This document shows, piece after piece, positions 1-64,000 of a stretch of 64,000 nt of DNA (position 1 is its first letter; each line of letters starts with the position of its first letter). The stretch comes from Streptomyces sp. NBC_01463 (lineage in GTDB: Bacteria > Actinomycetota > Actinomycetes > Streptomycetales > Streptomycetaceae), in NCBI GenBank assembly GCA_036227345.1, contig CP109468.1, forward strand, positions 6,262,001 through 6,326,000. Reading direction: 5' to 3'. Under the pieces are notes generated by a model. It was given only the letters and a program-made list of their open reading frames with translations, searched no databases and was not told the origin of the DNA. Made by a program: the position numbers and the translations under genes.

Positions 1-66
1 GGCACTTCATGTGCCGCATACAGCCCGTCACATAACCTCGTGCGCGGAGACCTTTAGGAGGCGAAC

Positions 67-909
67 GTGACCGGAACCGGCGCGCGATGGCTCGCGGGTG
101 CGCTGATCGTGGCCTGTGTGCTGCTTGTCGGCCCCAGTGCGTCGAACGGCGCCTACGTCACCAAGCCGCTGCCGGCCGGCGCCCCCACGGAGGTCGTGCC
201 GAACCGGGTCATGACCTGGAACATCTGCAACCCCTGCAAGGGGAGCGGCCAGAACGCCGGCCGGGCGGCGGAGATCGCCACGTACGCGCCTCAGGTCATC
301 GGCCTGCAGGAGGCGTGTGTGGGTGATGTCGAGAGGATCCGGGAGCATCTGCGGTATCAGTACGGGCTCGTCTACCACGTCGAGTACGGGTCGGTTCTCC
401 GGAACTGGGGCCGTTGCGGGGGAGTGCCGTGGCGTCCTGGGGGCTTTGGCCAGGCGATTCTTTCGGCCGCTCCGATGACCGACCATGTGAACGTGGAGTA
501 CCCCGACGGCGGCTCCGAGGACCGTGGGTACATGGCCGTCACCACCCTCGTGGACGGCCGGCCCGTCCGGGTCTTCAACACGCACCTGGCCCAGCGGAGA
601 CAGGAATCAGTCCGCGTGAAGCAGACCGCCGTACTGGCGAAGGCCGTTGCCCGGCACGACCGCACGATCGTTCTCGGTGACTTCAACGCGGTGCCGGACA
701 CACCCGAACTCACCGGGATGTGGGGCCTGGCCTCGGACGCCGACTCCGAGTGCGGTCCCTCGGCGGCCGGTGCGTGCAAGCCGACCACCGACTGGCGCAG
801 CAAGTTCGACTACATCTTTCTGCGCGGCTTCGCCCCGATCAGGCAACGTGTGCATCTCACTCCCTACTCGGACCACGACCTGGTGCAGGGCGATCTGAGG
901 TGGGCCTAG
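67..909 (+). CDS. Secreted endonuclease/exonuclease/phosphatase family protein
   Basis: A 280-aa protein of the EEP (DNase I-like) superfamily, which hydrolyses phosphodiester or phosphomonoester bonds in nucleic acids, lipids or inositols with a divalent metal. Visible signature blocks are WNI (51-53), QE (81-82, metal-binding Glu), NTHL (171-174), GDFN (204-207) and a terminal SDHDLV with the catalytic His. A hydrophobic N-terminus (about 8-27) ending before ASNGA looks like a signal peptide, so the enzyme is probably exported. The GTG start is set by the GGAGG just upstream (57-61). The substrate cannot be told from sequence. The neighbour across a gap is convergent, so it appears monocistronic. 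Confidence 0.88.
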   Translation: MTGTGARWLAGALIVACVLLVGPSASNGAYVTKPLPAGAPTEVVPNRVMTWNICNPCKGSGQNAGRAAEIATYAPQVIGLQEACVGDVERIREHLRYQYGLVYHVEYGSVLRNWGRCGGVPWRPGGFGQAILSAAPMTDHVNVEYPDGGSEDRGYMAVTTLVDGRPVRVFNTHLAQRRQESVRVKQTAVLAKAVARHDRTIVLGDFNAVPDTPELTGMWGLASDADSECGPSAAGACKPTTDWRSKFDYIFLRGFAPIRQRVHLTPYSDHDLVQGDLRWA

Positions 910-966
910 CGAGGTCGAGTCCGGCGCAGGCGGGCCTCAGATGACGTGGGGCATGCAGCCGAGACC

Positions 967-985
967 CTTAGGCGGCGCGCCTGAG
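967..985 (+). terminator. Short hairpin downstream of the EEP gene
   Basis: An 8-bp stem with one G-U pair (967-974 with 978-985) and a GCG loop lies 57 bases after the stop of the EEP gene. There is no U-tract. Plausible weak terminator only. Confidence 0.35.
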
Positions 986-1000
986 AGAGCCATGGCCGTA

Positions 1001-1028
1001 GGCGCCGGGCGCCGGGCGCCGGGCGCTG
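1001..1028. repeat. 7-bp tandem repeat, four copies
   Basis: GGCGCCG repeats four times with a single mismatch in the last copy, in the gap between two convergent genes. Probably slippage-generated. No function is apparent. Confidence 0.7.
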
Positions 1029-1057
1029 TGCCCCGTCGTTCCGCCTGCGGGCGTGGG

Positions 1058-1366
1058 CTATTTGACGGTTGCCAAGGCCGCCAGCAGCCCCGCTCCGGTC
1101 CCCAGTACGAGCAGTTGCACGATGCCGGAGATCTGCCATCGCAGGAGAATCAGCCCGCCCCCTGTGACGGCCGCGCCGCCGAGCAACAGCCACGCCCCTC
1201 GTATCGCTTCGCTTGGGGCGCCGGGCGGATTGTTGCTGTCATAGGCGTCGGCCCATCCCGTCATCCCATAGCGGAACACCAGATAGGCGACCACTACCAG
1301 GTCGATCAACAGTAGAGCCACGCTGAGGCCGACCTGCTGGCCGGTCGACGGCTTGGCGAGCCACAT
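1058..1366 (-). CDS. Small membrane protein, unknown function
   Basis: A 102-aa protein with three hydrophobic stretches: about 11-31, about 57-75 and about 79-97, separated by a short polar loop containing DAYDSNNPPGAP. I do not recognise a family. The ATG at 1366 is preferred over GTG codons 3 and 2 codons upstream because GGAG sits about 10 bases before it and only 1-4 bases before the GTGs. It lies alone, convergent with the EEP gene and about 200 bp downstream of the SUKH-like gene on the same strand. Confidence 0.6.
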   Translation of the reverse strand: MWLAKPSTGQQVGLSVALLLIDLVVVAYLVFRYGMTGWADAYDSNNPPGAPSEAIRGAWLLLGGAAVTGGGLILLRWQISGIVQLLVLGTGAGLLAALATVK

Positions 1367-1563
1367 GTCCACCACACTCCGGTCTGCCGGATCCGGTCGG
1401 TCACATGTGGTCCGGCCTCCTTGCGTGGCAGGCGTCGCGCCTGAGTACGGCTACTCAGCTCCGGTCCTTGACGTGACCGTCAGGCATCGATGGGCACGGC
1501 AGCTGCTGCGGCGAGTAGTGTGCCCGCCGCTCCAGTTCCGCGGCATCGCAAGGCCCTTCGGGT

Positions 1564-2163
1564 TCAGATCAGGTCCTGCCAGAACCCGACGCTCGCCTGC
1601 GGGTCCCCACTCGCGTCGACGTCGCCCCATGCGTCGTCGAACTCCCGGTGCATGTAGTCGACCAGGTCCTGCCCGTAGTAAATGATGTCGGTCTGCCACA
1701 TCGAGAGCACGGGGTGCCCGAAGCTTCCCCGTCCCGCGGGAAGGTAGCGGTGGGCGTACACCGGCACCAGAATCGGTACGTTCTCCAGCCGGCACCGTGC
1801 TGTGGCGAGGGCGGCCGCGTCATCCGTCGGGCGCTCACCCCACGGCTCGTACCAGAAGGCGCTGTGCTCGATGCTGAGGAGGACGCCCTTGACCGGCCAG
1901 TCCAGCTGACTGCGCAGTTCGTCCGGTTCTGCGTCGCGCCACTCGGGCCAGGGCTTGGACCAGGTCTGGCCCTCTTCCGGTGGCACGTTCACGGGAAGGC
2001 CCGCAGCCAGGAACGCACGGTGGTCGTCCGCGAACTCGAAGCCGTGCTCTCGCTCGATCCGCGCGAACTCCGCATCGCTGAGTCCCGGCTCGAATGCGTA
2101 GAGGCCCGTATCCGCCAGGCGACGCGCGGCCTCCGCGCCCAAGCGCTGTCCCTCGTTCATCAT
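1564..2163 (-). CDS. SMI1/KNR4 (SUKH) family-like protein
   Basis: A 199-aa soluble protein. Its N-terminal half reads like a SUKH domain: GLSDAEFARIEREHGFEFADD followed by HRAFLAAGLPVN, the usual helix with an I-x-x-x-E pattern and then a conserved F-L-x-x-G-x-P. The remainder is Trp-rich (TWSKPWPEWRD, FWYEPWG). SUKH proteins are often immunity proteins against contact-dependent or polymorphic toxins, but many Streptomyces copies are orphans. No toxin-like gene is next to it. Tandem ATGs occur at the start; the first is chosen, with AGGG about 7 bases upstream. Function is inferred from fold only. Confidence 0.7.
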   Translation of the reverse strand: MMNEGQRLGAEAARRLADTGLYAFEPGLSDAEFARIEREHGFEFADDHRAFLAAGLPVNVPPEEGQTWSKPWPEWRDAEPDELRSQLDWPVKGVLLSIEHSAFWYEPWGERPTDDAAALATARCRLENVPILVPVYAHRYLPAGRGSFGHPVLSMWQTDIIYYGQDLVDYMHREFDDAWGDVDASGDPQASVGFWQDLI

Positions 2164-2218
2164 TGCCGCACCCTAGCTCCGCAGGAATTCGTCCGCGCCC
2201 GAGTTTTCCCTGGCGACT

Positions 2219-2243
2219 CCGGAGCAGTCGACCGGAGCAGTCG
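2219..2243. repeat. 12-bp direct repeat in a divergent promoter region
   Basis: CCGGAGCAGTCG occurs twice (2219-2230 and 2232-2243) separated by one base, between the divergent SUKH-like and MFS genes. A 13-bp step is not a full helical turn. It could be a regulatory site or chance. Confidence 0.4.
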
Positions 2244-2456
2244 TCCGGGGCGGTCGCGGCACGACCACGCTCGGCGCGAGACGGCGGTCTGTGGCCGCTC
2301 GTGCCCGGTCTCCCCGCGAGGCGAAATCTCGTCCCCCGGTACCGGCAGGGCCCCTAGCCTCTCCGGCATGGATCAGCGGCGAAGGCGTGACCAGCGGCAG
2401 CGCCGCACCTGGACGACGGCTCCTTGCTGTCCGGCTCCGAGCCGTGAGGGCAGCCG

Positions 2457-3698
2457 GTGAGCGCAGGCCAGAGCGAGCGCACGCGGCCCGTCCCCGCTTC
2501 CGTGACCGGCTCCCCGTTGCGTGTTCCGGCCTTCCGGCGGTTCCTGCTGGCTCACCTGGTTTCCGCGACCGGGTCGGCCATGGCGCCCGTCGCGCTCGCG
2601 TTCGCCGTCATCGGGCAGGGGGGAGGAGCCTGGTCGCTCGGGATCGTGCTCACCGCCAACACCGTGCCGGCCCTGGTCTTTCTCCTCATGGGCGGTGTGC
2701 TGGCCGACCGGATGTCCCGCAGTCGCCTTCTGTTCATGGGCAACCTCGGCGCCGGGACCGCTCAAGCGGCCCTCGCCCTCCTCGTTGCCACCGGGGCCGC
2801 GTCCACCTTCGCCATCAGCGTCTGTGCCTGCGTATCCGGGGTGGCGGCCGCCTTCATCGCGCCGGCGGCCCAGGGCATCGCGACCCGGCTCGTGTCGCGG
2901 GAGCAGCTCCAGCAGGCCAACGCCCTGGTGCGGGTGCCCGGGAACGCGGTCAAGGTCGTCGGGCCGGTCGTCGGCGGGTTCGTCGTCTCGTTCACCGGGC
3001 CCGCCTGGGCGCTCGGGTGGGACGCGGTGACCTTCGTCGTCGCGGCACTGCTGCTGCTCGGGCTCCGGCTCGCCGGCTCCGTGCCCTCCGGCGGTGGCGC
3101 CCTGGACGACCTCCGTACCGGATGGGCCGGATTCCGTTCGCGGAACTGGCTCTGGAGCTACACCGCCGCCGGGACCGCGGTCGTGGCGGCCTGGCTGGCC
3201 GGATATCAACTGCTCGGGCCGCTCGTCGCCGACCGCGGCTACTCCGGTGCCCGCTCCTGGGGGCTTGTGCAGGGGGCCTTCGCCGCCGGGCTCCTGGCCG
3301 GTACCTTCGTCTGCCTCCTCTGGAAGCCGCGGCGGCTGATGCTGGTCTGCGTGGTGGCCAGTTCGGCGATCATGCTGCCGCTGGCCGCTCTCGGGGCGGG
3401 ACTCTCGCTGTCCTGGGTGCTGGGGGCCGCCGTCGTTGCCGGGATCGGGCTGGACGTGGCCATCGTGGCCTGGTCCACCGCCATGCAACAGCAGTTGCCG
3501 GACGCGGAGTTGGGGCGGCTCGGTGCCTTCAACGCGGTGGGGGAGCGTGTCGCCATCCCCTTCGCCTACCTGCTGGTGGCCGGGGCCTCCGCGTACTGGA
3601 CCAGCCGGCACATTCTGCTGGTGTGCGCTGCGATCATCCTCGCCGCCACGGTGGCCAACCTGTGCGTGCGCGACGTGTACCGGATCCAGCGGGTGTGA
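2457..3698 (+). CDS. MFS transporter (EntS/MFS_3-like exporter)
   Basis: A 413-aa polytopic protein with about 12 membrane segments and the MFS loop 2-3 motif GGVLADRMSRSRLL (about residues 79-92). The start of the fold, PAFRRFLLAHLVSATGSAM, is typical of the MFS_3 group that includes enterobactin exporter EntS and macrolide exporters. It is therefore most likely an efflux pump for a small hydrophobic molecule; the substrate is unknown. The GTG start is preceded by GAGGGC. Its 3' end overlaps the end of the convergent MFS gene by about 65 bp, unusual for two full-length genes and a possible source of antisense interference. Confidence 0.85.
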   Translation: MSAGQSERTRPVPASVTGSPLRVPAFRRFLLAHLVSATGSAMAPVALAFAVIGQGGGAWSLGIVLTANTVPALVFLLMGGVLADRMSRSRLLFMGNLGAGTAQAALALLVATGAASTFAISVCACVSGVAAAFIAPAAQGIATRLVSREQLQQANALVRVPGNAVKVVGPVVGGFVVSFTGPAWALGWDAVTFVVAALLLLGLRLAGSVPSGGGALDDLRTGWAGFRSRNWLWSYTAAGTAVVAAWLAGYQLLGPLVADRGYSGARSWGLVQGAFAAGLLAGTFVCLLWKPRRLMLVCVVASSAIMLPLAALGAGLSLSWVLGAAVVAGIGLDVAIVAWSTAMQQQLPDAELGRLGAFNAVGERVAIPFAYLLVAGASAYWTSRHILLVCAAIILAATVANLCVRDVYRIQRV

Positions 3699-5088
3699 AC
3701 CGGCGCGGAGCCTGGAGGGGTGTTCCGTACGGGAGCGGGAGGCGCCTCCCCAGTCTTGCCAAGGGGGAGAAGGCCATGAAGAGGGGAGACAGGGAGAGTG
3801 CCACCGCGGTCGCCAGCAGGCTCGTGCGCAGGCCCCAACTGCCCGCCAGGTAGCCGCCCAGCACAGAGCCGATCGGCGTCAGGCCCATGCCCGCGAAGTT
3901 GATCGTCGCCACGACCCGGCCCTGTATCCGTACGGGTGTGAGCCCCTGCCGTACCGCCATCACCGTGACGTTGACCAGCTGGCCGAAGGTCCCGAAGAGG
4001 AAGTTGATGACGAGAAGCGCGGGGAGCGTGATGAAGGAGGAGCTGTGCAGGGCCGGTACGCCGAGCATCACGCCGTCCGCGACGACCGCCGATGACACCA
4101 GCACCTTGCCGTATCCCAACCTCCCCGGCAGCCTCGCCGCCAGCAGCGATCCCACGACCGCGCCCGGACCCATCGCCGCGAGCGCCAGGCCGATGGCCGT
4201 GGGCGACAGGTGCAGCCCGCGCGGGAGGTAGAGCAGATACACGGTCATCAGTGCGGCGAACCAGAACTGGAAGAGCGCCGACGCCACCCCCACCGCCCTC
4301 AGCGCGGGATTGCCGGCCACGAAGCGGAGGCCTTCGAGGATCTGTGGCCCCGTGCGCGCCGGGCCCGCAGCAGGTTCGGGTACCCGTTCGTGGCCGCGGA
4401 TGCGGTGGATCGAAGCCGACGACAGCGCGAAGAAGAACGCGCCGGTGACGACCGCGACCGGGCCGGAGAACAGCGACATCAGCATGCCGCCGAGCGCAGG
4501 GCCGCCGATCTGGGCCGCTGATCTGCTGCCCTCCAGCGCGCTGTTGCCCTGCATCAGCCGGTCACGGTCCACCAGCCGTACGAGCGACGCCTGGTACGCC
4601 ACGTCGAAGTACACGCTCAGGACGCCGACGAGCAGGGCGGCCACCAGCAGCGCGGGCATGCCGAGGAGGCCCAGTACGTACGTGACGGGGATCGCCGCCA
4701 GTGCCAGTGCGCGGCCGAGGTCCGCCGCCACCATCACCGTACGGGTGCGGCGCCTGTCCACCCACGCGCCCGCGAACAGCGAGAGCAGCAGGATCGGCGC
4801 CTGCTCCACCGCGCGCAGGAAGCCGAGCTGCCCCGCACCCGCGTCGAGGGACACCACGGCGACGAGCGGCAGGATCACCTGCGTGGCCTGCGCTCCGAAC
4901 TGGGAGGCGGCCTGGCCCACCCACAGCCTGCGGAAGTCGGCGTCCCGCCACAGGGCCGGCGGCGTCCCGGCCGCCCGACGGCCGTTGCTCCCGGCCGCCC
5001 GACGGCCGTTGCTCCCGGCCGCCTTCATCGGTGGGCCCGTCGGAGGGGGACTTCCGGCTTGAAGGCGGTCGATGTTCGGGTGTGGCAT
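3634..5088 (-). CDS. MFS transporter (MFS_3-like exporter) with repeat in N-terminus
   Basis: About 484 aa if started at the ATG at 5088. The MFS core begins at PPALWRDADFRRLWVGQAAS and shows about 12 membrane segments and the motif GAWVDRRRTRTVM between TM2 and TM3. The sequence resembles the other MFS_3 protein next door, but the two are in opposite orientation. The frame stays open further upstream to 5223, and an internal ATG at 5028 is also possible; none has a strong Shine-Dalgarno, so the start is uncertain. The N-terminal tail contains the peptide AAGSNGRR in tandem, caused by a 24-bp DNA repeat. The C-terminus extends past the last TM into the end of the neighbouring gene. Confidence 0.8.
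   Translation of the reverse strand: MPHPNIDRLQAGSPPPTGPPMKAAGSNGRRAAGSNGRRAAGTPPALWRDADFRRLWVGQAASQFGAQATQVILPLVAVVSLDAGAGQLGFLRAVEQAPILLLSLFAGAWVDRRRTRTVMVAADLGRALALAAIPVTYVLGLLGMPALLVAALLVGVLSVYFDVAYQASLVRLVDRDRLMQGNSALEGSRSAAQIGGPALGGMLMSLFSGPVAVVTGAFFFALSSASIHRIRGHERVPEPAAGPARTGPQILEGLRFVAGNPALRAVGVASALFQFWFAALMTVYLLYLPRGLHLSPTAIGLALAAMGPGAVVGSLLAARLPGRLGYGKVLVSSAVVADGVMLGVPALHSSSFITLPALLVINFLFGTFGQLVNVTVMAVRQGLTPVRIQGRVVATINFAGMGLTPIGSVLGGYLAGSWGLRTSLLATAVALSLSPLFMAFSPLARLGRRLPLPYGTPLQAPRRFTPAGSGTRRARTGWPPWRRG
4966..5023. repeat. 24-bp tandem repeat (2.4 copies) inside the MFS gene
   Basis: The unit starting CCCGGCCGCCCGACGG at 4966 recurs exactly at 4990 and partly at 5014. Because 24 is a multiple of 3 it encodes an in-frame AAGSNGRR repeat ahead of the first membrane helix. 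Such a repeat can expand or contract without breaking the frame. Confidence 0.9.
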
Positions 5089-5445
5089 ACCGGGTGCATG
5101 GAGGCCTCTTGAGCTGCGGCGGACAACGCTCACCGGCCGGTGCACGAGGAAGTGCGCCGGATCGGGCGAGAAAGGCTCGCTGTGCCGCGACGTGGAGGCA
5201 GCACGCGATGACGGGTCGATCACGACCTGCGACGTCAGCGCGTGCTATGGCGACCGGGCATCCCAACTCCTGCTAAATCATGCGACGGTGAGGGAGGCTG
5301 GAAGTGGTTGCGGTTGTGGTTGTGCGTGCTGGACGGTAGTCCTTGATCGCGTGGGAAGGTAGCGGTTATCCCTGTCCTCGCCGCCCCTCCGTACCCTCGA
5401 TTCCCGGGGCGCTGGTGCGCCGGGCCGTGAGAGCAGAGGTGCAGC
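5089..5445. other. Intergenic region upstream of two divergent genes
   Basis: No convincing gene here. It should carry the promoters of the MFS gene (left) and the 62-aa gene (right). A possible promoter for the rightward gene is TTGATC at 5343-5348 and TTATCC at 5366-5371, 17 bp apart. A GTT-rich run (about 5300-5325) is a short imperfect repeat. Confidence 0.4.
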
Positions 5446-5634
5446 GTGAGCAAGAGGCGTTACGTCGCCAGGGGCGTCCCGGGCGGCTACCGGATCTGGG
5501 ACAACCGTGGGCGTCGATGGTGGGGGGACCACTACGAGCTCTGCCCCGATGATCTCCTGCGCGAGCTGAACGGCGACGCGAACCGCGACGCCATTGTCGC
5601 CCTGACGAAGCGGTACCGGGCGCTCAAGCGGTAG
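5446..5634 (+). CDS. 62-aa basic hypothetical protein
   Basis: A small soluble protein rich in Arg and Trp: it opens MSKRRYVARGVPGGYRIWD and continues with RRWWGDHYELCPDDLL. The GTG start has AGAGG about 8 bases upstream, and the codons show the usual G/C third-position bias, so it is probably real. The GYRIWDNRGRRWWG segment looks like two beta-strands of a small domain, followed by two helices. I do not recognise a family. It is convergent with the LysR gene. Confidence 0.6.
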   Translation: MSKRRYVARGVPGGYRIWDNRGRRWWGDHYELCPDDLLRELNGDANRDAIVALTKRYRALKR

Positions 5635-5686
5635 GACCCCTCCCCGGCACTCCGCCCCCTGTCCCCGGAGCCCCGGTCAAGGTCGC

Positions 5687-6592
5687 CTATGCCCTTGTCA
5701 TCACTTCCCGGAAGCATCCCCGCAGCCAGACATGCGCCGGGTCCGCGTCGTCGCGCGGGTGCCAGGCCAGGCCGAAGGGGAGGGGCGGGAGCGGGAGCGG
5801 GATCTCGAACGTCCGCAGGCCGAAGGTGTCCGTCAGGGTGCGGGTGCGCGTGTTGGCCAGTCCGACCAGATCGCTCCCCAGCAGGATGAACAGCGAGGAC
5901 GGGAAGGTGCCGACGCTCCCCACCACCTTTCTGCGCAGGCCGAGTTCGGCGAGGGCGGTGTCGACGGGGCCCTCCGTGCGGCCGCGGCGCGAGACGGTCA
6001 GGTGTTCCGCGGCCGCGAAGCGGGCGGGCGTGAGCTCCCCGCTCAGGAGCGGGTGACCCGGGCGCACCACGCCCACCATGTGGTCCTCGAAGAGGTGCTC
6101 GCGGTGGACTTCCGGGGAGCGGGTGTCGATGACCCCGACCTCCAGGTCCGCCGCGCCCTCGCGCAGGAACGGGGCGTCCACGTGGCTCTCCATCAGGAAG
6201 CGCAGCCGTACGCCCGGCGCCTCCTCGGCGATCCTGGCGAACAGTGCCGCACCGGCTGTCGCGGCCAGGGTGTCCTGGCCCACCACGGTGAAGGTCCGCG
6301 AGAGGGCGCGCAGATCCACCTTGCCGCCCGAGAGGAAGACGCCGCGCGCCCGCTCCACGACGGCACGCACCTCGCCGTGGATGGCCCGGGCGTGCGCGGT
6401 GGGGACCATGGTGCGGCCCGCCCGCACGAGCACCGGATCGCCCAGCGCCTTGCGGATGCGGCCCAGGGTGCGGCTCATGGCCGGCTCGGACAGATGCAGC
6501 CGGGCGGCGGCCCCCGAGACGCTGGATTCCTCCAGCAGCACGTCCAGGGCGACCAGAAGGTTGAGGTCAAGGCTGGATTGCGTCACACGCAT
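5687..6592 (-). CDS. LysR-family transcriptional regulator
   Basis: A 301-aa LysR-type regulator. The winged helix-turn-helix occupies about residues 7-66 (DLNLLVALDVLLEESSVSGAAARLHLSEPAMSRTLGRIRKALGD), followed by a linker helix and a periplasmic-binding-protein-like effector domain. The start at 6592 is chosen because AAGGGA precedes it; an in-frame start 23 codons upstream would run through the operator. It is divergent from the MFS/siderophore-interacting-protein operon, with 89 bp between starts and a CCAA-N7-TTGG dyad lying just in front of its own start. It likely controls that operon and represses itself. The effector is unknown. Confidence 0.93.
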   Translation of the reverse strand: MRVTQSSLDLNLLVALDVLLEESSVSGAAARLHLSEPAMSRTLGRIRKALGDPVLVRAGRTMVPTAHARAIHGEVRAVVERARGVFLSGGKVDLRALSRTFTVVGQDTLAATAGAALFARIAEEAPGVRLRFLMESHVDAPFLREGAADLEVGVIDTRSPEVHREHLFEDHMVGVVRPGHPLLSGELTPARFAAAEHLTVSRRGRTEGPVDTALAELGLRRKVVGSVGTFPSSLFILLGSDLVGLANTRTRTLTDTFGLRTFEIPLPLPPLPFGLAWHPRDDADPAHVWLRGCFREVMTRA

Positions 6593-6599
6593 AGTTCCC

Positions 6600-6624
6600 T
6601 TGCCAAAGATGCATTGGAAAGCAA
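6600..6624. promoter_or_regulatory. LysR-type operator candidate
   Basis: CCAA-N7-TTGG (6603-6617) is a perfect dyad in the interrupted-palindrome format of LysR sites, and outer bases TTGC (from 6600) and GCAA (6621-6624) extend it imperfectly. It lies between the divergent LysR and MFS genes, adjacent to the LysR Shine-Dalgarno. The link to this LysR protein is inferred from position. Confidence 0.6.
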
Positions 6625-6681
6625 GTCGGGCCAACTCTACGGTGGAGAGCACACCCCGCATCCACGGCTCCAGGAGGAGCG

Positions 6682-8154
6682 TTGTCTCCGTATGCCCCGA
6701 AGGCCCCGGGCCTCTCCCGTTCCGCGCTGTACGTGCTCTGCGCCTGTGTGCTCGTCGCGCAGAGCATGGTCGCCGCCATCAACCTGCTCATCCCCCAACT
6801 CGCCTCCTCCGCCCTGCGTCCCAGCTCCAGCGAGCTGCTGTGGGCGGTCGACGCCTACGTCATCGTCTTCGCCGGACTGCTGATCCCGGCCGGCGCCCTC
6901 GGCGACCGCTTCGGCCGCAAGGGCGTCCTCCTCGCCGGCCTGGGGCTCTTCGCCGCGGGCTCGGCCACCAGCGCGCTCGCCACCGCTCCCGCCGCGCTCA
7001 TCGCGGGACGCGGAGTGTGCGGCGCCGGGGCGGCGCTGATCATGCCCGCGACCATGTCCATCCTGGTCACCCTCGCCACTCCCGGCCGCAGGGCGCAGGC
7101 GCTCGCCACCTGGACACTCGCCGTCGGGCTCGGCGGTCTGGCCGGCAATGTCGGCGGAGGACTCGTCGGACAGTTCCTGTCCTGGCGCGCCCTGTTCTGG
7201 GCGATGGTGCCGCTCGCCGCGCTGCTCGCCCTGGCCGTCGCCCGTATCGCGCCCCGCACCCCCGCGCAGACCGGCGCCGCACCGGACCCGGTCGGGTCAC
7301 TGCTGCTGACCGGGTCCCTGACCGCCCTGGTGTACGGGATCATCGAGGGCCCGTCGCGCGGCTGGGGTTCGGTGCACGTGCTGATCGCCTTCGGCCTCGG
7401 AGCCGTACTGCTGGCCGTGTTCGTGGTCCACGGGCTGCGGGCGGCGCATCCGCTCCTCGACCCGAGGGTCTTCGCGTCGCCGGGCCTGCGGGCCGGGGTG
7501 CTGGGCACCGCCGCCGGGTTCTTCGGGCTCTTCGCCCTGTTCTACGTCAACTCCCAGTACCTGCAGTACGTGAAGGGCTTCTCCGTGGGCCTCGCCGGGG
7601 TGGCGATCGTCCCCCTCACCGTGGGCATGGCGCTCGTGCCGAGGCTCGGGGCCCGCTGGCTGGACCGGTACGGAATCCGGCCGGTGGCGGGCGGCGGGCT
7701 CGCCCTCATCGGAGTGGGGCTGCTGCTGGTCTCCACCGCGGACGCGGGGACGCCGTACGCCGTGTACGCGGTGCATCTGCTCGTCATCTCCGCCGGTACG
7801 GGTCTGTGCGCGCCCGCCCTGACCGTCGCCGTCGTCTCCGAACTGCCCGCCCACCGGAGCGGACTCGGCTCCGGGCTGAACACCGCGGCCCGCGAGATCG
7901 GGGCGGCGCTCGGTGTCGCCGTCGTCGGAACCGTGCTGGCTTCCGGGGCGGGACCGAACCGTCCGGCGGCCGCCCACGCCGCTGATTTCGTCCCGGCGAT
8001 GGCCGAAGGACTGCGTGTCGTCGCGGCCGTGCTCCTCGTCGTCACCGTCTTCGTCGTGCTCGGCACTTCCGGACGTCCACGCAGTGCCCCTACCCTGTCG
8101 GCCGACGGAGCCCCGGCCGCGGATCCGCGCGAGGGCGAACGGGAGACGGTATGA
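6682..8154 (+). CDS. MFS transporter, DHA2 (14-TM) family
   Basis: A 490-aa exporter with about 14 hydrophobic segments. Motif A is present (GALGDRFGRKGVLLAG) as are the DHA2-type WAVDAYVIVFAGLLIPAG and the GNVGGGLVGQFLSWRALFW block. The start is a TTG at 6682: an AGGAGG precedes it (6672-6677) and the nearby ATG at 6692 is out of frame. The last four bases overlap the siderophore-interacting-protein gene (ATGA), so the two are co-translated. That pairing suggests a siderophore or iron-chelate exporter, but drug efflux is equally compatible with the sequence. Probably controlled by the divergent LysR regulator. Confidence 0.9.
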   Translation: MSPYAPKAPGLSRSALYVLCACVLVAQSMVAAINLLIPQLASSALRPSSSELLWAVDAYVIVFAGLLIPAGALGDRFGRKGVLLAGLGLFAAGSATSALATAPAALIAGRGVCGAGAALIMPATMSILVTLATPGRRAQALATWTLAVGLGGLAGNVGGGLVGQFLSWRALFWAMVPLAALLALAVARIAPRTPAQTGAAPDPVGSLLLTGSLTALVYGIIEGPSRGWGSVHVLIAFGLGAVLLAVFVVHGLRAAHPLLDPRVFASPGLRAGVLGTAAGFFGLFALFYVNSQYLQYVKGFSVGLAGVAIVPLTVGMALVPRLGARWLDRYGIRPVAGGGLALIGVGLLLVSTADAGTPYAVYAVHLLVISAGTGLCAPALTVAVVSELPAHRSGLGSGLNTAAREIGAALGVAVVGTVLASGAGPNRPAAAHAADFVPAMAEGLRVVAAVLLVVTVFVVLGTSGRPRSAPTLSADGAPAADPREGERETV

Positions 8155-8912
8155 ACAGCACCGGCCCAGGCAGTTCCGGAACCACCCGCAGTCCCGGGGT
8201 GCGTGAGCGCATCCTCGGCCTGTTCACCCTCCGCGGCACGGTCACCGAGGCCGAACCCGTCGCCGACCGGATGCGCAGGCTCCGCCTCGCGGGTCCGGAA
8301 CTCGCCGGCCTCACCGTGCTGCCCGGCCAGCAGATCAGGGTCCACGTGGACGGGCTCACCACCCGCCGTACGTACTCGGTCTGGAGCCACGACCCCGAGG
8401 GCAGCCTGGACCTGTGCGTGTACGACCACGGAGGCTCGGGCCCCGGGGCGGCCTGGGGCCGGTCGGTGCGGGTGGGGGACGACGTCCGCTTCGGGAAGCC
8501 GGAGGGCGGCTTCGTCCTGCGCCCCGGCGCCCCGCACCACGTCGTCATCGGTGAGGAGACCGCGTCGGTCGCCCTCGGCGCCGTTCTGGCCGCCCTTCCG
8601 GACGCCTCCGGCGTCCACGGCGTCGTACAGACGGCCACCGCGGCCGGCCGGCTGCCGCTCGCCCACGCGGAGCGGCTGCACTGGCAGGTGCGCGGTGACG
8701 CATCGGCCGCCGGGTCCCTGGAACTGGCGGACGCCGTCCGCGGACTTGAGCTCCCGGACCCGGCCCGGACCCCCGGCGCCGTCGCCTATGTGGCGGGCGA
8801 GGCACGGACGGTGCAGATGGTGCGCGGCGTGCTGGTGCGCGAGCGCGGCTGGGACCGTCGGTCGGTGCTGACGAAGCCCTTCTGGACTCCGGGCAGGCGC
8901 GGACTGGAGTAG
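8151..8912 (+). CDS. Siderophore-interacting protein (FAD-dependent ferric reductase)
   Basis: A 253-aa protein of the ViuB/SIP family, which use FAD to reduce ferric siderophores in the cytoplasm and free the iron. An FAD-binding beta-barrel holds RRTYSVWSH (about 65-73), the R-x-Y-S flavin motif. The C-terminus ends with KPFWTPGRRGLE, matching the family's usual K-x-F-W-x-x-G-x-x-G ending. The GEETA segment (about 132-136) matches the family G-D-E-T-A block. The start overlaps the upstream MFS gene by 4 bases. The context (LysR, exporter, SIP) suggests handling of one particular siderophore. No clear iron box is visible upstream of the operon. Confidence 0.9.
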   Translation: MNSTGPGSSGTTRSPGVRERILGLFTLRGTVTEAEPVADRMRRLRLAGPELAGLTVLPGQQIRVHVDGLTTRRTYSVWSHDPEGSLDLCVYDHGGSGPGAAWGRSVRVGDDVRFGKPEGGFVLRPGAPHHVVIGEETASVALGAVLAALPDASGVHGVVQTATAAGRLPLAHAERLHWQVRGDASAAGSLELADAVRGLELPDPARTPGAVAYVAGEARTVQMVRGVLVRERGWDRRSVLTKPFWTPGRRGLE

Positions 8913-9072
8913 CCGGGGCCCGGCGTGCGGGGGACCGCCGGTGCGGGAGCCCGAGGCGTCGCACCCGTCGTGCCCCGCCGCCGTCACCCGTACGGCCGCG
9001 TCCAAGTAGCCGCGCCCGAAGGTGCCGATGAGGGTCGGTCTGACGTGCAGTCCCACCGGCCAAGGAGTACTC

Positions 9073-9516
9073 ATGGCACAGACCGCGCCCACGCCGGGCA
9101 GCTCTTCCACACCTTCCTCCCCTCCCGGGGGCGTCGACCCCTGGGCGGCCGGCGGAGTCATGTTCGCCGGTGTGCTGCTGATGGTCGACGGGGTGCTGGG
9201 GGCGATCAAGGGCATCGCCGGCATCGCGTCCGACGACGTCTACGCACGCATCAACAACTATGTCTTCGAGTTCAACGTGACGACCTGGGGATGGATCCAC
9301 CTCATCCTCGGCGTCATCATCGCCGTCGTCGGCTGGGGCATCCTCAAGGGCTCCGTCTGGGCGCGCGGCGCCGGTGTGGGACTGGCGGCGCTCAACATGA
9401 TCGCCAACTTCATGTGGCTGCCCTACCAGCCGGTCTGGGCGGTCGTCTCCCTCGCGATCGACACCTTCGTGATCTGGGCCCTGTGCACGGACCGCTCGAA
9501 GTCCGTCATCGGATGA
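9073..9516 (+). CDS. DUF7144-like four-TM membrane protein
   Basis: A 147-aa integral membrane protein with about four TM helices: GGVMFAGVLLMVDGVLGAIKG, WGWIHLILGVIIAVVGWGIL, GVGLAALNMIANFMWLPY and AVVSLAIDTFVIWAL. This pattern, with the FNVTTWGWIHLILG block, matches a family common in Streptomyces with no known biochemical role. The ATG at 9073 is chosen for its AAGGAG. The gene ends with ATGA overlap into the first DUF1254 gene, making it the leader of a four-gene operon. Confidence 0.85.
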   Translation: MAQTAPTPGSSSTPSSPPGGVDPWAAGGVMFAGVLLMVDGVLGAIKGIAGIASDDVYARINNYVFEFNVTTWGWIHLILGVIIAVVGWGILKGSVWARGAGVGLAALNMIANFMWLPYQPVWAVVSLAIDTFVIWALCTDRSKSVIG

Positions 9517-10856
9517 GCGGCGGCGACGGCGCCGGCCCGGCGGTGGCTCCCACCGCCGGGCCGGCGCGTTCCACAGCGGCGGAGGCCTGGATCTGGGGGT
9601 ATCCGCTGCTGCAGAACTACCGCACGATGTACCCGCAGGCCATAGACCCGGACGACCCCCGTTCGGCCGGTGGCTTCGGACGGTTCCGGCACTACCCGCA
9701 GCCGTTCACCCCGGCCAACACCGATGTGGTGACGCCCAACAACGACACGCCCTACTCCTGGGCGTGGCTCGATCTGCGGGACGAGCCGTGGGTGGTGTCC
9801 GTGCCGGCCGTCGACCGGTACTACGTCCTGCCGTTCCACGACCTCGACACCTCGTACGTGGGGTACGTCGGCACCCGCACGACCGGGACGGACGCCGGGG
9901 ACCACCTGATCGCCGGACCCGGGTGGCGGGGACAGGTGCCCGACGGGATCAGCGGTGTGCTGCGCGCGGACACCTTCCTCGTCGGAATCCTCGGGCGTAC
10001 GTATCTGGCGGGACCCGAGGACGTGCCGGCGCTGCGGGACATCCAGGAGCGGTACCGGCTGCGGCCGCTGTCGGAGTTCCTCGACACGGCCGCCCCGCAC
10101 CCCGTCGGCGAGCCCGTCTGGCCGGTGTGGCGCGAGGAGGATCTGGACAGTGCCGAGTTCTTCACCCTGCTCGACTTCCTGCTCCAGTTCTTCCCCGTGC
10201 TCGACGGGGAACGGGACCTGCGCGAGCGGCTCGCGGCCCTCGGTGTCGACGGCAGCGGCGAGTTCGAACCCGCCGCGCTGACGCCGGAGGTCCAGGAGGC
10301 GGTCCGGCTCGGGATCGCCGACGGACGCGCGCGCCTGGAGGAGGCCAGGAGCACGACCGCCGTCTCCGTCGGCATGTTCGGTACGCGCGCCGAGCACGGC
10401 GACGACTACCTCACCCGTGCGGTCGGCGCCGACAAGGGTCTCTACGGTCTGCCGTCGGCCGAGGCCTGGTACGCCGGGTGGCTGGAGGACGACCGCGGCA
10501 ACCGGCCGCCCGACGCCTCCGCCCACGACTACACCGTGCACTTCCCCGCCGGACAGCTCCCGCCCGCCCGCTTCTTCTGGTCCGCCACCATGTACCGGCT
10601 GCCCGAGCGGCTCCTCGTCGACAACCCGGCCGACCGCTACTCGATCGGCGACCGCACCCCGGGCCTGCTGTACGACGAGGACGGCGGTCTGACCCTGTAC
10701 GTGCAGAGGGACCGGCCGGAGGACCCGAAGCGGGCGGCCAACTGGCTGCCCGCGCCCGACGGGCCCTTCACCGTCATGATCCGTGTCTACGGGCCCGGAC
10801 CGGCCGTCCTCGACGGCGGCTGGCCCATGCCGACGCTCGCCGTGCACGGCCTCTGA
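9513..10856 (+). CDS. DUF1254/DUF1214 domain protein, first copy
   Basis: A 447-aa protein with DUF1254 (about 20-150: AEAWIWGYPLLQNYRTM, TPNNDTPYSWAWLDL, YYVLPFHDLDTSYVGYVGTRTTG) followed by DUF1214 in the C-terminal third (FFWSATMYRLPERLLVDNP, RYSIGDRTPGL, NWLPAPDGPF). No signal peptide is visible, so it may be cytoplasmic. The molecular function of the family is not established. The ATG start overlaps the preceding stop. It has a paralogue directly downstream that shares the same landmarks, so the pair arose by duplication or the two form a hetero-oligomer. Confidence 0.9.
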   Translation: MSGGDGAGPAVAPTAGPARSTAAEAWIWGYPLLQNYRTMYPQAIDPDDPRSAGGFGRFRHYPQPFTPANTDVVTPNNDTPYSWAWLDLRDEPWVVSVPAVDRYYVLPFHDLDTSYVGYVGTRTTGTDAGDHLIAGPGWRGQVPDGISGVLRADTFLVGILGRTYLAGPEDVPALRDIQERYRLRPLSEFLDTAAPHPVGEPVWPVWREEDLDSAEFFTLLDFLLQFFPVLDGERDLRERLAALGVDGSGEFEPAALTPEVQEAVRLGIADGRARLEEARSTTAVSVGMFGTRAEHGDDYLTRAVGADKGLYGLPSAEAWYAGWLEDDRGNRPPDASAHDYTVHFPAGQLPPARFFWSATMYRLPERLLVDNPADRYSIGDRTPGLLYDEDGGLTLYVQRDRPEDPKRAANWLPAPDGPFTVMIRVYGPGPAVLDGGWPMPTLAVHGL

Positions 10857-10892
10857 ACGCACCGTGCACGACCACCGAAGGGGAGGTTCTCC

Positions 10893-12257
10893 ATGCCTGA
10901 GGAGCGCACGAACGAGCTCGTCGAGCTGGCCGCCGAGGCCTACGTCTACGGCTATCCGCTCGTCTTCGACCTGTCGATGGTCCAGACGTCCCTGCACAAG
11001 GGGTTCGGCAGCCTGGCGGCCGCGCCCTTCAACCAGTTCGCCCACTCCGAACGGCTCGCCGACGCCGACACGCACTTCGTGTCCGTCAACAACGACACCG
11101 TGTACTCGATCGCGCAGCTCGACCTCTCCGGCGGCCCGGTCCGGCTGCACGTCCCGGACACCGACGGGGCCTACTACGTCCTCCAGTTCGTCGACGCCTG
11201 GACCAACAACTTCGCCTACGTCGGCCGCCGGGCCACCGGCACCGAGGCGGGCGACTGGCTCGTCGTACCGCCCGGCTGGGCCGGCACCGCGCCCGACGAC
11301 GTGCGCGGGGTGATCGACGCCCCCACCTCGGTCGTCACCGTCGTCGGCCGCAACGCCTGCGACGGCCCGGAGGACCTGGCGCGGCGGGTCCGTCCGCTTC
11401 AGGAGCAGCTCACCGTCACCCACCTCGAACCGGGCGAGCACCGCACCGGTCTGCCCGCCCCCGACGCCGGTGTGCCCACGGGGCTCCGCTTCTTCGAGCA
11501 GCTCAGGGTGTGGATGGCCGACTTCCCGCCGTCCGCCGCCGACCGGGCGTACCAGGACCGGTTCCAGCCGCTGGGACTCCTGGAGGAGGGCCCTTCGCCC
11601 TACGTCCCGGCCGGTGCCGCTCTCGTACGCGCCCTGACCGAGGGGCTGGCGCTCGGCAAGGAGCGGGTGGAAGCGGCGAGCGGGGCCGGGGACGGTGCCG
11701 CCGGGGGGTGGACGGTCGATCCGCATCTCTTCGACTACAACCTCGACCACTTCGGTGTGGGGACCATCGACTCGCCGCAGTGGCGCATCGCGGACCGGGA
11801 GGCCTCCTACCTGGCCAGGGCCGTCGCCGCCCGGGTCGGGCTGTGGGGGAACCACGGCTACGAGGCGGTGTACGCGCAGACCTTCCACGACGCCGAGGGC
11901 GAGCCGCTCAGCGGTGCGCACCGCTACGAGCTCCGCTTCGAGGAACCGCCGCCGGTCGACGCGTTCTGGTCCGTGACGATGTACGACACCCCGGACTACT
12001 TCCTGGTCGCCAACCCGGCGGGGCGGTACTCGATCGGGGACCGTACGCCCGGGATCGTGCGCGGTGACGACGGGTCGCTGACCCTCCGCATCAGCCGGGA
12101 GCGGCCCGCCGACCCGGCCGCCGCGGCGAACTGGCTGCCGGCGCCCGAGGGCGGGTTCCGGCCCATGCTCAGGCTGTACATGCCGCAGTCGGCCGTCCTC
12201 GACGGGCGGTACGAGATCCCCGCCGTCCGGCGGATCGACGGCGGCAGCCATGGGTGA
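10893..12257 (+). CDS. DUF1254/DUF1214 domain protein, second copy
   Basis: A 454-aa paralogue of the upstream gene. It shows AEAYVYGYPLVFDLSMVQ, VSVNNDTVYSIAQLDL and YYVLQFVDAWTNNFAYVGRRATG in the DUF1254 half, and FWSVTMYDTPDYFLVANP, RYSIGDRTPGI and ANWLPAPEGGF in the DUF1214 half. A strong AAGGGGAGG precedes the ATG. The paralogues are clearly diverged outside the landmark blocks, so this is not a recent duplication. It overlaps the following GAP-family gene by 8 bp. Function unknown; the shared operon with two membrane proteins hints at a role at the envelope or on a lipid or small-molecule substrate. Confidence 0.9.
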   Translation: MPEERTNELVELAAEAYVYGYPLVFDLSMVQTSLHKGFGSLAAAPFNQFAHSERLADADTHFVSVNNDTVYSIAQLDLSGGPVRLHVPDTDGAYYVLQFVDAWTNNFAYVGRRATGTEAGDWLVVPPGWAGTAPDDVRGVIDAPTSVVTVVGRNACDGPEDLARRVRPLQEQLTVTHLEPGEHRTGLPAPDAGVPTGLRFFEQLRVWMADFPPSAADRAYQDRFQPLGLLEEGPSPYVPAGAALVRALTEGLALGKERVEAASGAGDGAAGGWTVDPHLFDYNLDHFGVGTIDSPQWRIADREASYLARAVAARVGLWGNHGYEAVYAQTFHDAEGEPLSGAHRYELRFEEPPPVDAFWSVTMYDTPDYFLVANPAGRYSIGDRTPGIVRGDDGSLTLRISRERPADPAAAANWLPAPEGGFRPMLRLYMPQSAVLDGRYEIPAVRRIDGGSHG

Positions 12258-12930
12258 CGCGATCGGGCAGATGCTGGCGTCCGCCGTCGGCATCGCGATC
12301 AGCCCGCTGCCGCTGATCGCGATCATTCTCATGCTCGCCACCCCGAGCGGCCGGTCCAACGGCATCGCCTTCGCGCTGGGCTGGACGGTTTCGCTCGCCG
12401 TCCTGGTCACGGTCGTCGTACTCGCCGGCTCGGGGGCCGACGCCTCCGCAGGGGACGACGGGCCCGCGACCTGGACGCTGTGGCTGAAGCTGGGGCTGGG
12501 CGCGCTGTTCGTACTGATGGCGGCCAAGCAGTGGAAGGGGCGGCCGAAGGAGGGGCAGGACGCCGAGCAGCCCGCGTGGATGCGGGCGATCGACGGCTTC
12601 ACGCCCGGCAAGTCGGCGGGGCTGGCCGCGGCGCTGGCCGTCGCCAACCCGAAGAACCTGGTTCTTGCGGTCGGCGGCGCCGTCTCCATCGCGTCGAGCA
12701 CGGCGAGCGGGGGCGGGAAGGCCGTCGCCGGAGTCCTGATGGTGGTCGTCGCCTCGCTCTGCACCGCGCTGCCCCTGGCCGTCTACCTCTTCGGCGGGGA
12801 GCGGTCCGCGAAGGTGCTGGGGGAGTGGAAGGCGTGGATGGGGCGGCACAACGCCGCGATCATGACGACGGTGCTGGTCGTCCTCGGAGCCAAGTACATC
12901 GGGGACGCGATCAGCGGGCTGGCCGGCTGA
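12250..12930 (+). CDS. GAP family (LysE-like) membrane transporter
   Basis: A 226-aa protein with about six TM helices and the pattern of the GAP/Sap family: IGQMLASAVGIAISPLPLIAIILML at the start and ALAVANPKNLVLAVGGA in the middle, the N-P-K-N block typical of the LysE superfamily. In mycobacteria, relatives help move glycopeptidolipids or sulfolipids to the surface; in Streptomyces the substrate is unknown. It is the last gene of the operon with the two DUF1254 proteins and overlaps the second by 8 bp, so it is translationally coupled. Confidence 0.85.
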   Translation: MGDAIGQMLASAVGIAISPLPLIAIILMLATPSGRSNGIAFALGWTVSLAVLVTVVVLAGSGADASAGDDGPATWTLWLKLGLGALFVLMAAKQWKGRPKEGQDAEQPAWMRAIDGFTPGKSAGLAAALAVANPKNLVLAVGGAVSIASSTASGGGKAVAGVLMVVVASLCTALPLAVYLFGGERSAKVLGEWKAWMGRHNAAIMTTVLVVLGAKYIGDAISGLAG

Positions 12931-13029
12931 CGGACCGGGCCGGCCGGGTACCGGGGTGCGCCGTGGCCGCTCGGCCGTGGCGCGCCCGCAGCCCGGGACG
13001 TTGTCAGTGGCGCGGTCCACACTGGAGAC

Positions 13030-13254
13030 ATGTGCCGCAGTATCAAGACCCTTCGCCCGCCCGTCCTCCCCGAAGAGGCCACCGAGGAGGACATCCGCGC
13101 CGCCGCCCTGCAGTTCGTCCGCAAGGTGTCCGGCTTCCGCGCCCCGGCCGCGCACAACAAGGAGGTCTTCGACCGGGCCGTCGACGAGATCGCAGCGGCG
13201 ACGGCCGCGCTGCTGGACGGTCTGGAAGTGCGGGGTGGTGTCAGGACGCCGTAG
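13030..13254 (+). CDS. DUF2277 family protein
   Basis: A 74-aa soluble protein beginning MCRSIKTLRPPVLPEEAT, the hallmark of DUF2277, followed by helices ATEEDIRAAALQFVRKVSGFRAP and HNKEVFDRAVDEIAAATAALL. The conserved Cys2 is present. The role is unknown; it is widespread in Actinobacteria as a stand-alone gene. Its 3' end overlaps the convergent DedA gene by 14 bp. Confidence 0.9.
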   Translation: MCRSIKTLRPPVLPEEATEEDIRAAALQFVRKVSGFRAPAAHNKEVFDRAVDEIAAATAALLDGLEVRGGVRTP

Positions 13255-13918
13255 GCACCGAGACCGGTGCGGCCGCGGCCGCTGCGGCCGCCGCGGCGGG
13301 ACGCTTCATCAGGAGTGCCGCGAACGCCCCCGCGACGAACAGGGCCAGCACCGAGATGGCCGTGCCCAGCCAGCTCGCGCCGAGCCACTGGGCGCCGAAG
13401 TAGCCGAGGCCCACGCTGTAGCCGGCCCATGCCACGCCGGCCACGGCGGACCACGGCAGGAACTCCTTCACGGCGCGGTGCGAGGCGCCCGCGCCCAGCG
13501 AGACGACCGACCGGCCGGCCGGGGCGAAGCGTGCGATGACGACGAGGACACCGCCGCCGCGGCTCAGGGCGGCGCCGAGACGTTCCTGCGCCGAGGTGAG
13601 ACGCCGCGAACGGGCGATGGCCCGGTCCAGCCGCTCGCCACCGCGCCATGCCAGCTTGTACGCGACGAGGTCACCGAGCACCGAGGCGGTGGCCGCGCAG
13701 AGGATCAGGGCCAGCAGCGAGGGCACCTCGGTCACCTGGCGGGCCGCGCCCGCGGCGCCGGTGGCCACCGTGGTGGTGCCCGCGGCGGCGGCCGTGGCGG
13801 CCGTGATCACGAGGACGCCGCTCGGCAGCACGGGAAGGAAGACGTCCAGCAGCACGGAGAGGGCGACCACGGCGTAGATCCATGGGCTGCTGGTCAGCGC
13901 ACCCACACTCTCGAGCAC
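13241..13918 (-). CDS. DedA/VTT family membrane protein
   Basis: A 225-aa membrane protein of the DedA (SNARE-associated, VTT) family, whose members include undecaprenyl-phosphate and phospholipid flippases. Visible marks are the first hydrophobic block with DVFLPVLPSGVLVITA, the cytosolic face ATASVLGDLVAYKLAW (G-x-x-x-x-D-Y/L-type block), and FAPAGRSVVSLGAG, which corresponds to the family F-x-R-F-x-P-x-x-R motif. The tail has a run of ten alanines from a repeated GCC/GCG tract. No obvious partner gene nearby. Confidence 0.85.
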   Translation of the reverse strand: MLESVGALTSSPWIYAVVALSVLLDVFLPVLPSGVLVITAATAAAAGTTTVATGAAGAARQVTEVPSLLALILCAATASVLGDLVAYKLAWRGGERLDRAIARSRRLTSAQERLGAALSRGGGVLVVIARFAPAGRSVVSLGAGASHRAVKEFLPWSAVAGVAWAGYSVGLGYFGAQWLGASWLGTAISVLALFVAGAFAALLMKRPAAAAAAAAAAPVSVPTAS

Positions 13919-14104
13919 CTTCTACTCCCCGATCCGTAACAACGCCGCGACGTCGCAGGGGAGCGGCAGGAGCGGCAGGGCCAGCTGTACAGCGTACGCC
14001 TGCCGTTCACCGGGAGATCCCTATATATGCGTGATGTTGGGCATCTCACGTGAGCCACACCCGCCCCTCACGTTTTCGCTGCACTTGTGTGCCCGTGTGC
14101 CCGT

Positions 14105-14149
14105 GTGCCCGTGTACGCCGGGGAGCGGTGTCCCGGTGTACACGGGCAC
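14105..14149 (-). terminator. 18-bp hairpin downstream of doxX-like gene
   Basis: Bases 14105-14122 pair with 14132-14149: 12 perfect pairs, one G-U, then 5 more, with a 9-base loop. It begins 27 bases after the stop of the doxX-like gene. The left flank carries extra TGTGCCCG repeats. No U-tract, as in many Streptomyces terminators. Confidence 0.7.
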
Positions 14150-14175
14150 GGGAGAGACGGTGAACGCGGCGGGTG

Positions 14176-14637
14176 TCAGACGGCGACGGGGGACTTCGCC
14201 TCGGCTGCCCGGTCCTGGTCGTCCCGCGTCGCGGCGGCGCGGGACGTGAACAGCCGGTCCAGGGCCAGGGCGCCGGGGCCCGTGAAGACGAGCAGCAGGA
14301 AGACCCAGGAGTAGACGGCCGAGGGCTCGCCGCCGTTCTCCAGCGGGAAGAGCGCCCCGGGCTGGTGGACCTTGAAGTACGCGTACGCCATGGAACCGGA
14401 CGAGACGAGCGCGGCGATACGGGTCCCGAGGCCCAGCACCACGAGTCCGCCGCCGACGAGCTGGATGACCGCCGCGTACCAGCCGGGCCAGGTGCCGGCG
14501 GGTATCGATCCGCCGCCCATGGCGCCGCCGAGGACGCCGAAGAGCGAGGCGGCACCGTGGCAGGCGAAGAGCAGGCCGACGACGATGCGGAAGAGCGCGA
14601 GGGCATAGGGCTGAGCCCGGTTCAGGCGTGTGTACAT
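14176..14637 (-). CDS. DoxX family membrane protein
   Basis: A 153-aa, four-TM protein of the DoxX/DoxD superfamily. The signature ALALFRIVVGLLFACHGAASLFG is followed by GWYAAVIQLVGGGLVVLGLGTRIAALV and MAYAYFKVHQPGALFPLENGGEPSAVYSWVFLLLVFTGPGALALD, all standard for the family. In mycobacteria, DoxX works with superoxide dismutase and a thiosulfate sulfurtransferase in oxidant defence. The ATG at 14637 is chosen for its AAGGAG. A clear sigma70-like promoter overlapping a TTGCAA palindrome lies upstream, and a strong hairpin follows the gene, so it is monocistronic. Confidence 0.88.
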   Translation of the reverse strand: MYTRLNRAQPYALALFRIVVGLLFACHGAASLFGVLGGAMGGGSIPAGTWPGWYAAVIQLVGGGLVVLGLGTRIAALVSSGSMAYAYFKVHQPGALFPLENGGEPSAVYSWVFLLLVFTGPGALALDRLFTSRAAATRDDQDRAAEAKSPVAV

Positions 14638-14688
14638 GGGGGGAGAGCTCCTTCGGTCTGGTGGGGACGTGAACCGACTGAGCGCCAC

Positions 14689-14720
14689 AGATTAGGTAGA
14701 CCTCACCAATACTTGCAAGT
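14689..14720 (-). promoter_or_regulatory. Promoter of doxX-like gene with overlapping palindrome
   Basis: On the minus strand, TTGCAA (14713-14718) and TAATCT (14689-14694) are spaced by 18 bp, a good -35/-10 pair about 52 bp from the ATG. The -35 is the centre of the palindrome ACTTGCAAGT (14711-14720), a likely repressor site. TTAGGT at 14692-14697 gives a half-match to a DmdR-type iron box but the other half is poor. Confidence 0.55.
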
Positions 14721-16481
14721 TCAACGTTTTGTCGACTGGCTGAAAGTCGACGGGGCTTCGTCGGTCAGTGTGCGATCGAATACCGTCTCCAGCAGGGCCC
14801 CTGTCCTGCTTGACTTGGCCTGAACCAATGACAGCGCAGCTTTCCGGCCATTCAGGGTGAGCGTCATCAGCTGATTGCCGAACCACGGCCCGTCCGTCTT
14901 GCTCCATCGCACCGACGGCGTACCGGTGCGCCCGTGCCGCGCCAGCAGCCGGCCGAGCAGCCGTCCGGCCCGGCTCCAGCCGAACCGGAACCCGGCCCTG
15001 AGGGGCGCGGGAATGGAGTTGTGCACGGGAGAGCAGGTCAGCTGCAGGACGCGGGTCGCCGGTGCGGTGCCGGGCGCCGGGGCGGGCCGGTCGGGCTCCG
15101 CGACGTACGCATGGTGCACATCGCCCGACAGCACGCATACCGTCGCCGGGGCGTCCCGACCGTCGGCCACCTCCCGGATCAGCTCTGTCAGCTGTCCGAA
15201 CGAGTCCGGGAAGGCCGCCCAATGCTCCAGGTCGGAGCGCTGCCGCAGGTACTCGCCGACGCGCGCCCAGCGGCCGTCGGGACCGCCCCGCTCGCCCCGG
15301 CACAGCGCGGCGCTCCACTGCTCCGCGTCATGGACCAGGGGCGGCAGCAGCCACGGCAGCGAGGTGCCGATCAGGAGGTGGTCGCGGGAACCGGGGGCTG
15401 CCAGCGCCTCCTCGCGCAGCCAGGCCGCCTCCCGCGGGTGGAGCATCGCCCGCTCCTGCTCGCCGAGCACCCGGGCGGCGCGGCTGTCCACCATGAGCAG
15501 CCGTACTCGGCCGAAAACACGTCGGTAGCTCCAGCTCGTGCGCGTGGCGTCGGCGGCCGCCGCGGCGGCGAAGCCGCGGACCGCTTCGGTGGCGTCCGGG
15601 GTCGCGTGCACCTCCGCGTACAGCGGGTCAGCGGCGAGTTCGGCGGGGGAGAGGTTGCCCAGGTGCTGGTAGACCCAGTACGACATCAGCCCGCTGACGA
15701 TGCGCTCGTTCCACCAGGCGGTGGCGCGGATGGAGGCGAGCCAGGCGGCGCTGGTGTTCCAGTCGTCGATGACATCGTGGTCGTCGAAGATCATGCAGCT
15801 GGGGACCGTCGAGAGCAGCCACCGCACCTCGGGGTCGCGCCACGACTCGTCGTACAGACAGGTGTATTCGTCGTAGTCCGCCACCTCGGCCCCCGGCGGC
15901 TCGTCCAGGTCGCGCCGGGCGGCCAGCCTGCGCCGGGTCGCCTGCGAGGTCTCGTCCGCGTACACCTGATCGCCCAGGAGCAGCAGGACATCGGGGCGTA
16001 CGGCATCGGGGTCGGCGGCGAGCCGGGCGGCGAGGGTGTCCAGGGCGTCCGGCCCGACGGGATCGCCCCGGCCGGGCAGATGGCCGTCGGCGGGCGGGGC
16101 GGCCCAGCGGCAGGAGCCGAACGCGACCCTGACCGTCCCCGGCCCGGCCGCCCCGTCGCCCTCCTCGCCCCCGTCGGGGGCGCCGGTTATGGGCGGGGTG
16201 GTGATCGTGCTCGCGGGGAACCGGTAGTCCTCCGGCGGCCACACCGTGCGGTCGTCGAGCAGGACCTCGTACGGCGTGGTGGAGCCGGGCGTCAGTCCGG
16301 TCACGACGACCAGGGCGTAGTGGTGCCCGGAGACCGCGAAGGTGCGGGACGAGCCCGACGCCCCGTCCGCGCAGCGGACTTCGGCCGTGCACGGCCGGTC
16401 CGCCTCGACCCAGACGGTCGCGGTGGTGGCGGTCTCCCAGTCGACGTACCGCAGCAGTGGTCCCAGTCGCAGGCCGGCCAT
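14721..16481 (-). CDS. PhoD-like alkaline phosphatase family protein
   Basis: A 586-aa metallophosphoesterase of the PhoD type. An N-terminal beta-sandwich (about 1-95) precedes the catalytic domain, which shows GDQVYADE (170-177), FDDHD (232-236) and a late GDVHHAY, the metal-ligand blocks of the family. Classical PhoD enzymes are Tat-secreted phosphodiesterases, but I see no Tat or Sec signal here, so this variant is probably cytoplasmic. The start has GAGGAG. It lies about 135 bp downstream of an ABC exporter on the same strand. Substrate unknown. Confidence 0.88.
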   Translation of the reverse strand: MAGLRLGPLLRYVDWETATTATVWVEADRPCTAEVRCADGASGSSRTFAVSGHHYALVVVTGLTPGSTTPYEVLLDDRTVWPPEDYRFPASTITTPPITGAPDGGEEGDGAAGPGTVRVAFGSCRWAAPPADGHLPGRGDPVGPDALDTLAARLAADPDAVRPDVLLLLGDQVYADETSQATRRRLAARRDLDEPPGAEVADYDEYTCLYDESWRDPEVRWLLSTVPSCMIFDDHDVIDDWNTSAAWLASIRATAWWNERIVSGLMSYWVYQHLGNLSPAELAADPLYAEVHATPDATEAVRGFAAAAAADATRTSWSYRRVFGRVRLLMVDSRAARVLGEQERAMLHPREAAWLREEALAAPGSRDHLLIGTSLPWLLPPLVHDAEQWSAALCRGERGGPDGRWARVGEYLRQRSDLEHWAAFPDSFGQLTELIREVADGRDAPATVCVLSGDVHHAYVAEPDRPAPAPGTAPATRVLQLTCSPVHNSIPAPLRAGFRFGWSRAGRLLGRLLARHGRTGTPSVRWSKTDGPWFGNQLMTLTLNGRKAALSLVQAKSSRTGALLETVFDRTLTDEAPSTFSQSTKR

Positions 16482-16497
16482 GTGAAGCTCCTCGCGT

Positions 16498-16579
16498 CGT
16501 TCCGTACGGGACGGTCCGGACGATTCCGTGGGGGGCGCCGACCGCGGATGCGGACAGCGGGTTCGTACCGTACGGAACG
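16498..16579. repeat. Separated inverted repeat between permease and phosphatase genes
   Basis: CGTTCCGTACG (16498-16508) and its exact reverse complement CGTACGGAACG (16569-16579) flank a 60-bp spacer. The right arm is also part of a local imperfect dyad (16561-16578). They could pair in the transcript ahead of the phosphatase start (16481). Confidence 0.5.
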
Positions 16580-16616
16580 ACGGGGAGGTGCGGGGCGGTT
16601 CCGGGCAGGTGTTTCG

Positions 16617-18779
16617 TCAGTCAGCGGCCGGCTTCCACCGCTCCGCCTCGCGTGCGGACGCCCGTGCGCCGAGCAGTCCGACGGCCAACGAGACCGCGGC
16701 ACACGCCGAGACACCGGCTGCCAGGACGGTCCAGGACACCGAGCCCTCCTTCACCAGGGCGATGAAGAACACCGAGTGCCAGGCGGTCACCACCCCGGTG
16801 ACCACCGTCGCGACGAGCAGCGGCACGGTGAGGTGCCAAGAGGCCACGGACCGGAACACGCCGCGTCTGCCGGTCAGGACGGCCAGCGGTGCGAGAGCGT
16901 GGCGGATCCGGACGAACTCCGCCGCCGCGCTCACCGCTCCGGCGACGAGGACGAAGAGGATGCCCGTGATGCCGAACAGCTGGATCCAGTTCGGCAGCCG
17001 GGACCGCGAGGACCCCTGCCACCCACTCCCCAACGCCTCCACCTGGACGGCGGGGTTGGGGAGGGTGAAGGCGGCCTGCTTCACCGCGGCGAGCTGCCCG
17101 GCGACGGGGGTCACGACGATGAGGGACTCGGTGCCGTCCGCCTTCACGCCGATCCGGGAAGCCGGTACGAAGACGAAATCGCCGTACCAGCGGCGCATCT
17201 CCGCCACCTGGGCGTTACCACCCGCCGTCGCCTTGGCGCCGTGACACGACACGCGCAACGCGCGCAGGTCGCGGCAGGTTCCGCCGACGGTGATCCACGG
17301 TTCCTTCGGCGGTCCGGGATCGTGGAAGGCGTGGCTCAGCAGCACCGAGCCCGCCGGCAGGGAGGAACGAAAGCGGTCGGTCTGAGCCGCGGTCATCCTG
17401 CTCGGCGTCACCTCGACCACGGTGTCCTTGATCCGCTGATGCGTCGCGACGGCGGCCTGCGACTGAACTCCCAGCCTGCTGGTCCACACCTGCATCTGGG
17501 CGACGATGCCGATCCCGATCACCATCGCCAGCGCGAGGCGGACGATCACGCCGGGGTGCGCATGCGTCCAGCGCCCGCCCACCAGACGGCCCGGATGGCC
17601 CTTCCGCCTCCCGCTCGCGGCGACCCAGGACCCCAGGCGACGGGTGAGCAGGGCCACGACGGAGGACAGGAAGGCCCACATCACCACGGTTCCGGAGGTG
17701 AACACGAGGAGCTGCGCCTTGCGGGGCAGATACTGGCTCGTCAGGACCAGCGCGACGCCCACACCGCACAGCGCCGGACGCCATGCGGGGACCCGGTCGC
17801 CGAAGGAGGCGGGACGGGTGGACGTGCCGTCCCGGCGGACCCGGTGCGTGCCCACCACGAGCGCGAGCACGACCAGCAGGGACACCGCGGCCGAAGCGGC
17901 GGCCATGGGCCAGGCGCCCTGTACATCGCGGTGGTCGAGGATGTATCCGGTGGGCGCCAGGCGCGTGCTGTGCACGGATGCGACGGCGTACGGGGCGAGC
18001 GCGACGAGCGTGCCCAGCACGGCCGGGACAGCCGCCTCCCCGATGTTGACGATCATGCGGTGCCGCCCTGTGCCGCCCAGCGCCTGGAGCAGACCGCTGC
18101 GCCGGTCGCGGGTGCGGGAGCCGACCCGTGCGGCGACGACGGCAAGGGCGAGGGCGGGCAGTCCGGCCAGGGCCCACAGCGCCAGGAGGGGAGAGGTGAC
18201 GGCCGGCTGGTCGACCATCTCTCCCGTCGCTCCGCCGTTTCTGCCGAAGGCGGCCAGAGGGAGCCACCTTCGGTCGCTCTTGGGTGCCTCGTCCCCTACC
18301 CGGACATAGGCGATCCGCTCCGACGGAGTGACCAGGCCGTCCGCGCCGATGGTGCCGGCGAACCGTCCGTAGCGGGTCAGAATTCCCTCCCCGGCCCCGG
18401 TGCGGAGGAGTTCGGGAGAGAGCAGCACCTCGCCCGGCTCCGGCCAGCGGGTCACACCGGCGGGTACCGGCGCATCGGCGCTGAGCGGCCGGACGAAGAC
18501 GAGGGAGACGGGCCTGCCGCCCACGGAGTCGCCCCCCTGCCGGTAGAGCAGGCGGGGCTCGGCGTTCTCACCGAAGGCGACCACCGGTCCCCGGGCCTCC
18601 GCCCGGGCTTCCCGGCCGTCGAAGGTCGCGACCGTGGCCACGGTCGCGAGGACGACGAAGGCGACGGCGGCCGCGGCACCGAACAGCCCCCACCAGCGCA
18701 GTCGGTCGCCCGGCGTGGCCCGGCCCGCGGCTATGCCGATCCTGAACAGCGTGGACGCGGTGCGTATGCGGTTCGACAT
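16617..18779 (-). CDS. ABC exporter permease, FtsX-like, two modules
   Basis: A 720-aa permease with about 10 TM helices arranged as in FtsX/MacB-type exporters: an N-terminal TM followed by an extracellular segment (about 55-200), a bundle of TMs, a second extracellular domain (about 455-590 with paired Cys in GGTCRDLRALRVSCHG) and a last TM group. Members export lipids, peptides or antibiotics, or transmit envelope signals. The ATG shares one base with the stop of the upstream ATPase gene (TGATG), so the two form a transporter. Substrate unknown. Confidence 0.85.
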   Translation of the reverse strand: MSNRIRTASTLFRIGIAAGRATPGDRLRWWGLFGAAAAVAFVVLATVATVATFDGREARAEARGPVVAFGENAEPRLLYRQGGDSVGGRPVSLVFVRPLSADAPVPAGVTRWPEPGEVLLSPELLRTGAGEGILTRYGRFAGTIGADGLVTPSERIAYVRVGDEAPKSDRRWLPLAAFGRNGGATGEMVDQPAVTSPLLALWALAGLPALALAVVAARVGSRTRDRRSGLLQALGGTGRHRMIVNIGEAAVPAVLGTLVALAPYAVASVHSTRLAPTGYILDHRDVQGAWPMAAASAAVSLLVVLALVVGTHRVRRDGTSTRPASFGDRVPAWRPALCGVGVALVLTSQYLPRKAQLLVFTSGTVVMWAFLSSVVALLTRRLGSWVAASGRRKGHPGRLVGGRWTHAHPGVIVRLALAMVIGIGIVAQMQVWTSRLGVQSQAAVATHQRIKDTVVEVTPSRMTAAQTDRFRSSLPAGSVLLSHAFHDPGPPKEPWITVGGTCRDLRALRVSCHGAKATAGGNAQVAEMRRWYGDFVFVPASRIGVKADGTESLIVVTPVAGQLAAVKQAAFTLPNPAVQVEALGSGWQGSSRSRLPNWIQLFGITGILFVLVAGAVSAAAEFVRIRHALAPLAVLTGRRGVFRSVASWHLTVPLLVATVVTGVVTAWHSVFFIALVKEGSVSWTVLAAGVSACAAVSLAVGLLGARASAREAERWKPAAD

Positions 18780-19462
18780 CAGAAGGCCCGCGCTTCGGCC
18801 AGCAGTCCGCCGCGCAGTTCGTGGCGCCGGTCGGCGCGGTCGGCCACCGAGAGGTCATGGGTGACCACCAGCAGGGCGCAGCCCCGGTCGCGGGCGGCCG
18901 TGAACAGATGCGCGGCGACCGACTCCCTGGCTTCCGGATCGAGTGCGCCGGTGGGCTCGTCGGCGAGCAGGACGGCGGGCTCGGTGATCAGTGCACGGGC
19001 GACAGCGGTCCGCTGGCGCTCGCCGCCGGAGAGTGCGCCGGTAGGGGTGGAGCCGGTGGGGACGCCGAGCTCGGCGAGGAGTTCCTCCGCCCGCAGATAC
19101 GCCTCCTTGTGACGTCCCCCGTCGAGCAGGACGGGCAGGGCGACGTTCTCCACCGGGCTGAGCTCGGGAAGGAGTTCGCCGAACTGGAACACCATGCTCA
19201 GCGTCTCCCGGCGGGCCCGGGCGAGGCGTGCGGAGCCGAGCCCGGTGATGTCCTGTCCCGCCGCGTTGACGGTGCCCGTCTGCGGTTTGACCAGGCCGAG
19301 GATGCACATCAGGAGGGTCGACTTGCCGGACCCGCTGGGGCCGGTCACGGCGACGGACTCGCCCGGGGCCACGGACAGCTCCACGCCGTCGAGGAGGGTC
19401 CGCCCGCCGACCTGGTAGCGCAGATCGCTGACATGGAGCCCTGACAGGTCATTCCGGTCCAC
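18779..19462 (-). CDS. ABC exporter ATP-binding protein (MacB/LolD type)
   Basis: A 227-aa ATPase with Walker A GPSGSGKST, Q-loop region MVFQFGELLPELSP, signature LSGGERQR and Walker B VLLADEPTGALDPE, then the H-loop VVTHD. This is the standard partner of FtsX-like permeases. The GTG at 19462 is preferred over an in-frame GTG at 19501, because GAGG lies 8 bases before it and the upstream one falls inside the terminator hairpin of the preceding gene. Directly coupled to the permease gene. Confidence 0.9.
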   Translation of the reverse strand: MDRNDLSGLHVSDLRYQVGGRTLLDGVELSVAPGESVAVTGPSGSGKSTLLMCILGLVKPQTGTVNAAGQDITGLGSARLARARRETLSMVFQFGELLPELSPVENVALPVLLDGGRHKEAYLRAEELLAELGVPTGSTPTGALSGGERQRTAVARALITEPAVLLADEPTGALDPEARESVAAHLFTAARDRGCALLVVTHDLSVADRADRRHELRGGLLAEARAF

Positions 19463-19493
19463 AGAACTTGCCTCTTGTCTTGGGAAACGAGGG

Positions 19494-19526
19494 TGCCGCA
19501 CCAGCCCCGGTGGGCCTGGTGCGGCA
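19494..19526 (-). terminator. Hairpin terminator of the small secreted protein gene
   Basis: TGCCGCACCAG (19494-19504) pairs perfectly with 19516-19526; three further pairs close a GGT loop after one mismatch. It starts 23 bases after the stop of the 115-aa secreted protein gene and separates it from the ABC genes. Confidence 0.7.
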
Positions 19527-19548
19527 GTGGTGCCTTGAGGTGCGGCGA

Positions 19549-19896
19549 CTACGGGAACTTCCAGCCCGAGCAGTCGTCCGGTGCGCCGTAGTTCTCGTCA
19601 CAGACCTTGAACTGGGTGATCTCTCCCCCGTCGGCCGAGTACGAGGTGGTGCCCGGGCCGCTGTGGTTCCACAGCGTCTTCTTCGCCCCCACGTTGCTGA
19701 TCCGGTAGTACTCGGCCTTCACCGGGTCCCCGTCGCTGCTGTTGTCCTTGACGGCGACCCGTCCCCTGTCGTTCTGAGCCGGGGACCACCCGTGCGCACC
19801 GCCGCCGTAGGCGTCCACCGCCGCCACCGCGGAGGCGGTGGGCACGGCGACGGCGAGGGTGAGCAGTGCGGCAGCGACGATCGTTGTACGCGTCAT
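19549..19896 (-). CDS. Small secreted protein, unknown function
   Basis: A 115-aa protein with a clear Sec signal peptide (MTRTTIVAAALLTLAVAVPTASA). The mature part (about 90 aa) contains VAVKDNSSDGDPVKAEYYRI, ISNVGAKKTLWNHSGPGTTSYS and two late Cys (KVCDENYGAPDDCSGW) likely joined by a disulfide. It looks like a small all-beta fold. The ATG at 19896 is preceded by AAGGAG. Flanked by hairpins on both sides, so it is transcribed alone. I do not recognise a functional family. Confidence 0.75.
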   Translation of the reverse strand: MTRTTIVAAALLTLAVAVPTASAVAAVDAYGGGAHGWSPAQNDRGRVAVKDNSSDGDPVKAEYYRISNVGAKKTLWNHSGPGTTSYSADGGEITQFKVCDENYGAPDDCSGWKFP

Positions 19897-19936
19897 TCCT
19901 TCGTACTCCTTCAGCCGTTGATGTCGAAGGCGCGAA

Positions 19937-19977
19937 GGCGTACCGGCCGCAGGGCGTGTGCCTGCGGCCGGTACGTC
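19937..19977 (-). other. Strong leader hairpin upstream of small secreted protein
   Basis: Fifteen perfect pairs (19939-19953 with 19961-19975) extended by one G-U and one G-C, with a 7-base loop. It sits 40-80 bases upstream of the ATG at 19896, thus within the likely 5' leader rather than after a gene. Confidence 0.6.
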
Positions 19978-20068
19978 GTGCACCCCTGATGTCTCCGGGC
20001 CGGAGCCCCCCCAATGAGACGGCTGATTTATCGCACGGGGAGTCGGGCTCAACAAGGACTACCTGAGG

Positions 20069-20100
20069 TCTCCGGCCACGCCGATCGGTGTGGCCGGAGA
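20069..20100. other. 11-bp hairpin in intergenic region
   Basis: 20069-20079 pairs with 20090-20100 around a loop that itself contains CCGATCGG. It lies between the HNH nuclease and small secreted protein genes. It could be a second terminator or a leader structure. Confidence 0.45.
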
Positions 20101-20249
20101 GCTGTGTGACGCGTGATTCTCCTGTTTCTGGATGGGTTGTCCCCGGCCGGGCGGCGGAACCCGGCGCCCGCGGGTGATTCCGGTGGTGAGGCGATCGACC
20201 GGAAAGCGCCCTCGGAACGCGGGACTCCGTACCAGCGGGTGGGACGGGA

Positions 20250-20284
20250 GGCGGCCGGGCCGTAGGAGGCACGTCCCGGCCGCC
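20250..20284 (-). terminator. Hairpin downstream of HNH nuclease gene
   Basis: GGCGGCCGGG (20250-20259) pairs with CCCGGCCGCC (20275-20284) across a 15-base loop, about 41 bases after the nuclease stop. Confidence 0.55.
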
Positions 20285-20325
20285 GTGTGCCGGTCAGCCG
20301 GCCGGCCGACCCGCGGTCGCGGGGG

Positions 20326-20970
20326 TCAGCAGCCGTTGAGGACGGACTGCAGGGCGCTCTTCTCGGCCGAGTCGACGGTCAGGTCGTAGTAGTGCTTCAC
20401 GTGCACCCAGGCGCGGGCGTACGTGCACTTGTAGGCGGCGAGCGAGGGGAGCCAGGAGGCGGGGTCCTTGTCGCCCTTGGACTGGTTGACGTTGTCGGTG
20501 ACGGCGATGAGCTGGGGGCGCGTCAGGTCGTTGGCGTACGCCTGTCGTTGGGCGGTGGTCCAGCTCGACGCTCCCGAGCGCCAGGCCTCGGCGAGCGGGA
20601 CCATGTGGTCGATGTCCAGATCGGCTGCGGCGGTCCAGGTGGCGCCGTCGTACTCCGAGTACCAACTGCCGCTGACGGCGGCGCAGCTGGAGTCCTGCGA
20701 GACGTTCGTGCCGTCGCGCTTCAGGACCACCTCGCGGGTGTTGCAGGCACCCGACTGAGTGATCCAGTGCGGGAACTTGTCCCGGCTGTATCCGGTGGAC
20801 GAGCCCTCGGCCTGCACCGTGAGCTCGCCGAGGTAGGTACGGGCGGTGGACGCGGCGACCGGGGTGGGCATGGCCGCCTGCGCGCTGGGGGCGGTGAGCA
20901 GGCCGGTGGTTGCGGCGAGGGCGGCGGATGCGGTGAGGACGGCTATGCGACGCGCGTAGACACCTGACAT
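20326..20970 (-). CDS. Secreted HNH (DUF1524-type) endonuclease
   Basis: A 214-aa protein with a signal peptide (about 1-32, AVLTASAALAATTGLLTAPSAQA) and an HNH domain of the GmrSD C-terminal/DUF1524 type: DIDHMVPLAEAW (119-130), TDNVNQSKGDKDP (158-170). Four Cys in the mature part can form two disulfides. Family members degrade extracellular nucleic acids, in Streptomyces perhaps for phosphate scavenging or during development. The ATG at 20970 has AAGGGAG. A hairpin follows the gene. Confidence 0.9.
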   Translation of the reverse strand: MSGVYARRIAVLTASAALAATTGLLTAPSAQAAMPTPVAASTARTYLGELTVQAEGSSTGYSRDKFPHWITQSGACNTREVVLKRDGTNVSQDSSCAAVSGSWYSEYDGATWTAAADLDIDHMVPLAEAWRSGASSWTTAQRQAYANDLTRPQLIAVTDNVNQSKGDKDPASWLPSLAAYKCTYARAWVHVKHYYDLTVDSAEKSALQSVLNGC

Positions 20971-21283
20971 GCGAACTCCCTTGATGTGGGGGGATGTCGG
21001 ACGGGCTGTCCGGAACGGCCCGGCCATCGTGGCGGCGCCGGGTTTCCGTGGGGTGGGCGCCAGGTAACAGGGTGGCGACATGGGCACGTCACATCAAGGG
21101 GTCTGACAAAGAGGCTCGGAGTGCGGGGGCGTGCGCAACTGAGTGCGCGGGCGTACGGAACTGAGGGTGCGGCAGGTACGAGGGGTGGGCGCGCGGTGGG
21201 GCCGGTGCCGGCCGGGCCCGGGCCGGCACCGCGGTTCCGGTTCGCGACGCGGGAGCGGGTGCGACCGGTCTTAAGGTGGCCGC
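20971..21283. other. Divergent promoter region with leader hairpin
   Basis: About 313 bp with no gene, between the HNH nuclease and the FetB-like gene. A 11-bp stem (21203-21213 with 21221-21231, loop of 7) lies about 52 bases ahead of the FetB-like start. Repeated AACTGAG motifs occur around 21127-21165. Confidence 0.5.
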
Positions 21284-22093
21284 GTGCTGCTTCCGGTCAA
21301 CATCACACTCGGCGTCGTCCTGGCGCTGCTGCTCGCGGCGGCCGCCGCCGTCGCCTCGTTCGCCTCGCTCGGCCGGTCGCGCGAGATCGTCGTGGCCGGG
21401 CTGCGGGCCGCGGTCCAGCTCGCCGTGGTCTCCTCGCTCATCGGCTGGGTGGTCCACGCCCTCGCGCCGATGTTCGCGTTCATCGCGCTCATGTACGCCG
21501 TGGCCGTGTGGACGGCGGGCCGCCGGGTCACGGGAAACCGCACCTGGTGGTGGGCGGCCGTGCCGATCGGGGCGGGCGTCGCGCCGGTCGTCGTCGTGCT
21601 GCTGCTCACCGGCCTGGTGCCGGTGCGGGGCATCGCGCTGATCCCGGTCGCGGGCATCCTCATCGGGGGCGCGCTGACCGCGACGGTGCTCGGCGGCCGG
21701 CGGGCGCTGGACGAACTGTCGACGCGGCGGGGCGAGGTGGAGGCGGCGATGGCGCTCGGCTTCCTGGACCGCGACGCGCGGCTGGAGATCGCCAGGCCCG
21801 CGGCGTCGGACGCGCTGCTCCCGGGGCTCGATCAGACGCGCACGGTGGGGCTCGTCACGCTGCCCGGGGCCTTCGTGGGCATGCTGCTGGGCGGCGCCTC
21901 ACCGGTACAGGCGGGCGCCGTACAGCTGTTCGTGCTGGTCGCCCTGATGGCCGTGCAGGCGGCGGCCGTCGCGACCGTACTGGAACTGGTGGCGCGGGGG
22001 AGGCTGCACCGCGAGTCGGCGGAGCCCTCGGAGGGGGATCGGGCGGGGGATTCGAGGGGGGACTCGACGGGGGAGGCGGACCCGGCGCGCTGA
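21284..22093 (+). CDS. fetB: FetB-like ABC permease (UPF0014 family), no ATPase partner nearby
   Basis: A 269-aa permease with about seven TM helices. The family blocks are plain: VVAGLRAAVQLAVVSSLIGWVV, MALGFLDRDARLEIARPAASDALLPGLDQTRTVGLVTLPGAFVGMLLGGASPVQAG. In E. coli FetAB exports iron and confers oxidant resistance. Here no FetA-type ATPase lies beside it, so either a distant ATPase serves it or the protein has another role. The tail is an acidic/Gly-rich repeat (SEGDRAGDSRGDSTGEAD). GTG start with AAGGTGG upstream. Confidence 0.85.
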   Translation: MLLPVNITLGVVLALLLAAAAAVASFASLGRSREIVVAGLRAAVQLAVVSSLIGWVVHALAPMFAFIALMYAVAVWTAGRRVTGNRTWWWAAVPIGAGVAPVVVVLLLTGLVPVRGIALIPVAGILIGGALTATVLGGRRALDELSTRRGEVEAAMALGFLDRDARLEIARPAASDALLPGLDQTRTVGLVTLPGAFVGMLLGGASPVQAGAVQLFVLVALMAVQAAAVATVLELVARGRLHRESAEPSEGDRAGDSRGDSTGEADPAR

Positions 22094-22183
22094 CGACCGG
22101 AGGTGAGGACCGGGGGTGACGACCGGAGGTGACGCCCACGGGTGTGGCTCCCGGAGGCGACCCTCGGAGACGACGCCCCGCGG
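22091..22183. repeat. Degenerate 13-bp tandem repeat
   Basis: Beginning at the stop codon of the FetB-like gene, TGACGACCGGAGG-like units repeat about seven times (22091, 22104, 22117, 22130, then one 15-bp unit, then 22158 and 22171). Units 1 and 3 are identical; later ones decay. The array fills the gap before the convergent HAD gene. Confidence 0.75.
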
Positions 22184-22207
22184 TGACCGCCCCGCCGCCC
22201 TGCGCGG

Positions 22208-22873
22208 TTACGCCCGCGCGTCGAAGTGCAGCACGATCGAGCCGTCCGACGCCGCTTCCACCCGGATCTGCGACAGGTCGTCGACGTGTGCGTCGGGGGA
22301 GAGTGCCGCCGCGCGCGGGCCCACGCCCACGACACGCATGCCCGCCGCCCGGCCCGCCGCGATGCCCGCCTCGGAGTCCTCGAAGACGATGCAGTCCGCC
22401 GGCTCGAAGCCCAGTCCGGCCGCGCCCTTGAGGAAGCCCTCGGGGTCCGGCTTGCTGGCGCCGACGCTCTCGGCGGTGACGCGGAGTTCCGGCATCCGCA
22501 GCCCGGCCGCGGTCATCCGGGCCCGGGCCAGCGCCAGGTCGGCCGAGGTGACCAGGGCGTGCGGGAGGGAGGCGATCGCGTCCATGAAGGCCGGGGCGCC
22601 GCCGACCGGGACGACGCCGTCGGTGTCGGCGGTCTCCTCGGCGAGCATCACCCGGTTGTCCGCGTGGTTCAGCTCAATCGGGCGGTCCGGGAGGAGCACC
22701 GCCATGGTGGCGTACCCCTGGCGGCCGTGGACCACCTTCAGCGCCGCCTCCGGGTCCAGGCCGTTGCGCAGTGCCCAGCGCCGCCAGCAGCGCTCCACGA
22801 CGGCGTCGGAGTTCACCAGGGTGCCGTCCATGTCGAGGAGGAGTGCGTGGGCGGTGAGGGCGGTGGCCGGCAT
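22208..22873 (-). CDS. HAD-superfamily phosphatase (sugar-phosphatase type)
   Basis: A 221-aa haloacid-dehalogenase-like hydrolase. Motif I is [10 protein letters not shown] with nucleophile Asp and acid/base Asp, motif II is the Thr/Ser in ALVTSADL, motif [12 protein letters not shown] and motif [19 protein letters not shown] helical cap lies between motifs I and II. It most resembles sugar-phosphate phosphatases such as HxpA/YfbT. The start at ATG 22873 places [17 protein letters not shown] at the N-terminus; a GGAG lies upstream. It is convergent with the FetB-like gene and downstream of a strong terminator, so probably monocistronic. Confidence 0.9.
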
Positions 22874-23029
22874 GGGCGGGCTCCAGAACGGGGGAAGCGA
22901 ACGCCGCGGGGAGATGTGCGGCGCGGGAAGGCGAACAAGGCGCGGGAAGAGACGCGGGAAAGAGAACAAGCGGCCCCCGCTCGCCGGTCAGGGTGTGCGC
23001 GCGGAGGCCACTTTGTTCCTCCACGATAC

Positions 23030-23068
23030 AAAAACCGGCCCGGGAAAGCGAATCCCTGCCCGGGCCGG
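23030..23068 (-). terminator. Intrinsic terminator with U-tract
   Basis: CCGGCCCGGG (23035-23044) pairs with 23059-23068; on the minus strand the stem is followed at once by five T (23034-23030). It begins 15 bases after the stop of the peptidoglycan-binding gene. This is the most canonical intrinsic terminator in the window. Confidence 0.9.
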
Positions 23069-23082
23069 GTCTCCGGTGCGGG

Positions 23083-24192
23083 TCAGTGGCGTCCCGCCCC
23101 GGGTGTGTACTGCTCCAGCGTGCTCCGGGTGTGGGGTCCGTAGACCCCGTCCGGATCGCCGTCGATGCCCCACCACGTCTGGATGTCGTGCACGGCCCTC
23201 TCGACCCGGTCCGTGTAGTCGCCGTCGATGCTGTCGTTGAACGCCCCGACCATCTGGAGCCGGATCTGCAGTTCGGCCACCTCCGTGCCGCGATCACCCC
23301 GCCGCAGCGTCGGGCCGCCCGGTGGCTGGGCGGACGGCGCCACCGCCGCCGGGGCGCTGCTCCCCGCCGTGGCCGACGGGGACGAGGTGACCGCCGACGC
23401 TGACGGGGACGGTGGGGCGGAACGGGACGCCGTCACGGACGCGGACGGAGAGGGTGACGCGGAGGCGGAGGCGGAGGCGGACGGCGGGCCGGCCGCAGAC
23501 CGTGATGGTGACGCGGAGGCGGACGCCGTGTCGGAGGCCGACGGTTCGGCGCTCTCCTCGGGAAGGCTGTTCACCCTGGACGGCAGCGCCTGGTCCAGGT
23601 CGGCCTCCTTGCCCTCGTCCCCGTGGAACAGTCCGCCGACGAAGGCCGCGGTGCCGACCACCGCGACGACGGCCGCTCCCGCGATCAGGGCCGCGAAGGG
23701 CTTGCGGCGGCGCGGCTGCACGGGGTCCGGGCCCGAGGCGATGAGCGAGGCGGCCGGGAGGGCGGCCGTGCCCTCCGGGGCCAGTGCGTCCGGCAGCGGG
23801 CCGGGGCCCGGACCAGGTCCCGCCGGATCCAGGAACAGCGGCATCGTCGTGGCGGCGTCCCCCGGTGCGTGCTCCTGGTGCGGACCGGCGTCGGCCGCCG
23901 CCCCCGCGTCCTCGCCGCCCAGCGTCACGTACGGCCGGATGCGCAGCGGATCGAAGTCCTCCGCCGCCGCCATCTCCGCCGACCGCTCGGCGTGGTGCCG
24001 CTCGGTGATGCGCTGCTGCTCGGCTGCCCGCTCCCGGTCGCCGAGGTGATGCTGCCCCCCTGCGCCCTGCTGCCCGGGGGCGCTGTCCTGCGGTCCGGCG
24101 CCGCCGCGTTCCGCGCGTCCCGCGCAGGCGCAGCCCCGGCCGGTGCCCGGTCTGTTGTCCGTACCGCACTCCGGGCATATATGTCCGGTCAT
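23083..24192 (-). CDS. Zinc-ribbon / single-TM / peptidoglycan-binding protein
   Basis: A 369-aa protein in four parts. The N-terminus has a Cys4 zinc ribbon ([18 protein letters not shown]). An acidic/Gln-rich cytosolic region follows, then one TM ([24 protein letters not shown], about 180-203). Next is a low-complexity Ser/Ala/Pro stalk ([12 protein letters not shown] type) that would span the wall, then a C-terminal PG_binding_1 domain ([38 protein letters not shown]). The topology suggests a protein that touches the cytosol and peptidoglycan. ATG at 24192 with AAGGGGAGGGG. Divergent from the MFS-wHTH gene. Confidence 0.88.
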
Positions 24193-24327
24193 TGTGGGTC
24201 CCCTCCCCTTGAACTGCCTGCGATTATGCAGCCCGCCGCCAGGAAGCCCAATCATGGAGCCCTTCCGCAGGCCATAACGGGACGGAACGGACAGGATGGG
24301 GGTGTATCGGATCCGAGGAGATGTTTC

Positions 24328-26394
24328 ATGGCCCAGCAGTTGAGCCCTCCGGCCCCGGCCCCCGGCGGCGAACGCTCCACCCGGTCGGTCCTGGTGGCGA
24401 TCGGCGCACTGCTTCTCGGCATGCTCCTCGCCGCACTCGACCAGACCATCGTCTCCACCGCACTGCCGACCATCGTCAGCGACCTCGGCGGTCTGGAGCA
24501 CCTGTCCTGGGTGGTCACGGCCTATCTGCTGGCATCGACCGCGGCGACCCCGCTCTGGGGCAAGCTCGGCGACCAGTACGGGCGCAAGCGGCTCTTCCAG
24601 ATCGCCATCGTCATCTTCCTGATCGGCTCCGCCCTCTGCGGCATCGCCCAGAACATGCCGCAGCTGATCGGCTTCCGCGCCCTTCAGGGGCTCGGCGGCG
24701 GCGGGCTGATGGTGCTGTCGATGGCGATCGTGGGCGACATCGTCGCCCCGCGCGAACGCGGCAAGTACCAGGGGCTGTTCGGAGCGGTGTTCGGCGCGAC
24801 GAGCGTCCTCGGACCGCTCCTCGGCGGCTTCTTCACCCAGCACCTCAGCTGGCGCTGGGTCTTCTACATCAACCTCCCCATCGGCGTCGTCGCCCTCGGT
24901 GTGATCGCCGCAGTGCTGCACATCCCGGTCCGCCGCACGAAGCACACCATCGACTACCTCGGCACCTTCCTCATCGCCTCGGTCGCCACCTGTCTGGTCC
25001 TCGTCGCCTCGCTCGGCGGCACGACCTGGCCCTGGGCATCGGCCCAGATCATCGGTCTCGCCGTGCTCAGCGTGGTGCTGCTGATCGCCTTCGTGTACGT
25101 GGAGCGGCGCGCGGCCGAGCCCGTGCTCCCGCTGAAGCTGTTCCGGATCAGGACGTTCAGCCTGGTCGCGGTGATCAGCTTCGTGGTCGGCTTCGCGATG
25201 TTCGGCGCGATGACCTATCTGCCGACGTTCCTCCAGGTGGTGCACGACATCACGCCGACGATGTCCGGCGTGCACATGCTCCCCATGGTGTTCGGCCTGC
25301 TCATCACCTCGACGCTGTCGGGCCAGATCGTCAGCCGTACGGGCCGCTGGAAGGTCTTCCCGGTCGTCGGCACCGGCCTCACCGCGGTCGGCCTGCTCCT
25401 CCTGCACCGGCTGACGGAGACCAGCCCCACCTGGGAGATGAGCATCTACTTCTTCGTCTTCGGCGCGGGACTCGGCCTGGTGATGCAGGTCCTGGTCCTG
25501 GTGGTGCAGAACGCCGTGACGTACCAGGACCTCGGCGTCGCCACGTCGGGGGCGACCTTCTTCCGGTCCATCGGCGCCTCGTTCGGTGTCGCGATCTTCG
25601 GCACCGTCTTCACCAACCGGCTCACCGACAAGCTCGGCTCGGCGCTCGCCGGCCAGTCGCTGCCGCCCGGCGTCAGCGCCGACGGACTGGCCGCCGACCC
25701 GCGCGCCATCGGCCAGCTGCCGCCCGATCTGCGGACACCCGTGCTCCACGCGTACTCGACGTCGATCACGGACGTGTTCCTGTACGCGGCCCCCGTCGTC
25801 CTGATCGCCTTCGTCTTCGCCTGGCTGCTCAAGGAGGACAAGCTGCGCGGGTCGGTGACCGCCCCCGAGGTCACCGAGACGCTGGCCTCGAACCCGGTCG
25901 AGCGCTCCTCGTACGACGAATGCGCACGCGCCCTGTCGGTCCTCGCCACCCGGGAGGGCCGCCGCGAGGTCTACGTGAAGATCACCGAACGGGCCGGCTT
26001 CGACCTGCTGCCCGCCGCCAGCTGGATGCTGCTGCGCATCAAGCGGCACGGCACCGTCGAACCCGCCCGGCTCGCCGACGTCGCCCCCGTGCCGCTGCGG
26101 GTGATCAGCGACGCGGCCAGGCAGCTGGAGGAGCGTGGTCTGGCCCGCCGGGTGGGCGTGCAGATGGTGCTCACCGAGCCCGGCGCCGAGGCCGTCGTGA
26201 AGCTCGCCCAGGCCCGTGAGGACTCGCTCGCCGAGCTGCTGGGCGACTGGTGGGGGCCGGACCGGCCGACCGACCTGGTCGCCCTGGTGTCCGAACTGAC
26301 CGCGGAGACGAGCGGGTCCAGCAAGGAACGCCCGCACAGCCCCGAGCCGAAGCGGGACCACTCGGCGGGCCGCCCGCACCAGCCGCCCGCCTGA
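24328..26394 (+). CDS. DHA2 MFS exporter fused to a C-terminal MarR-like winged helix
   Basis: A 688-aa protein. Residues 1 to about 515 are a 14-TM EmrB/QacA-type drug:H+ antiporter: [21 protein letters not shown] (motif D1), [14 protein letters not shown] (motif A) and [29 protein letters not shown] (motif C). After a cytosolic linker, about 530-643 reads as a winged-helix domain ([74 protein letters not shown]), as in MarR proteins. The gene uses the ATG at 24328, with GAGGAG upstream. Such fusions occur in Streptomyces. Whether the wHTH binds DNA or is a structural or sensing appendage is unknown. Confidence 0.9.
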
Positions 26395-26412
26395 CGGATC
26401 CGCCGGGTACGG

Positions 26413-26898
26413 CTACGGCCGGTCGAGCTGCTTCGCGAACCAGTGGTCCGCGTACATGCGGCGGTGGAAGGCCGGGACCTCCTCGTAGCCGTGCTTGGCG
26501 TACAGTCCGCGCGCCTCGATCAGGTCGCTGCGGGTGTCGAGCCGGATCTGCCGTACGCCGAGCTCCAGCGCCAGGCTCTCGACGGCTCCGAGCAGCAGCC
26601 CGCCGCCGCCCGTGCCGCGCGCCTCGGGGCGTACGTAGACCCGGGTCAGCTCCGCGGTGTCCGCGTCCTTCACCAGCAGACCGGCGCAGGCCGCCGCGCG
26701 GCCCCCGATCCGGCCGACGACGAATCCGCCGGTCGGCGGGACGAGCTGTTCGGCACCGTCGTCGGTGAGCCCCTCGTCGATCTCCTCCGCCGTCGCGGGC
26801 CGCCCCCAGTAGCGGCTGGCGACCTCGTCGTAGTAGTCCCTTCGCAGCAGGGCGGCGTCGGGGGAGTCGAAGTGCTCGGGAGTCACGGTCCACGTCAT
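26413..26898 (-). CDS. GNAT family N-acetyltransferase
   Basis: A 161-aa acetyltransferase of the GNAT fold. Motif A is VYVRPEARGTGGGGLLLGAVE (R/Q-x-x-G-x-G/A acetyl-CoA loop as R-G-T-G-G-G), preceded by the beta4 strand TAELTRVYV, and motif B is ARGLYAKHGYEEVPAF. The acceptor is unknown. Convergent with the MFS-wHTH gene, 18 bp between stops. No strong Shine-Dalgarno is seen before the ATG. Confidence 0.9.
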   Translation of the reverse strand: MTWTVTPEHFDSPDAALLRRDYYDEVASRYWGRPATAEEIDEGLTDDGAEQLVPPTGGFVVGRIGGRAAACAGLLVKDADTAELTRVYVRPEARGTGGGGLLLGAVESLALELGVRQIRLDTRSDLIEARGLYAKHGYEEVPAFHRRMYADHWFAKQLDRP

Positions 26899-27027
26899 CG
26901 GGTCATTGTTTCCCGCGCATGCCTGTATGGAGAAACGAATTCGGGTGCGGGGCGTGGGGGTGTCGTGCGTACGACGGTCCCGTGCGTCACCCTGCGTGCG
27001 TACGTACGAGCAGGTGCGCGCCCGTCC

Positions 27028-28182
27028 TCACCGCAGGGGCGGTGGCGCGAAGACCGGCGGCGGGGGTGTCACCGGGCGCCGCCGCCGGGCCCGCAGCACC
27101 AGCAGCAGGGCCGCGAGCGCCACCGCCACCGCACCGAGCAGCGACAGCACCCAGGCCGGGACGCCGCCCACGGTCAGCAGTTCGTCCCGGTAGTACGTGG
27201 TCCGGTACGGGGTGTCGGCGGCGGCCGCCCGCAGCTCGTGGTCGCCGTCGATCAGCTCCGGCCGCGGGAACGACTGGCCGATCGCCGTGACGAACACCGG
27301 CTTCCCGCCCGTCAGCGCGTCCAGCGCGTCGTACGCGCCGCCGTCCAGCCGGCCCGCGTACGTCACCTCGGGCCGCTGCCCGCCGATCGTGCCGCGCGGC
27401 TCCATGCGGTGGGCCGCGAGCACGTACAGCCCCAGCGACTGCGGTGTCGTGGCGAGCCGGGACAGACGCATCGGATAGACGAGCCGGTCGCTGGCGAACC
27501 GCAGCCGCAGCGGGTCGAGCGTGCCGGCCAGCCGGCTGCCCGACTCGCGGGGCGCCAGGCGCACGGCCACGTACTCCCACTTCTGCTCGACGTACGGGCG
27601 CAGGGCCGTCGCGAGCCGGTCCGGGAGCTCGAAGCCGTTCTCCTTCAGCCAGCCCTCCAGTGCCGCGGGGTCGGTGGCGGCCAGCCGGGCCACGTCGAAG
27701 GGACCGAGCCGCTCCCGGCCCACCACCTCGACCGGTGCGGCGGCCGAAGGGGCGGCGGCGCCGTCCCCGGAGCTGCCGCCGCCGAACGGCCAGTCCTCCG
27801 CGCGCGGCCAGAAGTAGGGGCGCGTCCGGCTCACCGGAGCGGTGAGGTCGCGGAGCTCGGAGAAGACCGAGGCGTCGCCCAGCCCGACCGTCGCGCGGTG
27901 CGGCACCGGCATGATCCACGCGGCATCGGGGGCGTCCCCGCGCACGGTGAGCTGCATCACGATCTGCTCGGTGGTGCCGTCCCAGCCGACGACGGACGTC
28001 TCCCGGTCGACCGACACCCGGGCGTCCCGGTCCACCACCATCGCCCCGCAGCCGCAGGCGTACGCCGGTGCGATCAACGAGCCGAGCTGGAGCGAGAACA
28101 CCACCATGACCAGGGAAAGCGCCCGAACCGCCCACGCGCGCGGCCCGTGCCGCACCTCTTGTCCACGCCCCGCACACCGCAT
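27028..28182 (-). CDS. DUF2330 domain membrane-anchored protein
   Basis: A 384-aa protein with an N-terminal signal sequence (about 17-41, ALSLVMVVFSLQLGSLIAPAYA) followed at once by CGCGAMVV, the Cys-rich opening of DUF2330. The extracellular domain contains IMQLTVRGDAPDAAWIMPVPHRATVGLGD and FWPRAEDWPFGG, and a C-terminal TM (VLSLLGAVAVALAALLLVL) precedes an Arg-rich cytosolic tail. Function unknown. The start at 28182 has GGGAGGA upstream. Divergent from the GT87-PAP2 gene. Confidence 0.85.
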   Translation of the reverse strand: MRCAGRGQEVRHGPRAWAVRALSLVMVVFSLQLGSLIAPAYACGCGAMVVDRDARVSVDRETSVVGWDGTTEQIVMQLTVRGDAPDAAWIMPVPHRATVGLGDASVFSELRDLTAPVSRTRPYFWPRAEDWPFGGGSSGDGAAAPSAAAPVEVVGRERLGPFDVARLAATDPAALEGWLKENGFELPDRLATALRPYVEQKWEYVAVRLAPRESGSRLAGTLDPLRLRFASDRLVYPMRLSRLATTPQSLGLYVLAAHRMEPRGTIGGQRPEVTYAGRLDGGAYDALDALTGGKPVFVTAIGQSFPRPELIDGDHELRAAAADTPYRTTYYRDELLTVGGVPAWVLSLLGAVAVALAALLLVLRARRRRPVTPPPPVFAPPPLR

Positions 28183-28415
28183 GTCCCGCGTTCCTCCCCG
28201 TGGTCACCGATCAGGGGCTCAGACGTGAGCACGGCCCCACCGGTTCCGGCAGTCGGGCCCGCCACACAGCATGGCCGGGCATTCTTTCCGACAAATGCCG
28301 GATGACAGTCAGGCGAAGAGGGGGTTGATTGGGTCTACCTCATAGCGCAATGCGAAGGTTTCACAGCATGACCGGATGGAGATCCGGCAACGAACGTGGG
28401 GAGGATCGGCGCAAC

Positions 28416-30476
28416 GTGGCGAACGCGGAGCACAGTGTGCGCGGAAATGCGGCGACGGGAGCGAGGACCGGTGCTGCCCGTGCCGTGCTCTGGCTGGTCG
28501 TGGCCGCACTGGCCGTACGGCAGATGGCGGTGGTGCTGAGGCAGCCGCCCGGCGAGCGGCTCACCGACCTGGAGACCTGGATCGGTGAGAACGGTGTGCT
28601 TCATGTGACGGGTTCGCTGTACGACACCGACCGGTTCACCGGCACGCCCTTCGCCGGACTGGTCCTGAAGCCACTGACCCGTACGGCCGAACAGAGCCTC
28701 GGCGTCGCCTGGACCTTCGGCTCGCTGCTGCTCGTCGCCGCGCTCGGCATCATCGCGGCCCGCGCCCTGCCCGCCCCCGTCAGCCGCCGCACCGCCCTGC
28801 TCGCCGCCCCCGTCACCATCAGCCTGCTGATGGTCTCGCTGCCGGTGCGCAACGCCCTGTACCTGGGCCAGACCAGCATCCTGCCGGTCCTGCTGGTCCT
28901 CGTCGGCTGCTTCGTGGTCCGCGGCGAACGGGCCTCCGGCGTGCTCATCGGAATCGCCGCCGCGCTCCAGCCGACCGTGCTGCTCTTCGCCGCCCTGCTC
29001 TGGCTGACCGGGAGACGCCGCGCCGCGGTCACCGGCGGGGTCGCGTTCGCCGGCTGCACCGCGCTGGCCTGGGCCGCGATGCCGCACGACTCGTGGACGT
29101 ACTGGGTGCACCACGTCGCGGGCGCCGGCCTCGGCGACCACGCGGACAGCCTCGCCAACCAGTCCCTGCACGGTGCGCTGCTCCGGCTCGGCCTGGAGGG
29201 CCCGCTGGAGATCGTCCTCTTCCTGGTGCTGGCCGCGGCCGTCTGCTTCCTCGGCCTGCGCCGGGCCGCCCGGTACGCCCAGGACGGGCAGCTGCTCCTC
29301 GCCGTGGCCGTGACCGGCTGCGTCTCCGTCGCCGTGTCACCGACCGCCTGGCAGCACCAGCTGCTGTGGGTGCTCCTCGCCGTGGTCGGCCGGGTCGGCA
29401 AGCGGGCCTCCGACCGGCTGGTGTGGCCGGCCGTCGTCATCCTCGTCATCACGCTGCCCGGCAAGATGCTGCTGCCGAACATCGAGGCGGTGTTCCCGGT
29501 CCGCGACAACGTGCTGCTGATCGCCGCGCTCGGGGCCGCATGCGCCGCCCCGTTCCTGCCCCGCACCTCGCCGTACTGGCAGCACCCCGTCCCCACCGAC
29601 TACGCGGCCCCGGTCGCCACCCGCTGGAGCAGGGTGCCGCTGCTGCCGTTCTGGCGGCGCGTCCTCAGCCGGCCCAACCTGCTGCTGGAACTCCTGCTGA
29701 TCAGGGTCGTCTACTCCGCGTACCAGCATGTCCGGCTGGCCGCGACGGCGGGCCGCGCCACCGCGGAGCACCACGGCCGGCAGATCCACTCGATCGAGCA
29801 GTGGCTGCACATCGACATCGAGCACTGGGTCAACCACTCGGTCGTCAAGGTCGGCTGGCTGCGGGACTTCTTCGACTACTACTACTCGACGTTCCACTTC
29901 ATCGTCCCGCTGGCCATCCTCGGTGTCCTGTACGTGCGCCGCCCCGCGGACTACCGCTGGGTCCGCAGCTCCATCGGCTTCGCCACGGTGCTGGCCCTGG
30001 TCGGCTTCTGGCTCTACCCGCTGGCCCCGCCGCGGCTCATGCCGGGCCTCGGCTTCATCGACACCGTCCACGGGGTCCAGGACTTCGCGAAGCCCGACTA
30101 CGGCACGCTGACCGGGGTGACCAACCAGTACGCGGCGATGCCCTCGCTGCACTTCGGCTGGTCCCTGTGGTGCGGTGTGGTGATCGTGATGCTCGCGCCG
30201 AGGATCTGGATGAAGGCGCTGGGGCTGCTGCACCCGCTGTTCACGCTCTCCACGATCGTCGCGACGGGCAACCACTGGGTGCTGGACGCGGTGGGCGGCG
30301 CGACGGTGGTCGCCCTCGGCTTCGGCCTCACCTACGCCCTGTCGGGCCCGCGCCGGCTGGAGGAGCCCGTGGTGGGGTCCAGCGAGGGTGGCCGGGCGGA
30401 CGGCGGCCTGGAACCGCCGGGCGGCGGTGGGACGACGTCACCGAGTCCTGCCGGCCGTGTCACCGAGAGGGCCTGA
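28416..30476 (+). CDS. GT87 mannosyltransferase-like / PAP2 phosphatase fusion
   Basis: About 686 aa. The N-terminal two-thirds is a polytopic GT-C glycosyltransferase of family 87 (DUF2029), which in mycobacteria transfers mannose from polyprenyl-phosphate-mannose to phosphoinositol lipids or lipomannan. The C-terminal part (about 430-660) is a PAP2/Ipt1-like phosphatase with PSLHFGW (motif C2) and GNHWVLDAVGG (motif C3). The GTG at 28416 has GGAGG about 11 bases upstream; an ATG at 28368 is an alternative. A bifunctional membrane enzyme in surface glycolipid metabolism is the best reading. Confidence 0.85.
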   Translation: MANAEHSVRGNAATGARTGAARAVLWLVVAALAVRQMAVVLRQPPGERLTDLETWIGENGVLHVTGSLYDTDRFTGTPFAGLVLKPLTRTAEQSLGVAWTFGSLLLVAALGIIAARALPAPVSRRTALLAAPVTISLLMVSLPVRNALYLGQTSILPVLLVLVGCFVVRGERASGVLIGIAAALQPTVLLFAALLWLTGRRRAAVTGGVAFAGCTALAWAAMPHDSWTYWVHHVAGAGLGDHADSLANQSLHGALLRLGLEGPLEIVLFLVLAAAVCFLGLRRAARYAQDGQLLLAVAVTGCVSVAVSPTAWQHQLLWVLLAVVGRVGKRASDRLVWPAVVILVITLPGKMLLPNIEAVFPVRDNVLLIAALGAACAAPFLPRTSPYWQHPVPTDYAAPVATRWSRVPLLPFWRRVLSRPNLLLELLLIRVVYSAYQHVRLAATAGRATAEHHGRQIHSIEQWLHIDIEHWVNHSVVKVGWLRDFFDYYYSTFHFIVPLAILGVLYVRRPADYRWVRSSIGFATVLALVGFWLYPLAPPRLMPGLGFIDTVHGVQDFAKPDYGTLTGVTNQYAAMPSLHFGWSLWCGVVIVMLAPRIWMKALGLLHPLFTLSTIVATGNHWVLDAVGGATVVALGFGLTYALSGPRRLEEPVVGSSEGGRADGGLEPPGGGGTTSPSPAGRVTERA

Positions 30477-30504
30477 CGACGCGGGACCGGGCCGACCGAC
30501 GACC

Positions 30505-30549
30505 GCCGAAGGGGTGCCGGGCAGCAAAAGCGCCCGGCACCCCTTCGGC
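30505..30549. terminator. Bidirectional terminator, 18-bp perfect stem
   Basis: 30505-30522 is fully complementary to 30532-30549 with loop AGCAAAAGC. It lies between the convergent GT87-PAP2 and AEC genes. Confidence 0.85.
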
Positions 30550-30608
30550 ATGTGGATCGTCGCGTTCCCAGCATCCGCCCGCCGGACGGGGTCCGCCACT
30601 CGAACGGG

Positions 30609-31580
30609 TCAGCGGGACGGGCCCAGGGCCCAGGTGGCGCAGGACAGCGTGACCATCGACACGACCGTGGAGGCCACCACGGCGTTCCGGGCGAGGCCGG
30701 TGTCCAGGCCGTACTCGCGGGCGTAGATGTAGGCGTTCTGCGCGGTCGGCAGCGCGGAGCAGAGGACCACGGCCAGCACCTGGTGGTCGGGCAGGTGCAG
30801 GAGCGGTCCGGCGACGGCGAAGGCCACCAGCGGCTGCACCAGGGTCTTGAGCAGGACCGCGACACCGACCTCCGCCCGGCCCGCGAGCCGCCCGGTCCCG
30901 CCGGCCGGGCCGCCGTGCAGGGACAGCCCCAGCGTGATCAGTGCCGTGGGCACCGCGGCGGCGCCGAGCACGTCGCAGGAATGGGTCACCGCGGCCGGCA
31001 GCCGCAGCCCGGTCACGGAGACGGCCACCCCGAGCAGCGAGGCCATGATGACGGGGTTGCGGACCGGCATGGTGAGCATCCGCCGCAGCCCGCCGCCGGT
31101 ACGGCCGCCGCCGGGTCCGCCGCTCGCCCGGGTGCCGGTGTCGAGCAGCGTCAGGATCACCGGCGACACCAGCAGGACCTGGAACAGGATGACCTGCGCG
31201 ACGAACGAGGCGTCCCCGAGCACCTGCACCGCCACCGGGATGCCCAGATTGGCCGAGTTGACGTAGCCGGACGCCATGCTGCTGATCGCCCCGTCGGCGC
31301 GCTTGCGGCCGAAGAAGCGCCGGCCCACCGCGTATCCCAGCCCGGACACCAGCGCCGTCCCCGCCGCGAACGCCACCATCGACGGATGGGCGAACGAGCC
31401 CGGCCGCGACCCGGACACCATGGTGAACAGGGCTGCGGGCATGGCGACATGGAAGACGAACCGGCCGAGCACGGACTCCGCCTGCGCTCCGAGGAGTCCA
31501 CTGCGGCCGACCGCGTAACCGATGCCGGTCAGGATCCAGATGGGGGTGAAACCGGAGAGCAGGGCGGGCATGCCCGCCAT
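30609..31580 (-). CDS. AEC (auxin efflux carrier) family transporter
   Basis: A 323-aa membrane protein with about ten TM helices in two inverted halves. Family blocks are FTPIWILTGIGYAVGRSGLL, SGYVNSANLGIPVAVQVLGDAS (the N-x-x-x-x-G-x-P crossover in half 1) and CSALPTAQNAYIYAREYGLDTGLA (half 2). Bacterial members export or take up organic acids such as malate or malonate; the substrate here is unknown. The start codon lies 4 bases from the terminator hairpin of cyp125; an internal ATG at 31571 is also possible. It follows cyp125 on the same strand but is separated by that hairpin. Confidence 0.88.
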   Translation of the reverse strand: MAGMPALLSGFTPIWILTGIGYAVGRSGLLGAQAESVLGRFVFHVAMPAALFTMVSGSRPGSFAHPSMVAFAAGTALVSGLGYAVGRRFFGRKRADGAISSMASGYVNSANLGIPVAVQVLGDASFVAQVILFQVLLVSPVILTLLDTGTRASGGPGGGRTGGGLRRMLTMPVRNPVIMASLLGVAVSVTGLRLPAAVTHSCDVLGAAAVPTALITLGLSLHGGPAGGTGRLAGRAEVGVAVLLKTLVQPLVAFAVAGPLLHLPDHQVLAVVLCSALPTAQNAYIYAREYGLDTGLARNAVVASTVVSMVTLSCATWALGPSR

Positions 31581-31583
31581 GAT

Positions 31584-31622
31584 CCTCGTACCCCTGAACG
31601 CGGGGCGGGCAGGGGTACGAGG
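31584..31622 (-). terminator. Hairpin after cyp125
   Basis: CCTCGTACCCCT (31584-31595) pairs perfectly with 31611-31622 across a 15-base loop, starting 7 bases after the P450 stop. Confidence 0.65.
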
Positions 31623-31629
31623 CCGGGGC

Positions 31630-32877
31630 TCAGGCGGTCGCGCTCACCTGGAGCTGTTTGATGCCGTTGAGCCAGGCCGACCGCAGCCGGCGCGGGTCAC
31701 CGGTCAGCCGCAGGTCCGGCAGCACGTCCGCGATCGCGTTGAAGATCAGGTTGATCTCCATCACGGCCAGGGACTTGCCCAGGCAGAAGTGCGGACCGCC
31801 GCCGCCGAAGCCGAGGTGCGGGTTCGGGTCGCGGGAGATGTCGAACCGCTCCGGGTTCTCGAACACCTCGGGGTCGTTATTGGCCGAGGAGTAGAACAGC
31901 CCGACCCGGTCGCCCTTCTTGATCTGCTGCCCGCCCAGTTCCAGGTCCTGGGTGGCGGTCCGCTGGAAGGAGACCACGGGCGTCGCCCAGCGGACGATCT
32001 CCTCGGCGGTCGTCTCCGGCCGCTCGCGCTTGTAGAGCTCCCACTGCTCGGGGTGGGTGAGGAAGGCGTGCATGCCGTGGCTGATGGCGTTGCGCGTCGT
32101 CTCGTTGCCGGCCACGGCGAGCAGGATCACGAAGAAGCCGAACTCGTCGGAGGAGAGGTTGCCCTCGCCCTCGGCCGCGACCAGCTGGGAGACGATGTCC
32201 TTGGCCGGGCACTCCTTGCGGGCCGCCGCGAGGTTCATCGAGTAGGAGACGATCTCCATCGCCGCCTCGGCGCCGATCTCCTCGGTGATCGCGTACTCCG
32301 GATCGTCGTACGCGGCCATCTTGTTCGACCAGTCGAAGATCCGGGCCCGGTCCTCCTGCGGCACGCCGATCAGCTCGGCGATGGCCTGGAGCGGCAGCTC
32401 CACGGCGATGTTGTTGACGAAGTCGAAGGAGCCGTCCTCGTCGGCCGCGGCAAGCGCCGTCTCGACGATCGACCGCGCCCGGCTGCGCAGCGCCTCCTCC
32501 AGGGACCTGACGGCCCGGGGGGTGAAGCCGCGCTGGACGATCTGGCGGACCCGGGTGTGCTCGGGCGGGTCCATGTTCAGCATGATCAGCTTCTGGACGT
32601 CGATCTGGTCCCGGCTGATGGTCTCGTTGAAGCGGATCACCGCGGTGTTGGTGTTCGACGAGAAGAGTTCGGGGTGGGTCGAGACGTACTTGACGTCCGC
32701 GTGGCGCGTGACGACCCAGTAGCCCGAGTCGTCGAAGCCGGAGATGCCGGTGGGCTGGGTGCACCACCAGACCGGCGCGGTCTCCCGCATCATGGCGAAC
32801 TCCGGGTGCGGGACCCGGGCTTGGAGCAGGTCGGGATCGGTGAAGTCGAACCCTTCGGGCAGATGGGGGCAGGGCAT
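31630..32877 (-). CDS. cyp125: Cytochrome P450, CYP125-like steroid C26/C27 monooxygenase
   Basis: A 415-aa P450. I-helix oxygen motif AGNETTRN (256-263), ExxR at 293-296, and heme loop FGGGGPHFCLG (358-368) with ligand Cys365. Long stretches match mycobacterial CYP125 as I remember it: LPEGFDFTDP, LPLQAIAELIGVPQEDR, DEFGFFVILLAVAGNETTRN, EEIVRWATPV and RSAWLNGIK. CYP125 oxidises the sterol side-chain terminal carbon to start its beta-oxidation. The ATG at 32877 with TGGAG is preferred; an ATG 22 codons upstream (32943) is possible. Divergent from a fadA5-like thiolase with AACNNGTT-type operators between. Redox partners are not adjacent, but a 3Fe-4S ferredoxin is encoded at 52.9 kb. Confidence 0.92.
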   Translation of the reverse strand: MPCPHLPEGFDFTDPDLLQARVPHPEFAMMRETAPVWWCTQPTGISGFDDSGYWVVTRHADVKYVSTHPELFSSNTNTAVIRFNETISRDQIDVQKLIMLNMDPPEHTRVRQIVQRGFTPRAVRSLEEALRSRARSIVETALAAADEDGSFDFVNNIAVELPLQAIAELIGVPQEDRARIFDWSNKMAAYDDPEYAITEEIGAEAAMEIVSYSMNLAAARKECPAKDIVSQLVAAEGEGNLSSDEFGFFVILLAVAGNETTRNAISHGMHAFLTHPEQWELYKRERPETTAEEIVRWATPVVSFQRTATQDLELGGQQIKKGDRVGLFYSSANNDPEVFENPERFDISRDPNPHLGFGGGGPHFCLGKSLAVMEINLIFNAIADVLPDLRLTGDPRRLRSAWLNGIKQLQVSATA

Positions 32878-32962
32878 CGGCAGCTCCAGGTCAAGAACTC
32901 CAGGTCGGTCCGAGAGCCGTCCGAGCAATGTCTGACGACCCATCAGAAGTTGCCCGAAAGGT

Positions 32963-32976
32963 AGTAACGAGTTCTA
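32963..32976. promoter_or_regulatory. KstR-like operator candidate near cyp125
   Basis: AGTAACGAGTTCTA fits the mycobacterial KstR pattern TNNAACNNGTTNNA at seven of eight fixed positions, with an intact AACNNGTT core. It lies in the cyp125/thiolase divergent promoter region. Confidence 0.5.
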
Positions 32977-33056
32977 CAACTGACAAGGGGCATGGCCGGA
33001 TCTGTTGCGTGAAGCATCGGTGAACCGGCCAGGTTCGAAGCGGGTGCTGGCCGTGA

Positions 33057-34364
<1,308 letters not shown>

Positions 34365-34385
34365 GCCCCCGGCCGGCGGACGGAC

Positions 34386-34413
34386 GCGTGGCCGGGGCGC
34401 ATCCCGGCCACGC
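34386..34413. terminator. Bidirectional terminator hairpin
   Basis: GCGTGGCCGGG (34386-34396) pairs perfectly with 34403-34413, loop GCGCAT, between the convergent thiolase and GH89 genes. Confidence 0.75.
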
Positions 34414-34418
34414 ACGCC

Positions 34419-37400
34419 TCAGCCCGTCAGCGACCAGCCGCTGAAGTCCGCCCGGCCGCGCCGGCCGGAACCGCCGTTCGCCGCCGTCATGAAGAACCCG
34501 ACGTCCTGGACGGCCGCCGCACCCGGCACCGTCACCGCGGCCATCGCCCGCCAGGAGGCTCCGCCGTCCGTCGAGCAGGAGCCCGTGTACGAGGCGCCGG
34601 ACCGGGTCAGCCGCAGCAGCACCGGCCCCTGCACGCCGGGCAGCGAGTCCCGCTTCTCCAGGGTGCCGTCACCGTTGGCGTCGTACGAGAGCACCACCCC
34701 GTTGGCCGGGGTCAGTGCCAGGTTCAGGAAGCCCCGGGACCCGCTCGCCGGCATCGCGTTGCGGACGACGAGCCCGGCCCGCGCCCAGTTCCCGGTGTTC
34801 TCCTGGGAGTCCACCCGCACGGTCACCGATCCGCCCTCCCCGAACGCCGCCGCCCGGTAGACCGCGCCGAACTCGGCCGTGGCCCCCCACAGATCGCGTC
34901 CCGCCCCGTCGATGGCGAAGCGGTCGGCCAGCCGGCCGAACGACGCGTCGTTCGCGTTGTGGACCAGCCAGTCCGCCTCCAGCGGCCCGGCCACGTACAC
35001 CTGCCCCCGCACCACCGCCGTGACCGGCCGCTCCCCGCGCGGCCCGTACCGCGTCCGCAGCTCGAACGGATGCGGCTCCAGCGGCTCCTTCGGCGCGGCC
35101 TGCGGGGCGGTGATCCGCCAGCTCGCCCGGGCGCTGCCGCCCGCCTCCACCCCGGGCAGCTCGACGGGCCCCTGCGCCACGGACTCCAGGCCGGGCAGCC
35201 CGAGGAGGAAGCGGACCGGACCGGTCGCGCGCAGGCCGTTGACGTTGCGGAACCCGGCCTCGACGACGGCCGAGCCGCCCGGCGGGACGGCGGCCCGGTC
35301 GGCCGCGACGGTGACCGTGCCCTGGTAGGGGGCGGCGGCGAGCGTGTCGTACACCCGGCGGGCGGTGCGGTGCGCGGCGCGCGCGCTCAGCTCCCGCAGC
35401 GGGTAGGTCTTGCGCTCGTGCGTCCACGGCTCCTCGACGGCGTACCAGTCGAAGACCTCGGGCGCCCGGTCGTGGGCGAGCGCGTCCGCCATCTCGTCCA
35501 GGTAGGTCTGCCACTGCGGCAGATGGAAGTCGGCGATCAGGCCCTGCCAGTCGCGGTTGGCGTAGTTCGCCAGCAGACCGCCGTCGGCCGCCGGACGGTC
35601 GGCCCAGGTGGTGATCAGCGCACGGGCACTGTGTTCCAGCTGGGCCGCCTCGGCGGGCGACGAGGCGGAGCGCCGCGCCTCGTCCAGCCACGGCCCGAGC
35701 ATGAACGCCCGGTGTCCGCCCGTCATCTCGTCGCTCAGCCGCATCAGTTTCAGCCACAGCCCGGACAGGACGGCGAACGCGGCCCGGTCCCCCCGCGTAT
35801 AGGCGGCGTGCAGTTGCGGGAGCAGCTGCCGGGAACGGTTGGCGAGCGCCTGGCGGGCGAAGTCGGTCAGGTCGAAGCGGTACGCCTCCGAGCGGCGCAG
35901 CGACTCCTTCATCCGCAGCAGCCCGGCGAACGCACGGTCGAAACCGGCCGAGTCGAACGACAGCTGGGTGGTGCCCCAGTACGTGGCGTTGACCGCGGCG
36001 AGGTCGGGGCGGGCGGCGAACAGCGAGTCGTGCGGACGGCCGTCGCTGCTCTGCACGTCGTAGGCGGTGTCGCGCAGCGCGGCGAAGGCCTCGGCGGCGT
36101 GCCCGTCCCGGCCGCCGTAGCGGAACCGCGCGTACCGGGTGAACCAGGCGGCCCGGTCGACGGGCTCCTCGCGCCAGGCCAGTTCGGTGAACAGCTCGAA
36201 GGCGGCCGGGTCGCGGTCGGTGGACTCCGGCAGATAGGCGGTGCCCGACAGGGTGCTGCCCGCCTTGTCGCGCCAGGCCGGGAACTTCTGCGTCCAGGCC
36301 GGGGCCATCGCGCCGAGCGTGGTCCGGCCGCCGAAGTTCGGGATCGCGCCGAACGCGTACGGAGTGTTCCCCCACTCCTTCTCGCGGTCCGTGGCCTCGT
36401 CCAGCTCGGAGCGGCCGTCCACGATCAGCACATGGGTCTTGTCGAGCGCGTCCAGCAGCTCCCGGCGCGGATTGCCGGTCCAGCCCATGATCACCCAGGT
36501 GGCACCGGGCCGGGCGGTCTGCAGCGCGCGCTCGATGCCGCGCGCCGCCTCGGGGATGTCCACCCCGCCCGCGCTGCCGCCCTCGTGCAGGATGTCCATC
36601 TTGTACGAGGGCACGTCGTCGAACAGCACGCGCTGATGCCGGTAGAAGGACTCGGCGACCCGGGCGAACGTGTCGGTGCGCGGGTCCAGCCAGTCGGGGC
36701 GCCGGAATCCGGACCACTGGCCCTGCGGGACGACGGCGGCGCCGGGATTGCGGTCGGCGAAGCCGCCCGGGACCGTGCCGAAGTAGCCGGGCAGGACCGG
36801 GGCCATGCCGAGCTCGCGCATCCGGTCGGCGGCCCGGCGGCCCAGGGCGGCCCGCCGGGCGATGAGCTCCGGGCCGAGCGGCCCCCCGTACCCGCTCATG
36901 TTCTGCAGCAGCCACCACGGCTGATGGGTCGGTGCCGGGATCCAGGCCCTGGTCTCCGCGTCGCTGTAGCCGAACTCCTGCATCACCCGGTGGTACACCG
37001 CCTCCTGACCGACGGTCAGGAACACCTCGTTGCAGCCGTGCAGGGCCAGCACGTCGATGGTGCGCTCCCAGCGCGACCAGTCGGCGTACGGGGCTGTGTA
37101 CCCGTCATACGTGTCGTTGAAGGTGAACCGGTGCGGGACCGTCGCCCGCCGCTCCAGCGGCCGGGCGGGCGCGGGCAGCACGGCCGGCAGGTCGAGCTGG
37201 CTCCCCGCCCACGAGATCACCGCGTCGCACACGTACTTCAGATACCAGTGCACCCCGGTCAGGAGCACCGCCGGACTGGTCCCGGCGACCTCGACGCGGC
37301 CCCGTCGGCCGCCGATCCGGAAACGCTCGCCGCCGTCCGCCGGATCGAGGAGGGTGAGCCGGAACTGCCCGGCCTGCGCGCCCAGCAGCCGTTCCAGCGC

Positions 37401-37532
37401 CGCGTGCGCGGCCGCGGTGCCCCCCGCCTCACGTGCCGGACCGGCGACGGCCGGGATCTGCGTCCCGAGGGCGGCGGTCACACCGACCGCTCCGGCGGAG
37501 GTCAGTAGCGTACGTCTCGACAGCTGCGTCAC
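34419..37532 (-). CDS. Secreted alpha-N-acetylglucosaminidase (GH89, NAGLU family)
   Basis: A 1037-aa exported glycosidase. The N-terminus MTQLSRRTLLTSAGAVG is a twin-arginine signal. GH89 blocks follow: the N-terminal small domain, then FTFNDTYDGYTAPYADWSRWERTIDVLALHG, VFLTVGQEAVYHRVM, WWLLQNMSGYGGPL, YKMDILHEGGSAGG with a candidate catalytic Glu, and GAIPNFGGRTTLG. A C-terminal beta-sandwich (last about 180 aa, GNWARAGLVVRNAMP, SDGGASW-type repeats) resembles DUF1349/concanavalin-like carbohydrate-binding domains. It would remove terminal alpha-GlcNAc from host-type or microbial glycans. The GTG at 37532 is chosen because AAGGAG is 5 bases before it. Divergent from the lipase gene. Confidence 0.92.
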   Translation of the reverse strand: MTQLSRRTLLTSAGAVGVTAALGTQIPAVAGPAREAGGTAAAHAALERLLGAQAGQFRLTLLDPADGGERFRIGGRRGRVEVAGTSPAVLLTGVHWYLKYVCDAVISWAGSQLDLPAVLPAPARPLERRATVPHRFTFNDTYDGYTAPYADWSRWERTIDVLALHGCNEVFLTVGQEAVYHRVMQEFGYSDAETRAWIPAPTHQPWWLLQNMSGYGGPLGPELIARRAALGRRAADRMRELGMAPVLPGYFGTVPGGFADRNPGAAVVPQGQWSGFRRPDWLDPRTDTFARVAESFYRHQRVLFDDVPSYKMDILHEGGSAGGVDIPEAARGIERALQTARPGATWVIMGWTGNPRRELLDALDKTHVLIVDGRSELDEATDREKEWGNTPYAFGAIPNFGGRTTLGAMAPAWTQKFPAWRDKAGSTLSGTAYLPESTDRDPAAFELFTELAWREEPVDRAAWFTRYARFRYGGRDGHAAEAFAALRDTAYDVQSSDGRPHDSLFAARPDLAAVNATYWGTTQLSFDSAGFDRAFAGLLRMKESLRRSEAYRFDLTDFARQALANRSRQLLPQLHAAYTRGDRAAFAVLSGLWLKLMRLSDEMTGGHRAFMLGPWLDEARRSASSPAEAAQLEHSARALITTWADRPAADGGLLANYANRDWQGLIADFHLPQWQTYLDEMADALAHDRAPEVFDWYAVEEPWTHERKTYPLRELSARAAHRTARRVYDTLAAAPYQGTVTVAADRAAVPPGGSAVVEAGFRNVNGLRATGPVRFLLGLPGLESVAQGPVELPGVEAGGSARASWRITAPQAAPKEPLEPHPFELRTRYGPRGERPVTAVVRGQVYVAGPLEADWLVHNANDASFGRLADRFAIDGAGRDLWGATAEFGAVYRAAAFGEGGSVTVRVDSQENTGNWARAGLVVRNAMPASGSRGFLNLALTPANGVVLSYDANGDGTLEKRDSLPGVQGPVLLRLTRSGASYTGSCSTDGGASWRAMAAVTVPGAAAVQDVGFFMTAANGGSGRRGRADFSGWSLTG

Positions 37533-37779
37533 GAGCACTCCTTGGTCAGGGCCGCGGATGGTGCGTCAGATGTGAACTGGATTCTGCGGTGCGCACGTTA
37601 ATGGGGGGACGCAGGCACGACAACGGGCCCCCAACATCTTTCGGACAGGCCGCCGGATGGCGCACGGAGCGGACAACGGCGAGGTGGCGGGCCCCAGGTC
37701 CGAAGGTGCTCCCAGGTACACCCCCGGCCGGGGCTCACGCCGATGGTGGCCCCGTACGCGGCTGCATAGCGTCCTGGTC

Positions 37780-39060
37780 ATGGGAAACAACGCGAGCAAC
37801 TCCGCCCCGGCCCACCGCGCACGACGACTCCTGGCCGCCGCCACGGTGGTGGTCCTCGCCGCACTGGGAACCGTGCCCGCCGCGGCGGACGGCCGCCGGG
37901 ACTCCGCACCGCGGCCGTCCGCGACCACCACCGACGCGCGGCACACCGCCCGCGGAGCCCTCCTGTCGATCACGCCCGTCGCCACCGTCGGCCGGGCCGG
38001 CGTGAAGGACTTCCTCGCCTCGGCGGGCATGGACACGGCCACCGTCCGGCACGGCGTGCGGGCCTACCGGCTCACCTACCGCACCCTCACCCCGCAGGGC
38101 GCGCCCACCACCGCCACCGGCCTGTTCGTGCTCCCCGACGGCGGCGCCCACCGGCTGGACCTGGTCTCCGACACCCACGGCACGATGGTCCACCGCGACT
38201 ACGCGCCCTCCGTCGGCGAGGACTTCGGCCGCTACGCCCCGTATCTGCACGCCTCGGCCGGGCGGGCGGTCGCCGCCCCGGACTACCTGGGCCTGGGCGA
38301 GGGCCCCGGACACCACCCGTACATGGACACCGCCTCGTCCGTCAGCGCCTCGCTCGACATGCTCCGCGCCTCCCGCACCGCCGCGCAGCGCCTGGACCGC
38401 CCGCTGACCGGCGACGTGTACGCGAGCGGCTTCTCGCAGGGCGGCCAGGTCGCGATGGCCCTGGGCAAGGCGCTGCGGAACGGGGCCGACCGGCGCTTCA
38501 CCCTGAAGGCCCTGGCCCCCGTCTCCGGCCCGTACGACATCGAGCACGCCGAGATCCCCGCACTCTTCGACGGCAGGGTCAACGACACCAGCGGCCTCTT
38601 CTACATGACGTACTTCCTCACCGCACAGAACCGGATCCACCCGCTGTACGAGGACCCCGCCGAGGTGTTCCGCGCACCGTACGCGGACATCGCCGAGGAG
38701 CTCTTCGGCACCCACCACACCGAGGAGGAGATCTTCACGGCCCTGCCCGGCACGCTGAAGGACCTGCTCACCGACGCGTACTACGAGAAGGTCCAGCACC
38801 CGAGCGGGGCGCTGCTGGCAGCGGTCCGCGCACAGGACGGCAACTGCGCGTGGCGGCCGGGCGTGCCGGTGCGCCTCTACTCCGCGTCGGGCGACACCGA
38901 CGTCCCGATCGCCAACGCCCGCGCCTGCGCCGCCGATCTGGCGGCGCACGGCACGAAGGTGCCGGTGACCGACCAGGGCGCCGCCGACCACAACGGCACC
39001 TACCTGAAGTCCGGTCCGCAGATCGTGCGCTGGTTCGACGCGCTGGCCGCGCGCGGATGA
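37780..39060 (+). CDS. Secretory lipase-like alpha/beta hydrolase
   Basis: A 426-aa hydrolase with a Sec signal (about 14-37, RARRLLAAATVVVLAALGTVPAAA). The nucleophile elbow is GFSQGGQ with Ser219; likely acid Asp372 or Asp374 (GDTDVP) and His404 (ADHNG). The order and APDYLGLGEG block match the fungal/bacterial secretory lipase (LIP) family. It probably cleaves esters outside the cell. The ATG at 37780 lacks a Shine-Dalgarno, so the transcript may be leaderless. Divergent from GH89; a strong hairpin follows. Confidence 0.88.
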   Translation: MGNNASNSAPAHRARRLLAAATVVVLAALGTVPAAADGRRDSAPRPSATTTDARHTARGALLSITPVATVGRAGVKDFLASAGMDTATVRHGVRAYRLTYRTLTPQGAPTTATGLFVLPDGGAHRLDLVSDTHGTMVHRDYAPSVGEDFGRYAPYLHASAGRAVAAPDYLGLGEGPGHHPYMDTASSVSASLDMLRASRTAAQRLDRPLTGDVYASGFSQGGQVAMALGKALRNGADRRFTLKALAPVSGPYDIEHAEIPALFDGRVNDTSGLFYMTYFLTAQNRIHPLYEDPAEVFRAPYADIAEELFGTHHTEEEIFTALPGTLKDLLTDAYYEKVQHPSGALLAAVRAQDGNCAWRPGVPVRLYSASGDTDVPIANARACAADLAAHGTKVPVTDQGAADHNGTYLKSGPQIVRWFDALAARG

Positions 39061-39069
39061 CGGGAAACG

Positions 39070-39109
39070 CCGAGGACCCCCGGCCGCGGAAGCGGTCGGG
39101 GGGCCTCGG
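39070..39109. terminator. Bidirectional terminator with GGAA tetraloop
   Basis: 39070-39087 pairs with 39092-39109 (18 positions, one mismatch and one G-U) closed by a GGAA tetraloop, between the convergent lipase and transglycosylase genes. Confidence 0.8.
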
Positions 39110-39135
39110 TGCTACTGGCTGCGGTCCGGGTGGAC

Positions 39136-39561
39136 TCAGTACCAGTTGTTGGCCTGCCAGAACGACCAGGCGCCGCACGGGCTGCCGTAGCGGGAGTTCA
39201 TGTAGTCCATGCCCCACTTGATCTGGGTGCTGGGGTTGGTCTGCCAGTCGGAGCCGGCGGACGCCATCTTCGAACCGGGCAGGGCCTGGACCAGGCCGTA
39301 GGCGCCGGAGGAGGCGTTGGTCGCGCTCGGGTTCCAGCCGCTCTCGTGGCTGACGATGTTGCTGAAGCACTGGAACTGCGCGTCGTCACCGATCATCGAC
39401 TTCGCCGTGTCCTGCGCACTCGCGGCAGCGGACGTCGGCGCGGCGGTGGTGGCCGCCATGGCCGGGGAGACGCCCAGAGCCACACCGGAGGCACCCAGCA
39501 GCACTGCTGCACCGGCGACGGCGGACTTGCGACGGGCGAGGATGTTACGGGCGAACGACAC
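39136..39561 (-). CDS. Secreted lytic transglycosylase-like protein
   Basis: A 141-aa protein with a signal peptide (to about residue 36, ASGVALGVSPAMA) and a small SLT-type domain. Catalytic Glu73 lies in FSNIVSHESGWNPSATN, followed by SSGAYGLVQALPGSKM and NPSTQIKWGMDYMNSRYGSPCGAWSFWQANNWY. Two Cys (65 and 129) may pair. This short SLT type, ending with W-x-x-N-x-W-Y, is common in Streptomyces and would cleave peptidoglycan during growth. The GTG at 39561 is chosen to give MSFARNILARR; the Shine-Dalgarno is weak. Confidence 0.85.
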   Translation of the reverse strand: MSFARNILARRKSAVAGAAVLLGASGVALGVSPAMAATTAAPTSAAASAQDTAKSMIGDDAQFQCFSNIVSHESGWNPSATNASSGAYGLVQALPGSKMASAGSDWQTNPSTQIKWGMDYMNSRYGSPCGAWSFWQANNWY

Positions 39562-39865
39562 AGGGAACCTAACGTCGGGTACGGGGGAGTCGCGTGCTCC
39601 GGTCCGAATCCTGCGTGGACCGTTGCGCGTTGACCGCTGTCCGTTCCGGTGGACGCTGCGGTGCTCGGCGACATCTCCATGGTTAGCCGCGCCGTTCAAC
39701 GACCGCAACGACCCCCGGTACGACCCCGCCTCGCACCCCGGGCCGAAGGTCCCGAACCGCCCCAAACCGCGTCATAGCAGGTCGGAGGGTGCGCAACGGG
39801 GTCCAGTGGACGCTCCTCGCGCCTCCTAACCCGCTTCGTACAGGACCAAGGTCCTGTGGGTGCCC
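39562..39865. other. Long leader/promoter region of the transglycosylase gene
   Basis: About 304 bp without a gene. It contains an 18-bp perfect palindrome at 39840-39857 and probably the transglycosylase promoter. Related cell-wall hydrolase genes in Streptomyces often carry a c-di-AMP riboswitch; I see only a partial resemblance (CCCGACGTTAG-like end near the start) and do not call one. Confidence 0.5.
39840..39857. promoter_or_regulatory. 18-bp perfect palindrome
   Basis: ACAGGACC-AA-GGTCCTGT: the arms 39840-39847 and 39850-39857 are exact complements around AA. It lies 9 bases after the S-component stop and 280 bases before the transglycosylase start. Either an operator or a short terminator stem. 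Confidence 0.45.
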
Positions 39866-40693
39866 TCACTCCTCCGGGACCCCGAATGTGACCTGGGCCT
39901 CGAAGGCCGCGCGGCGGGTGGCCCGGCGCAGCGCCTTCAGCAGCGCGGTTCCGACGGTGAGTGTCAGGACGACGGTGAGCACGGCACGCCCCAGGTCCCA
40001 GCCCAGCGAGGTGGCCGTGCAGTACGCCAGGAACCGCACCAGGTTGTCGGCCAGCGCGTCACCGGGATGGAAGGAGATGCCCGAGCCGAGCCCCGGCACG
40101 ATCGTCCACCCGTACAGATTCATGACCGTCCCGTACGCGAACGACGCCACCGCTCCGTACGCGGCGAGCATCAGCAGCTCGGCGCGCCCGCGCAGCCGGT
40201 CCGGCCCCGGCAGCATCCCGGCGCCCATGGCGAACCAGCCCATGGACAGCATCTGGAACGGCATCCACGGACCCACTCCGCCGGTCAGCAGCGCGGAGGC
40301 GAACATCGTCACCGAGCCGAGCACGAAGCCGAAGCCCGGCCCCAGCACCCGCCCGCTCAGCACCATCAGGAAGAACATCGGCTCAAGCCCCGCCGTGCCC
40401 GCCCCCAGCGGCCGCAGCGCGGCACCGACCGCGGCCAGCACCCCCAGCATCGCCACCGCCTTCGCGTCGAGCCCGGCGTCCGCGATCATCGCGACCACCA
40501 CCCCGACCAGCAGCGGCAGCAGCGCGGCGAACAGCCACGGCGCGTCCTGCGAATGCGCGAGCCCGGAGTCCGGGCCGGCCAGCAGCGGCCAGCCGAAGGC
40601 GGCCACCCCGATCGCGCTGATCAGCACCAGCGCGGCGACGGCCCGCGGCCCGAGCCGCACCGGCCGCGCGCCCCGGACCTTCGTGCCGGTCAT
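39866..40693 (-). CDS. ECF transporter S component, probable cobalamin-specific
   Basis: A 275-aa membrane protein with about six to seven TM helices (AAFGWPLLAG, ALLPLLVGVVVAMIADAGLD, MFFLMVLSGRVLGPGFGFVLGSVTMFASALLTGGVGPWMPFQMLSMGWF). The G-P-G-F-G-F-x-L-G-S and GGVGPW-P-F-Q-M blocks are usual in ECF substrate-binding subunits. It is the last gene of the riboswitch-controlled operon and overlaps the ATPase gene by ATGA. Specificity for a corrinoid is inferred from the riboswitch and from CbrT-type S components known in other bacteria. Confidence 0.85.
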   Translation of the reverse strand: MTGTKVRGARPVRLGPRAVAALVLISAIGVAAFGWPLLAGPDSGLAHSQDAPWLFAALLPLLVGVVVAMIADAGLDAKAVAMLGVLAAVGAALRPLGAGTAGLEPMFFLMVLSGRVLGPGFGFVLGSVTMFASALLTGGVGPWMPFQMLSMGWFAMGAGMLPGPDRLRGRAELLMLAAYGAVASFAYGTVMNLYGWTIVPGLGSGISFHPGDALADNLVRFLAYCTATSLGWDLGRAVLTVVLTLTVGTALLKALRRATRRAAFEAQVTFGVPEE

Positions 40694-42411
40694 GCGTCAC
40701 CGTCCAGCGCCGCCCGGACCTGGGACACGGTGAGCCACTCCTGCGGGGCGAGGATCTTGGCGATCTGCGGGGCGAACGCGGGGGACGACACCACGACCTC
40801 CGGCGTCGGACCGTCCGCCACCACCTCTCCGTCGGCGAGGATCACCACCCGGTGGGCCAGCTCGGCGGCCAGCTCCACGTCATGGGTGGCCAGCACGATC
40901 GCATGGCCCTCGGCCGCCAGCGTGCGCAGCACCGCGACGAGCCGGGCCTTCGCCGCGTAGTCCAGACCGCGGGTCGGCTCGTCCAGGAGCAGCAGCGGGG
41001 GCCGGGCGGTCAGCACGAGCGCGAGCGCCAGCGCGAGCCGCTGGCCCTCGGACAGATCCCGGGGGTGCGTGGCGTCCGCCACACCCGGCAGCAGCTCCGA
41101 GACCAGGGCCCGGCAGCTGCCCGGCGCGGCGCCCGCGTCGGCGTCGGCCGCCGCGCACTCGGCGGCGACGGTGTCCGCGTACAGTAGATCGCGCGGCTCC
41201 TGCGGTACGAGCCCGACGCGGCGCACCATCTCGTGCGGCGGCGTGCGGTGCGGGGTGCGGCCGCCGACGAGGACGGTGCCGGAGGTGGGCTCGACCATGC
41301 CGACGAGGGCGCCGAGCAGGGTGGACTTGCCCGCGCCGTTGCGCCCCATCAGGGCGACGGTCTCGCCCGGGGCGACGGTCAGGGTCACCCGGCGCAGCGC
41401 CTCGACACGGCCGCGCCGCACCGCGAGACGCTCCACGCGGTTGGTGGCGTCGGCGTCCGGCCCGGGGGCCTCCTGCTGCGGGGCGCGGGCGAACAGCCGG
41501 GCCAGGGCGGACCGCCGCGGCGCGGGGTGCGGAGCGGGCACCTGCGGGGGAAGCCGCCGGGCTTCGCCGCTGCCGCCGACCGGTCCGGGCGTCACGCCCG
41601 CCAGCCGCTCCCGCATCCCCTCGGCCCGGCGCCGGGCGTCGCGGACCGACAACGGCAGCGGATCCCAGCCGGCCGTCCGCCCCAGCGCCACCACCGGTGG
41701 ATGCACCGGCGAGAGCGCCATCACATCGGCGGGCGCCCCCATCACCGGGGCGGCGCCCCGGGACGGCAGCAGGACGACCTGGTCCGCGTACTGCACCACC
41801 CGCTCCAGCCGGTGCTCCGCCATCAGGACCGTCGTCCCCAGGTCGTGGACGAGCCGCTGGAGGACCGCGAGAACCTCCTCGGCCGCCGCCGGGTCCAGCG
41901 CGGACGTCGGCTCGTCCAGCACGAGGACCCGGGGATGCGGGGTCAGGACGGAACCGATCGCGACCCGCTGCTGCTGGCCTCCGGAGAGCGTGGCGATCGG
42001 CCGGTCGCGCAGCGTGGCGAGGCCCAGGAGATCGAGGGTCTCCTCGACCCGCCGCCGCATCACGTCCGGGGCGAGGCCCAGCGACTCCATGCCGTACGCC
42101 AGCTCGTCCTCGACCGTGTCGGTCACGAAGTGGGAGAGCGGGTCCTGGCCCACCGTGCCGACCAGATCGGCCAGCTCACGGGGCTTGTGGGTGCGGGTGT
42201 CGCGCCCGTCGACGGTGACCCGCCCGGTCAGCCGGCCACCGGTGAAGTGCGGTACGAGCCCCGACACGGCACCCAGCAGAGTCGACTTGCCGACCCCCGA
42301 AGGCCCGACGAGGAGCACCAGCTCACCCTCCGGAACGGTCAGATCGACCCCCGACAGGGTCGGGTGCCCGACCCCCTCGTACTGCACCGAAACATCGTCG
42401 AACCGGATCAC
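40690..42411 (-). CDS. ecfA: ECF transporter ATPase, two ATP-binding domains fused
   Basis: A 573-aa protein carrying two CbiO-type cassettes. Domain 1 (about 1-230): Walker A GPSGVGKST, signature LSGGQQQR, Walker B VLVLDEPTSALD. Domain 2 (about 335-560): GRNGAGKST, LSEGQRLALALALVL (variant signature), LLLLDEPTRGLD. A Pro-rich linker joins them. The fusion supplies both ATPases of an ECF module. The GTG start overlaps the EcfT stop (GTGA) with GAGGAG upstream, and the end overlaps the S component. Confidence 0.93.
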   Translation of the reverse strand: MIRFDDVSVQYEGVGHPTLSGVDLTVPEGELVLLVGPSGVGKSTLLGAVSGLVPHFTGGRLTGRVTVDGRDTRTHKPRELADLVGTVGQDPLSHFVTDTVEDELAYGMESLGLAPDVMRRRVEETLDLLGLATLRDRPIATLSGGQQQRVAIGSVLTPHPRVLVLDEPTSALDPAAAEEVLAVLQRLVHDLGTTVLMAEHRLERVVQYADQVVLLPSRGAAPVMGAPADVMALSPVHPPVVALGRTAGWDPLPLSVRDARRRAEGMRERLAGVTPGPVGGSGEARRLPPQVPAPHPAPRRSALARLFARAPQQEAPGPDADATNRVERLAVRRGRVEALRRVTLTVAPGETVALMGRNGAGKSTLLGALVGMVEPTSGTVLVGGRTPHRTPPHEMVRRVGLVPQEPRDLLYADTVAAECAAADADAGAAPGSCRALVSELLPGVADATHPRDLSEGQRLALALALVLTARPPLLLLDEPTRGLDYAAKARLVAVLRTLAAEGHAIVLATHDVELAAELAHRVVILADGEVVADGPTPEVVVSSPAFAPQIAKILAPQEWLTVSQVRAALDGDA

Positions 42412-43598
42412 ACCTGCTCCTCGAAGCCTGTGGGGGAAGGCGCGGCGGGCGAGCCTGTGGGGGACGGCGGGACGGGCGCGACGACCGCCGGCAGCAGTCC
42501 GGTCAGCACCGCGGCGGCGGGCCACAGCGGCAGCACGGGCGCGGTCAGCGGTACGACACCGGGGTGCAGCGCCGCCGGATCCGCGCTGCCCGCCCAGATC
42601 ATCGCCACCGCGACCGCCGCACCGGACCCCGCGACCAGCCAGGCCCTCGCGCCCCACCGGTCGGGCCGGTAGCGGGTCCGCACAGACCGCGCCCCGCCGA
42701 GCCGCAGCCCGGCCATCGCGGCGACGAGCCCGACGGCCAGCAGCGGCAGCCCGTACACCGCACCCTGCGCGGCGAGCAGCCCGTACGTACCGGCGCAGAC
42801 CCCCAGCAGCCCGCCGAGCGTGAGGACGTTCGTGGTGTGCCGGACGGCGGCCGGCACGTGGGCGGTACGCCCGTAACCGCGCGCGTCCATCGACGCCGCC
42901 ACCGCGACCGACCGCTCCAGCGCGCCCTCCAGCACCGGCAGCCCGATCTGGAGCACGGCCCGCACCCCGCCGGTCGGCCGGCCGCGCAGCCGCCGGGCGG
43001 TCCGCAGCCGCACCACGTCGGCGACCATGTTCGGCGCGAACGTCATCGCGACGACGACGGCCACCCCGGCCTCGTACAGCGCACCGGGCAGCGACTTCAA
43101 CAGCCGGGCCGGATTGGCCAGCGAGTTCGCGGCGCCGACACAGATCAGCAGCGCGGCCAGCTTCGCCCCGTCGTACAGCGCGAACAGCAGTTGCTCGGCG
43201 GTCACCCGGCCGCCGATCCGCACGCCCTTCGCCCACTCGGGCAGCGGCACCTCGGGCAGCGTGAACACGACATGCGTCCCCGGGATCGGGGACCCGAGGA
43301 AGACGGAGAAGAGCAGCCGCACCCCGATGACGAACAGCCCGATCTTGATGAACGCCCCGTACGAACGGGCCCACGGAGCGTCGGTGCGCCGCGCGGCCAC
43401 GACGTACCCGGCCACGCCGACCAGCAGGCCGAGCAGCAGCGGGTTGGTGGTCCGGGACGCGGCGGTGGCGAGCCCGAGGGCCCACAGCCACCAGGCCCCG
43501 GCGGGCAGCGCGTTGCTCCGGGTGGCGACGGGCGCGCGCCAGGCCCGGAACGGGCCGGCCGCGGCGCCCGTGCCGCCGGCCGCCGTCCGCCCGGTCAT
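42408..43598 (-). CDS. ecfT: ECF transporter transmembrane component (EcfT/CbiQ)
   Basis: A 396-aa membrane protein with EcfT/CbiQ features: LPAGAWWLWALGLATAASRTTNPLLLG at the start and the coupling-helix signature ASMDARGYGRT (A-R-G motif) that docks onto the ATPases. The C-terminal 130 aa add extra hydrophobic segments and a Pro-rich tail, making it longer than a typical EcfT of about 265 aa. The ATG overlaps the stop of the upstream surface-protein gene. It belongs to the B12 operon. Confidence 0.9.
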   Translation of the reverse strand: MTGRTAAGGTGAAAGPFRAWRAPVATRSNALPAGAWWLWALGLATAASRTTNPLLLGLLVGVAGYVVAARRTDAPWARSYGAFIKIGLFVIGVRLLFSVFLGSPIPGTHVVFTLPEVPLPEWAKGVRIGGRVTAEQLLFALYDGAKLAALLICVGAANSLANPARLLKSLPGALYEAGVAVVVAMTFAPNMVADVVRLRTARRLRGRPTGGVRAVLQIGLPVLEGALERSVAVAASMDARGYGRTAHVPAAVRHTTNVLTLGGLLGVCAGTYGLLAAQGAVYGLPLLAVGLVAAMAGLRLGGARSVRTRYRPDRWGARAWLVAGSGAAVAVAMIWAGSADPAALHPGVVPLTAPVLPLWPAAAVLTGLLPAVVAPVPPSPTGSPAAPSPTGFEEQV

Positions 43599-44296
43599 CC
43601 GCGGCGGCGGCGGGCCTGCGCGACTGCGGCGATGCCGAGGAGCAGGACGGCGCCGATCCCGACGAGAACCCCGGCGGACGGCCCGCCGCCGCCGTCGGAC
43701 CCGCTGTCGCCGGCGGGAGCAGAGGCCTTCTTGCTACTGCCCCCGGTACTGGCCCCGTCCCCGGACACCTGCTCACCGCAGCCTGAGGCCGGGTAGCCGG
43801 AGATCGCGCAGAGCAGCGCGTCACTGCCGTAGCGCAGCGGCTTGGCCACCGAGGCGAGGGCGTCCGCGCTGCTCGCGTCCTCGGGAACCTGCGCGCACAC
43901 GCTCCGCGGCGCGGGCGGAGTCTCCCCGTCCGGGGCGTCGGCGGCCGTACCGGGGTCGATGACGAGCGCGACCCGCTTGGTGCCGTCCTTGGCCGGGGTG
44001 TCCGCGCAGATCTTCGCGAAGTCGGGGGCGCGGCGCGGCTTGGAGGCGTCCTGCGAGTCCGCGCTCACGGAGAACCGGAAGCCCTGCACCGAACCGTCGT
44101 CCGGACGCACCAGCGACGGCCCCTGGGTGGCGTAGGCCCACCCGGTGCCGGAGCCCTCCCAGAACGACCAGTAGCGGTAGCCCGCTGCCTGGGCCGTGCC
44201 CGCACCGAGCACGGCCAGGAAGGCGCCCAGGAGCAGGACCACCAGCGGCGCGGCGGCACGTCCGGCGCGCCGCGGGGGCTGCCGGGTGGCGCTCAC
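43595..44296 (-). CDS. SCO2322-like surface-anchored Cys protein of the B12 operon
   Basis: A 233-aa protein with a signal peptide (about 14-37), a folded domain (about 38-175) and a C-terminal TM (about 206-226) with an RRRRG tail, thus displayed outside the membrane. The domain opens AGYRYWSFWEGSGTGWAYA and has four Cys (97, 134, 163, 173). The Y-W-x-F-W-x-G-x-G opening and the SSADALASVAKPL helix are reminiscent of the DUF4430/beta-domain of transcobalamins, though I cannot verify this. GTG start coupled to the upstream stop. Likely partner of the toroid protein in corrinoid capture. Confidence 0.8.
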   Translation of the reverse strand: MSATRQPPRRAGRAAAPLVVLLLGAFLAVLGAGTAQAAGYRYWSFWEGSGTGWAYATQGPSLVRPDDGSVQGFRFSVSADSQDASKPRRAPDFAKICADTPAKDGTKRVALVIDPGTAADAPDGETPPAPRSVCAQVPEDASSADALASVAKPLRYGSDALLCAISGYPASGCGEQVSGDGASTGGSSKKASAPAGDSGSDGGGGPSAGVLVGIGAVLLLGIAAVAQARRRRG

Positions 44297-45555
44297 AGCT
44301 GCTGGTTCTTGCGGCGGCCGCTGATCAGGAACCCGGCGCCGGCGCCGACGGCGAGGCCGATCCCGACGAACCACCAGACACCGCCGATCCCGTCCCCGTC
44401 GCCGCTGTCCTTCTTCTCCTCCTCCTTGGTCTCGGACGCCGTCGGCTTCTTGACCGCGGCGGGCTCGGGCCCGGTCGCGTTCAGCTGGGCGACGAGGTCG
44501 GCGCCGCCGAAGTCGTGGACGTCGGTGCCGGTGGCGTGGGCGGCCATGACGAGCTGCGCGTACGCGGCGGGGCCGTTCTCCTTCGCCCAGGCAGCGGAGT
44601 TCTTCTCCAGCCACTTCACGGAGGCGGCGGCCTTGTCCTTGTGGCCGGAGGCGGACAGCGCGACGACCGCGTCGGCGGTGTTGCCGAAGTCGGGCTGCGG
44701 GGCGCTGTCCTCGGCGCCGGGCATCGGCGGGGAGTCGAGGTGACCGGACTCGGCGAGGGCGCCGGCGAGGTAGTAGGCACCGTTCTGGGCGGCCTGCTCG
44801 GGCTTGGCCACGGCGCCCTTGGTGCAGGTGGGGTCCTTGACGGCGGCGTTGTTCCCGACGACGAGCCCCTTGCCGAGCGAGCCGAGGACCGCGGCCGCGG
44901 TGGCGTCACCGTTGGCGACGAGCTTGCCTGCCTTGTCGGGCTGGTAGGCGAACGCGCCGCCGTCCTTGCCGCCGCAGGGGATGGCGAAGGTGAGCAGGGC
45001 GTCGTACGGCGTCTTGCCGCCGTCCGTCGTCACATCGCCGAGCTTCTCCCCGGCCCGGGCGAGGGCGCCGATCACGATCGAGGTGGAGTTCGCGTCGCTC
45101 GGGCCGCCGGCGGTGTAACCCCAGCCGCCGTCCTTGTTCTGTACGGACTTCAGCCAGGACACCCCGTTGTGCACGAGGTCCTCGTGCCCGCGGACCTCGT
45201 GCAGCGCCTGTACGGCGGCCGCGGTCGCATTGGTGTCGATCATGGTCTTGTCGTCGCAGGCCACGGACGGGTCCGGACGGTACGCGGGGAACGCCCCGCT
45301 GTCGCACTGCTGCCCGATCAGCCAGTCGACGGCCTTGGCGGCGGGCGTGACGCCCACGGCGCGCTGCGAGGCGAAGGCCAGCGACTGCCGCCAGACCCCG
45401 TCGTACGTCGGGTCCTTCGTGCCGTACAGCCCCGAGGGCAGGGCCACGGACGGCGAGGGGGAGGGGGACGGCGCGGCGACTGCGGCCGGGGCTGCGGCCG
45501 CACAGAGCACGGTGGCGGTGGCGGCGAGCGCGGCTGCGCTGCGGCGTACGGTCAT
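44293..45555 (-). CDS. Surface-anchored alpha/alpha-toroid protein, transcobalamin-like
   Basis: A 420-aa protein: signal peptide (1 to about 28), Pro/Ser linker, an alpha-helical toroid (about 50-365) of prenyltransferase/squalene-oxidase-type repeats (VDWLIGQQCDSGAFPAY, VSWLKSVQNKDGGWGYTAGG, KDGGAFAYQ, VKWLEKNSAAWAKENG), a Lys/Glu linker and a C-terminal TM (about 392-412) with RRKNQQL tail. Cys 84, 100, 194 and 244 may form disulfides. Mammalian intrinsic factor and transcobalamin bind B12 with such a toroid. As first gene after a cobalamin riboswitch and upstream of an ECF importer it is a strong candidate extracellular B12 binder. ATG 45555 with AGGAGAGG. Confidence 0.88.
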   Translation of the reverse strand: MTVRRSAAALAATATVLCAAAAPAAVAAPSPSPSPSVALPSGLYGTKDPTYDGVWRQSLAFASQRAVGVTPAAKAVDWLIGQQCDSGAFPAYRPDPSVACDDKTMIDTNATAAAVQALHEVRGHEDLVHNGVSWLKSVQNKDGGWGYTAGGPSDANSTSIVIGALARAGEKLGDVTTDGGKTPYDALLTFAIPCGGKDGGAFAYQPDKAGKLVANGDATAAAVLGSLGKGLVVGNNAAVKDPTCTKGAVAKPEQAAQNGAYYLAGALAESGHLDSPPMPGAEDSAPQPDFGNTADAVVALSASGHKDKAAASVKWLEKNSAAWAKENGPAAYAQLVMAAHATGTDVHDFGGADLVAQLNATGPEPAAVKKPTASETKEEEKKDSGDGDGIGGVWWFVGIGLAVGAGAGFLISGRRKNQQL

Positions 45556-45649
45556 GGCGGGCGGGGCCTCTCCTGGGGGAACCGGGCACAGGCACACACA
45601 GGCACCCAGCTCCGGCTCCGCATACCTCGACGGTGCCGGCCGCCGGGGG
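45556..45649 (-). promoter_or_regulatory. Expression platform between riboswitch and first gene
   Basis: On the minus strand, GTGCCG and CGGCAC (about 45630-45660) can pair around a C/G-rich loop, and the Shine-Dalgarno region follows about 13 bases before the ATG. No U-tract is seen, so control is more likely at translation initiation; this is inference. Confidence 0.45.
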
Positions 45650-45785
45650 TTCCCGACGGCACGAGCCGGTCACAACTCGGACAGGGCATTCCGACTTCCG
45701 CGTGGACGCGGTCACGGCTGCGAGCCAGCGCCGGATTCGCACCGGCTTCCCCCTGAACGGGCATGATGACGACCTGCCCACTCTA
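45650..45785 (-). ncRNA. Cobalamin riboswitch
   Basis: Reading the minus strand from about 45785, the aptamer core is unmistakable: GGGGGAAGCCGGTGCGAATC then CGGCGCTGGCTCGCAGCCGT and GACCGCG (45757 down to 45706), followed by GCGGAAGTCGGAATGCCC and a B12-box-like 3' part GTTGTGACCGGCTCGTGCC (about 45675-45657). It precedes the transcobalamin-like gene by about 100 bases and so should repress the whole ECF operon when cobalamin is plentiful. End points are approximate. Confidence 0.93.
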
Positions 45786-45951
45786 CCGGGAGGCCGCTGA
45801 GGCCCCCGGCCCGGGCGCCGGAGGCGGGGGCGGCGCGGCGACGGAGGCTGCCCGCCCGGAACGCCCGGAATAGTCCATGGCCCTTTCGAACAGTGATCGT
45901 TAAACTGCAACCGGCTTATGAATCAGGCGGGTTGAGGGGCGGCGGACGGGC

Positions 45952-46794
45952 ATGACGACAGGTACCGGGGGATTCCCCCCGCCCCCTTCCCGCCCGCCGG
46001 GCACCCCGCCGCCCCATCCCCCCGTGCCACCGGCGCCACCGCGCACGGATCCGCCCAGGTGGGCGTGGTGGGTCGGCGGTATCGCGATCCCCATGATCGG
46101 CATCGTGGCGACGGTGATCTTCAGCAACAACCCCGACCCCGCCCCCGCAGCGTCCCCGGCCCCCGCCTCCAGCAGCCCGCGGTCCGAGCCCTCGGCCCCG
46201 TCCAGCCCGGACCACGCCTCGGCGGAGACCGAATCACCCACCGCGACCCCGAAGCCTTCGGCATCCCCGAGCCCGGGCGACACGGCCCCCGCGGACACCG
46301 ACCTCACGGCACCGGCCGGGTACGGGGACGCGGTCAAGACGATGTGGGGCCTGGCCCCCGCCCCCTGCAACCAGGACGAACAGCAGCTGGTGGACCTCGA
46401 CGACGGCATGAGCCGGGTGGAAGCCCTCGTCAAGGGCGACCTGATCGGCGTGGCCAAGGACCCCGGCGGGGCAGAACTCCTCTACTGGCCCGACTCCTGC
46501 AACGACCGCAACAACTACCGGCTGCGCGCACTGCCCAACACCCGCGTGGGCCTCCTGCGGGACGGACTCCCGAAGTCCTTCGAGTCCTGCGAGGCGGCGT
46601 CGAGGACCGGCTTCGGACCCCTGGCCCTGCTCGACAGCTACGACCGCGAGGGGCGCGGCTTCGTCGAGGGCGCGGCGCTGTGCTCCGTGACGGACCAGGG
46701 CGCGGTCTCCATGGCGTTGATCGAGAACATCGACGACTCGTCGAACGAGGCGTCGGTGAGCGGCACGCTGTACGTGTGGCCGAAGAAGTCCTGA
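45952..46794 (+). CDS. Proline-rich single-TM protein, unknown function
   Basis: A 280-aa protein: a Pro-rich cytosolic N-terminus (about 1-35), one TM (WAWWVGGIAIPMIGIVATVIF, about 37-57), a Pro/Ser/Ala stalk (about 60-120), then an extracellular domain of about 160 aa containing PCNQDEQQLVDLDDGMSRVEALVKGD, WPDSCNDRNNYRLRALPN and SFESCEAASRTGFG with several Cys. I do not recognise the domain. Similar architecture is common among actinobacterial envelope proteins. It is divergent from the B12 operon; GAGGGG lies upstream of the ATG. Confidence 0.75.
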   Translation: MTTGTGGFPPPPSRPPGTPPPHPPVPPAPPRTDPPRWAWWVGGIAIPMIGIVATVIFSNNPDPAPAASPAPASSSPRSEPSAPSSPDHASAETESPTATPKPSASPSPGDTAPADTDLTAPAGYGDAVKTMWGLAPAPCNQDEQQLVDLDDGMSRVEALVKGDLIGVAKDPGGAELLYWPDSCNDRNNYRLRALPNTRVGLLRDGLPKSFESCEAASRTGFGPLALLDSYDREGRGFVEGAALCSVTDQGAVSMALIENIDDSSNEASVSGTLYVWPKKS

Positions 46795-46817
46795 CCGCGG
46801 AGACGGAAGCCGCCCCC

Positions 46818-47954
46818 CTACAGCACCCGCACCTCGCCCTCCGGGAGCTTGCTCCACCAGTGGTGGTAGCGGCCGTAGACCTCCGCCTCGCGATCGCCGA
46901 GGAAGGCCGTCAGTGACTCGGCCTCCGCCGCGAGCCCGTCCCAGGCCGCCGGGGAGAGCGGGTGGAACGCCGTGGCCTCTATGCCGTCCGCCGTGGGGCG
47001 CCAGACGCCGGCGACGCGGCCGTCCACCAGCAGGGTGGGCAGGACGTCGCCGTTGCGCCGGATGACCAGGGGGCGGTACTCCGGGGGTATCACCCGGCTG
47101 CGGTCCGCGTACGCCAGCAGCACGCTGTCCCACATGGCCATCAGGCGGGGCGGGGAGGGTGTGCCGGCGGGCGGGCGGGATGCGCCGGGGAGGTCGAACA
47201 GGGCCTCGCCGTCCGGGCCCTGGAGCTGTTCGACGGAGTCGCCCATGGCGAGGAACGCCGTGCGGACCGGTGCGCGCTGCACCATGGCGAACTGCGCCAC
47301 GTCCGCGATCGACGCGGGCCCGAACCCCGCCAGATACCGCAGGATCAAGGTCCGCAGGGCCTGGGTGTCCACCGCGCGGCCAGTGGGCTCCGGTCCGCTG
47401 TCGCCCGCCGCGACGAAGGACGGGCGGTGGCCGAAGGACCAGGGCGCGCCCGTCGGGGCGTGGTGCAGCGGCGCGTACCCCTTCAGCCCCCACCACCCGC
47501 CGTCCTTCTTCTCGGCGCCCAGCCGCTCCTCGGCCCACGCCTGCATCTCCGCGGAGGTCCGCGGCCGGCGGGCGAACGCCAGCAGCTCCGGCACCAGTTC
47601 CTCGGCGTCCGCCGGAGTCAGCCCCGCCGCGGCGAAGCGGGCGCCCAGGCGCGAGGCGTACAGCGTCGGCCGCATCGCCGCGCGGAAGGCCGGGTAGTCC
47701 TCGGCGTGCACGGCGTGCAGTGTGATCCGCATCAGCGTGGCCTTCACCACCGTGCGGTCGGTGAAGGCGGCGTCGAGCTCGGCCGGGGCGAAGTCCGTGA
47801 GCCGGTTCCACAGGGCGACGTACGGGGACGCCGGGTGCTGCGCCTGGAGCGCGACCACCCGCCGCACCCCGTCGGCGACGGTCAGCGGCTCACGCGCCAG
47901 GAGCAGTTGGCGGCTGAGGGTCGCCCGGTTGAGTTCGCGCACGGTGATCGTCAC
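46818..47954 (-). CDS. HTH_42 / AlkZ-like DNA glycosylase candidate
   Basis: A 378-aa protein of the winged-helix HTH_42 superfamily. Its N-terminus (TVRELNRATLSRQLLLARE, VRRVVALQAQHPASPYVALWNRL) carries QAQ at residues 37-39, the Q-x-Q catalytic motif of AlkZ, the Streptomyces glycosylase that unhooks azinomycin interstrand crosslinks. Three wHTH-like blocks follow, with LMAMWDSVLLAYADRSRVIPPEYR typical of the family. AlkZ-like proteins are frequent in Streptomyces; some protect against the strain's own genotoxins. The GTG at 47954 is chosen; the Shine-Dalgarno (GGAG) is unusually close, so the start is less sure. Confidence 0.8.
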   Translation of the reverse strand: MTITVRELNRATLSRQLLLAREPLTVADGVRRVVALQAQHPASPYVALWNRLTDFAPAELDAAFTDRTVVKATLMRITLHAVHAEDYPAFRAAMRPTLYASRLGARFAAAGLTPADAEELVPELLAFARRPRTSAEMQAWAEERLGAEKKDGGWWGLKGYAPLHHAPTGAPWSFGHRPSFVAAGDSGPEPTGRAVDTQALRTLILRYLAGFGPASIADVAQFAMVQRAPVRTAFLAMGDSVEQLQGPDGEALFDLPGASRPPAGTPSPPRLMAMWDSVLLAYADRSRVIPPEYRPLVIRRNGDVLPTLLVDGRVAGVWRPTADGIEATAFHPLSPAAWDGLAAEAESLTAFLGDREAEVYGRYHHWWSKLPEGEVRVL

Positions 47955-48186
47955 AGCTCCGGATTGTGCCCTGCCGCGGGCCGGAAGGGACCTGCGGGGC
48001 TCCCGCCCGGTGATGTGCGGCGCCGGCCCGCGCCGCTCTCCGTTCGGGTGAATAGTAGTTCCGGTTTGTCCTCCGTCGTCCGTTACGCATAGATTCCGGT
48101 TCATGCTGTCCGTGAACTGTTTGCTCCCTGCTCGCAGTTGAGCGGCACCGCGCCCCGTCATCATCGGCTGGGAGGACCCCGCCCTC

Positions 48187-49707
48187 ATGTCCGGAACCGT
48201 CGACCGGTGGACCACCGCACTGCGCAGAGGCTGGAGGACGGGCACGCTGTGGCCGTGGTGTCTGGGGGGCATCGCGGCGGTCTGCGGATACGCCGTGGCC
48301 ACCGTCTTCCACCCCGGATACCTCAGCGCGGACAGCAACACCCAGCTGTGGCAGGCGCTCGGCGACGAACCGGTGAACGACTGGCATCCGCCCGTGATGG
48401 CGCTCGCCTGGCGGATCCTCATCGGGATCACGGGGGACTTCTCCTCCATGGCCGCCGCGCAGGCCGCCCTGTTGTGGGGGACGCTCTGGGTCCTCGCCCG
48501 GCTGACGTGGCGGAAGACCGGCAGCCGGGGGCTCTCCCTCGCCGTGCTGGCCGTCGGCTTCGCGCCGCACATCATGAACCTGACCGGCGTGGTGTGGAAG
48601 GACGTGCACCTGGCGTACGCGCTCCTCGCCGTCTTCGCGATCGCACTCACCGTGCGCGACCTGCCGCCGGAGCGGGTCAGGAGCCGCTGGGCCCTGCTGG
48701 TGCTGGGTGTGCTGCTCCTCGTGTACGCCGCCCTCGTGCGGAAGAACGGCATCCCCGCCGCGATCCCCGTCTTCGCCCTGCTGGTCCTCGCCGCATGGCC
48801 CGTCCCGGGCCGGCGCCGCTGGCTGGCCGCCACCGGTGTCTTCGTCGCGGTCGTGCTGGCGGCCGGTGCCGGGGTGTCCGCGGCCACCGCCCCGCTCACC
48901 ACCCGGGTGTACGCGGTGATCCCGGTGGACGACCTCGTCCACGTGCTCACCCCGGCCCAGGTGCGCACCGCCGCCGAACATGCCGGTGCGAGCGACGACT
49001 TGCGCGACCGTCTGGTCGCCACCGCCGTCGACTGCCAGAAGCGGCAGATCGCCTCCGACGCGTACCTCCAGTGCTTCCCGCAGGACGGGCCGTTCGACGT
49101 GACGTACCTGGACCGGCGCGCCGACGTCATCGTCCGGATGTGGACGCAGCAGATGCCGCGGCACTGGAAGGGGTACGTCGAGTACCGGGGCCGGGTCTTC
49201 AGCAAGCTGCTCTTCCAGAGCAACCAGCGGTTCTGGAACGGCACCCATGTCAACGCCGGCGCCCGGCTGCACCCGGACGTGCGGAAGGAGCCGCTGAACG
49301 ACACGCTGCGGTCCGCCCTGCAGAACTACGTGACCGGGTTCGCCCGCGACCTGCCGATGCTGTTCCAGGGCTGGTTCTGGCTGGCCGTCTCGCTGGTGCT
49401 GGTGCTGCGACGCCGCTGGCCCGGCCCCTACACCCGGGAACTCCGGCTCCTCGGCGCGAGCTCACTGCTGTACGTCCTCGCCTACCTGCCCACGGCCCCC
49501 GAGTCCAACTACCGTTACGTGTACTGGCCCGCGCTCGCCGGGACGGTCGCCCTCACCCTCGTCGCGACCGCCTACGCGGCGCGTCGGCGCGCGGCGGCCG
49601 ACAGCCTTGCCGGTGAGCCGGAAGACCGCCCCGCCGTGCTGCCGGGCGGGCGGGCGCCCGAAACCGCCCCGGCGGGGCCGCGGGAGGGTGCCGACGCCGT
49701 CGGGTGA
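48187..49707 (+). CDS. Polytopic membrane protein, GT-C glycosyltransferase-like
   Basis: A 506-aa membrane protein with about 10-11 TM helices. The first external loop has HPGYLSADSNTQLWQALGDEPVNDWHPPVMALAW, an acidic D-S-x-x-Q and W-H-P-P arrangement resembling the first loop of GT-C lipid-linked sugar transferases. A large extracellular part follows between about 270 and 390. The C-terminal 40 aa are a disordered Pro/Gly tail. No close function recognised; a role in wall or membrane glycosylation is a guess. GGAGG lies about 11 bases before the ATG. Divergent from the AlkZ-like gene. Confidence 0.75.
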   Translation: MSGTVDRWTTALRRGWRTGTLWPWCLGGIAAVCGYAVATVFHPGYLSADSNTQLWQALGDEPVNDWHPPVMALAWRILIGITGDFSSMAAAQAALLWGTLWVLARLTWRKTGSRGLSLAVLAVGFAPHIMNLTGVVWKDVHLAYALLAVFAIALTVRDLPPERVRSRWALLVLGVLLLVYAALVRKNGIPAAIPVFALLVLAAWPVPGRRRWLAATGVFVAVVLAAGAGVSAATAPLTTRVYAVIPVDDLVHVLTPAQVRTAAEHAGASDDLRDRLVATAVDCQKRQIASDAYLQCFPQDGPFDVTYLDRRADVIVRMWTQQMPRHWKGYVEYRGRVFSKLLFQSNQRFWNGTHVNAGARLHPDVRKEPLNDTLRSALQNYVTGFARDLPMLFQGWFWLAVSLVLVLRRRWPGPYTRELRLLGASSLLYVLAYLPTAPESNYRYVYWPALAGTVALTLVATAYAARRRAAADSLAGEPEDRPAVLPGGRAPETAPAGPREGADAVG

Positions 49708-49726
49708 CCGCTCGTCGATCCCGGTC

Positions 49727-50770
49727 TCACACCGCCACGTACGTCACCGGCTCGCTCCCCGTCACCGCCTCCGCGCGCCCCAGCTTCACCAGGCGGCGCA
49801 GGTGCGACTCGGCCTCCGAGACGGCGATGTTCCGGGAGCCGTAGGGGATTTGCTCCCAGGGGCGGTTCCACTCCATCCGTTCGGCCAGCTGCCACGGTGT
49901 GAGCGGTTCGGCGAGGAGGGCGAGGAGGCCCGTCAGGCGTTCCTCGTGGTGGTCCAGGAGTTCCCGCACGCGGCCCGCCGCGTCCGCGAACGCGTACTGG
50001 TGGGCCGGGAGGACCTCGGCCACGCCCAGGCGGCCGATGCGTTCCAGGGAGTCGAGGTAGTCGCCCAGCGGGTCCGTGGCGGCCGTGGCGTCGTCCGGGT
50101 CCTCGTAGAGGCCGACGTGCGGGCTGATGCCGGGGAGCAGGTGGTCGCCGGAGAAGAGGCGGCCGCGGCCCGGGAGGTTGGCCGGGTGGTCCTCCTCCAG
50201 GTGCAGGCAGACGTGGCCGGGGGTGTGGCCCGGGGTCCAGATCGCGCGCAGGGTGCGGCCCGCCAGGTCGAGGAGTTCGCCCGGCACGATCTCGCGGTCC
50301 GGGATCGCCGCCCGCAGACCGGGCAGGGTGCGCATCCGGCCGCCCTTCTCGCGGGCGGCCAGCAGCGGGGCGATGTGGTCATCGGGGGCGCCGACCGTCG
50401 CCAGCTTCGCCGCGAGGTAGGCCAGCCAGGTGCCCGGCTCCGACGCGCGGGTGCGGCGGACGATCGCGGTGTCGGCCGCGTGCATCGCGATCCAGGCCCC
50501 GGACGCCTCACGGACCTGGCCGGAGAGGCCGTGGTGGTCGGGGTGGTGGTGGGTGATGACCACGCCGTGGATGTCGGTGACGTCCACGCCCACGCCGGTG
50601 AGCCCGGCGGTGAGCGTGTCCCAGGCCTCCGGGTCGTCCCAGCCGGTGTCGATCAGGACCGGGCCCCGGTCCGTGTCGAGCAGATGGACCAGGGTGTGGC
50701 CCAGCGGGTTGTCCGGGATGGGGACCTTGATGCTGTGGACGCCGCCACCGTGGTTGATCACCTGCGTCAT
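49727..50770 (-). CDS. MBL-fold metallo-hydrolase with C-terminal winged helix
   Basis: A 347-aa metallo-beta-lactamase-fold hydrolase. Zinc ligands are plain: THHHPDHHG, then HTPGH and later SGDHLLPG, and the last H in LPAHQYAF. The C-terminal third (LTPWQLAERMEWNRPWEQIP, AVSEAESHLRRLVKLGRAEAV) is the short helical/winged tail seen in LACTB2-like or acyl-CoA-thioesterase-like members. The ATG at 50770 is chosen for GGGGAG. A GAACTTGTTC dyad related to the operators near cyp125 lies 70-84 bp upstream. Substrate unknown; a thioester or ester is likely. Confidence 0.88.
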   Translation of the reverse strand: MTQVINHGGGVHSIKVPIPDNPLGHTLVHLLDTDRGPVLIDTGWDDPEAWDTLTAGLTGVGVDVTDIHGVVITHHHPDHHGLSGQVREASGAWIAMHAADTAIVRRTRASEPGTWLAYLAAKLATVGAPDDHIAPLLAAREKGGRMRTLPGLRAAIPDREIVPGELLDLAGRTLRAIWTPGHTPGHVCLHLEEDHPANLPGRGRLFSGDHLLPGISPHVGLYEDPDDATAATDPLGDYLDSLERIGRLGVAEVLPAHQYAFADAAGRVRELLDHHEERLTGLLALLAEPLTPWQLAERMEWNRPWEQIPYGSRNIAVSEAESHLRRLVKLGRAEAVTGSEPVTYVAV

Positions 50771-50840
50771 GGGCTCCCCATCTCCGAGCGGCCTGGGCGG
50801 CGTGCGGGATACGGCCACGACGCGCCGCGTCCACTGTAAC

Positions 50841-50854
50841 GAGAACTTGTTCCA
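50841..50854. promoter_or_regulatory. AACNNGTT operator candidate upstream of MBL gene
   Basis: GAGAACTTGTTCCA matches TNNAACNNGTTNNA at seven of eight fixed positions (core AACTTGTT intact). It sits about 71-84 bp upstream of the MBL-fold gene start, the right place for a TetR-type repressor site. Confidence 0.45.
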
Positions 50855-50897
50855 GTGGTAGCCCCGGTCGACTATCCGTCTCGGCCGCACGGGCCCG

Positions 50898-51269
50898 TCA
50901 TCCGATCAGCGTGGCCTTCGGCCGCACGACGCAGAACTCGTTCCCCTCCGGGTCCGCGAGCACGGTCCATGACTCGTCTCCGGTCTGACCGAGTTCCGCG
51001 CGGCGCGCTCCGAGCGCGAGGATGCGCTCGATCTCCGCCTCTCCCTCGCCCGGGGCCGTCGTCAGGTCGAGGTGCAGGCGGTTCTTCACGGTCTTCGTCT
51101 CGGGAGCCGGCATGAAGCAGATGCCGACCGGGGAGCCGATGTCCGGCCCGATCACCACCTCGCGCTCCCGCTCGGACAGGATGCGCCACTTCAGTACCGC
51201 GGCCCAGAAACGGGCCAGGGCCGGCAGGTCGTGGGTGTCGATGACGATGTGGTGCAGGGACGCGGTCAT
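50898..51269 (-). CDS. VOC (glyoxalase-like) family protein
   Basis: A 123-aa protein of the vicinal-oxygen-chelate superfamily. It has the paired beta-alpha-beta-beta-beta modules: LHHIVIDTHDLPALARFWAAVLKWR, ICFMPAPETKTVKNRLHLDLTT and WTVLADPEGNEFCVVRP, the last a family hallmark. Metal ligands may include His7 and Glu in the D-P-E-G-N-E-F block. Function not predictable: dioxygenase, isomerase, lyase or drug-binding members exist. Divergent from the aldehyde dehydrogenase operon. Confidence 0.9.
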   Translation of the reverse strand: MTASLHHIVIDTHDLPALARFWAAVLKWRILSEREREVVIGPDIGSPVGICFMPAPETKTVKNRLHLDLTTAPGEGEAEIERILALGARRAELGQTGDESWTVLADPEGNEFCVVRPKATLIG

Positions 51270-51333
51270 GGGTGCCAGTCTGCGGCCCGGGTCGTGCCGC
51301 GGTTGCTGTCCCAGCCGTGGACTCCTGGAACTG

Positions 51334-51349
51334 GAACTGGTATCAGTTC
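51334..51349. promoter_or_regulatory. Operator-like dyad upstream of aldehyde dehydrogenase
   Basis: GAACTG-N4-CAGTTC (51334-51339 and 51344-51349), perfect arms, about 100 bp upstream of the dehydrogenase ATG in the divergent VOC/ALDH gap. Preceded by a partial repeat GGAACT. Shape suits a dimeric TetR- or GntR-type repressor. Confidence 0.5.
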
Positions 51350-51450
51350 TGACACGGAGTCAGATCTGAAGCCAGGCAATTGCGGAGCCCGTCGTCGAGT
51401 CGGTCATCGAGTCGGTCGGGTCACGTGCCGCGTCGCGGGAGGCAGCAGCC

Positions 51451-52914
51451 ATGAGCGAGCTTGTCGAACACGGAAAACTGTTCATCGGCGGGGAGTTGGT
51501 CGATCCGCTCGGGCGGGATGTCATCGAGGTCATCTCCCCGCACACCGAGCAGGTCATCGGCCGGGTGCCGCATGCCGCCGAGGGGGACGTGGACCGGGCC
51601 GTCGCCGCCGCCCGGCAGGCGTTCGACCACGGGCCCTGGCCGCGGATGCCGCTGGACGAGCGGATCGCCGTCGTCACGCGGATCAAGGACGCGTTCGCCG
51701 TGCGGTACGAGGAGATAGCCCGGGTCATCAGCTCGGAGAACGGCACCCCGTACACCTCCAGCGTCATGGTGCAGGCCCTCGCCGCGATGATGGTGTGGGA
51801 CGCGGCCATCACCGTCGCCCGCACCTTCCCGTACGAGGAGCGCCGCGACGGGGCGCTCGGGCCGCTGCTCGTACGGCGGGAGCCGGTCGGGGTCGTCGCG
51901 GCCGTCGTGCCGTGGAACGTCCCCCAGTTCACGGCCGCCGCCAAGCTCGCGCCCGCGCTGCTCGCCGGATGCTCGGCCGTCCTCAAGGTGTCGCCCGAAT
52001 CGCCGCTCGACGCCTACATCCTGGCCGAGATCGTCGCCGAGGCCGGGCTGCCCGAGGGCGTGCTGTCGATCCTGCCCGCCGACCGCGAGGTCAGCGAGTA
52101 CCTCGTCGGGCACCCGGGCGTCGACAAGGTCTCGTTCACCGGGTCCGTCGCCGCCGGGCGGCGCGTCATGGAGGTCGCCTCGCGCAACCTCACCCGCGTG
52201 ACCCTGGAACTCGGCGGGAAGTCCGCCGCCGTGATCCTTCCCGACGCCGATCTGGACACCGCCGTCGCCGGCATCGTGCCCTTCGCCTGGATGATCAACG
52301 GGCAGGCCTGCGTGGCCCAGACCCGCATCCTGGTGCCGCGGTCCCGCTACGAGGAGACCGCCGAGGCCTTCGCCGCCGCCGCCGGTGCGCTGAAGGTCGG
52401 AGACCCGCTCGACCCCGCCACCGAACTCGGCCCGCTCGTCGCGCAGCGCCAGCAGCAGCGCTCCCTCGACTACATCCGGATCGGGCAGGAGGAGGGCGCG
52501 AAGGTCCTGACCGGGGGTGGGCGCCCGGCGTCCCAGGAGCGCGGCTGGTACGTCGAGCCGACGCTCTTCGGTGACGTCGACAACTCCATGCGCGTCGCCC
52601 GCGAGGAGATCTTCGGGCCGGTCATCTGTCTGCTGCCGTACGGCGACGAGGACGAGGCCGTGAAGATCGCCAACGACTCCGAGTACGGGCTCAGCGGCAG
52701 CGTCTGGACCGCCGACACCGAGCGCGGCATCGACATCGCCCGCCGGGTCAGGACGGGCACGTACAGCGTGAACACCTTCAGCCTCGACATGCTCGGGCCG
52801 TTCGGCGGCTACAAGAACTCCGGTGTGGGAAGGGAGTTCGGGCCCGAGGGGTACGGGGAGTACTTCGAGCACAAGATGATCCACCTGCCCGCCGGGTACG
52901 GGGGAGAGGCCTGA
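51451..52914 (+). CDS. NAD(P)-dependent aldehyde dehydrogenase
   Basis: A 487-aa ALDH-superfamily enzyme that oxidises an aldehyde to the acid. Catalytic Cys287 in GQACVAQ, general base Glu253 in LELGGKS and Asn156 in PWNVP are all present, along with FTGSVAAGRRVM of the cofactor loop. The ATG at 51451 has GGGAGG upstream. The gene shares one base (TGATG) with a 3Fe-4S ferredoxin gene, a pairing seen around actinobacterial P450 systems for sterols or terpenes, so it may oxidise an aldehyde made by a P450. Substrate not determinable. Confidence 0.93.
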   Translation: MSELVEHGKLFIGGELVDPLGRDVIEVISPHTEQVIGRVPHAAEGDVDRAVAAARQAFDHGPWPRMPLDERIAVVTRIKDAFAVRYEEIARVISSENGTPYTSSVMVQALAAMMVWDAAITVARTFPYEERRDGALGPLLVRREPVGVVAAVVPWNVPQFTAAAKLAPALLAGCSAVLKVSPESPLDAYILAEIVAEAGLPEGVLSILPADREVSEYLVGHPGVDKVSFTGSVAAGRRVMEVASRNLTRVTLELGGKSAAVILPDADLDTAVAGIVPFAWMINGQACVAQTRILVPRSRYEETAEAFAAAAGALKVGDPLDPATELGPLVAQRQQQRSLDYIRIGQEEGAKVLTGGGRPASQERGWYVEPTLFGDVDNSMRVAREEIFGPVICLLPYGDEDEAVKIANDSEYGLSGSVWTADTERGIDIARRVRTGTYSVNTFSLDMLGPFGGYKNSGVGREFGPEGYGEYFEHKMIHLPAGYGGEA

Positions 52915-53147
52915 TGGGCGACCGGTGGAGCGTTGAGGTGGACCGCGGTGTCTGCATCGGGTCGGGGATGTGCGTGAATCACGCGCCGGACGGCTTCCGG
53001 CTGGACACCGCCCGGCAGTCGCACCCCGTCGACCCGGAGACCGACGCCAACGAAAAGGTCCTCGCAGCCGCCGAGGGCTGCCCGGTCGAGGCCATCACGA
53101 TCGCGCTGGCCGACTCGGGGGAAGTGGTGTTCCCGCCGGAGGACTGA
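52914..53147 (+). CDS. 3Fe-4S ferredoxin (P450 redox partner type)
   Basis: A 77-aa ferredoxin with Cys14, Cys20 and Cys56 arranged as C-x5-C ... C-P. The second Cys of a 4Fe-4S motif is replaced (CIGSGMC), giving the three ligands of a 3Fe-4S cluster, as in ferredoxins that feed electrons to bacterial P450s. It starts inside the TGA of the aldehyde dehydrogenase gene. No P450 is adjacent; the nearest in this window is the CYP125-like gene 20 kb away. Confidence 0.92.
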   Translation: MGDRWSVEVDRGVCIGSGMCVNHAPDGFRLDTARQSHPVDPETDANEKVLAAAEGCPVEAITIALADSGEVVFPPED

Positions 53148-53153
53148 GGGGAC

Positions 53154-53196
53154 GGGGGCGAAGGGGTGATCGACGACCCGGCACCTCCTCGCCCCC
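53154..53196. terminator. Bidirectional terminator hairpin
   Basis: 53154-53168 pairs with 53182-53196 (15 positions with one mismatch and one G-U) around a 13-base loop, between the convergent ferredoxin and binding-protein-like genes. Confidence 0.6.
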
Positions 53197-53197
53197 C

Positions 53198-53923
53198 TCA
53201 GGCGGGCGGGGCCACCAGGGAATCGGACCGGTGCGAGCGGCGCAGCGCCTCGGCCACGAAACCCGTGGCCTTCAGCTCCTCGACCACGTCCCGCAGGAAG
53301 TCCACCGTCTCGGGCTTCCGACTGCGGGTCGTCCCCACCGCCTGCCGGATCTCCATGAACCTGTCCTCGATCAGCCGCACCCCGTCCGGATCGGCCGCGA
53401 CGAACTCCGTCATCGGCTGCCGGATGCCGGCCGCGGCCTCCAGGCCCTGCTCGCGGAACACGTCGACGCCCTCCGCACCACGCACCACCGTCGCGTGCCG
53501 GAGGGTGCGGGTCAGGAACAGGTCGTACGCGGAGCCCTGCTTCACCCCGATCCGGACGCCCTCCCGGTCGAGGTCGGCCGCGGAGGCGAAGTCCGAGCCC
53601 GACGGTACGGCGTAGACGCCCTCGATCAGTACGTAGGGGGCGGTGAAGGCGACCTCGGCCTCCCGGGCCGGGTCGATCGCCAGGAAGCAGATGTCGGCCC
53701 GGCCGGTGGCCATCGCCTCGTACGACTTGCGGGCCGCGTCGAAGCAGAGGAGCTCCACCGGCACGCCCAGCCGCGCGCCGATCTCCCGCGCGAGGTCGAC
53801 CGTGACCCCGGCCGGATCGGCGGGCGTGCCCTGGGCCAGGACCGGGTTCCCGAGGTTGACCGAGGCCCTCAGCACGCCGGCCGGTGCCAGGTCCCCGGTG
53901 ACGGAGGCAGTCGCGATCTTCAT
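53198..53923 (-). CDS. Periplasmic-binding-protein-like (SBP_bac_3) protein without signal peptide
   Basis: A 241-aa protein of the family-3 solute-binding fold (amino-acid type): GVTVDLAREIGARLGVPVELLCFD, SYEAMATGRADICFLAIDPAREAEVAFTAPY and LDREGVRIGVKQGSAYDLFLTR are the usual landmarks. Unlike transporter subunits it begins directly at MKIATASVTGDL with no lipoprotein or Sec signal, so it should stay in the cytoplasm. It lies 37 bp downstream of the GAF/PucR regulator on the same strand, suggesting an intracellular ligand sensor or an enzyme-like use of the fold. No permease or ATPase is adjacent. Confidence 0.8.
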   Translation of the reverse strand: MKIATASVTGDLAPAGVLRASVNLGNPVLAQGTPADPAGVTVDLAREIGARLGVPVELLCFDAARKSYEAMATGRADICFLAIDPAREAEVAFTAPYVLIEGVYAVPSGSDFASAADLDREGVRIGVKQGSAYDLFLTRTLRHATVVRGAEGVDVFREQGLEAAAGIRQPMTEFVAADPDGVRLIEDRFMEIRQAVGTTRSRKPETVDFLRDVVEELKATGFVAEALRRSHRSDSLVAPPA

Positions 53924-53960
53924 GGACCGGAGTGTAGGACACCCGCCACGCGGGCGGCCC

Positions 53961-55943
53961 TCAGCGGGTGCCGGCGGGCCGGGTGCCCGACAAAAGGTGC
54001 AGTCTCAGGGCAAGTTGCAGTTCCAGCGCCCGGTCCGGCTCGTTCCAGTCCCGGCCCAGCAGCACCTGGATCCGGTCGAGCCGCTGCACCACCGTGTTCA
54101 CGTGGACGTGCAGCTCGTCCTTGGCCCGGATCAGGCTGCCGCCCGCGCCGAAGTACGCGCTGAGCGTCCGCACCAGGTGGGTGCCGCGCTGTGCGTCGTA
54201 CTCCAGCAGCGGTCCCAGGGCCGCCGACACGAACCCGTCGACGTCCTGCGCGTTGCCCAGCACCACGCCCAGGAAACCGAGCTCCTCCACGCACGCGCCC
54301 TCGCCGGTCCGCCCCAGCACCCGCATCGCCCGCAGACAGCGCGCCGCCTCCCCGTAGGCCTCGGCCAGTTCCCGGGGGCCGCGGGCCGGTCCGGCGGCGG
54401 CCACGGTGACGGGGGACTGGGCCAGCTGGCCGAGCTGGGCCGCCGCCGATCGGGCCGCGGGGCCCGCGGTCGCCGGCCCTTCCGCCTCGACCAACAGGAC
54501 CACCGCACCCGCGTGTTCGGCGCTCACCCCGTGGATGTCGCCGCCGAACAGATAGCGCATCGCGGCCGGCGCCAGCCGCTCCCGGGCCGCGGTCTCCGCC
54601 ACCAGCAGCAGATGCGGGCGGTCCAGGTCGATGCCCAGGCGGCGGCCCCGTTCGGCCAGGCCCGCCGGGTCGCGCCCGGAGTCCGTCAGCAGGTCCGCGA
54701 TCAGCTCGCCGCGTATCCGGTTCTCCGTCTCGGCCACCGTGCGCCGCAGGAGCAGGAGGAGCCCGGTGACCACCGCCGATCTCTCGAACAGCCGGCGGTC
54801 GGAGTCGTCCAGCGGCCGGCCCCGGTGCAGCACCAGGCCGGCCAGCAGCTCCTGCCCGGCCAGCACCGCGCAGACCACCCGCCCGTCGCGGTGCACGGCA
54901 CGCGCCCCCGTCCGGGACTCCTCGGCCGCCTCCGCCAGCCACCCGGCGTCCATGCTGTCCGCGGCGAAGCCCGTACCGTCCGGACGCACGGCGGCCAGCG
55001 GGCGGCCGCCCGGGTCGTGGATGGTCAGGGGGGAGCCGAGGAGCCCGGCCACGGCCGCCGCCACGTCCGTGACGTCCCGGCCGCGCAGCACCAGGTCGGT
55101 GAGCCGGTCGTGCGACTCCTCGGCCCGCTGCATGGCCGCCGAGTGCGCCCGTACGGAGGCGTTGGCCTCGGCCAGCTCCGCGTTCGCCTCCGCCAGTTCG
55201 GCGAGGGCCGATGTGGTGTCGGCGAGTGCGCGCGCGGTGTCGATCGCGATCGCGGCGTGCGCGGCCAGCGAGCACAGCAGCGCCACCTCGTCGGGGCTGA
55301 AGACCCGGGGCGCCCGGTCGGCCGCGAACAGGACGCCGATCACCTTCCCCGTACCGCCCCGGCTGGAGCCGAGCAGCAGGGGAACGCCCAGGATGGCGAC
55401 GAGGCCCTCGTCCAGCACCCCGGCATTGATGTTGCGGGTGTGGCGGAAGCGGTCGTCGGTGCGGTAGTCCGGGGTCGCGTACGGGCTCGCCGTCTGCGCC
55501 ACCAGCCCGCCGAGCCCCTCGCCCAGTTCCAGGCGCAGCCGCTGGAAGAGCACCGACACCGACCCGTCCGTCACCCGCATGTAGGTGTCGCCCGCCTCCT
55601 CGTCCGGGAGCGTGAGGTAGGCGGTGTCCGTGCCCAGCAGCATCCTGGCCCGGCGCACGATCGCCTTCAGCACGTCGTCCAGGTCGCGGGAGGCCGCCAG
55701 ATCGCCCGCCGTGTCGAAGAGCGCGGTCAGCTGGAGCTCCCGGCGCCGGTGCTGGCGCAGGGCGCCCCTGATCCGCAGCGCCGTGGCCGTGGCCCGTTCC
55801 ACCTCGGCGAGCTCGTCGGCGGGCACACCGTCCCCCCGCGCCTGCGAGGAGACCGCCCCCAGCGCCTCGGCGGGCGCGTCGTCGGCCAGCAGGTCGAACA
55901 GGCGCCGGAGGTGGGGTGCGGCGGAGGGGAGCGGTTCAGGCAT
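53961..55943 (-). CDS. GAF domain / PucR-CdaR type transcriptional regulator
   Basis: A 660-aa regulator. A helical N-terminus is followed by a GAF domain (about 70-240: LQLTALFDTAGDLAASRDLDDVLKAIVRRARMLLGTDTAYLTL, FSPDEVALLCSLAAHAAIAIDTARAL), a coiled coil (ALAELAEANAELAEANASVRA), a second ligand-type region, a GGDEF-like PucR middle domain and a C-terminal CdaR/PucR helix-turn-helix (LVRTLSAYFGAGGSLIRAKDELHVHVNTVVQRLDRIQVLLG). These regulators respond to small metabolites. It follows the 3-hydroxybutyrate dehydrogenase gene by 37 bp, so it probably regulates the PHB locus. The Shine-Dalgarno is weak. Confidence 0.9.
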   Translation of the reverse strand: MPEPLPSAAPHLRRLFDLLADDAPAEALGAVSSQARGDGVPADELAEVERATATALRIRGALRQHRRRELQLTALFDTAGDLAASRDLDDVLKAIVRRARMLLGTDTAYLTLPDEEAGDTYMRVTDGSVSVLFQRLRLELGEGLGGLVAQTASPYATPDYRTDDRFRHTRNINAGVLDEGLVAILGVPLLLGSSRGGTGKVIGVLFAADRAPRVFSPDEVALLCSLAAHAAIAIDTARALADTTSALAELAEANAELAEANASVRAHSAAMQRAEESHDRLTDLVLRGRDVTDVAAAVAGLLGSPLTIHDPGGRPLAAVRPDGTGFAADSMDAGWLAEAAEESRTGARAVHRDGRVVCAVLAGQELLAGLVLHRGRPLDDSDRRLFERSAVVTGLLLLLRRTVAETENRIRGELIADLLTDSGRDPAGLAERGRRLGIDLDRPHLLLVAETAARERLAPAAMRYLFGGDIHGVSAEHAGAVVLLVEAEGPATAGPAARSAAAQLGQLAQSPVTVAAAGPARGPRELAEAYGEAARCLRAMRVLGRTGEGACVEELGFLGVVLGNAQDVDGFVSAALGPLLEYDAQRGTHLVRTLSAYFGAGGSLIRAKDELHVHVNTVVQRLDRIQVLLGRDWNEPDRALELQLALRLHLLSGTRPAGTR

Positions 55944-55980
55944 GGCATCCAGCGTTCGTAGAAAGGGGGGGCGAGGCAGG

Positions 55981-56802
55981 TCAGTTCGCGGTCCAGCCGC
56001 CGTCCATGGAGAGCGAGGTGCCGGTGATGTGCCCGGTGCGCGGCCCGCACAGCCACAGGACCGCCTCGGCCACGTCCGCCGGCTCGATCAGCCGCTTGAT
56101 CGCGCTGCGCTCCAGCATCACCCGCCCCACCACGTCCGCCTCCGAGATGCCGTGCGTCCGTGCCTGGTCGGCGATCTGGTTCTCGACCAGGGGCGTGCGT
56201 ACGTATCCGGGGCTGACGCAGTTGCTCGTCACCCCGTGCTCCGCCGCTTCGAGCGCGACCACCTTGCTCAGCCCCTCCAGTGCGTGCTTGGCCGTCACAT
56301 AGGCCGACTTGTAGGGACTCGCGCGCAGCCCGTGCACCGACGAGATGTTGACCACGCGCCCCCAGCCGCGTTCGTACATGCCCGGCAGGGTCCGGCGCAA
56401 GACGCGGAACGGGGTCTCCACCATCACGCGCTGGATCAGCGCGAACCGGTCCGGCGGGAACTCGTGGACCGGGGCGACGTGCTGGATCCCCGCGTTGTTG
56501 ACCACGACGTCCACATCGGCCGGCAGCGTGTCGACGACCGAGGGGTCCGACAGGTCCACCACCCAGGCCGTCCCGCCGATCTCCTCCGCCAGGCTCTTCG
56601 CGGCCTCGCCCGACCGGTCCACGACGTGCACATGGGCGCCCGCCGCGGCCAGCGCCTGCGCGCAGGCCCGCCCGATCCCGCTCGCCGCACCGGTCACCAG
56701 CGCGGTGCGCCCGGCCAGGACCGGTTCTGCGGGGGGCTGCGGGGTTCCGCCGCCGGGGGAGGGGGCGGCGGGCTCGTGATCCGGTCTGCGGGAAGTCTCC
56801 AT
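55981..56802 (-). CDS. 3-hydroxybutyrate dehydrogenase (SDR family)
   Basis: A 273-aa short-chain dehydrogenase. NAD-binding TGAASGIGRACA, NNAG (VVVNNAGIQHVAPV), catalytic Ser in NISSVHGL and YVTAKHA (Y-x-x-x-K), then VSPGYVRTPLV and the C-terminal DGGWTAN typical of 3-hydroxybutyrate dehydrogenases (IQHVAPV and GLRASPYKSAYV also fit). It converts 3-hydroxybutyrate to acetoacetate. The divergent PHB depolymerase supplies 3-hydroxybutyrate, giving a complete catabolic step. ATG at 56802 with a weak Shine-Dalgarno; the disordered N-terminal 35 aa are atypically long. Confidence 0.92.
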   Translation of the reverse strand: METSRRPDHEPAAPSPGGGTPQPPAEPVLAGRTALVTGAASGIGRACAQALAAAGAHVHVVDRSGEAAKSLAEEIGGTAWVVDLSDPSVVDTLPADVDVVVNNAGIQHVAPVHEFPPDRFALIQRVMVETPFRVLRRTLPGMYERGWGRVVNISSVHGLRASPYKSAYVTAKHALEGLSKVVALEAAEHGVTSNCVSPGYVRTPLVENQIADQARTHGISEADVVGRVMLERSAIKRLIEPADVAEAVLWLCGPRTGHITGTSLSMDGGWTAN

Positions 56803-56828
56803 GGCCGTCACCGTAGGTACGCGGCGGC

Positions 56829-56841
56829 CCGTGTCACACGG
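56829..56841. promoter_or_regulatory. Operator-like palindrome in PHB divergent promoter
   Basis: CCGTGTCACACGG is a perfect dyad 27 bp upstream of the 3-hydroxybutyrate dehydrogenase start. A looser ACACC...GGTGT pair lies about 115 bp further right. Possible targets of the PucR-type regulator. Confidence 0.45.
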
Positions 56842-57059
56842 CGTCGGTGCACACACCCTCCCGCCCCCGCATGGTGGCGGCGTACATGGTGCCGCCCGGC
56901 GCGGGGCCGCCCCGCCGAGGGGCCCGGGGACGGCACAAGGGACCGGCCGCACACACCTGGCACCCGCCGGTGTCCGCCTGCCACATGGGCGTGCGCGGGC
57001 GCCGCTCATAGGTTCCGGCAGCAACCCGTACCCCGCACGTACCGACCAGGGAGGCACCC

Positions 57060-58538
57060 GTGCGCCCACCGATCCTGAGACGTCTCTTCCGCCGCGTCGC
57101 GTCCGCGGCCGCCCTCGGCCTGCTCGCGGCGACGCTGGGCGCCACGGCCGCCGCACAGCCGGCCGCCGCTGCCGGCGGCCTCCAGCAGGTCACCGGCTTC
57201 GGCTCCAACCCCGGCAACCTGCAGATGTACGCCTACACCCCCGCCGCGCTCCCCGCGAACGCGCCCCTGGTCGTCGCCCTGCACGGCTGCACGCAGACGG
57301 CCTCCGCGTACTACACCAACTCCGGCTGGCCGCAGTTCGCCGACAAGTGGGGCTTCTCCGTGGTCTTCCCGCAGACCACGTCCGCGAACAACTCCCTCTC
57401 CTGCTTCGGCTGGTTCGACCCGGCCGAGGACACCCGCGGCAAGGGCGAGGCCGCGTCCATCGTGCAGATGGTCGAGTACGCCAAGCAGCAGTACGGCTCC
57501 GACGGCCGCCGGGTGTACGTCACCGGGCTGTCGGCGGGCGGCGGCATGACCGCGGACCTGCTGGCCGCCTACCCGGACGTGTTCGCGGGCGGGTCCGTCG
57601 CCTCCGGGCTGCCCGCCCAGTGCGCGACCAGCCAGGCCGCAGCCTCGGGCTGCCAGACGGGGCCGCAGAAGCTGACACCCGCCCAGTGGGGCGACAAGGT
57701 CCGCGCCGCCTACCCCGGCTACTCCGGCCCCTGGCCCCGGGTGGCGATCTGGCAGGGCACGTCGGACTACACGGTCTACCCGGCCAACGCCACGGCGCTG
57801 CGCGACCAGTGGACGGACGTCTGGGGCATCGGCCAGACCCCGTCGTCCACCGACACCCTCCCCGGCAGCACCACCCGCAGCGTCTACAACGACGCCTCCG
57901 GCAAGCCGGCCGTGGAGACGTACTCCGTCGCCGGCATGGGCCACGGCCTTCCCGTCAGCCCCGGCTCGGGCGACCAGCAGTGCGGGACGACGGCCGCCTA
58001 CTTCCTGAACGCCATCTGCTCGACGTACTACACGGGCGTCTTCTGGGGCCTGGACGGCGGCACCCCGGGCGGGGGCGGCGACCAGCTCCCCGCGCCCGCG
58101 GGCGTACGGGTCACCGGCACCACGGACACCACCGCCGCGCTGTCCTGGAACGCGGTCGAGGGCGCCGCCTCGTACGCGGTCTACCGCAACGGCACGAAGA
58201 TCGCGTCGCCCACCGCCACCACCCACACGGACACCGGCCTCACCGCCGGTACCGCATACCGCTACACCGTGGCGGCCGTCGACGGATCGGGCAAGGCGGG
58301 TACCGCCTCGGCCCAGGTGACGGCGACCACCACCGGCGGCAGCACCCCGGCGAAGTGCTTCACCGCCACCAACTACGCCCAGGTCACGGCGGGCAGGGCC
58401 CACACCACCGGCGGATACGTCTACGCCAACGGCTCGAACCAGAACATGGGCCTGTACAACGTCTTCGTCACCCACACCCTGAAGGAGTCACCCGCGGGCT
58501 ACTTCGTGATCGCGGACAGCGGCTGCACCACCGGTTGA
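57060..58538 (+). CDS. Extracellular polyhydroxybutyrate depolymerase
   Basis: A 492-aa secreted enzyme. Signal peptide about 1-38; type 1 catalytic domain about 40-335 with oxyanion block LHGCTQT (74-80), lipase box GLSAG and nucleophile Ser158, Asp236 (GTSDYTV) and His295 (GMGHG). A Gly-rich linker leads to a fibronectin type III domain (about 345-435) and a C-terminal PHB-binding domain (CFTATNYAQVTAGRAHTTGGYVYANGSNQNMGLYN). This is the full extracellular PHB depolymerase architecture. GTG start with GGGAGG. Divergent from 3-hydroxybutyrate dehydrogenase. Confidence 0.95.
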   Translation: MRPPILRRLFRRVASAAALGLLAATLGATAAAQPAAAAGGLQQVTGFGSNPGNLQMYAYTPAALPANAPLVVALHGCTQTASAYYTNSGWPQFADKWGFSVVFPQTTSANNSLSCFGWFDPAEDTRGKGEAASIVQMVEYAKQQYGSDGRRVYVTGLSAGGGMTADLLAAYPDVFAGGSVASGLPAQCATSQAAASGCQTGPQKLTPAQWGDKVRAAYPGYSGPWPRVAIWQGTSDYTVYPANATALRDQWTDVWGIGQTPSSTDTLPGSTTRSVYNDASGKPAVETYSVAGMGHGLPVSPGSGDQQCGTTAAYFLNAICSTYYTGVFWGLDGGTPGGGGDQLPAPAGVRVTGTTDTTAALSWNAVEGAASYAVYRNGTKIASPTATTHTDTGLTAGTAYRYTVAAVDGSGKAGTASAQVTATTTGGSTPAKCFTATNYAQVTAGRAHTTGGYVYANGSNQNMGLYNVFVTHTLKESPAGYFVIADSGCTTG

Positions 58539-58546
58539 CACGTGCG

Positions 58547-58587
58547 GTGGGCCGGGCCCGGCAGACGGACTGCCGGGCCAGGCCCAC
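58547..58587. terminator. Bidirectional terminator, 18-position stem
   Basis: 58547-58553 pairs with 58581-58587 and 58555-58564 with 58570-58579, separated by a single G-A mismatch, loop of 5. It starts 9 bases after the depolymerase stop and ends just before the stop of the convergent hydrolase gene. Confidence 0.8.
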
Positions 58588-58590
58588 GCC

Positions 58591-59478
58591 TCAGGCGTAC
58601 GCGTACGCGACCAGCCGGTCGGCGACCTCCCGGCCGCCCCGCTCGCCCGTGAGCACCGTGTAGTGGTTCACGTCCTTCACCGCCACCGGCTCCACCCGCG
58701 TCCCGTCCAGGTCCGCCGCCGCGAGCCGGCTCTCGTCGTACAGCCCCTGCTCCTCGTCCATCAGACCGCGCGCCGCCCACAGCAGAGTCGCCTCAGCGGC
58801 CAGCCTGCGTACGGCCGTGAGCACCTCCTCGTCGAACAGGCCGACACCGTCCGTACGGATCGCCTCGATCCGGCACGACGAGCGCAGGGCGGGCTCCTCG
58901 CCCGCCAGATCGCGCTGGATGTACGCGTCCACCTCGTCCGACCAGGCGTCACCGGCGAACGCCGGGTGTGCCTGCCAGAAGGAGCGGTAGGCGGCCCGGT
59001 CCGCGAACGTCATCGACAGCCGGTCCATCGCCGGACCGATCACCGCCGTCAGCAGCTCGTCGGGCGTCAGATGCGTGGGCGCGGGGAAGCCGACGCCGCC
59101 GTCGACGAGCAGCAGCGGGCCGAACCGGTCCGGGTGGCGCACCGCGGCCAGCGCCGCCACGAACGCGCCCATCGAGTGGCCCGCCAGCACCACCCGGCCG
59201 AGGCCCAGGGCCTCGGTCAGGGCGGCGACGTCGTCCGCGTGCGCGGCGATGCCGTACGGGCCCGGAAGCGCTGAACTCCCGGCCCTGCCCCGCAGATCGG
59301 GGGCGATCAGCGTGACCCGGCCGGCCAGCTGCCGGGCCACCGCGCCCCAGGACAGCCCGTTGGCCGTGATGCCGTGCAGCGCCACCACCACCGGCGCCTC
59401 CGGATCGGCGGCGGGCCAGCGCAGAGCGGCCAACGTTCCCCCGCTCACCGGGACTTCGATCTCCTCGTACGGAATCAC
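58591..59478 (-). CDS. Alpha/beta hydrolase at the end of the liv operon
   Basis: A 295-aa alpha/beta hydrolase. Landmarks are VVALHGITANGLSWG (oxyanion His-Gly), APDLRGRAGS, nucleophile elbow AGHSMGAF and a late VNHYTVL with the likely catalytic His. No signal peptide. The GTG start overlaps the LivM stop (GTGA), so it is part of the importer operon and probably cleaves an ester or amide in the imported compound. The substrate is unknown; haloperoxidase-like or lactonase activity would also fit the fold. Confidence 0.88.
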   Translation of the reverse strand: MIPYEEIEVPVSGGTLAALRWPAADPEAPVVVALHGITANGLSWGAVARQLAGRVTLIAPDLRGRAGSSALPGPYGIAAHADDVAALTEALGLGRVVLAGHSMGAFVAALAAVRHPDRFGPLLLVDGGVGFPAPTHLTPDELLTAVIGPAMDRLSMTFADRAAYRSFWQAHPAFAGDAWSDEVDAYIQRDLAGEEPALRSSCRIEAIRTDGVGLFDEEVLTAVRRLAAEATLLWAARGLMDEEQGLYDESRLAAADLDGTRVEPVAVKDVNHYTVLTGERGGREVADRLVAYAYA

Positions 59479-60584
59479 TGGTCTCCGGTCTCCTTCCGGT
59501 ACGGGACGGACCTCAGCCTGGACGGCAACCGGGCCAGGCCGCCCGGCAGCAGATGTACCACGGCCACGAACAGCACGCCCAGCAGGAACAGCGGCTGGGA
59601 GAGCGGGACCCGGAGCACCGCGGGCAGGTCCGCGACCGCGCCCGAACCGGCCAGATCGCCGAGCCGGTGGTCCGCCCAGGTGTAGAGGATGCCGCCCGCC
59701 ATCGGCCCCCAGCGGGTGCCCGAGCCGCCCAGCACCACCATCACCAGCAGCGAGAGCGTGAAGTCGGACGTGGTCGTCTGGGGGGTGGAACCGCCGGTCA
59801 GGAGCAGGTGGACGATGCCGCCGAGCGCGGCGAGCGCACCCGCGACGACGAAGGCCGTCAGCTTGAATCCGTACGGCTTCAGGCCCAGCACCTCCACCCG
59901 GCGCTCGTTCTCCTTGATGCCCTCCCAGACGCGGCCGGTGGGGGAGCGGACCGACCGGTGGACGACGGCCAGGGTGAGCACGAGGTAGGCCAGCGCGATC
60001 CAGTAGAGGTTCGCCGTGTTGTCGATGCCGACGAGCCAGGAGGGAAGGAGATCGGCCGGGGCCGCCCGGCCCTCCTCGCCACCGGTGACCCCGCCGGGGT
60101 TGCGGGACACCAGGATCGAGCCCGCCTGGGCGAAGGCCAGGGTCACCATGGAGAAGCCGATCCCGGTGACGCGCAGGCTCACCGACCCCAGGACGAGGGC
60201 CAGCGCGATCCCGAAGAGGAGACCGAGGGTCGAGGCCAGGACGAAGGGAAGGCCCGCCTCCAGCAGGAACATGTTGGTGGCGTAGCTGCCGGCCGCGAAG
60301 TACAGGGCGTGGCCGAACGAGAGCAGTCCGGTGCGCCCGAGCAGCAGGTCGTAGCCCGTGGCCAGGGCGCCGAACAGCAGGCAGGTGGCGAGGAGTTGCA
60401 GGCTGCCCGCGCTGCCGAGCGGACCGTCCAGCAGGCCGGGCACGGGTACGGCGCTGAACGGTGCGACGGCCAGGACGAGCAGGACGGCCGCCGGCCACCA
60501 GCGCAGCAGCCGGGGCGACTTGACCGGCAGCACCGGGGCCGGAGAGCCCTCGGTGCGGTCGTGTGTCTCGGTGGCGGTGCTCAC
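59475..60584 (-). CDS. livM: Branched-chain-amino-acid-type ABC permease LivM
   Basis: A 369-aa permease with about nine TM helices. Family blocks include LLLGRTGLLSFGHALYFAAGSYA, RVTGIGFSMVTLAFAQ, RSPTGRVWEGIKENERRVEVLGL (EAA-type loop) and MVVLGGSGTRWGPMAGGILYTW. The GTG start overlaps LivH, and its end overlaps the hydrolase gene. With LivH it forms the membrane channel of a Liv/HAAT importer for branched-chain amino acids, urea, amides or aromatic acids. Confidence 0.93.
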   Translation of the reverse strand: MSTATETHDRTEGSPAPVLPVKSPRLLRWWPAAVLLVLAVAPFSAVPVPGLLDGPLGSAGSLQLLATCLLFGALATGYDLLLGRTGLLSFGHALYFAAGSYATNMFLLEAGLPFVLASTLGLLFGIALALVLGSVSLRVTGIGFSMVTLAFAQAGSILVSRNPGGVTGGEEGRAAPADLLPSWLVGIDNTANLYWIALAYLVLTLAVVHRSVRSPTGRVWEGIKENERRVEVLGLKPYGFKLTAFVVAGALAALGGIVHLLLTGGSTPQTTTSDFTLSLLVMVVLGGSGTRWGPMAGGILYTWADHRLGDLAGSGAVADLPAVLRVPLSQPLFLLGVLFVAVVHLLPGGLARLPSRLRSVPYRKETGDQ

Positions 60585-61468
60585 GCGAGCCTCCCCGTCA
60601 GTCCGCGCGGGCGGATCAGCAGCAGCGCGGCGAGCAGGACGACGACCGCCAGATCGCCGAGGCCCGCCGCGGTGTAGTAGTTGGCGAACTGCTGGACCAG
60701 TCCGATGACGACGGACGCCACGGCGGCGCCGGTCACCGAACCCATGCCGCCGGTGACCACGACGACGAACGCGAAGATGAGCAGCGAGGTGCCCTGGCGC
60801 GGGTCGACCGAGCCGAAGTACAGCCCGCCGAGTGCCCCGCCGAGCGCGGCCGCGCAGCCGCCGATCGCGAAGACGAGGGTGAACGCCCTGCGGACGTCGA
60901 TGCCGAGCGCGGTGACCATCGCCCGGTCCTCGACACCGGCCCGTACGACGAGACCGTGCCGGGTCCGGCCCAGGAACAGCCGCAGCGCCACCAGCACCAC
61001 GACGGCCGCCGCGACCAGCACGAGGCGGTTGACCGGGACCTGCGCGCCCAGCAGCCCGAAGGTGCCGGACAGTGCATCGGGCCCGGGGAACGTCCGGGCG
61101 TCCGAGCCCCAGATGCCCGACAGCAGCGCCGGCACGGCGAGCCCGACCCCGACGGTGGCGAGCACCTGCTCGCGCGGCCGGGTGTAGAGCGGGCGGACGA
61201 CCGCGAGTTCCAGGAGCACGGCGGCCGCGGTGCCCACCGCCGTACCGAACAGGACCGCGAGGACGAAGCCGGCGCCGCCGGGACCCGCGCCGGGCAGATG
61301 GCCGGACGCGGCCCACCAGGTGCCGTACGCGCCGATGGACAGCAGCGCCCCGTGCGCGAAGTTGAGGACGTCCATCAGGCCGAAGATCAGCGAGAGTCCG
61401 GACGCGATGAGGAAGTAGAGGGCTCCCAGACCGAGTCCGGTCATGGTGAGCAGGACGAGGGTGGACAT
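60581..61468 (-). CDS. livH: Branched-chain-amino-acid-type ABC permease LivH
   Basis: A 295-aa permease with about eight TM helices: GLGLGALYFLIASGLSLIFGLMDVLNFAHGALLSIGAY is the diagnostic start. The cytosolic EAA-like loop GLVVRAGVEDRAMVTALGIDVRRAF and VVTGGMGSVTGAAVASVVIGLVQQF follow. The ATG shares one base with the LivF stop (TGATG). It is the partner of LivM. Confidence 0.93.
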   Translation of the reverse strand: MSTLVLLTMTGLGLGALYFLIASGLSLIFGLMDVLNFAHGALLSIGAYGTWWAASGHLPGAGPGGAGFVLAVLFGTAVGTAAAVLLELAVVRPLYTRPREQVLATVGVGLAVPALLSGIWGSDARTFPGPDALSGTFGLLGAQVPVNRLVLVAAAVVVLVALRLFLGRTRHGLVVRAGVEDRAMVTALGIDVRRAFTLVFAIGGCAAALGGALGGLYFGSVDPRQGTSLLIFAFVVVVTGGMGSVTGAAVASVVIGLVQQFANYYTAAGLGDLAVVVLLAALLLIRPRGLTGRLA

Positions 61469-62214
61469 CAGGAATCCGCCTCCGCGGTCTGGGGGTTCAG
61501 CGGGCCGTGGCCCACACCGAGCAGCCGGCGGGCCGCCTCCGCGTCGCCCAGGAGCCCGTCCGCCGGGCCCCGGTGGGCGGTCCGGCCGTCGGCCAGCACC
61601 ACGCAGTGCCCGGCCAGCCGGCGGACGACGGCGAGGTTCTGTTCCACGAGCAGCACCGGCACCGCCTCGGCGGCCCGCTCCAGCACCTGCGCCACCTCGG
61701 TGACCACCTTCGGCGCCAGGCCCTTGGTGGGTTCGTCCGCGATGATCAGCCGGTTGGTGTTGAGCAGGGTGCGGCCGATGGCGACCATCTGCTGCTGACC
61801 GCCGGACAGCGTCCCGGCCAACTGCCGTGCGCGCTGCTTCAGTTCGGGGAAGAGCTCGTGCACCAGCGCGTACGCGGGCTCGCCCGCGCCGCGCCGCTCG
61901 GCCAGCCGCAGGTTCTCCGCGACGGTCAGCCCGGCGAAGATGCCGCGGTCCTCGGGGGCGTAGCCGATCCCGCGCCGGACCAGCGCGTGCGTCGGCAGGG
62001 CCGCGGTCTCCTCGCCGTCCAGGCGGACACTGCCGCTGCGCGGGACGAGGCCGAGGATGCCGCGCACGGTCGTGGTCTTCCCGGCGCCGTTGCGGCCGAG
62101 CAGCGCGGTCACGCCGTGGCCGGCGACGTCCAGGTCGACGCCGTGCAGGATGTGCCGGCCGCCGATCAGGACCCGCAGGTCCCGCACGGCGAGCAGGGGT
62201 TGTTCCGTCGTCAC
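61468..62214 (-). CDS. livF: ABC transporter ATPase LivF
   Basis: A 248-aa ATPase with Walker A GRNGAGKTT, signature LSGGQQQM, Walker B LIIADEPTKGL and the LivF-specific YAPEDRGIFAGLTVAENL. The GTG start overlaps the LivG stop (GTGA). LivF and LivG form the ATPase pair of the importer. Confidence 0.94.
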   Translation of the reverse strand: MTTEQPLLAVRDLRVLIGGRHILHGVDLDVAGHGVTALLGRNGAGKTTTVRGILGLVPRSGSVRLDGEETAALPTHALVRRGIGYAPEDRGIFAGLTVAENLRLAERRGAGEPAYALVHELFPELKQRARQLAGTLSGGQQQMVAIGRTLLNTNRLIIADEPTKGLAPKVVTEVAQVLERAAEAVPVLLVEQNLAVVRRLAGHCVVLADGRTAHRGPADGLLGDAEAARRLLGVGHGPLNPQTAEADS

Positions 62215-63005
62215 AGCCCCTCCCCGAGGTAGGCCTGCTGCACGGTCGGGTCGGCGGTCACGGCCGCGGGGGTGTCCAGGGCGAGCAGCCGGCCGTGGTG
62301 CATCACGGCGAGCCGGTCCGCGAGGCCCAGCAGGACGTCCATGTGGTGCTCGACCATGAGGACCGTGCGCCCCTCCTCCCGGTGCAGGGTGCGGATCAGT
62401 CCGGTCAGCGCCGGGACCTCCTCGGCGCTCACCCCGGCCATCGGCTCGTCGAGCAGCATCAGCCGCGGCTCGCCCACCAGCAGCACGGCCAGCTCCAGCT
62501 TCCGTTTCTCGCCGTGGGACAGTTCGGCGGCCGTGGCCCCGGCCCGGTGGCCGAGACCGGTGCGCTCCAGGACGCCGGCCACCTCGGCGGTGTACGGGTC
62601 GGCGCGCCGCCAGATGCGGTACGAGCCGCCCCGGACGGCCTGCGCGGCCAGCCGGACGTGGTCGGCCACGGTCATCGCGGGCCAGAGGCTGGACGTCTGG
62701 AACGTGCGGCCGATGCCACGCCGGGCCCGGACGTGCGCGGGCCGGTGCGTCATATCGGTGCCGTCCAGCGCGACGGTGCCCGCGGTGGGCAGCGTCAGCC
62801 CGCTGATCAGGTTGAACAGGGACGTCTTGCCTGCCCCGTTGGGGCCGATGAAGGCGAGGAACTCGCCCTCGCGGACGCTCAGGGTGATGTCCTGGACGAT
62901 GGTCGCGCCGCCGACGCTCCAGCCGAGCCCGTCCAGCCGGAGCACCGGGGTCGCCAGGTCCGCCGGGCCACCGTTCTGCTGCCCGGGGGTGTGGGGTGCG
63001 GTCAC
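62211..63005 (-). CDS. livG: ABC transporter ATPase LivG
   Basis: A 264-aa ATPase: Walker A GPNGAGKTS, the LivG-specific GIGRTFQTSSLWPAMTVADHV, signature LSHGEKRKLE and Walker B LMLLDEPMAGVS, then VEHHMDVLLGLADRLAVMHHG. The insert between Walker A and signature is longer than in LivF. GTG start three bases after the binding-protein stop. Confidence 0.94.
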   Translation of the reverse strand: MTAPHTPGQQNGGPADLATPVLRLDGLGWSVGGATIVQDITLSVREGEFLAFIGPNGAGKTSLFNLISGLTLPTAGTVALDGTDMTHRPAHVRARRGIGRTFQTSSLWPAMTVADHVRLAAQAVRGGSYRIWRRADPYTAEVAGVLERTGLGHRAGATAAELSHGEKRKLELAVLLVGEPRLMLLDEPMAGVSAEEVPALTGLIRTLHREEGRTVLMVEHHMDVLLGLADRLAVMHHGRLLALDTPAAVTADPTVQQAYLGEGL

Positions 63006-63008
63006 GGT

Positions 63009-64000
63009 TCAGCCCGCCGAGGGCTTCACGGGCGGTGCCACGGTGTCCATCGGCTCGGTGTCCAGCAGCTCCGGCTTCAGGGCGGCCCCCTTGCCGGTCA
63101 GCCGGGCCACGAACATCGGCTGCACCAGCGCATGGTCCTCGGCCCGCACCTGCGCCTTGCCCTTGACGCCGTCGAAGGTCCAGCCCTCCAGGGCCTTCAC
63201 CATCGCGGCCGGGTCGGTGGCGCTGCCCTCGGCCACGGCGTGCACGATCATCTGGGCCGCGGTGAAGCCGTCCGGGGTGAACAGGTCGGGCGTGCCGCCC
63301 GCCTTCGTGACCGAGTCGAGCATCGCCTTCTCCACGGCGTTGCCGCCGCCCGCGCCCGGGAAGTAGTGCGCCAGGAACGACACCTTGGACCCGGCCGCCC
63401 CGAAGACCGGGTACGAGGCGGTTCCGGCGAGGCCGGTGACGACCTTGGCCGCGCCCAGCACACCCTGCTGGTCCAGTGCGGTCCACAGCGCGGGGGCGGT
63501 GGAACCGGCCCAGGCGACGAAGACCAGGTCCGGCCCGCCCGCCTTGACCTGCCGGGCGAACGGCGTCAGGTCCGTCGCGCTCGGCGGTGCCAGCACGGAA
63601 CCGACCTTCGCGCCCTTCGCGCCGAGCACCGCCTTCACCGCGGCGACGTTGGCCTGGCCGAACGTGGAGTCCTGGGCGAGGACCGTGACCTTCTTGCCCT
63701 CGGCGTCGCCGAGCATCGTGCCCGCCGTGAGGATGTCCTGGTAGGACTGCCGGCCCGAGCGGAAGGTGTAGCCGTTGATGCCGGTCACCGCGTCGGTGGC
63801 CGCCGGGCCGCTGACGTACAGCACCTTGTTCTGCGCGGCCAGGGGCGCCATCTGGAGCGCGACGCCGGAGTCGGTGGTGCCGGCCAGCACCTTGTACCCC
63901 TTGCCGATCAGGTTCTTCGCCGCGGAGACCGCCTTGCCGGGGTCGCCCGCGTCGTCCTGCTCGGTGACCTCGATGCGGTGGCCGGCGACCTTGCCGGTGC
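63009..64000 (-). CDS. livK: Liv-type substrate-binding protein, 5' end beyond window
   Basis: The C-terminal about 330 aa of a leucine/amide-type periplasmic binding protein. The visible part begins around AGHRIEVTEQDDAGDPGKAV and includes LAGTTDSGVALQMAPLAAQNKVLYVSGPAATDAV, RSGRQSYQDILTAG and VFVAWAGSTAPALWTALDQQGV; the signal peptide lies off the right edge. The ligand cleft residues resemble those of Liv/Ami-type proteins. It is the first gene of the operon in this window. Ligand not inferable. Confidence 0.92.
   Translation of the reverse strand, partial: TGKVAGHRIEVTEQDDAGDPGKAVSAAKNLIGKGYKVLAGTTDSGVALQMAPLAAQNKVLYVSGPAATDAVTGINGYTFRSGRQSYQDILTAGTMLGDAEGKKVTVLAQDSTFGQANVAAVKAVLGAKGAKVGSVLAPPSATDLTPFARQVKAGGPDLVFVAWAGSTAPALWTALDQQGVLGAAKVVTGLAGTASYPVFGAAGSKVSFLAHYFPGAGGGNAVEKAMLDSVTKAGGTPDLFTPDGFTAAQMIVHAVAEGSATDPAAMVKALEGWTFDGVKGKAQVRAEDHALVQPMFVARLTGKGAALKPELLDTEPMDTVAPPVKPSAG

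Follow-up and report, generated by a model that had tools for sequence, protein, structure and literature searches.

The window analysed here, a stretch of 64,000 nucleotides from Streptomyces sp. NBC_01463, carries on its minus strand a cobalamin riboswitch followed by five genes, in the order toroid protein, small cysteine protein (hereafter SML), EcfT, double ATPase and S component (Table 1). Each of the four gene junctions is an overlap of 4 bases, which agrees with the preliminary description of this locus, where the same gene order and overlaps of about 4 bases were given.

Table 1. Features of the riboswitch-controlled operon, with positions in the window.
Feature	Position	Strand	Characteristics
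Cobalamin riboswitch aptamer (RF00174)	45801-45666	minus	cmscan 37.6 bits, gathering cut-off 31.5, E 6.1e-06
Toroid protein (SCO2321 family)	45555-44293	minus	signal-like hydrophobic N terminus, alpha/alpha toroid, hydrophobic C terminus carrying a basic tail
Small Cys protein SML (SCO2322 family; PF28005 in protein search)	44296-43595 (GTG start)	minus	signal-like segment, core of ~135 residues, C-terminal hydrophobic anchor
SML core, residues 39-175	43772-44182	minus	N half (YRYW...GFRF) and C half (RVALVID...CG); hhalign
EcfT-type transmembrane coupling protein	43598-42408	minus	PF02361 CbiQ 18.5 bits, under cut-off 25; conserved position
Fused EcfA-EcfA' double ATPase	42411-40690 (GTG start)	minus	ABC_tran in two stretches, E 5e-57
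S component of ECF importer, CbrT-like	40693-39866	minus	PF12822 24.5 bits, under cut-off 30.7

The search with the RF00174 covariance model, which the preliminary description had named as a check, gave a match over threshold, the only one over any gathering score in the window, and the riboswitch claimed ahead of the operon is thereby borne out. Calling it strong was generous, as other RF00174 matches in the same genome reach 93.8 bits. The aptamer sits in the leader, with 110 bases between its end and the first start codon. A home-made covariance model (R1), built from 26 leaders including this one, scored 77.5 bits at 45758-45671. In the computed fold of the leader, the bases immediately ahead of the ribosome site pair with a segment farther upstream; this does not establish an expression platform. 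A promoter and terminator scan of 39500-46200 returned 0 promoters and one terminator-like site on the opposite strand (1.0 expected).

With EcfT, a pair of ATPase domains and an S component encoded together in a single operon, the locus has an ECF transporter with its own module, the Pfam scores of EcfT and the S component lying under their cut-offs; against the ECF ATPase models the double ATPase scored 294 and 290 bits (cut-offs 330 and 315). Neither FecCD nor Peripla_BP_2 was among the best 25 families per protein for the five products.

Conservation was assessed in 103 loci holding SML, 95 of them with at least 5 kb after the SML start. In 89 of these 95 the EcfT, ATPase and S component genes lie downstream of SML, while R1, run over 100 loci (1.3 Mb), matched 90, once per locus and in every case ahead of the operon and on its strand; among the 74 loci outside its seed it matched 64. 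Since gene order and riboswitch recur in this way across the class, the arrangement is not due to chance, and the gene-set conservation that had been proposed for checking holds. In one family (f25, genomes of 1.3-2.2 Mb) the riboswitch, SML and the ECF genes are kept without the toroid in 21 of 21 loci; judging by their size, these genomes may belong to acI actinobacteria. At three other loci (L094, L099 and L135) the toroid and SML genes stand together behind the riboswitch and the ECF genes are absent. No toroid-SML fusion was seen by eye in the neighbourhood listing of SML loci.

The cargo had previously been deduced from the riboswitch alone. A profile of actinomycete S components only (A3, 23 sequences) gave no match to a PDB chain with an E value of 10 or less, and no direct similarity to CbrT was detected with it. 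A bridging profile (A7), which includes relatives from other Actinomycetota as well as the S component of the window, matched chain A of 6FNP at E 1.8e-18. This chain is CbrT, an S component proven to serve B12, and a single bridging member matched it on its own at 2.3e-11; 6FNP is named as ECF-CbrT in the relevant part of Santos et al. (2018, PMC5997447). As judged by these profiles, the S component is homologous to CbrT through intermediates, and it is because of this bridging match that a corrinoid cargo is now supported beyond the riboswitch itself, together with the recurrence of the riboswitch upstream of the operon and the DUF4430 gene slot described below.

Many cobalt transporters are likewise under the control of cobalamin riboswitches (PMC3766115, in the part dealing with them), EcfT resembles CbiQ, and the host carries cobD and cobN genes, all of which would suit an operon supplying B12 synthesis with imported cobalt, or with another metal, in the manner of the riboswitch-controlled CbiMNQO, its surface proteins being metal or cell-wall proteins. 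However, neither of the CbiMNQO substrate components CbiM and CbiN was found, the S component matching PF12822 only, and weakly, and no CbiM model; its broader profile leads to a B12 S component; and the operon is kept in the small f25 genomes, which, if they are acI, lack B12 synthesis and would gain little from cobalt alone. On these three grounds the cobalt importer was rejected as highly improbable.

The toroid protein matches the NCBIfam family SCO2321_fam at 602 bits (cut-off 300). Its Pfam and PDB matches are squalene-hopene cyclases and similar enzymes, which could point to a secreted terpene/squalene-type cyclase or a glycan-active toroid enzyme that, along with an unrelated small protein, is merely co-transcribed with a B12 importer. 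Yet the full-length squalene-hopene cyclase model reaches only 24.7 bits on this protein against a cut-off of 431.1, and the string D.DD, which we take to be the catalytic motif of the cyclases, is absent from it and from 60 of the 64 toroid rows (the window included). Moreover, the toroid stays paired with SML behind the riboswitch at the three loci lacking ECF genes, and 6 of 11 related operons with DUF4430 also have a toroid. Given the model score far under its cut-off, the missing motif and the pairing with SML or DUF4430, the terpene cyclase reading was rejected, and mere co-transcription of an enzyme appears improbable. Transcobalamin was not among the PDB matches listed for the toroid, which excludes nothing; the alpha/alpha toroid partner that a likeness to transcobalamin would lead one to expect is present beside SML.

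In homologous operons of other Actinomycetota, the slot of SML is occupied by DUF4430, the transcobalamin beta domain, a Pfam family that presumably corresponds to the SLBB clade. Eleven of 30 such loci were examined. A profile made from the S components of the SML operons found an S component downstream in all 11 (E 1e-16 to 7e-26), whereas EcfT was present in eight and, as said, the toroid in six (search filters off), and a cobalamin-type riboswitch over the cut-off lies upstream in six. In L269 and L270 the toroid-like matches are weak (E 4.6e-9 and 1.3e-8 with filters off) and were missed under default filters; Pfam placed a toroid under its cut-off on L269 and none on L270.

SML itself matches NF040672 (NCBIfam SCO2322_fam) at 231 bits, with a cut-off of 85, and its Cys 97, 134, 163 and 173 are invariant across 29 sequences. 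Pfam gave no match on it, and its profile found 17 PDB matches, all at E 0.5 and above. For the AF2 model (pTM 0.62, mean pLDDT 77.2, higher in the core) there was no significant PDB fold match (Foldseek, VIA), an absence that excludes nothing. The DUF4430 model has no match in SML at E up to 1 and none anywhere in the host genome, and DUF4430 is absent among the families listed for the 29 SML members. Profile comparison with hhalign nevertheless related SML to DUF4430 (P 5.5e-6 to 3.6e-5). The match runs through the C half, which aligns with the first half of DUF4430; the N half shows a weak fit to the second half. The whole core scored 31.9 and the C half alone 32.0, against 18.5 and 18.3 for the best of 200 shuffles each (0/200 as good in both cases). 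By this comparison the C half of SML is similar to DUF4430.

The order of the matching halves suggests, but does not prove, a circular permutation, as the N half fits only when the order is swapped. Alone, it gave P 0.053 and 0.062, with 18 of 200 shuffles as good. Swapping the halves in the full set raised the score from 31.9 to 32.9, a gain of 1.0 that 45 of 200 N-half shuffles also reached, and for this reason permutation was rejected as a proven result. In the non-Streptomyces set, which has one reference sequence (L086), the swapped order scored 39.1 over 76 columns versus 33.3 unswapped; 7 of 200 N-half shuffles reached that score, 8 that span and 1 both. Reversed controls scored 10.9. 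The halves and the cut were picked after both alignments had been looked at by eye. The weak N half, the small gain in the full set and the lack of Pfam and PDB fold matches would also be compatible with SML being a corrinoid-binding or scaffold fold that shares a gene slot with the transcobalamin beta domain and no common descent, a possibility that leaves B12 import untouched. Set against it are the distance of the C half and of the whole core from every shuffle, the low reversed controls and the swapped non-Streptomyces alignment; we regard it as rather unlikely, though clearly less so than the cobalt or cyclase readings.

Taken together, the operon is probably a dedicated importer of corrinoid (vitamin B12), in which a split, membrane-anchored, transcobalamin-like capture pair feeds a CbrT-type ECF importer. 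At low intracellular B12, the riboswitch in the leader would permit expression of the five genes. The toroid and SML proteins would be exported, remain tethered to the membrane through their C-terminal segments and, like the toroid and beta domain of transcobalamin, might hold the corrinoid between the two of them on the outside of the cell and hand it to the CbrT-like S component, which the EcfT-EcfAA' module would drive through the membrane with ATP.

A more specific proposal is that the proteins of the SCO2322 family are transcobalamin beta domains in circularly permuted form. Paired with SCO2321, they would make up a bacterial transcobalamin in two membrane-anchored pieces, closing over the corrinoid and handing it to the CbrT-type S component; actinobacteria with small genomes would have lost the toroid and retained the permuted half. 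We put this forward tentatively, at a little short of an even chance. To our knowledge, ECF importers as a class are held to work without an external binding protein; under this proposal, one of them would have such a protein in two pieces, and the half kept in the small genomes would be the piece that docks to the transporter.

Parts of this arrangement have precedents. ECF-CbrT of Lactobacillus delbrueckii (6FNP) is likewise an ECF importer, with an S component related to ours through the bridging profile, but CbrT is predicted, in the part of PMC5997447 that describes it, to be one of eight S components on a single ECF module, whereas the S component described here shares its operon with a dedicated EcfT and fused double ATPase and comes together with two surface proteins. 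Transcobalamin-type surface proteins of the SLBB group were found in operons with CbiO/CbiQ genes and proposed to scavenge B12 (Burroughs et al. 2007, PMC1796856, in the part on this group). Those operons resemble ours in that genes for exported toroid and beta-grasp proteins adjoin those of ECF type, and the DUF4430 loci above have the same gene slots and a homologous S component; toroid and beta domain are, however, commonly one chain there and two proteins here, and DUF4430 is replaced by SCO2322, which its model does not detect. The word Streptomyces is absent from the main text of that paper. In freshwater acI actinobacteria, a cobalamin ECF module was predicted behind cobalamin/AdoCbl riboswitches, and four sequenced acI strains lack the B12 pathway (Kang et al. 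2017, PMC5301498, in the passages on cobalamin). That module, for which those passages mention no surface protein in contrast to the two found here, is probably the toroid-less form of the operon seen in the small genomes.

The literature search recognised no other publication on this operon, and among the papers searched SCO2321-SCO2325 came up in one, on an unrelated peptide. The earlier judgement that such an ECF route is little described therefore stands in part: B12 import by the acI module and by DUF4430/ECF operons was already predicted, and the split toroid-SML pair is the new variant. Nor is the operon the only candidate B12 importer of its host, since another riboswitch in the genome stands ahead of genes for a Peripla_BP_2 binding protein and for a FecCD permease, as in BtuCDF, the FecCD-type ABC importer that also takes up B12 but belongs to a different transporter class.

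If confirmed, this reading would give a function to two large families named only by Streptomyces coelicolor locus tags, SCO2321 (2,659 proteins) and SCO2322 (3,402), as counted at E <= 1e-5 among roughly 8,000 candidates scored for each. The two surface proteins resemble, as separate products, the two halves of transcobalamin, the B12 carrier of humans; if true, animal B12 carriers would be linked to a bacterial capture device split in two proteins, the question would arise of how an ECF importer takes over its ligand from surface proteins, and the finding would bear on the vitamin supply of small-genome freshwater actinobacteria.

The preliminary description had placed a cobalamin riboswitch before an operon of five overlapping genes in the order toroid, small cysteine protein (SML), EcfT, fused double ATPase and S component. 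Both parts of this description hold: the riboswitch exceeds the Rfam cut-off and is the sole match above gathering score in the window, while each gene junction overlaps by 4 bases (table). Directly 3' of the operon (39136-39765, minus strand) a small protein is encoded that, judged by eye, reads like a secreted lytic transglycosylase.

Features of the window (G000:C1:6262001-6326000 of the source genome contig, part of a 9.07 Mb genome) and one further host riboswitch (L140, contig coordinates)
Feature	Position	Strand	Remarks
Cobalamin riboswitch	45801-45666	-	37.6 bits, cut-off 31.5
Toroid	45555-44293	-	NCBIfam SCO2321_fam, a name without function
SML	44296-43595	-	NCBIfam SCO2322_fam, a name without function
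EcfT	43598-42408	-	
Fused double ATPase	42411-40690	-	
S component	40693-39866	-	
Cobalamin riboswitch L140	G000:C1:977274-977397	-	91 bits

Conservation across the genus, proposed earlier as a check, was found for SCO2322_fam in 27 of 28 same-genus genomes (above cut-off). Among 296 genomes sampled from the class, the family was present in 125 at E ≤ 0.001 and above cut-off in 103. Profiles built up from the proteins of the window were used to search 103 loci: the window itself and one region from each of the other 102 above-cut-off genomes. EcfT, ATPase and S component followed SML on the same strand in 89 of the 95 loci having at least 5 kb after the start of SML, the exceptions being L094, L099, L126, L133, L134 and L135. 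Of the 92 loci with a complete ECF set, 56 have the toroid before SML and 36 do not (contig ends truncate three of the latter), and no other exported protein of this kind was seen by eye in its place among the toroid-less loci listed. All 21 loci of family f25 (genomes of 1.3-2.2 Mb), which from genome size we would guess to be freshwater acI, were toroid-less. A second protein, divergently oriented and resembling another kind of alpha/alpha toroid enzyme, lies approximately 1-3 kb from the operon in L037, L039, L040, L041, L045, L047, L126 and L138 (130-149 bits to the toroid profile).

An Rfam scan of 33 loci gave an above-cut-off cobalamin-type match just before the operon in 15 and none in 18, with one additional match situated elsewhere (L068). 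Either of two consensus motif patterns was present in 91 of the 103 upstream pieces (82 and 85 for the single patterns). The reverse complements gave 2 and 0 matches, and the 103 pieces gave 0-1 and 0 when shuffled five times. A covariance model built from 26 leaders was then run at E ≤ 0.01 on the window and L037-L135 (100 loci, L136-L138 being left out) and matched 90, once each, always upstream on the operon strand and 98-359 bases 5' of the first gene's profile start. The 26 seed loci match by construction; 64 of the 74 non-seed loci matched as well, as did all 21 f25 loci and 83 of the 90 searched loci with a complete ECF set. The upstream region of five misses (L069, L093, L103, L110, L130) is cut by, or close to, a contig end, and L047 and L057 are real misses despite a complete ECF set. 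Of the ten searched loci without a full set, seven carried a riboswitch: four (L045, L073, L076, L121) are cut downstream by a contig end, and in L094, L099 and L135 the riboswitch is accompanied by toroid and SML in a region without ECF genes, which we read as the capture pair forming a unit of its own. The SCO2322-family members of L126, L133 and L134, with neither a riboswitch match (covariance model) nor ECF genes (profile search), are possibly paralogues with another job.

SML had no fitting Pfam family, and its AF2 model (75 sequences, pTM 0.62) gave no significant match in the PDB. Its profile was compared with that of 27 domains of DUF4430 (PF14478), the C-terminal domain of transcobalamins (PMC4350170). 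The whole SML core scored 31.9 (P 3.6e-5), carried by its second half, vs. at most 18.5 in 200 column shuffles and 8.3, 11.9 and 16.2 for the EcfT, S component and toroid profiles, respectively; the non-Streptomyces set (76 sequences) scored 33.3 (reversed controls 10.9), and its C half alone 32.0 vs. at most 18.3 in 200 shuffles. This C half pairs with the first half of DUF4430, and when the SML halves were swapped the alignment extended to the DUF4430 end, scoring 32.9 (78 columns, gain 1.0) for the full set and 39.1 (76 columns, P 1.4e-6, gain 5.8) for the non-Streptomyces set. When only the N half was shuffled, the latter score was reached by 7 of 200 shuffles, the span by 8 and both by 1; for the full set, the score was reached by 45 of 200, with some shuffles well above it, and the span by 6. 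The N half alone was not significant against DUF4430 (18 of 200 shuffles equally good). Since C-half shuffles stay low and some N-half shuffles reach the observed scores, the likeness of the C half to DUF4430 is well supported, whereas a circular permutation, the simplest reading of the remaining alignment evidence, is unproven and could equally well prove right or wrong. Four invariant cysteines (97, 134, 163, 173) suggest disulphides in an exported protein.

Of 346 genomes from the phylum, 63 carry DUF4430; it was not found in the host genome. In related operons elsewhere in the phylum it occupies the slot that SML has in the window. A relative of the window's EcfT (E ≤ 4e-4) occurred in 21 of 30 DUF4430 loci of approximately 3 kb. 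In 11 larger regions taken around such loci, window-derived profiles matched the S component in all 11, EcfT in 8 and the toroid in 6 with filters off (7 and 4 with default filters), and 6 had an above-cut-off cobalamin-type riboswitch upstream on the operon strand (up to 115.7 bits). Gene order was DUF4430, EcfT, ATPase, S component, toroid in L271, L272, L277 and L278; L269 opens with a long protein that faintly matches the toroid, in the position of the Streptomyces toroid, and L270 shows this arrangement more weakly. A gene of approximately 2.4-2.8 kb separates riboswitch and DUF4430 in five of the six riboswitch-bearing regions, and in L271 it encodes a beta-propeller protein. Very long open frames adjoin the ECF operon in L275 (1,722 aa, one DUF4430 match) and L279 (1,538 aa, two matches).

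The S component of the window scored 24.5 bits against PF12822, under the Pfam cut-off. Searching the PDB to E 10 with a profile built from 23 S components of actinomycetes (A3) gave no match, whereas A7, combining 11 of these sequences with eight S components from DUF4430 operons, matched 6FNP chain A at E 1.8e-18, and one of the eight did so alone (E 2.3e-11). 6FNP is ECF-CbrT, which imports cobalamin and cobinamide (PMC5997447). The link to this proven B12 S component is thus real, although indirect, running through intermediates.

The host genome has six RF00174 matches; sites elsewhere (L139, L141, L142, L143) precede metE, a Peripla_BP_2 gene with FecCD after it, cobD with cobN after it, and genes for class I ribonucleotide reductase. 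The strain thus probably makes B12 and probably has a BtuFCD-like candidate importer besides the ECF operon.

SLBB proteins of the transcobalamin type often have a toroid and are generally encoded in operons with CbiO-/CbiQ-like genes; B12 scavenging has been proposed for them (Burroughs et al. 2007). For four acI genomes, a cobalamin importer of the ECF class was predicted to lie behind cobalamin riboswitches (Kang et al. 2017), and in the available text of the S. lividans reannotation cbiM and cobD are the only genes given as preceded by a cobalamin riboswitch. Our literature search found no description of SCO2321-SCO2325 as an importer. Judged against these sources, the assignment of the operon of Streptomyces and relatives to the SLBB/ECF kind of B12 importer is new, as are the CbrT link, the equivalence of the SCO2322 and DUF4430 slots and the split, perhaps permuted architecture. 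The system is real, widespread and coherent; toroid and SML probably form a transcobalamin-like capture pair, and the operon very likely imports a corrinoid.
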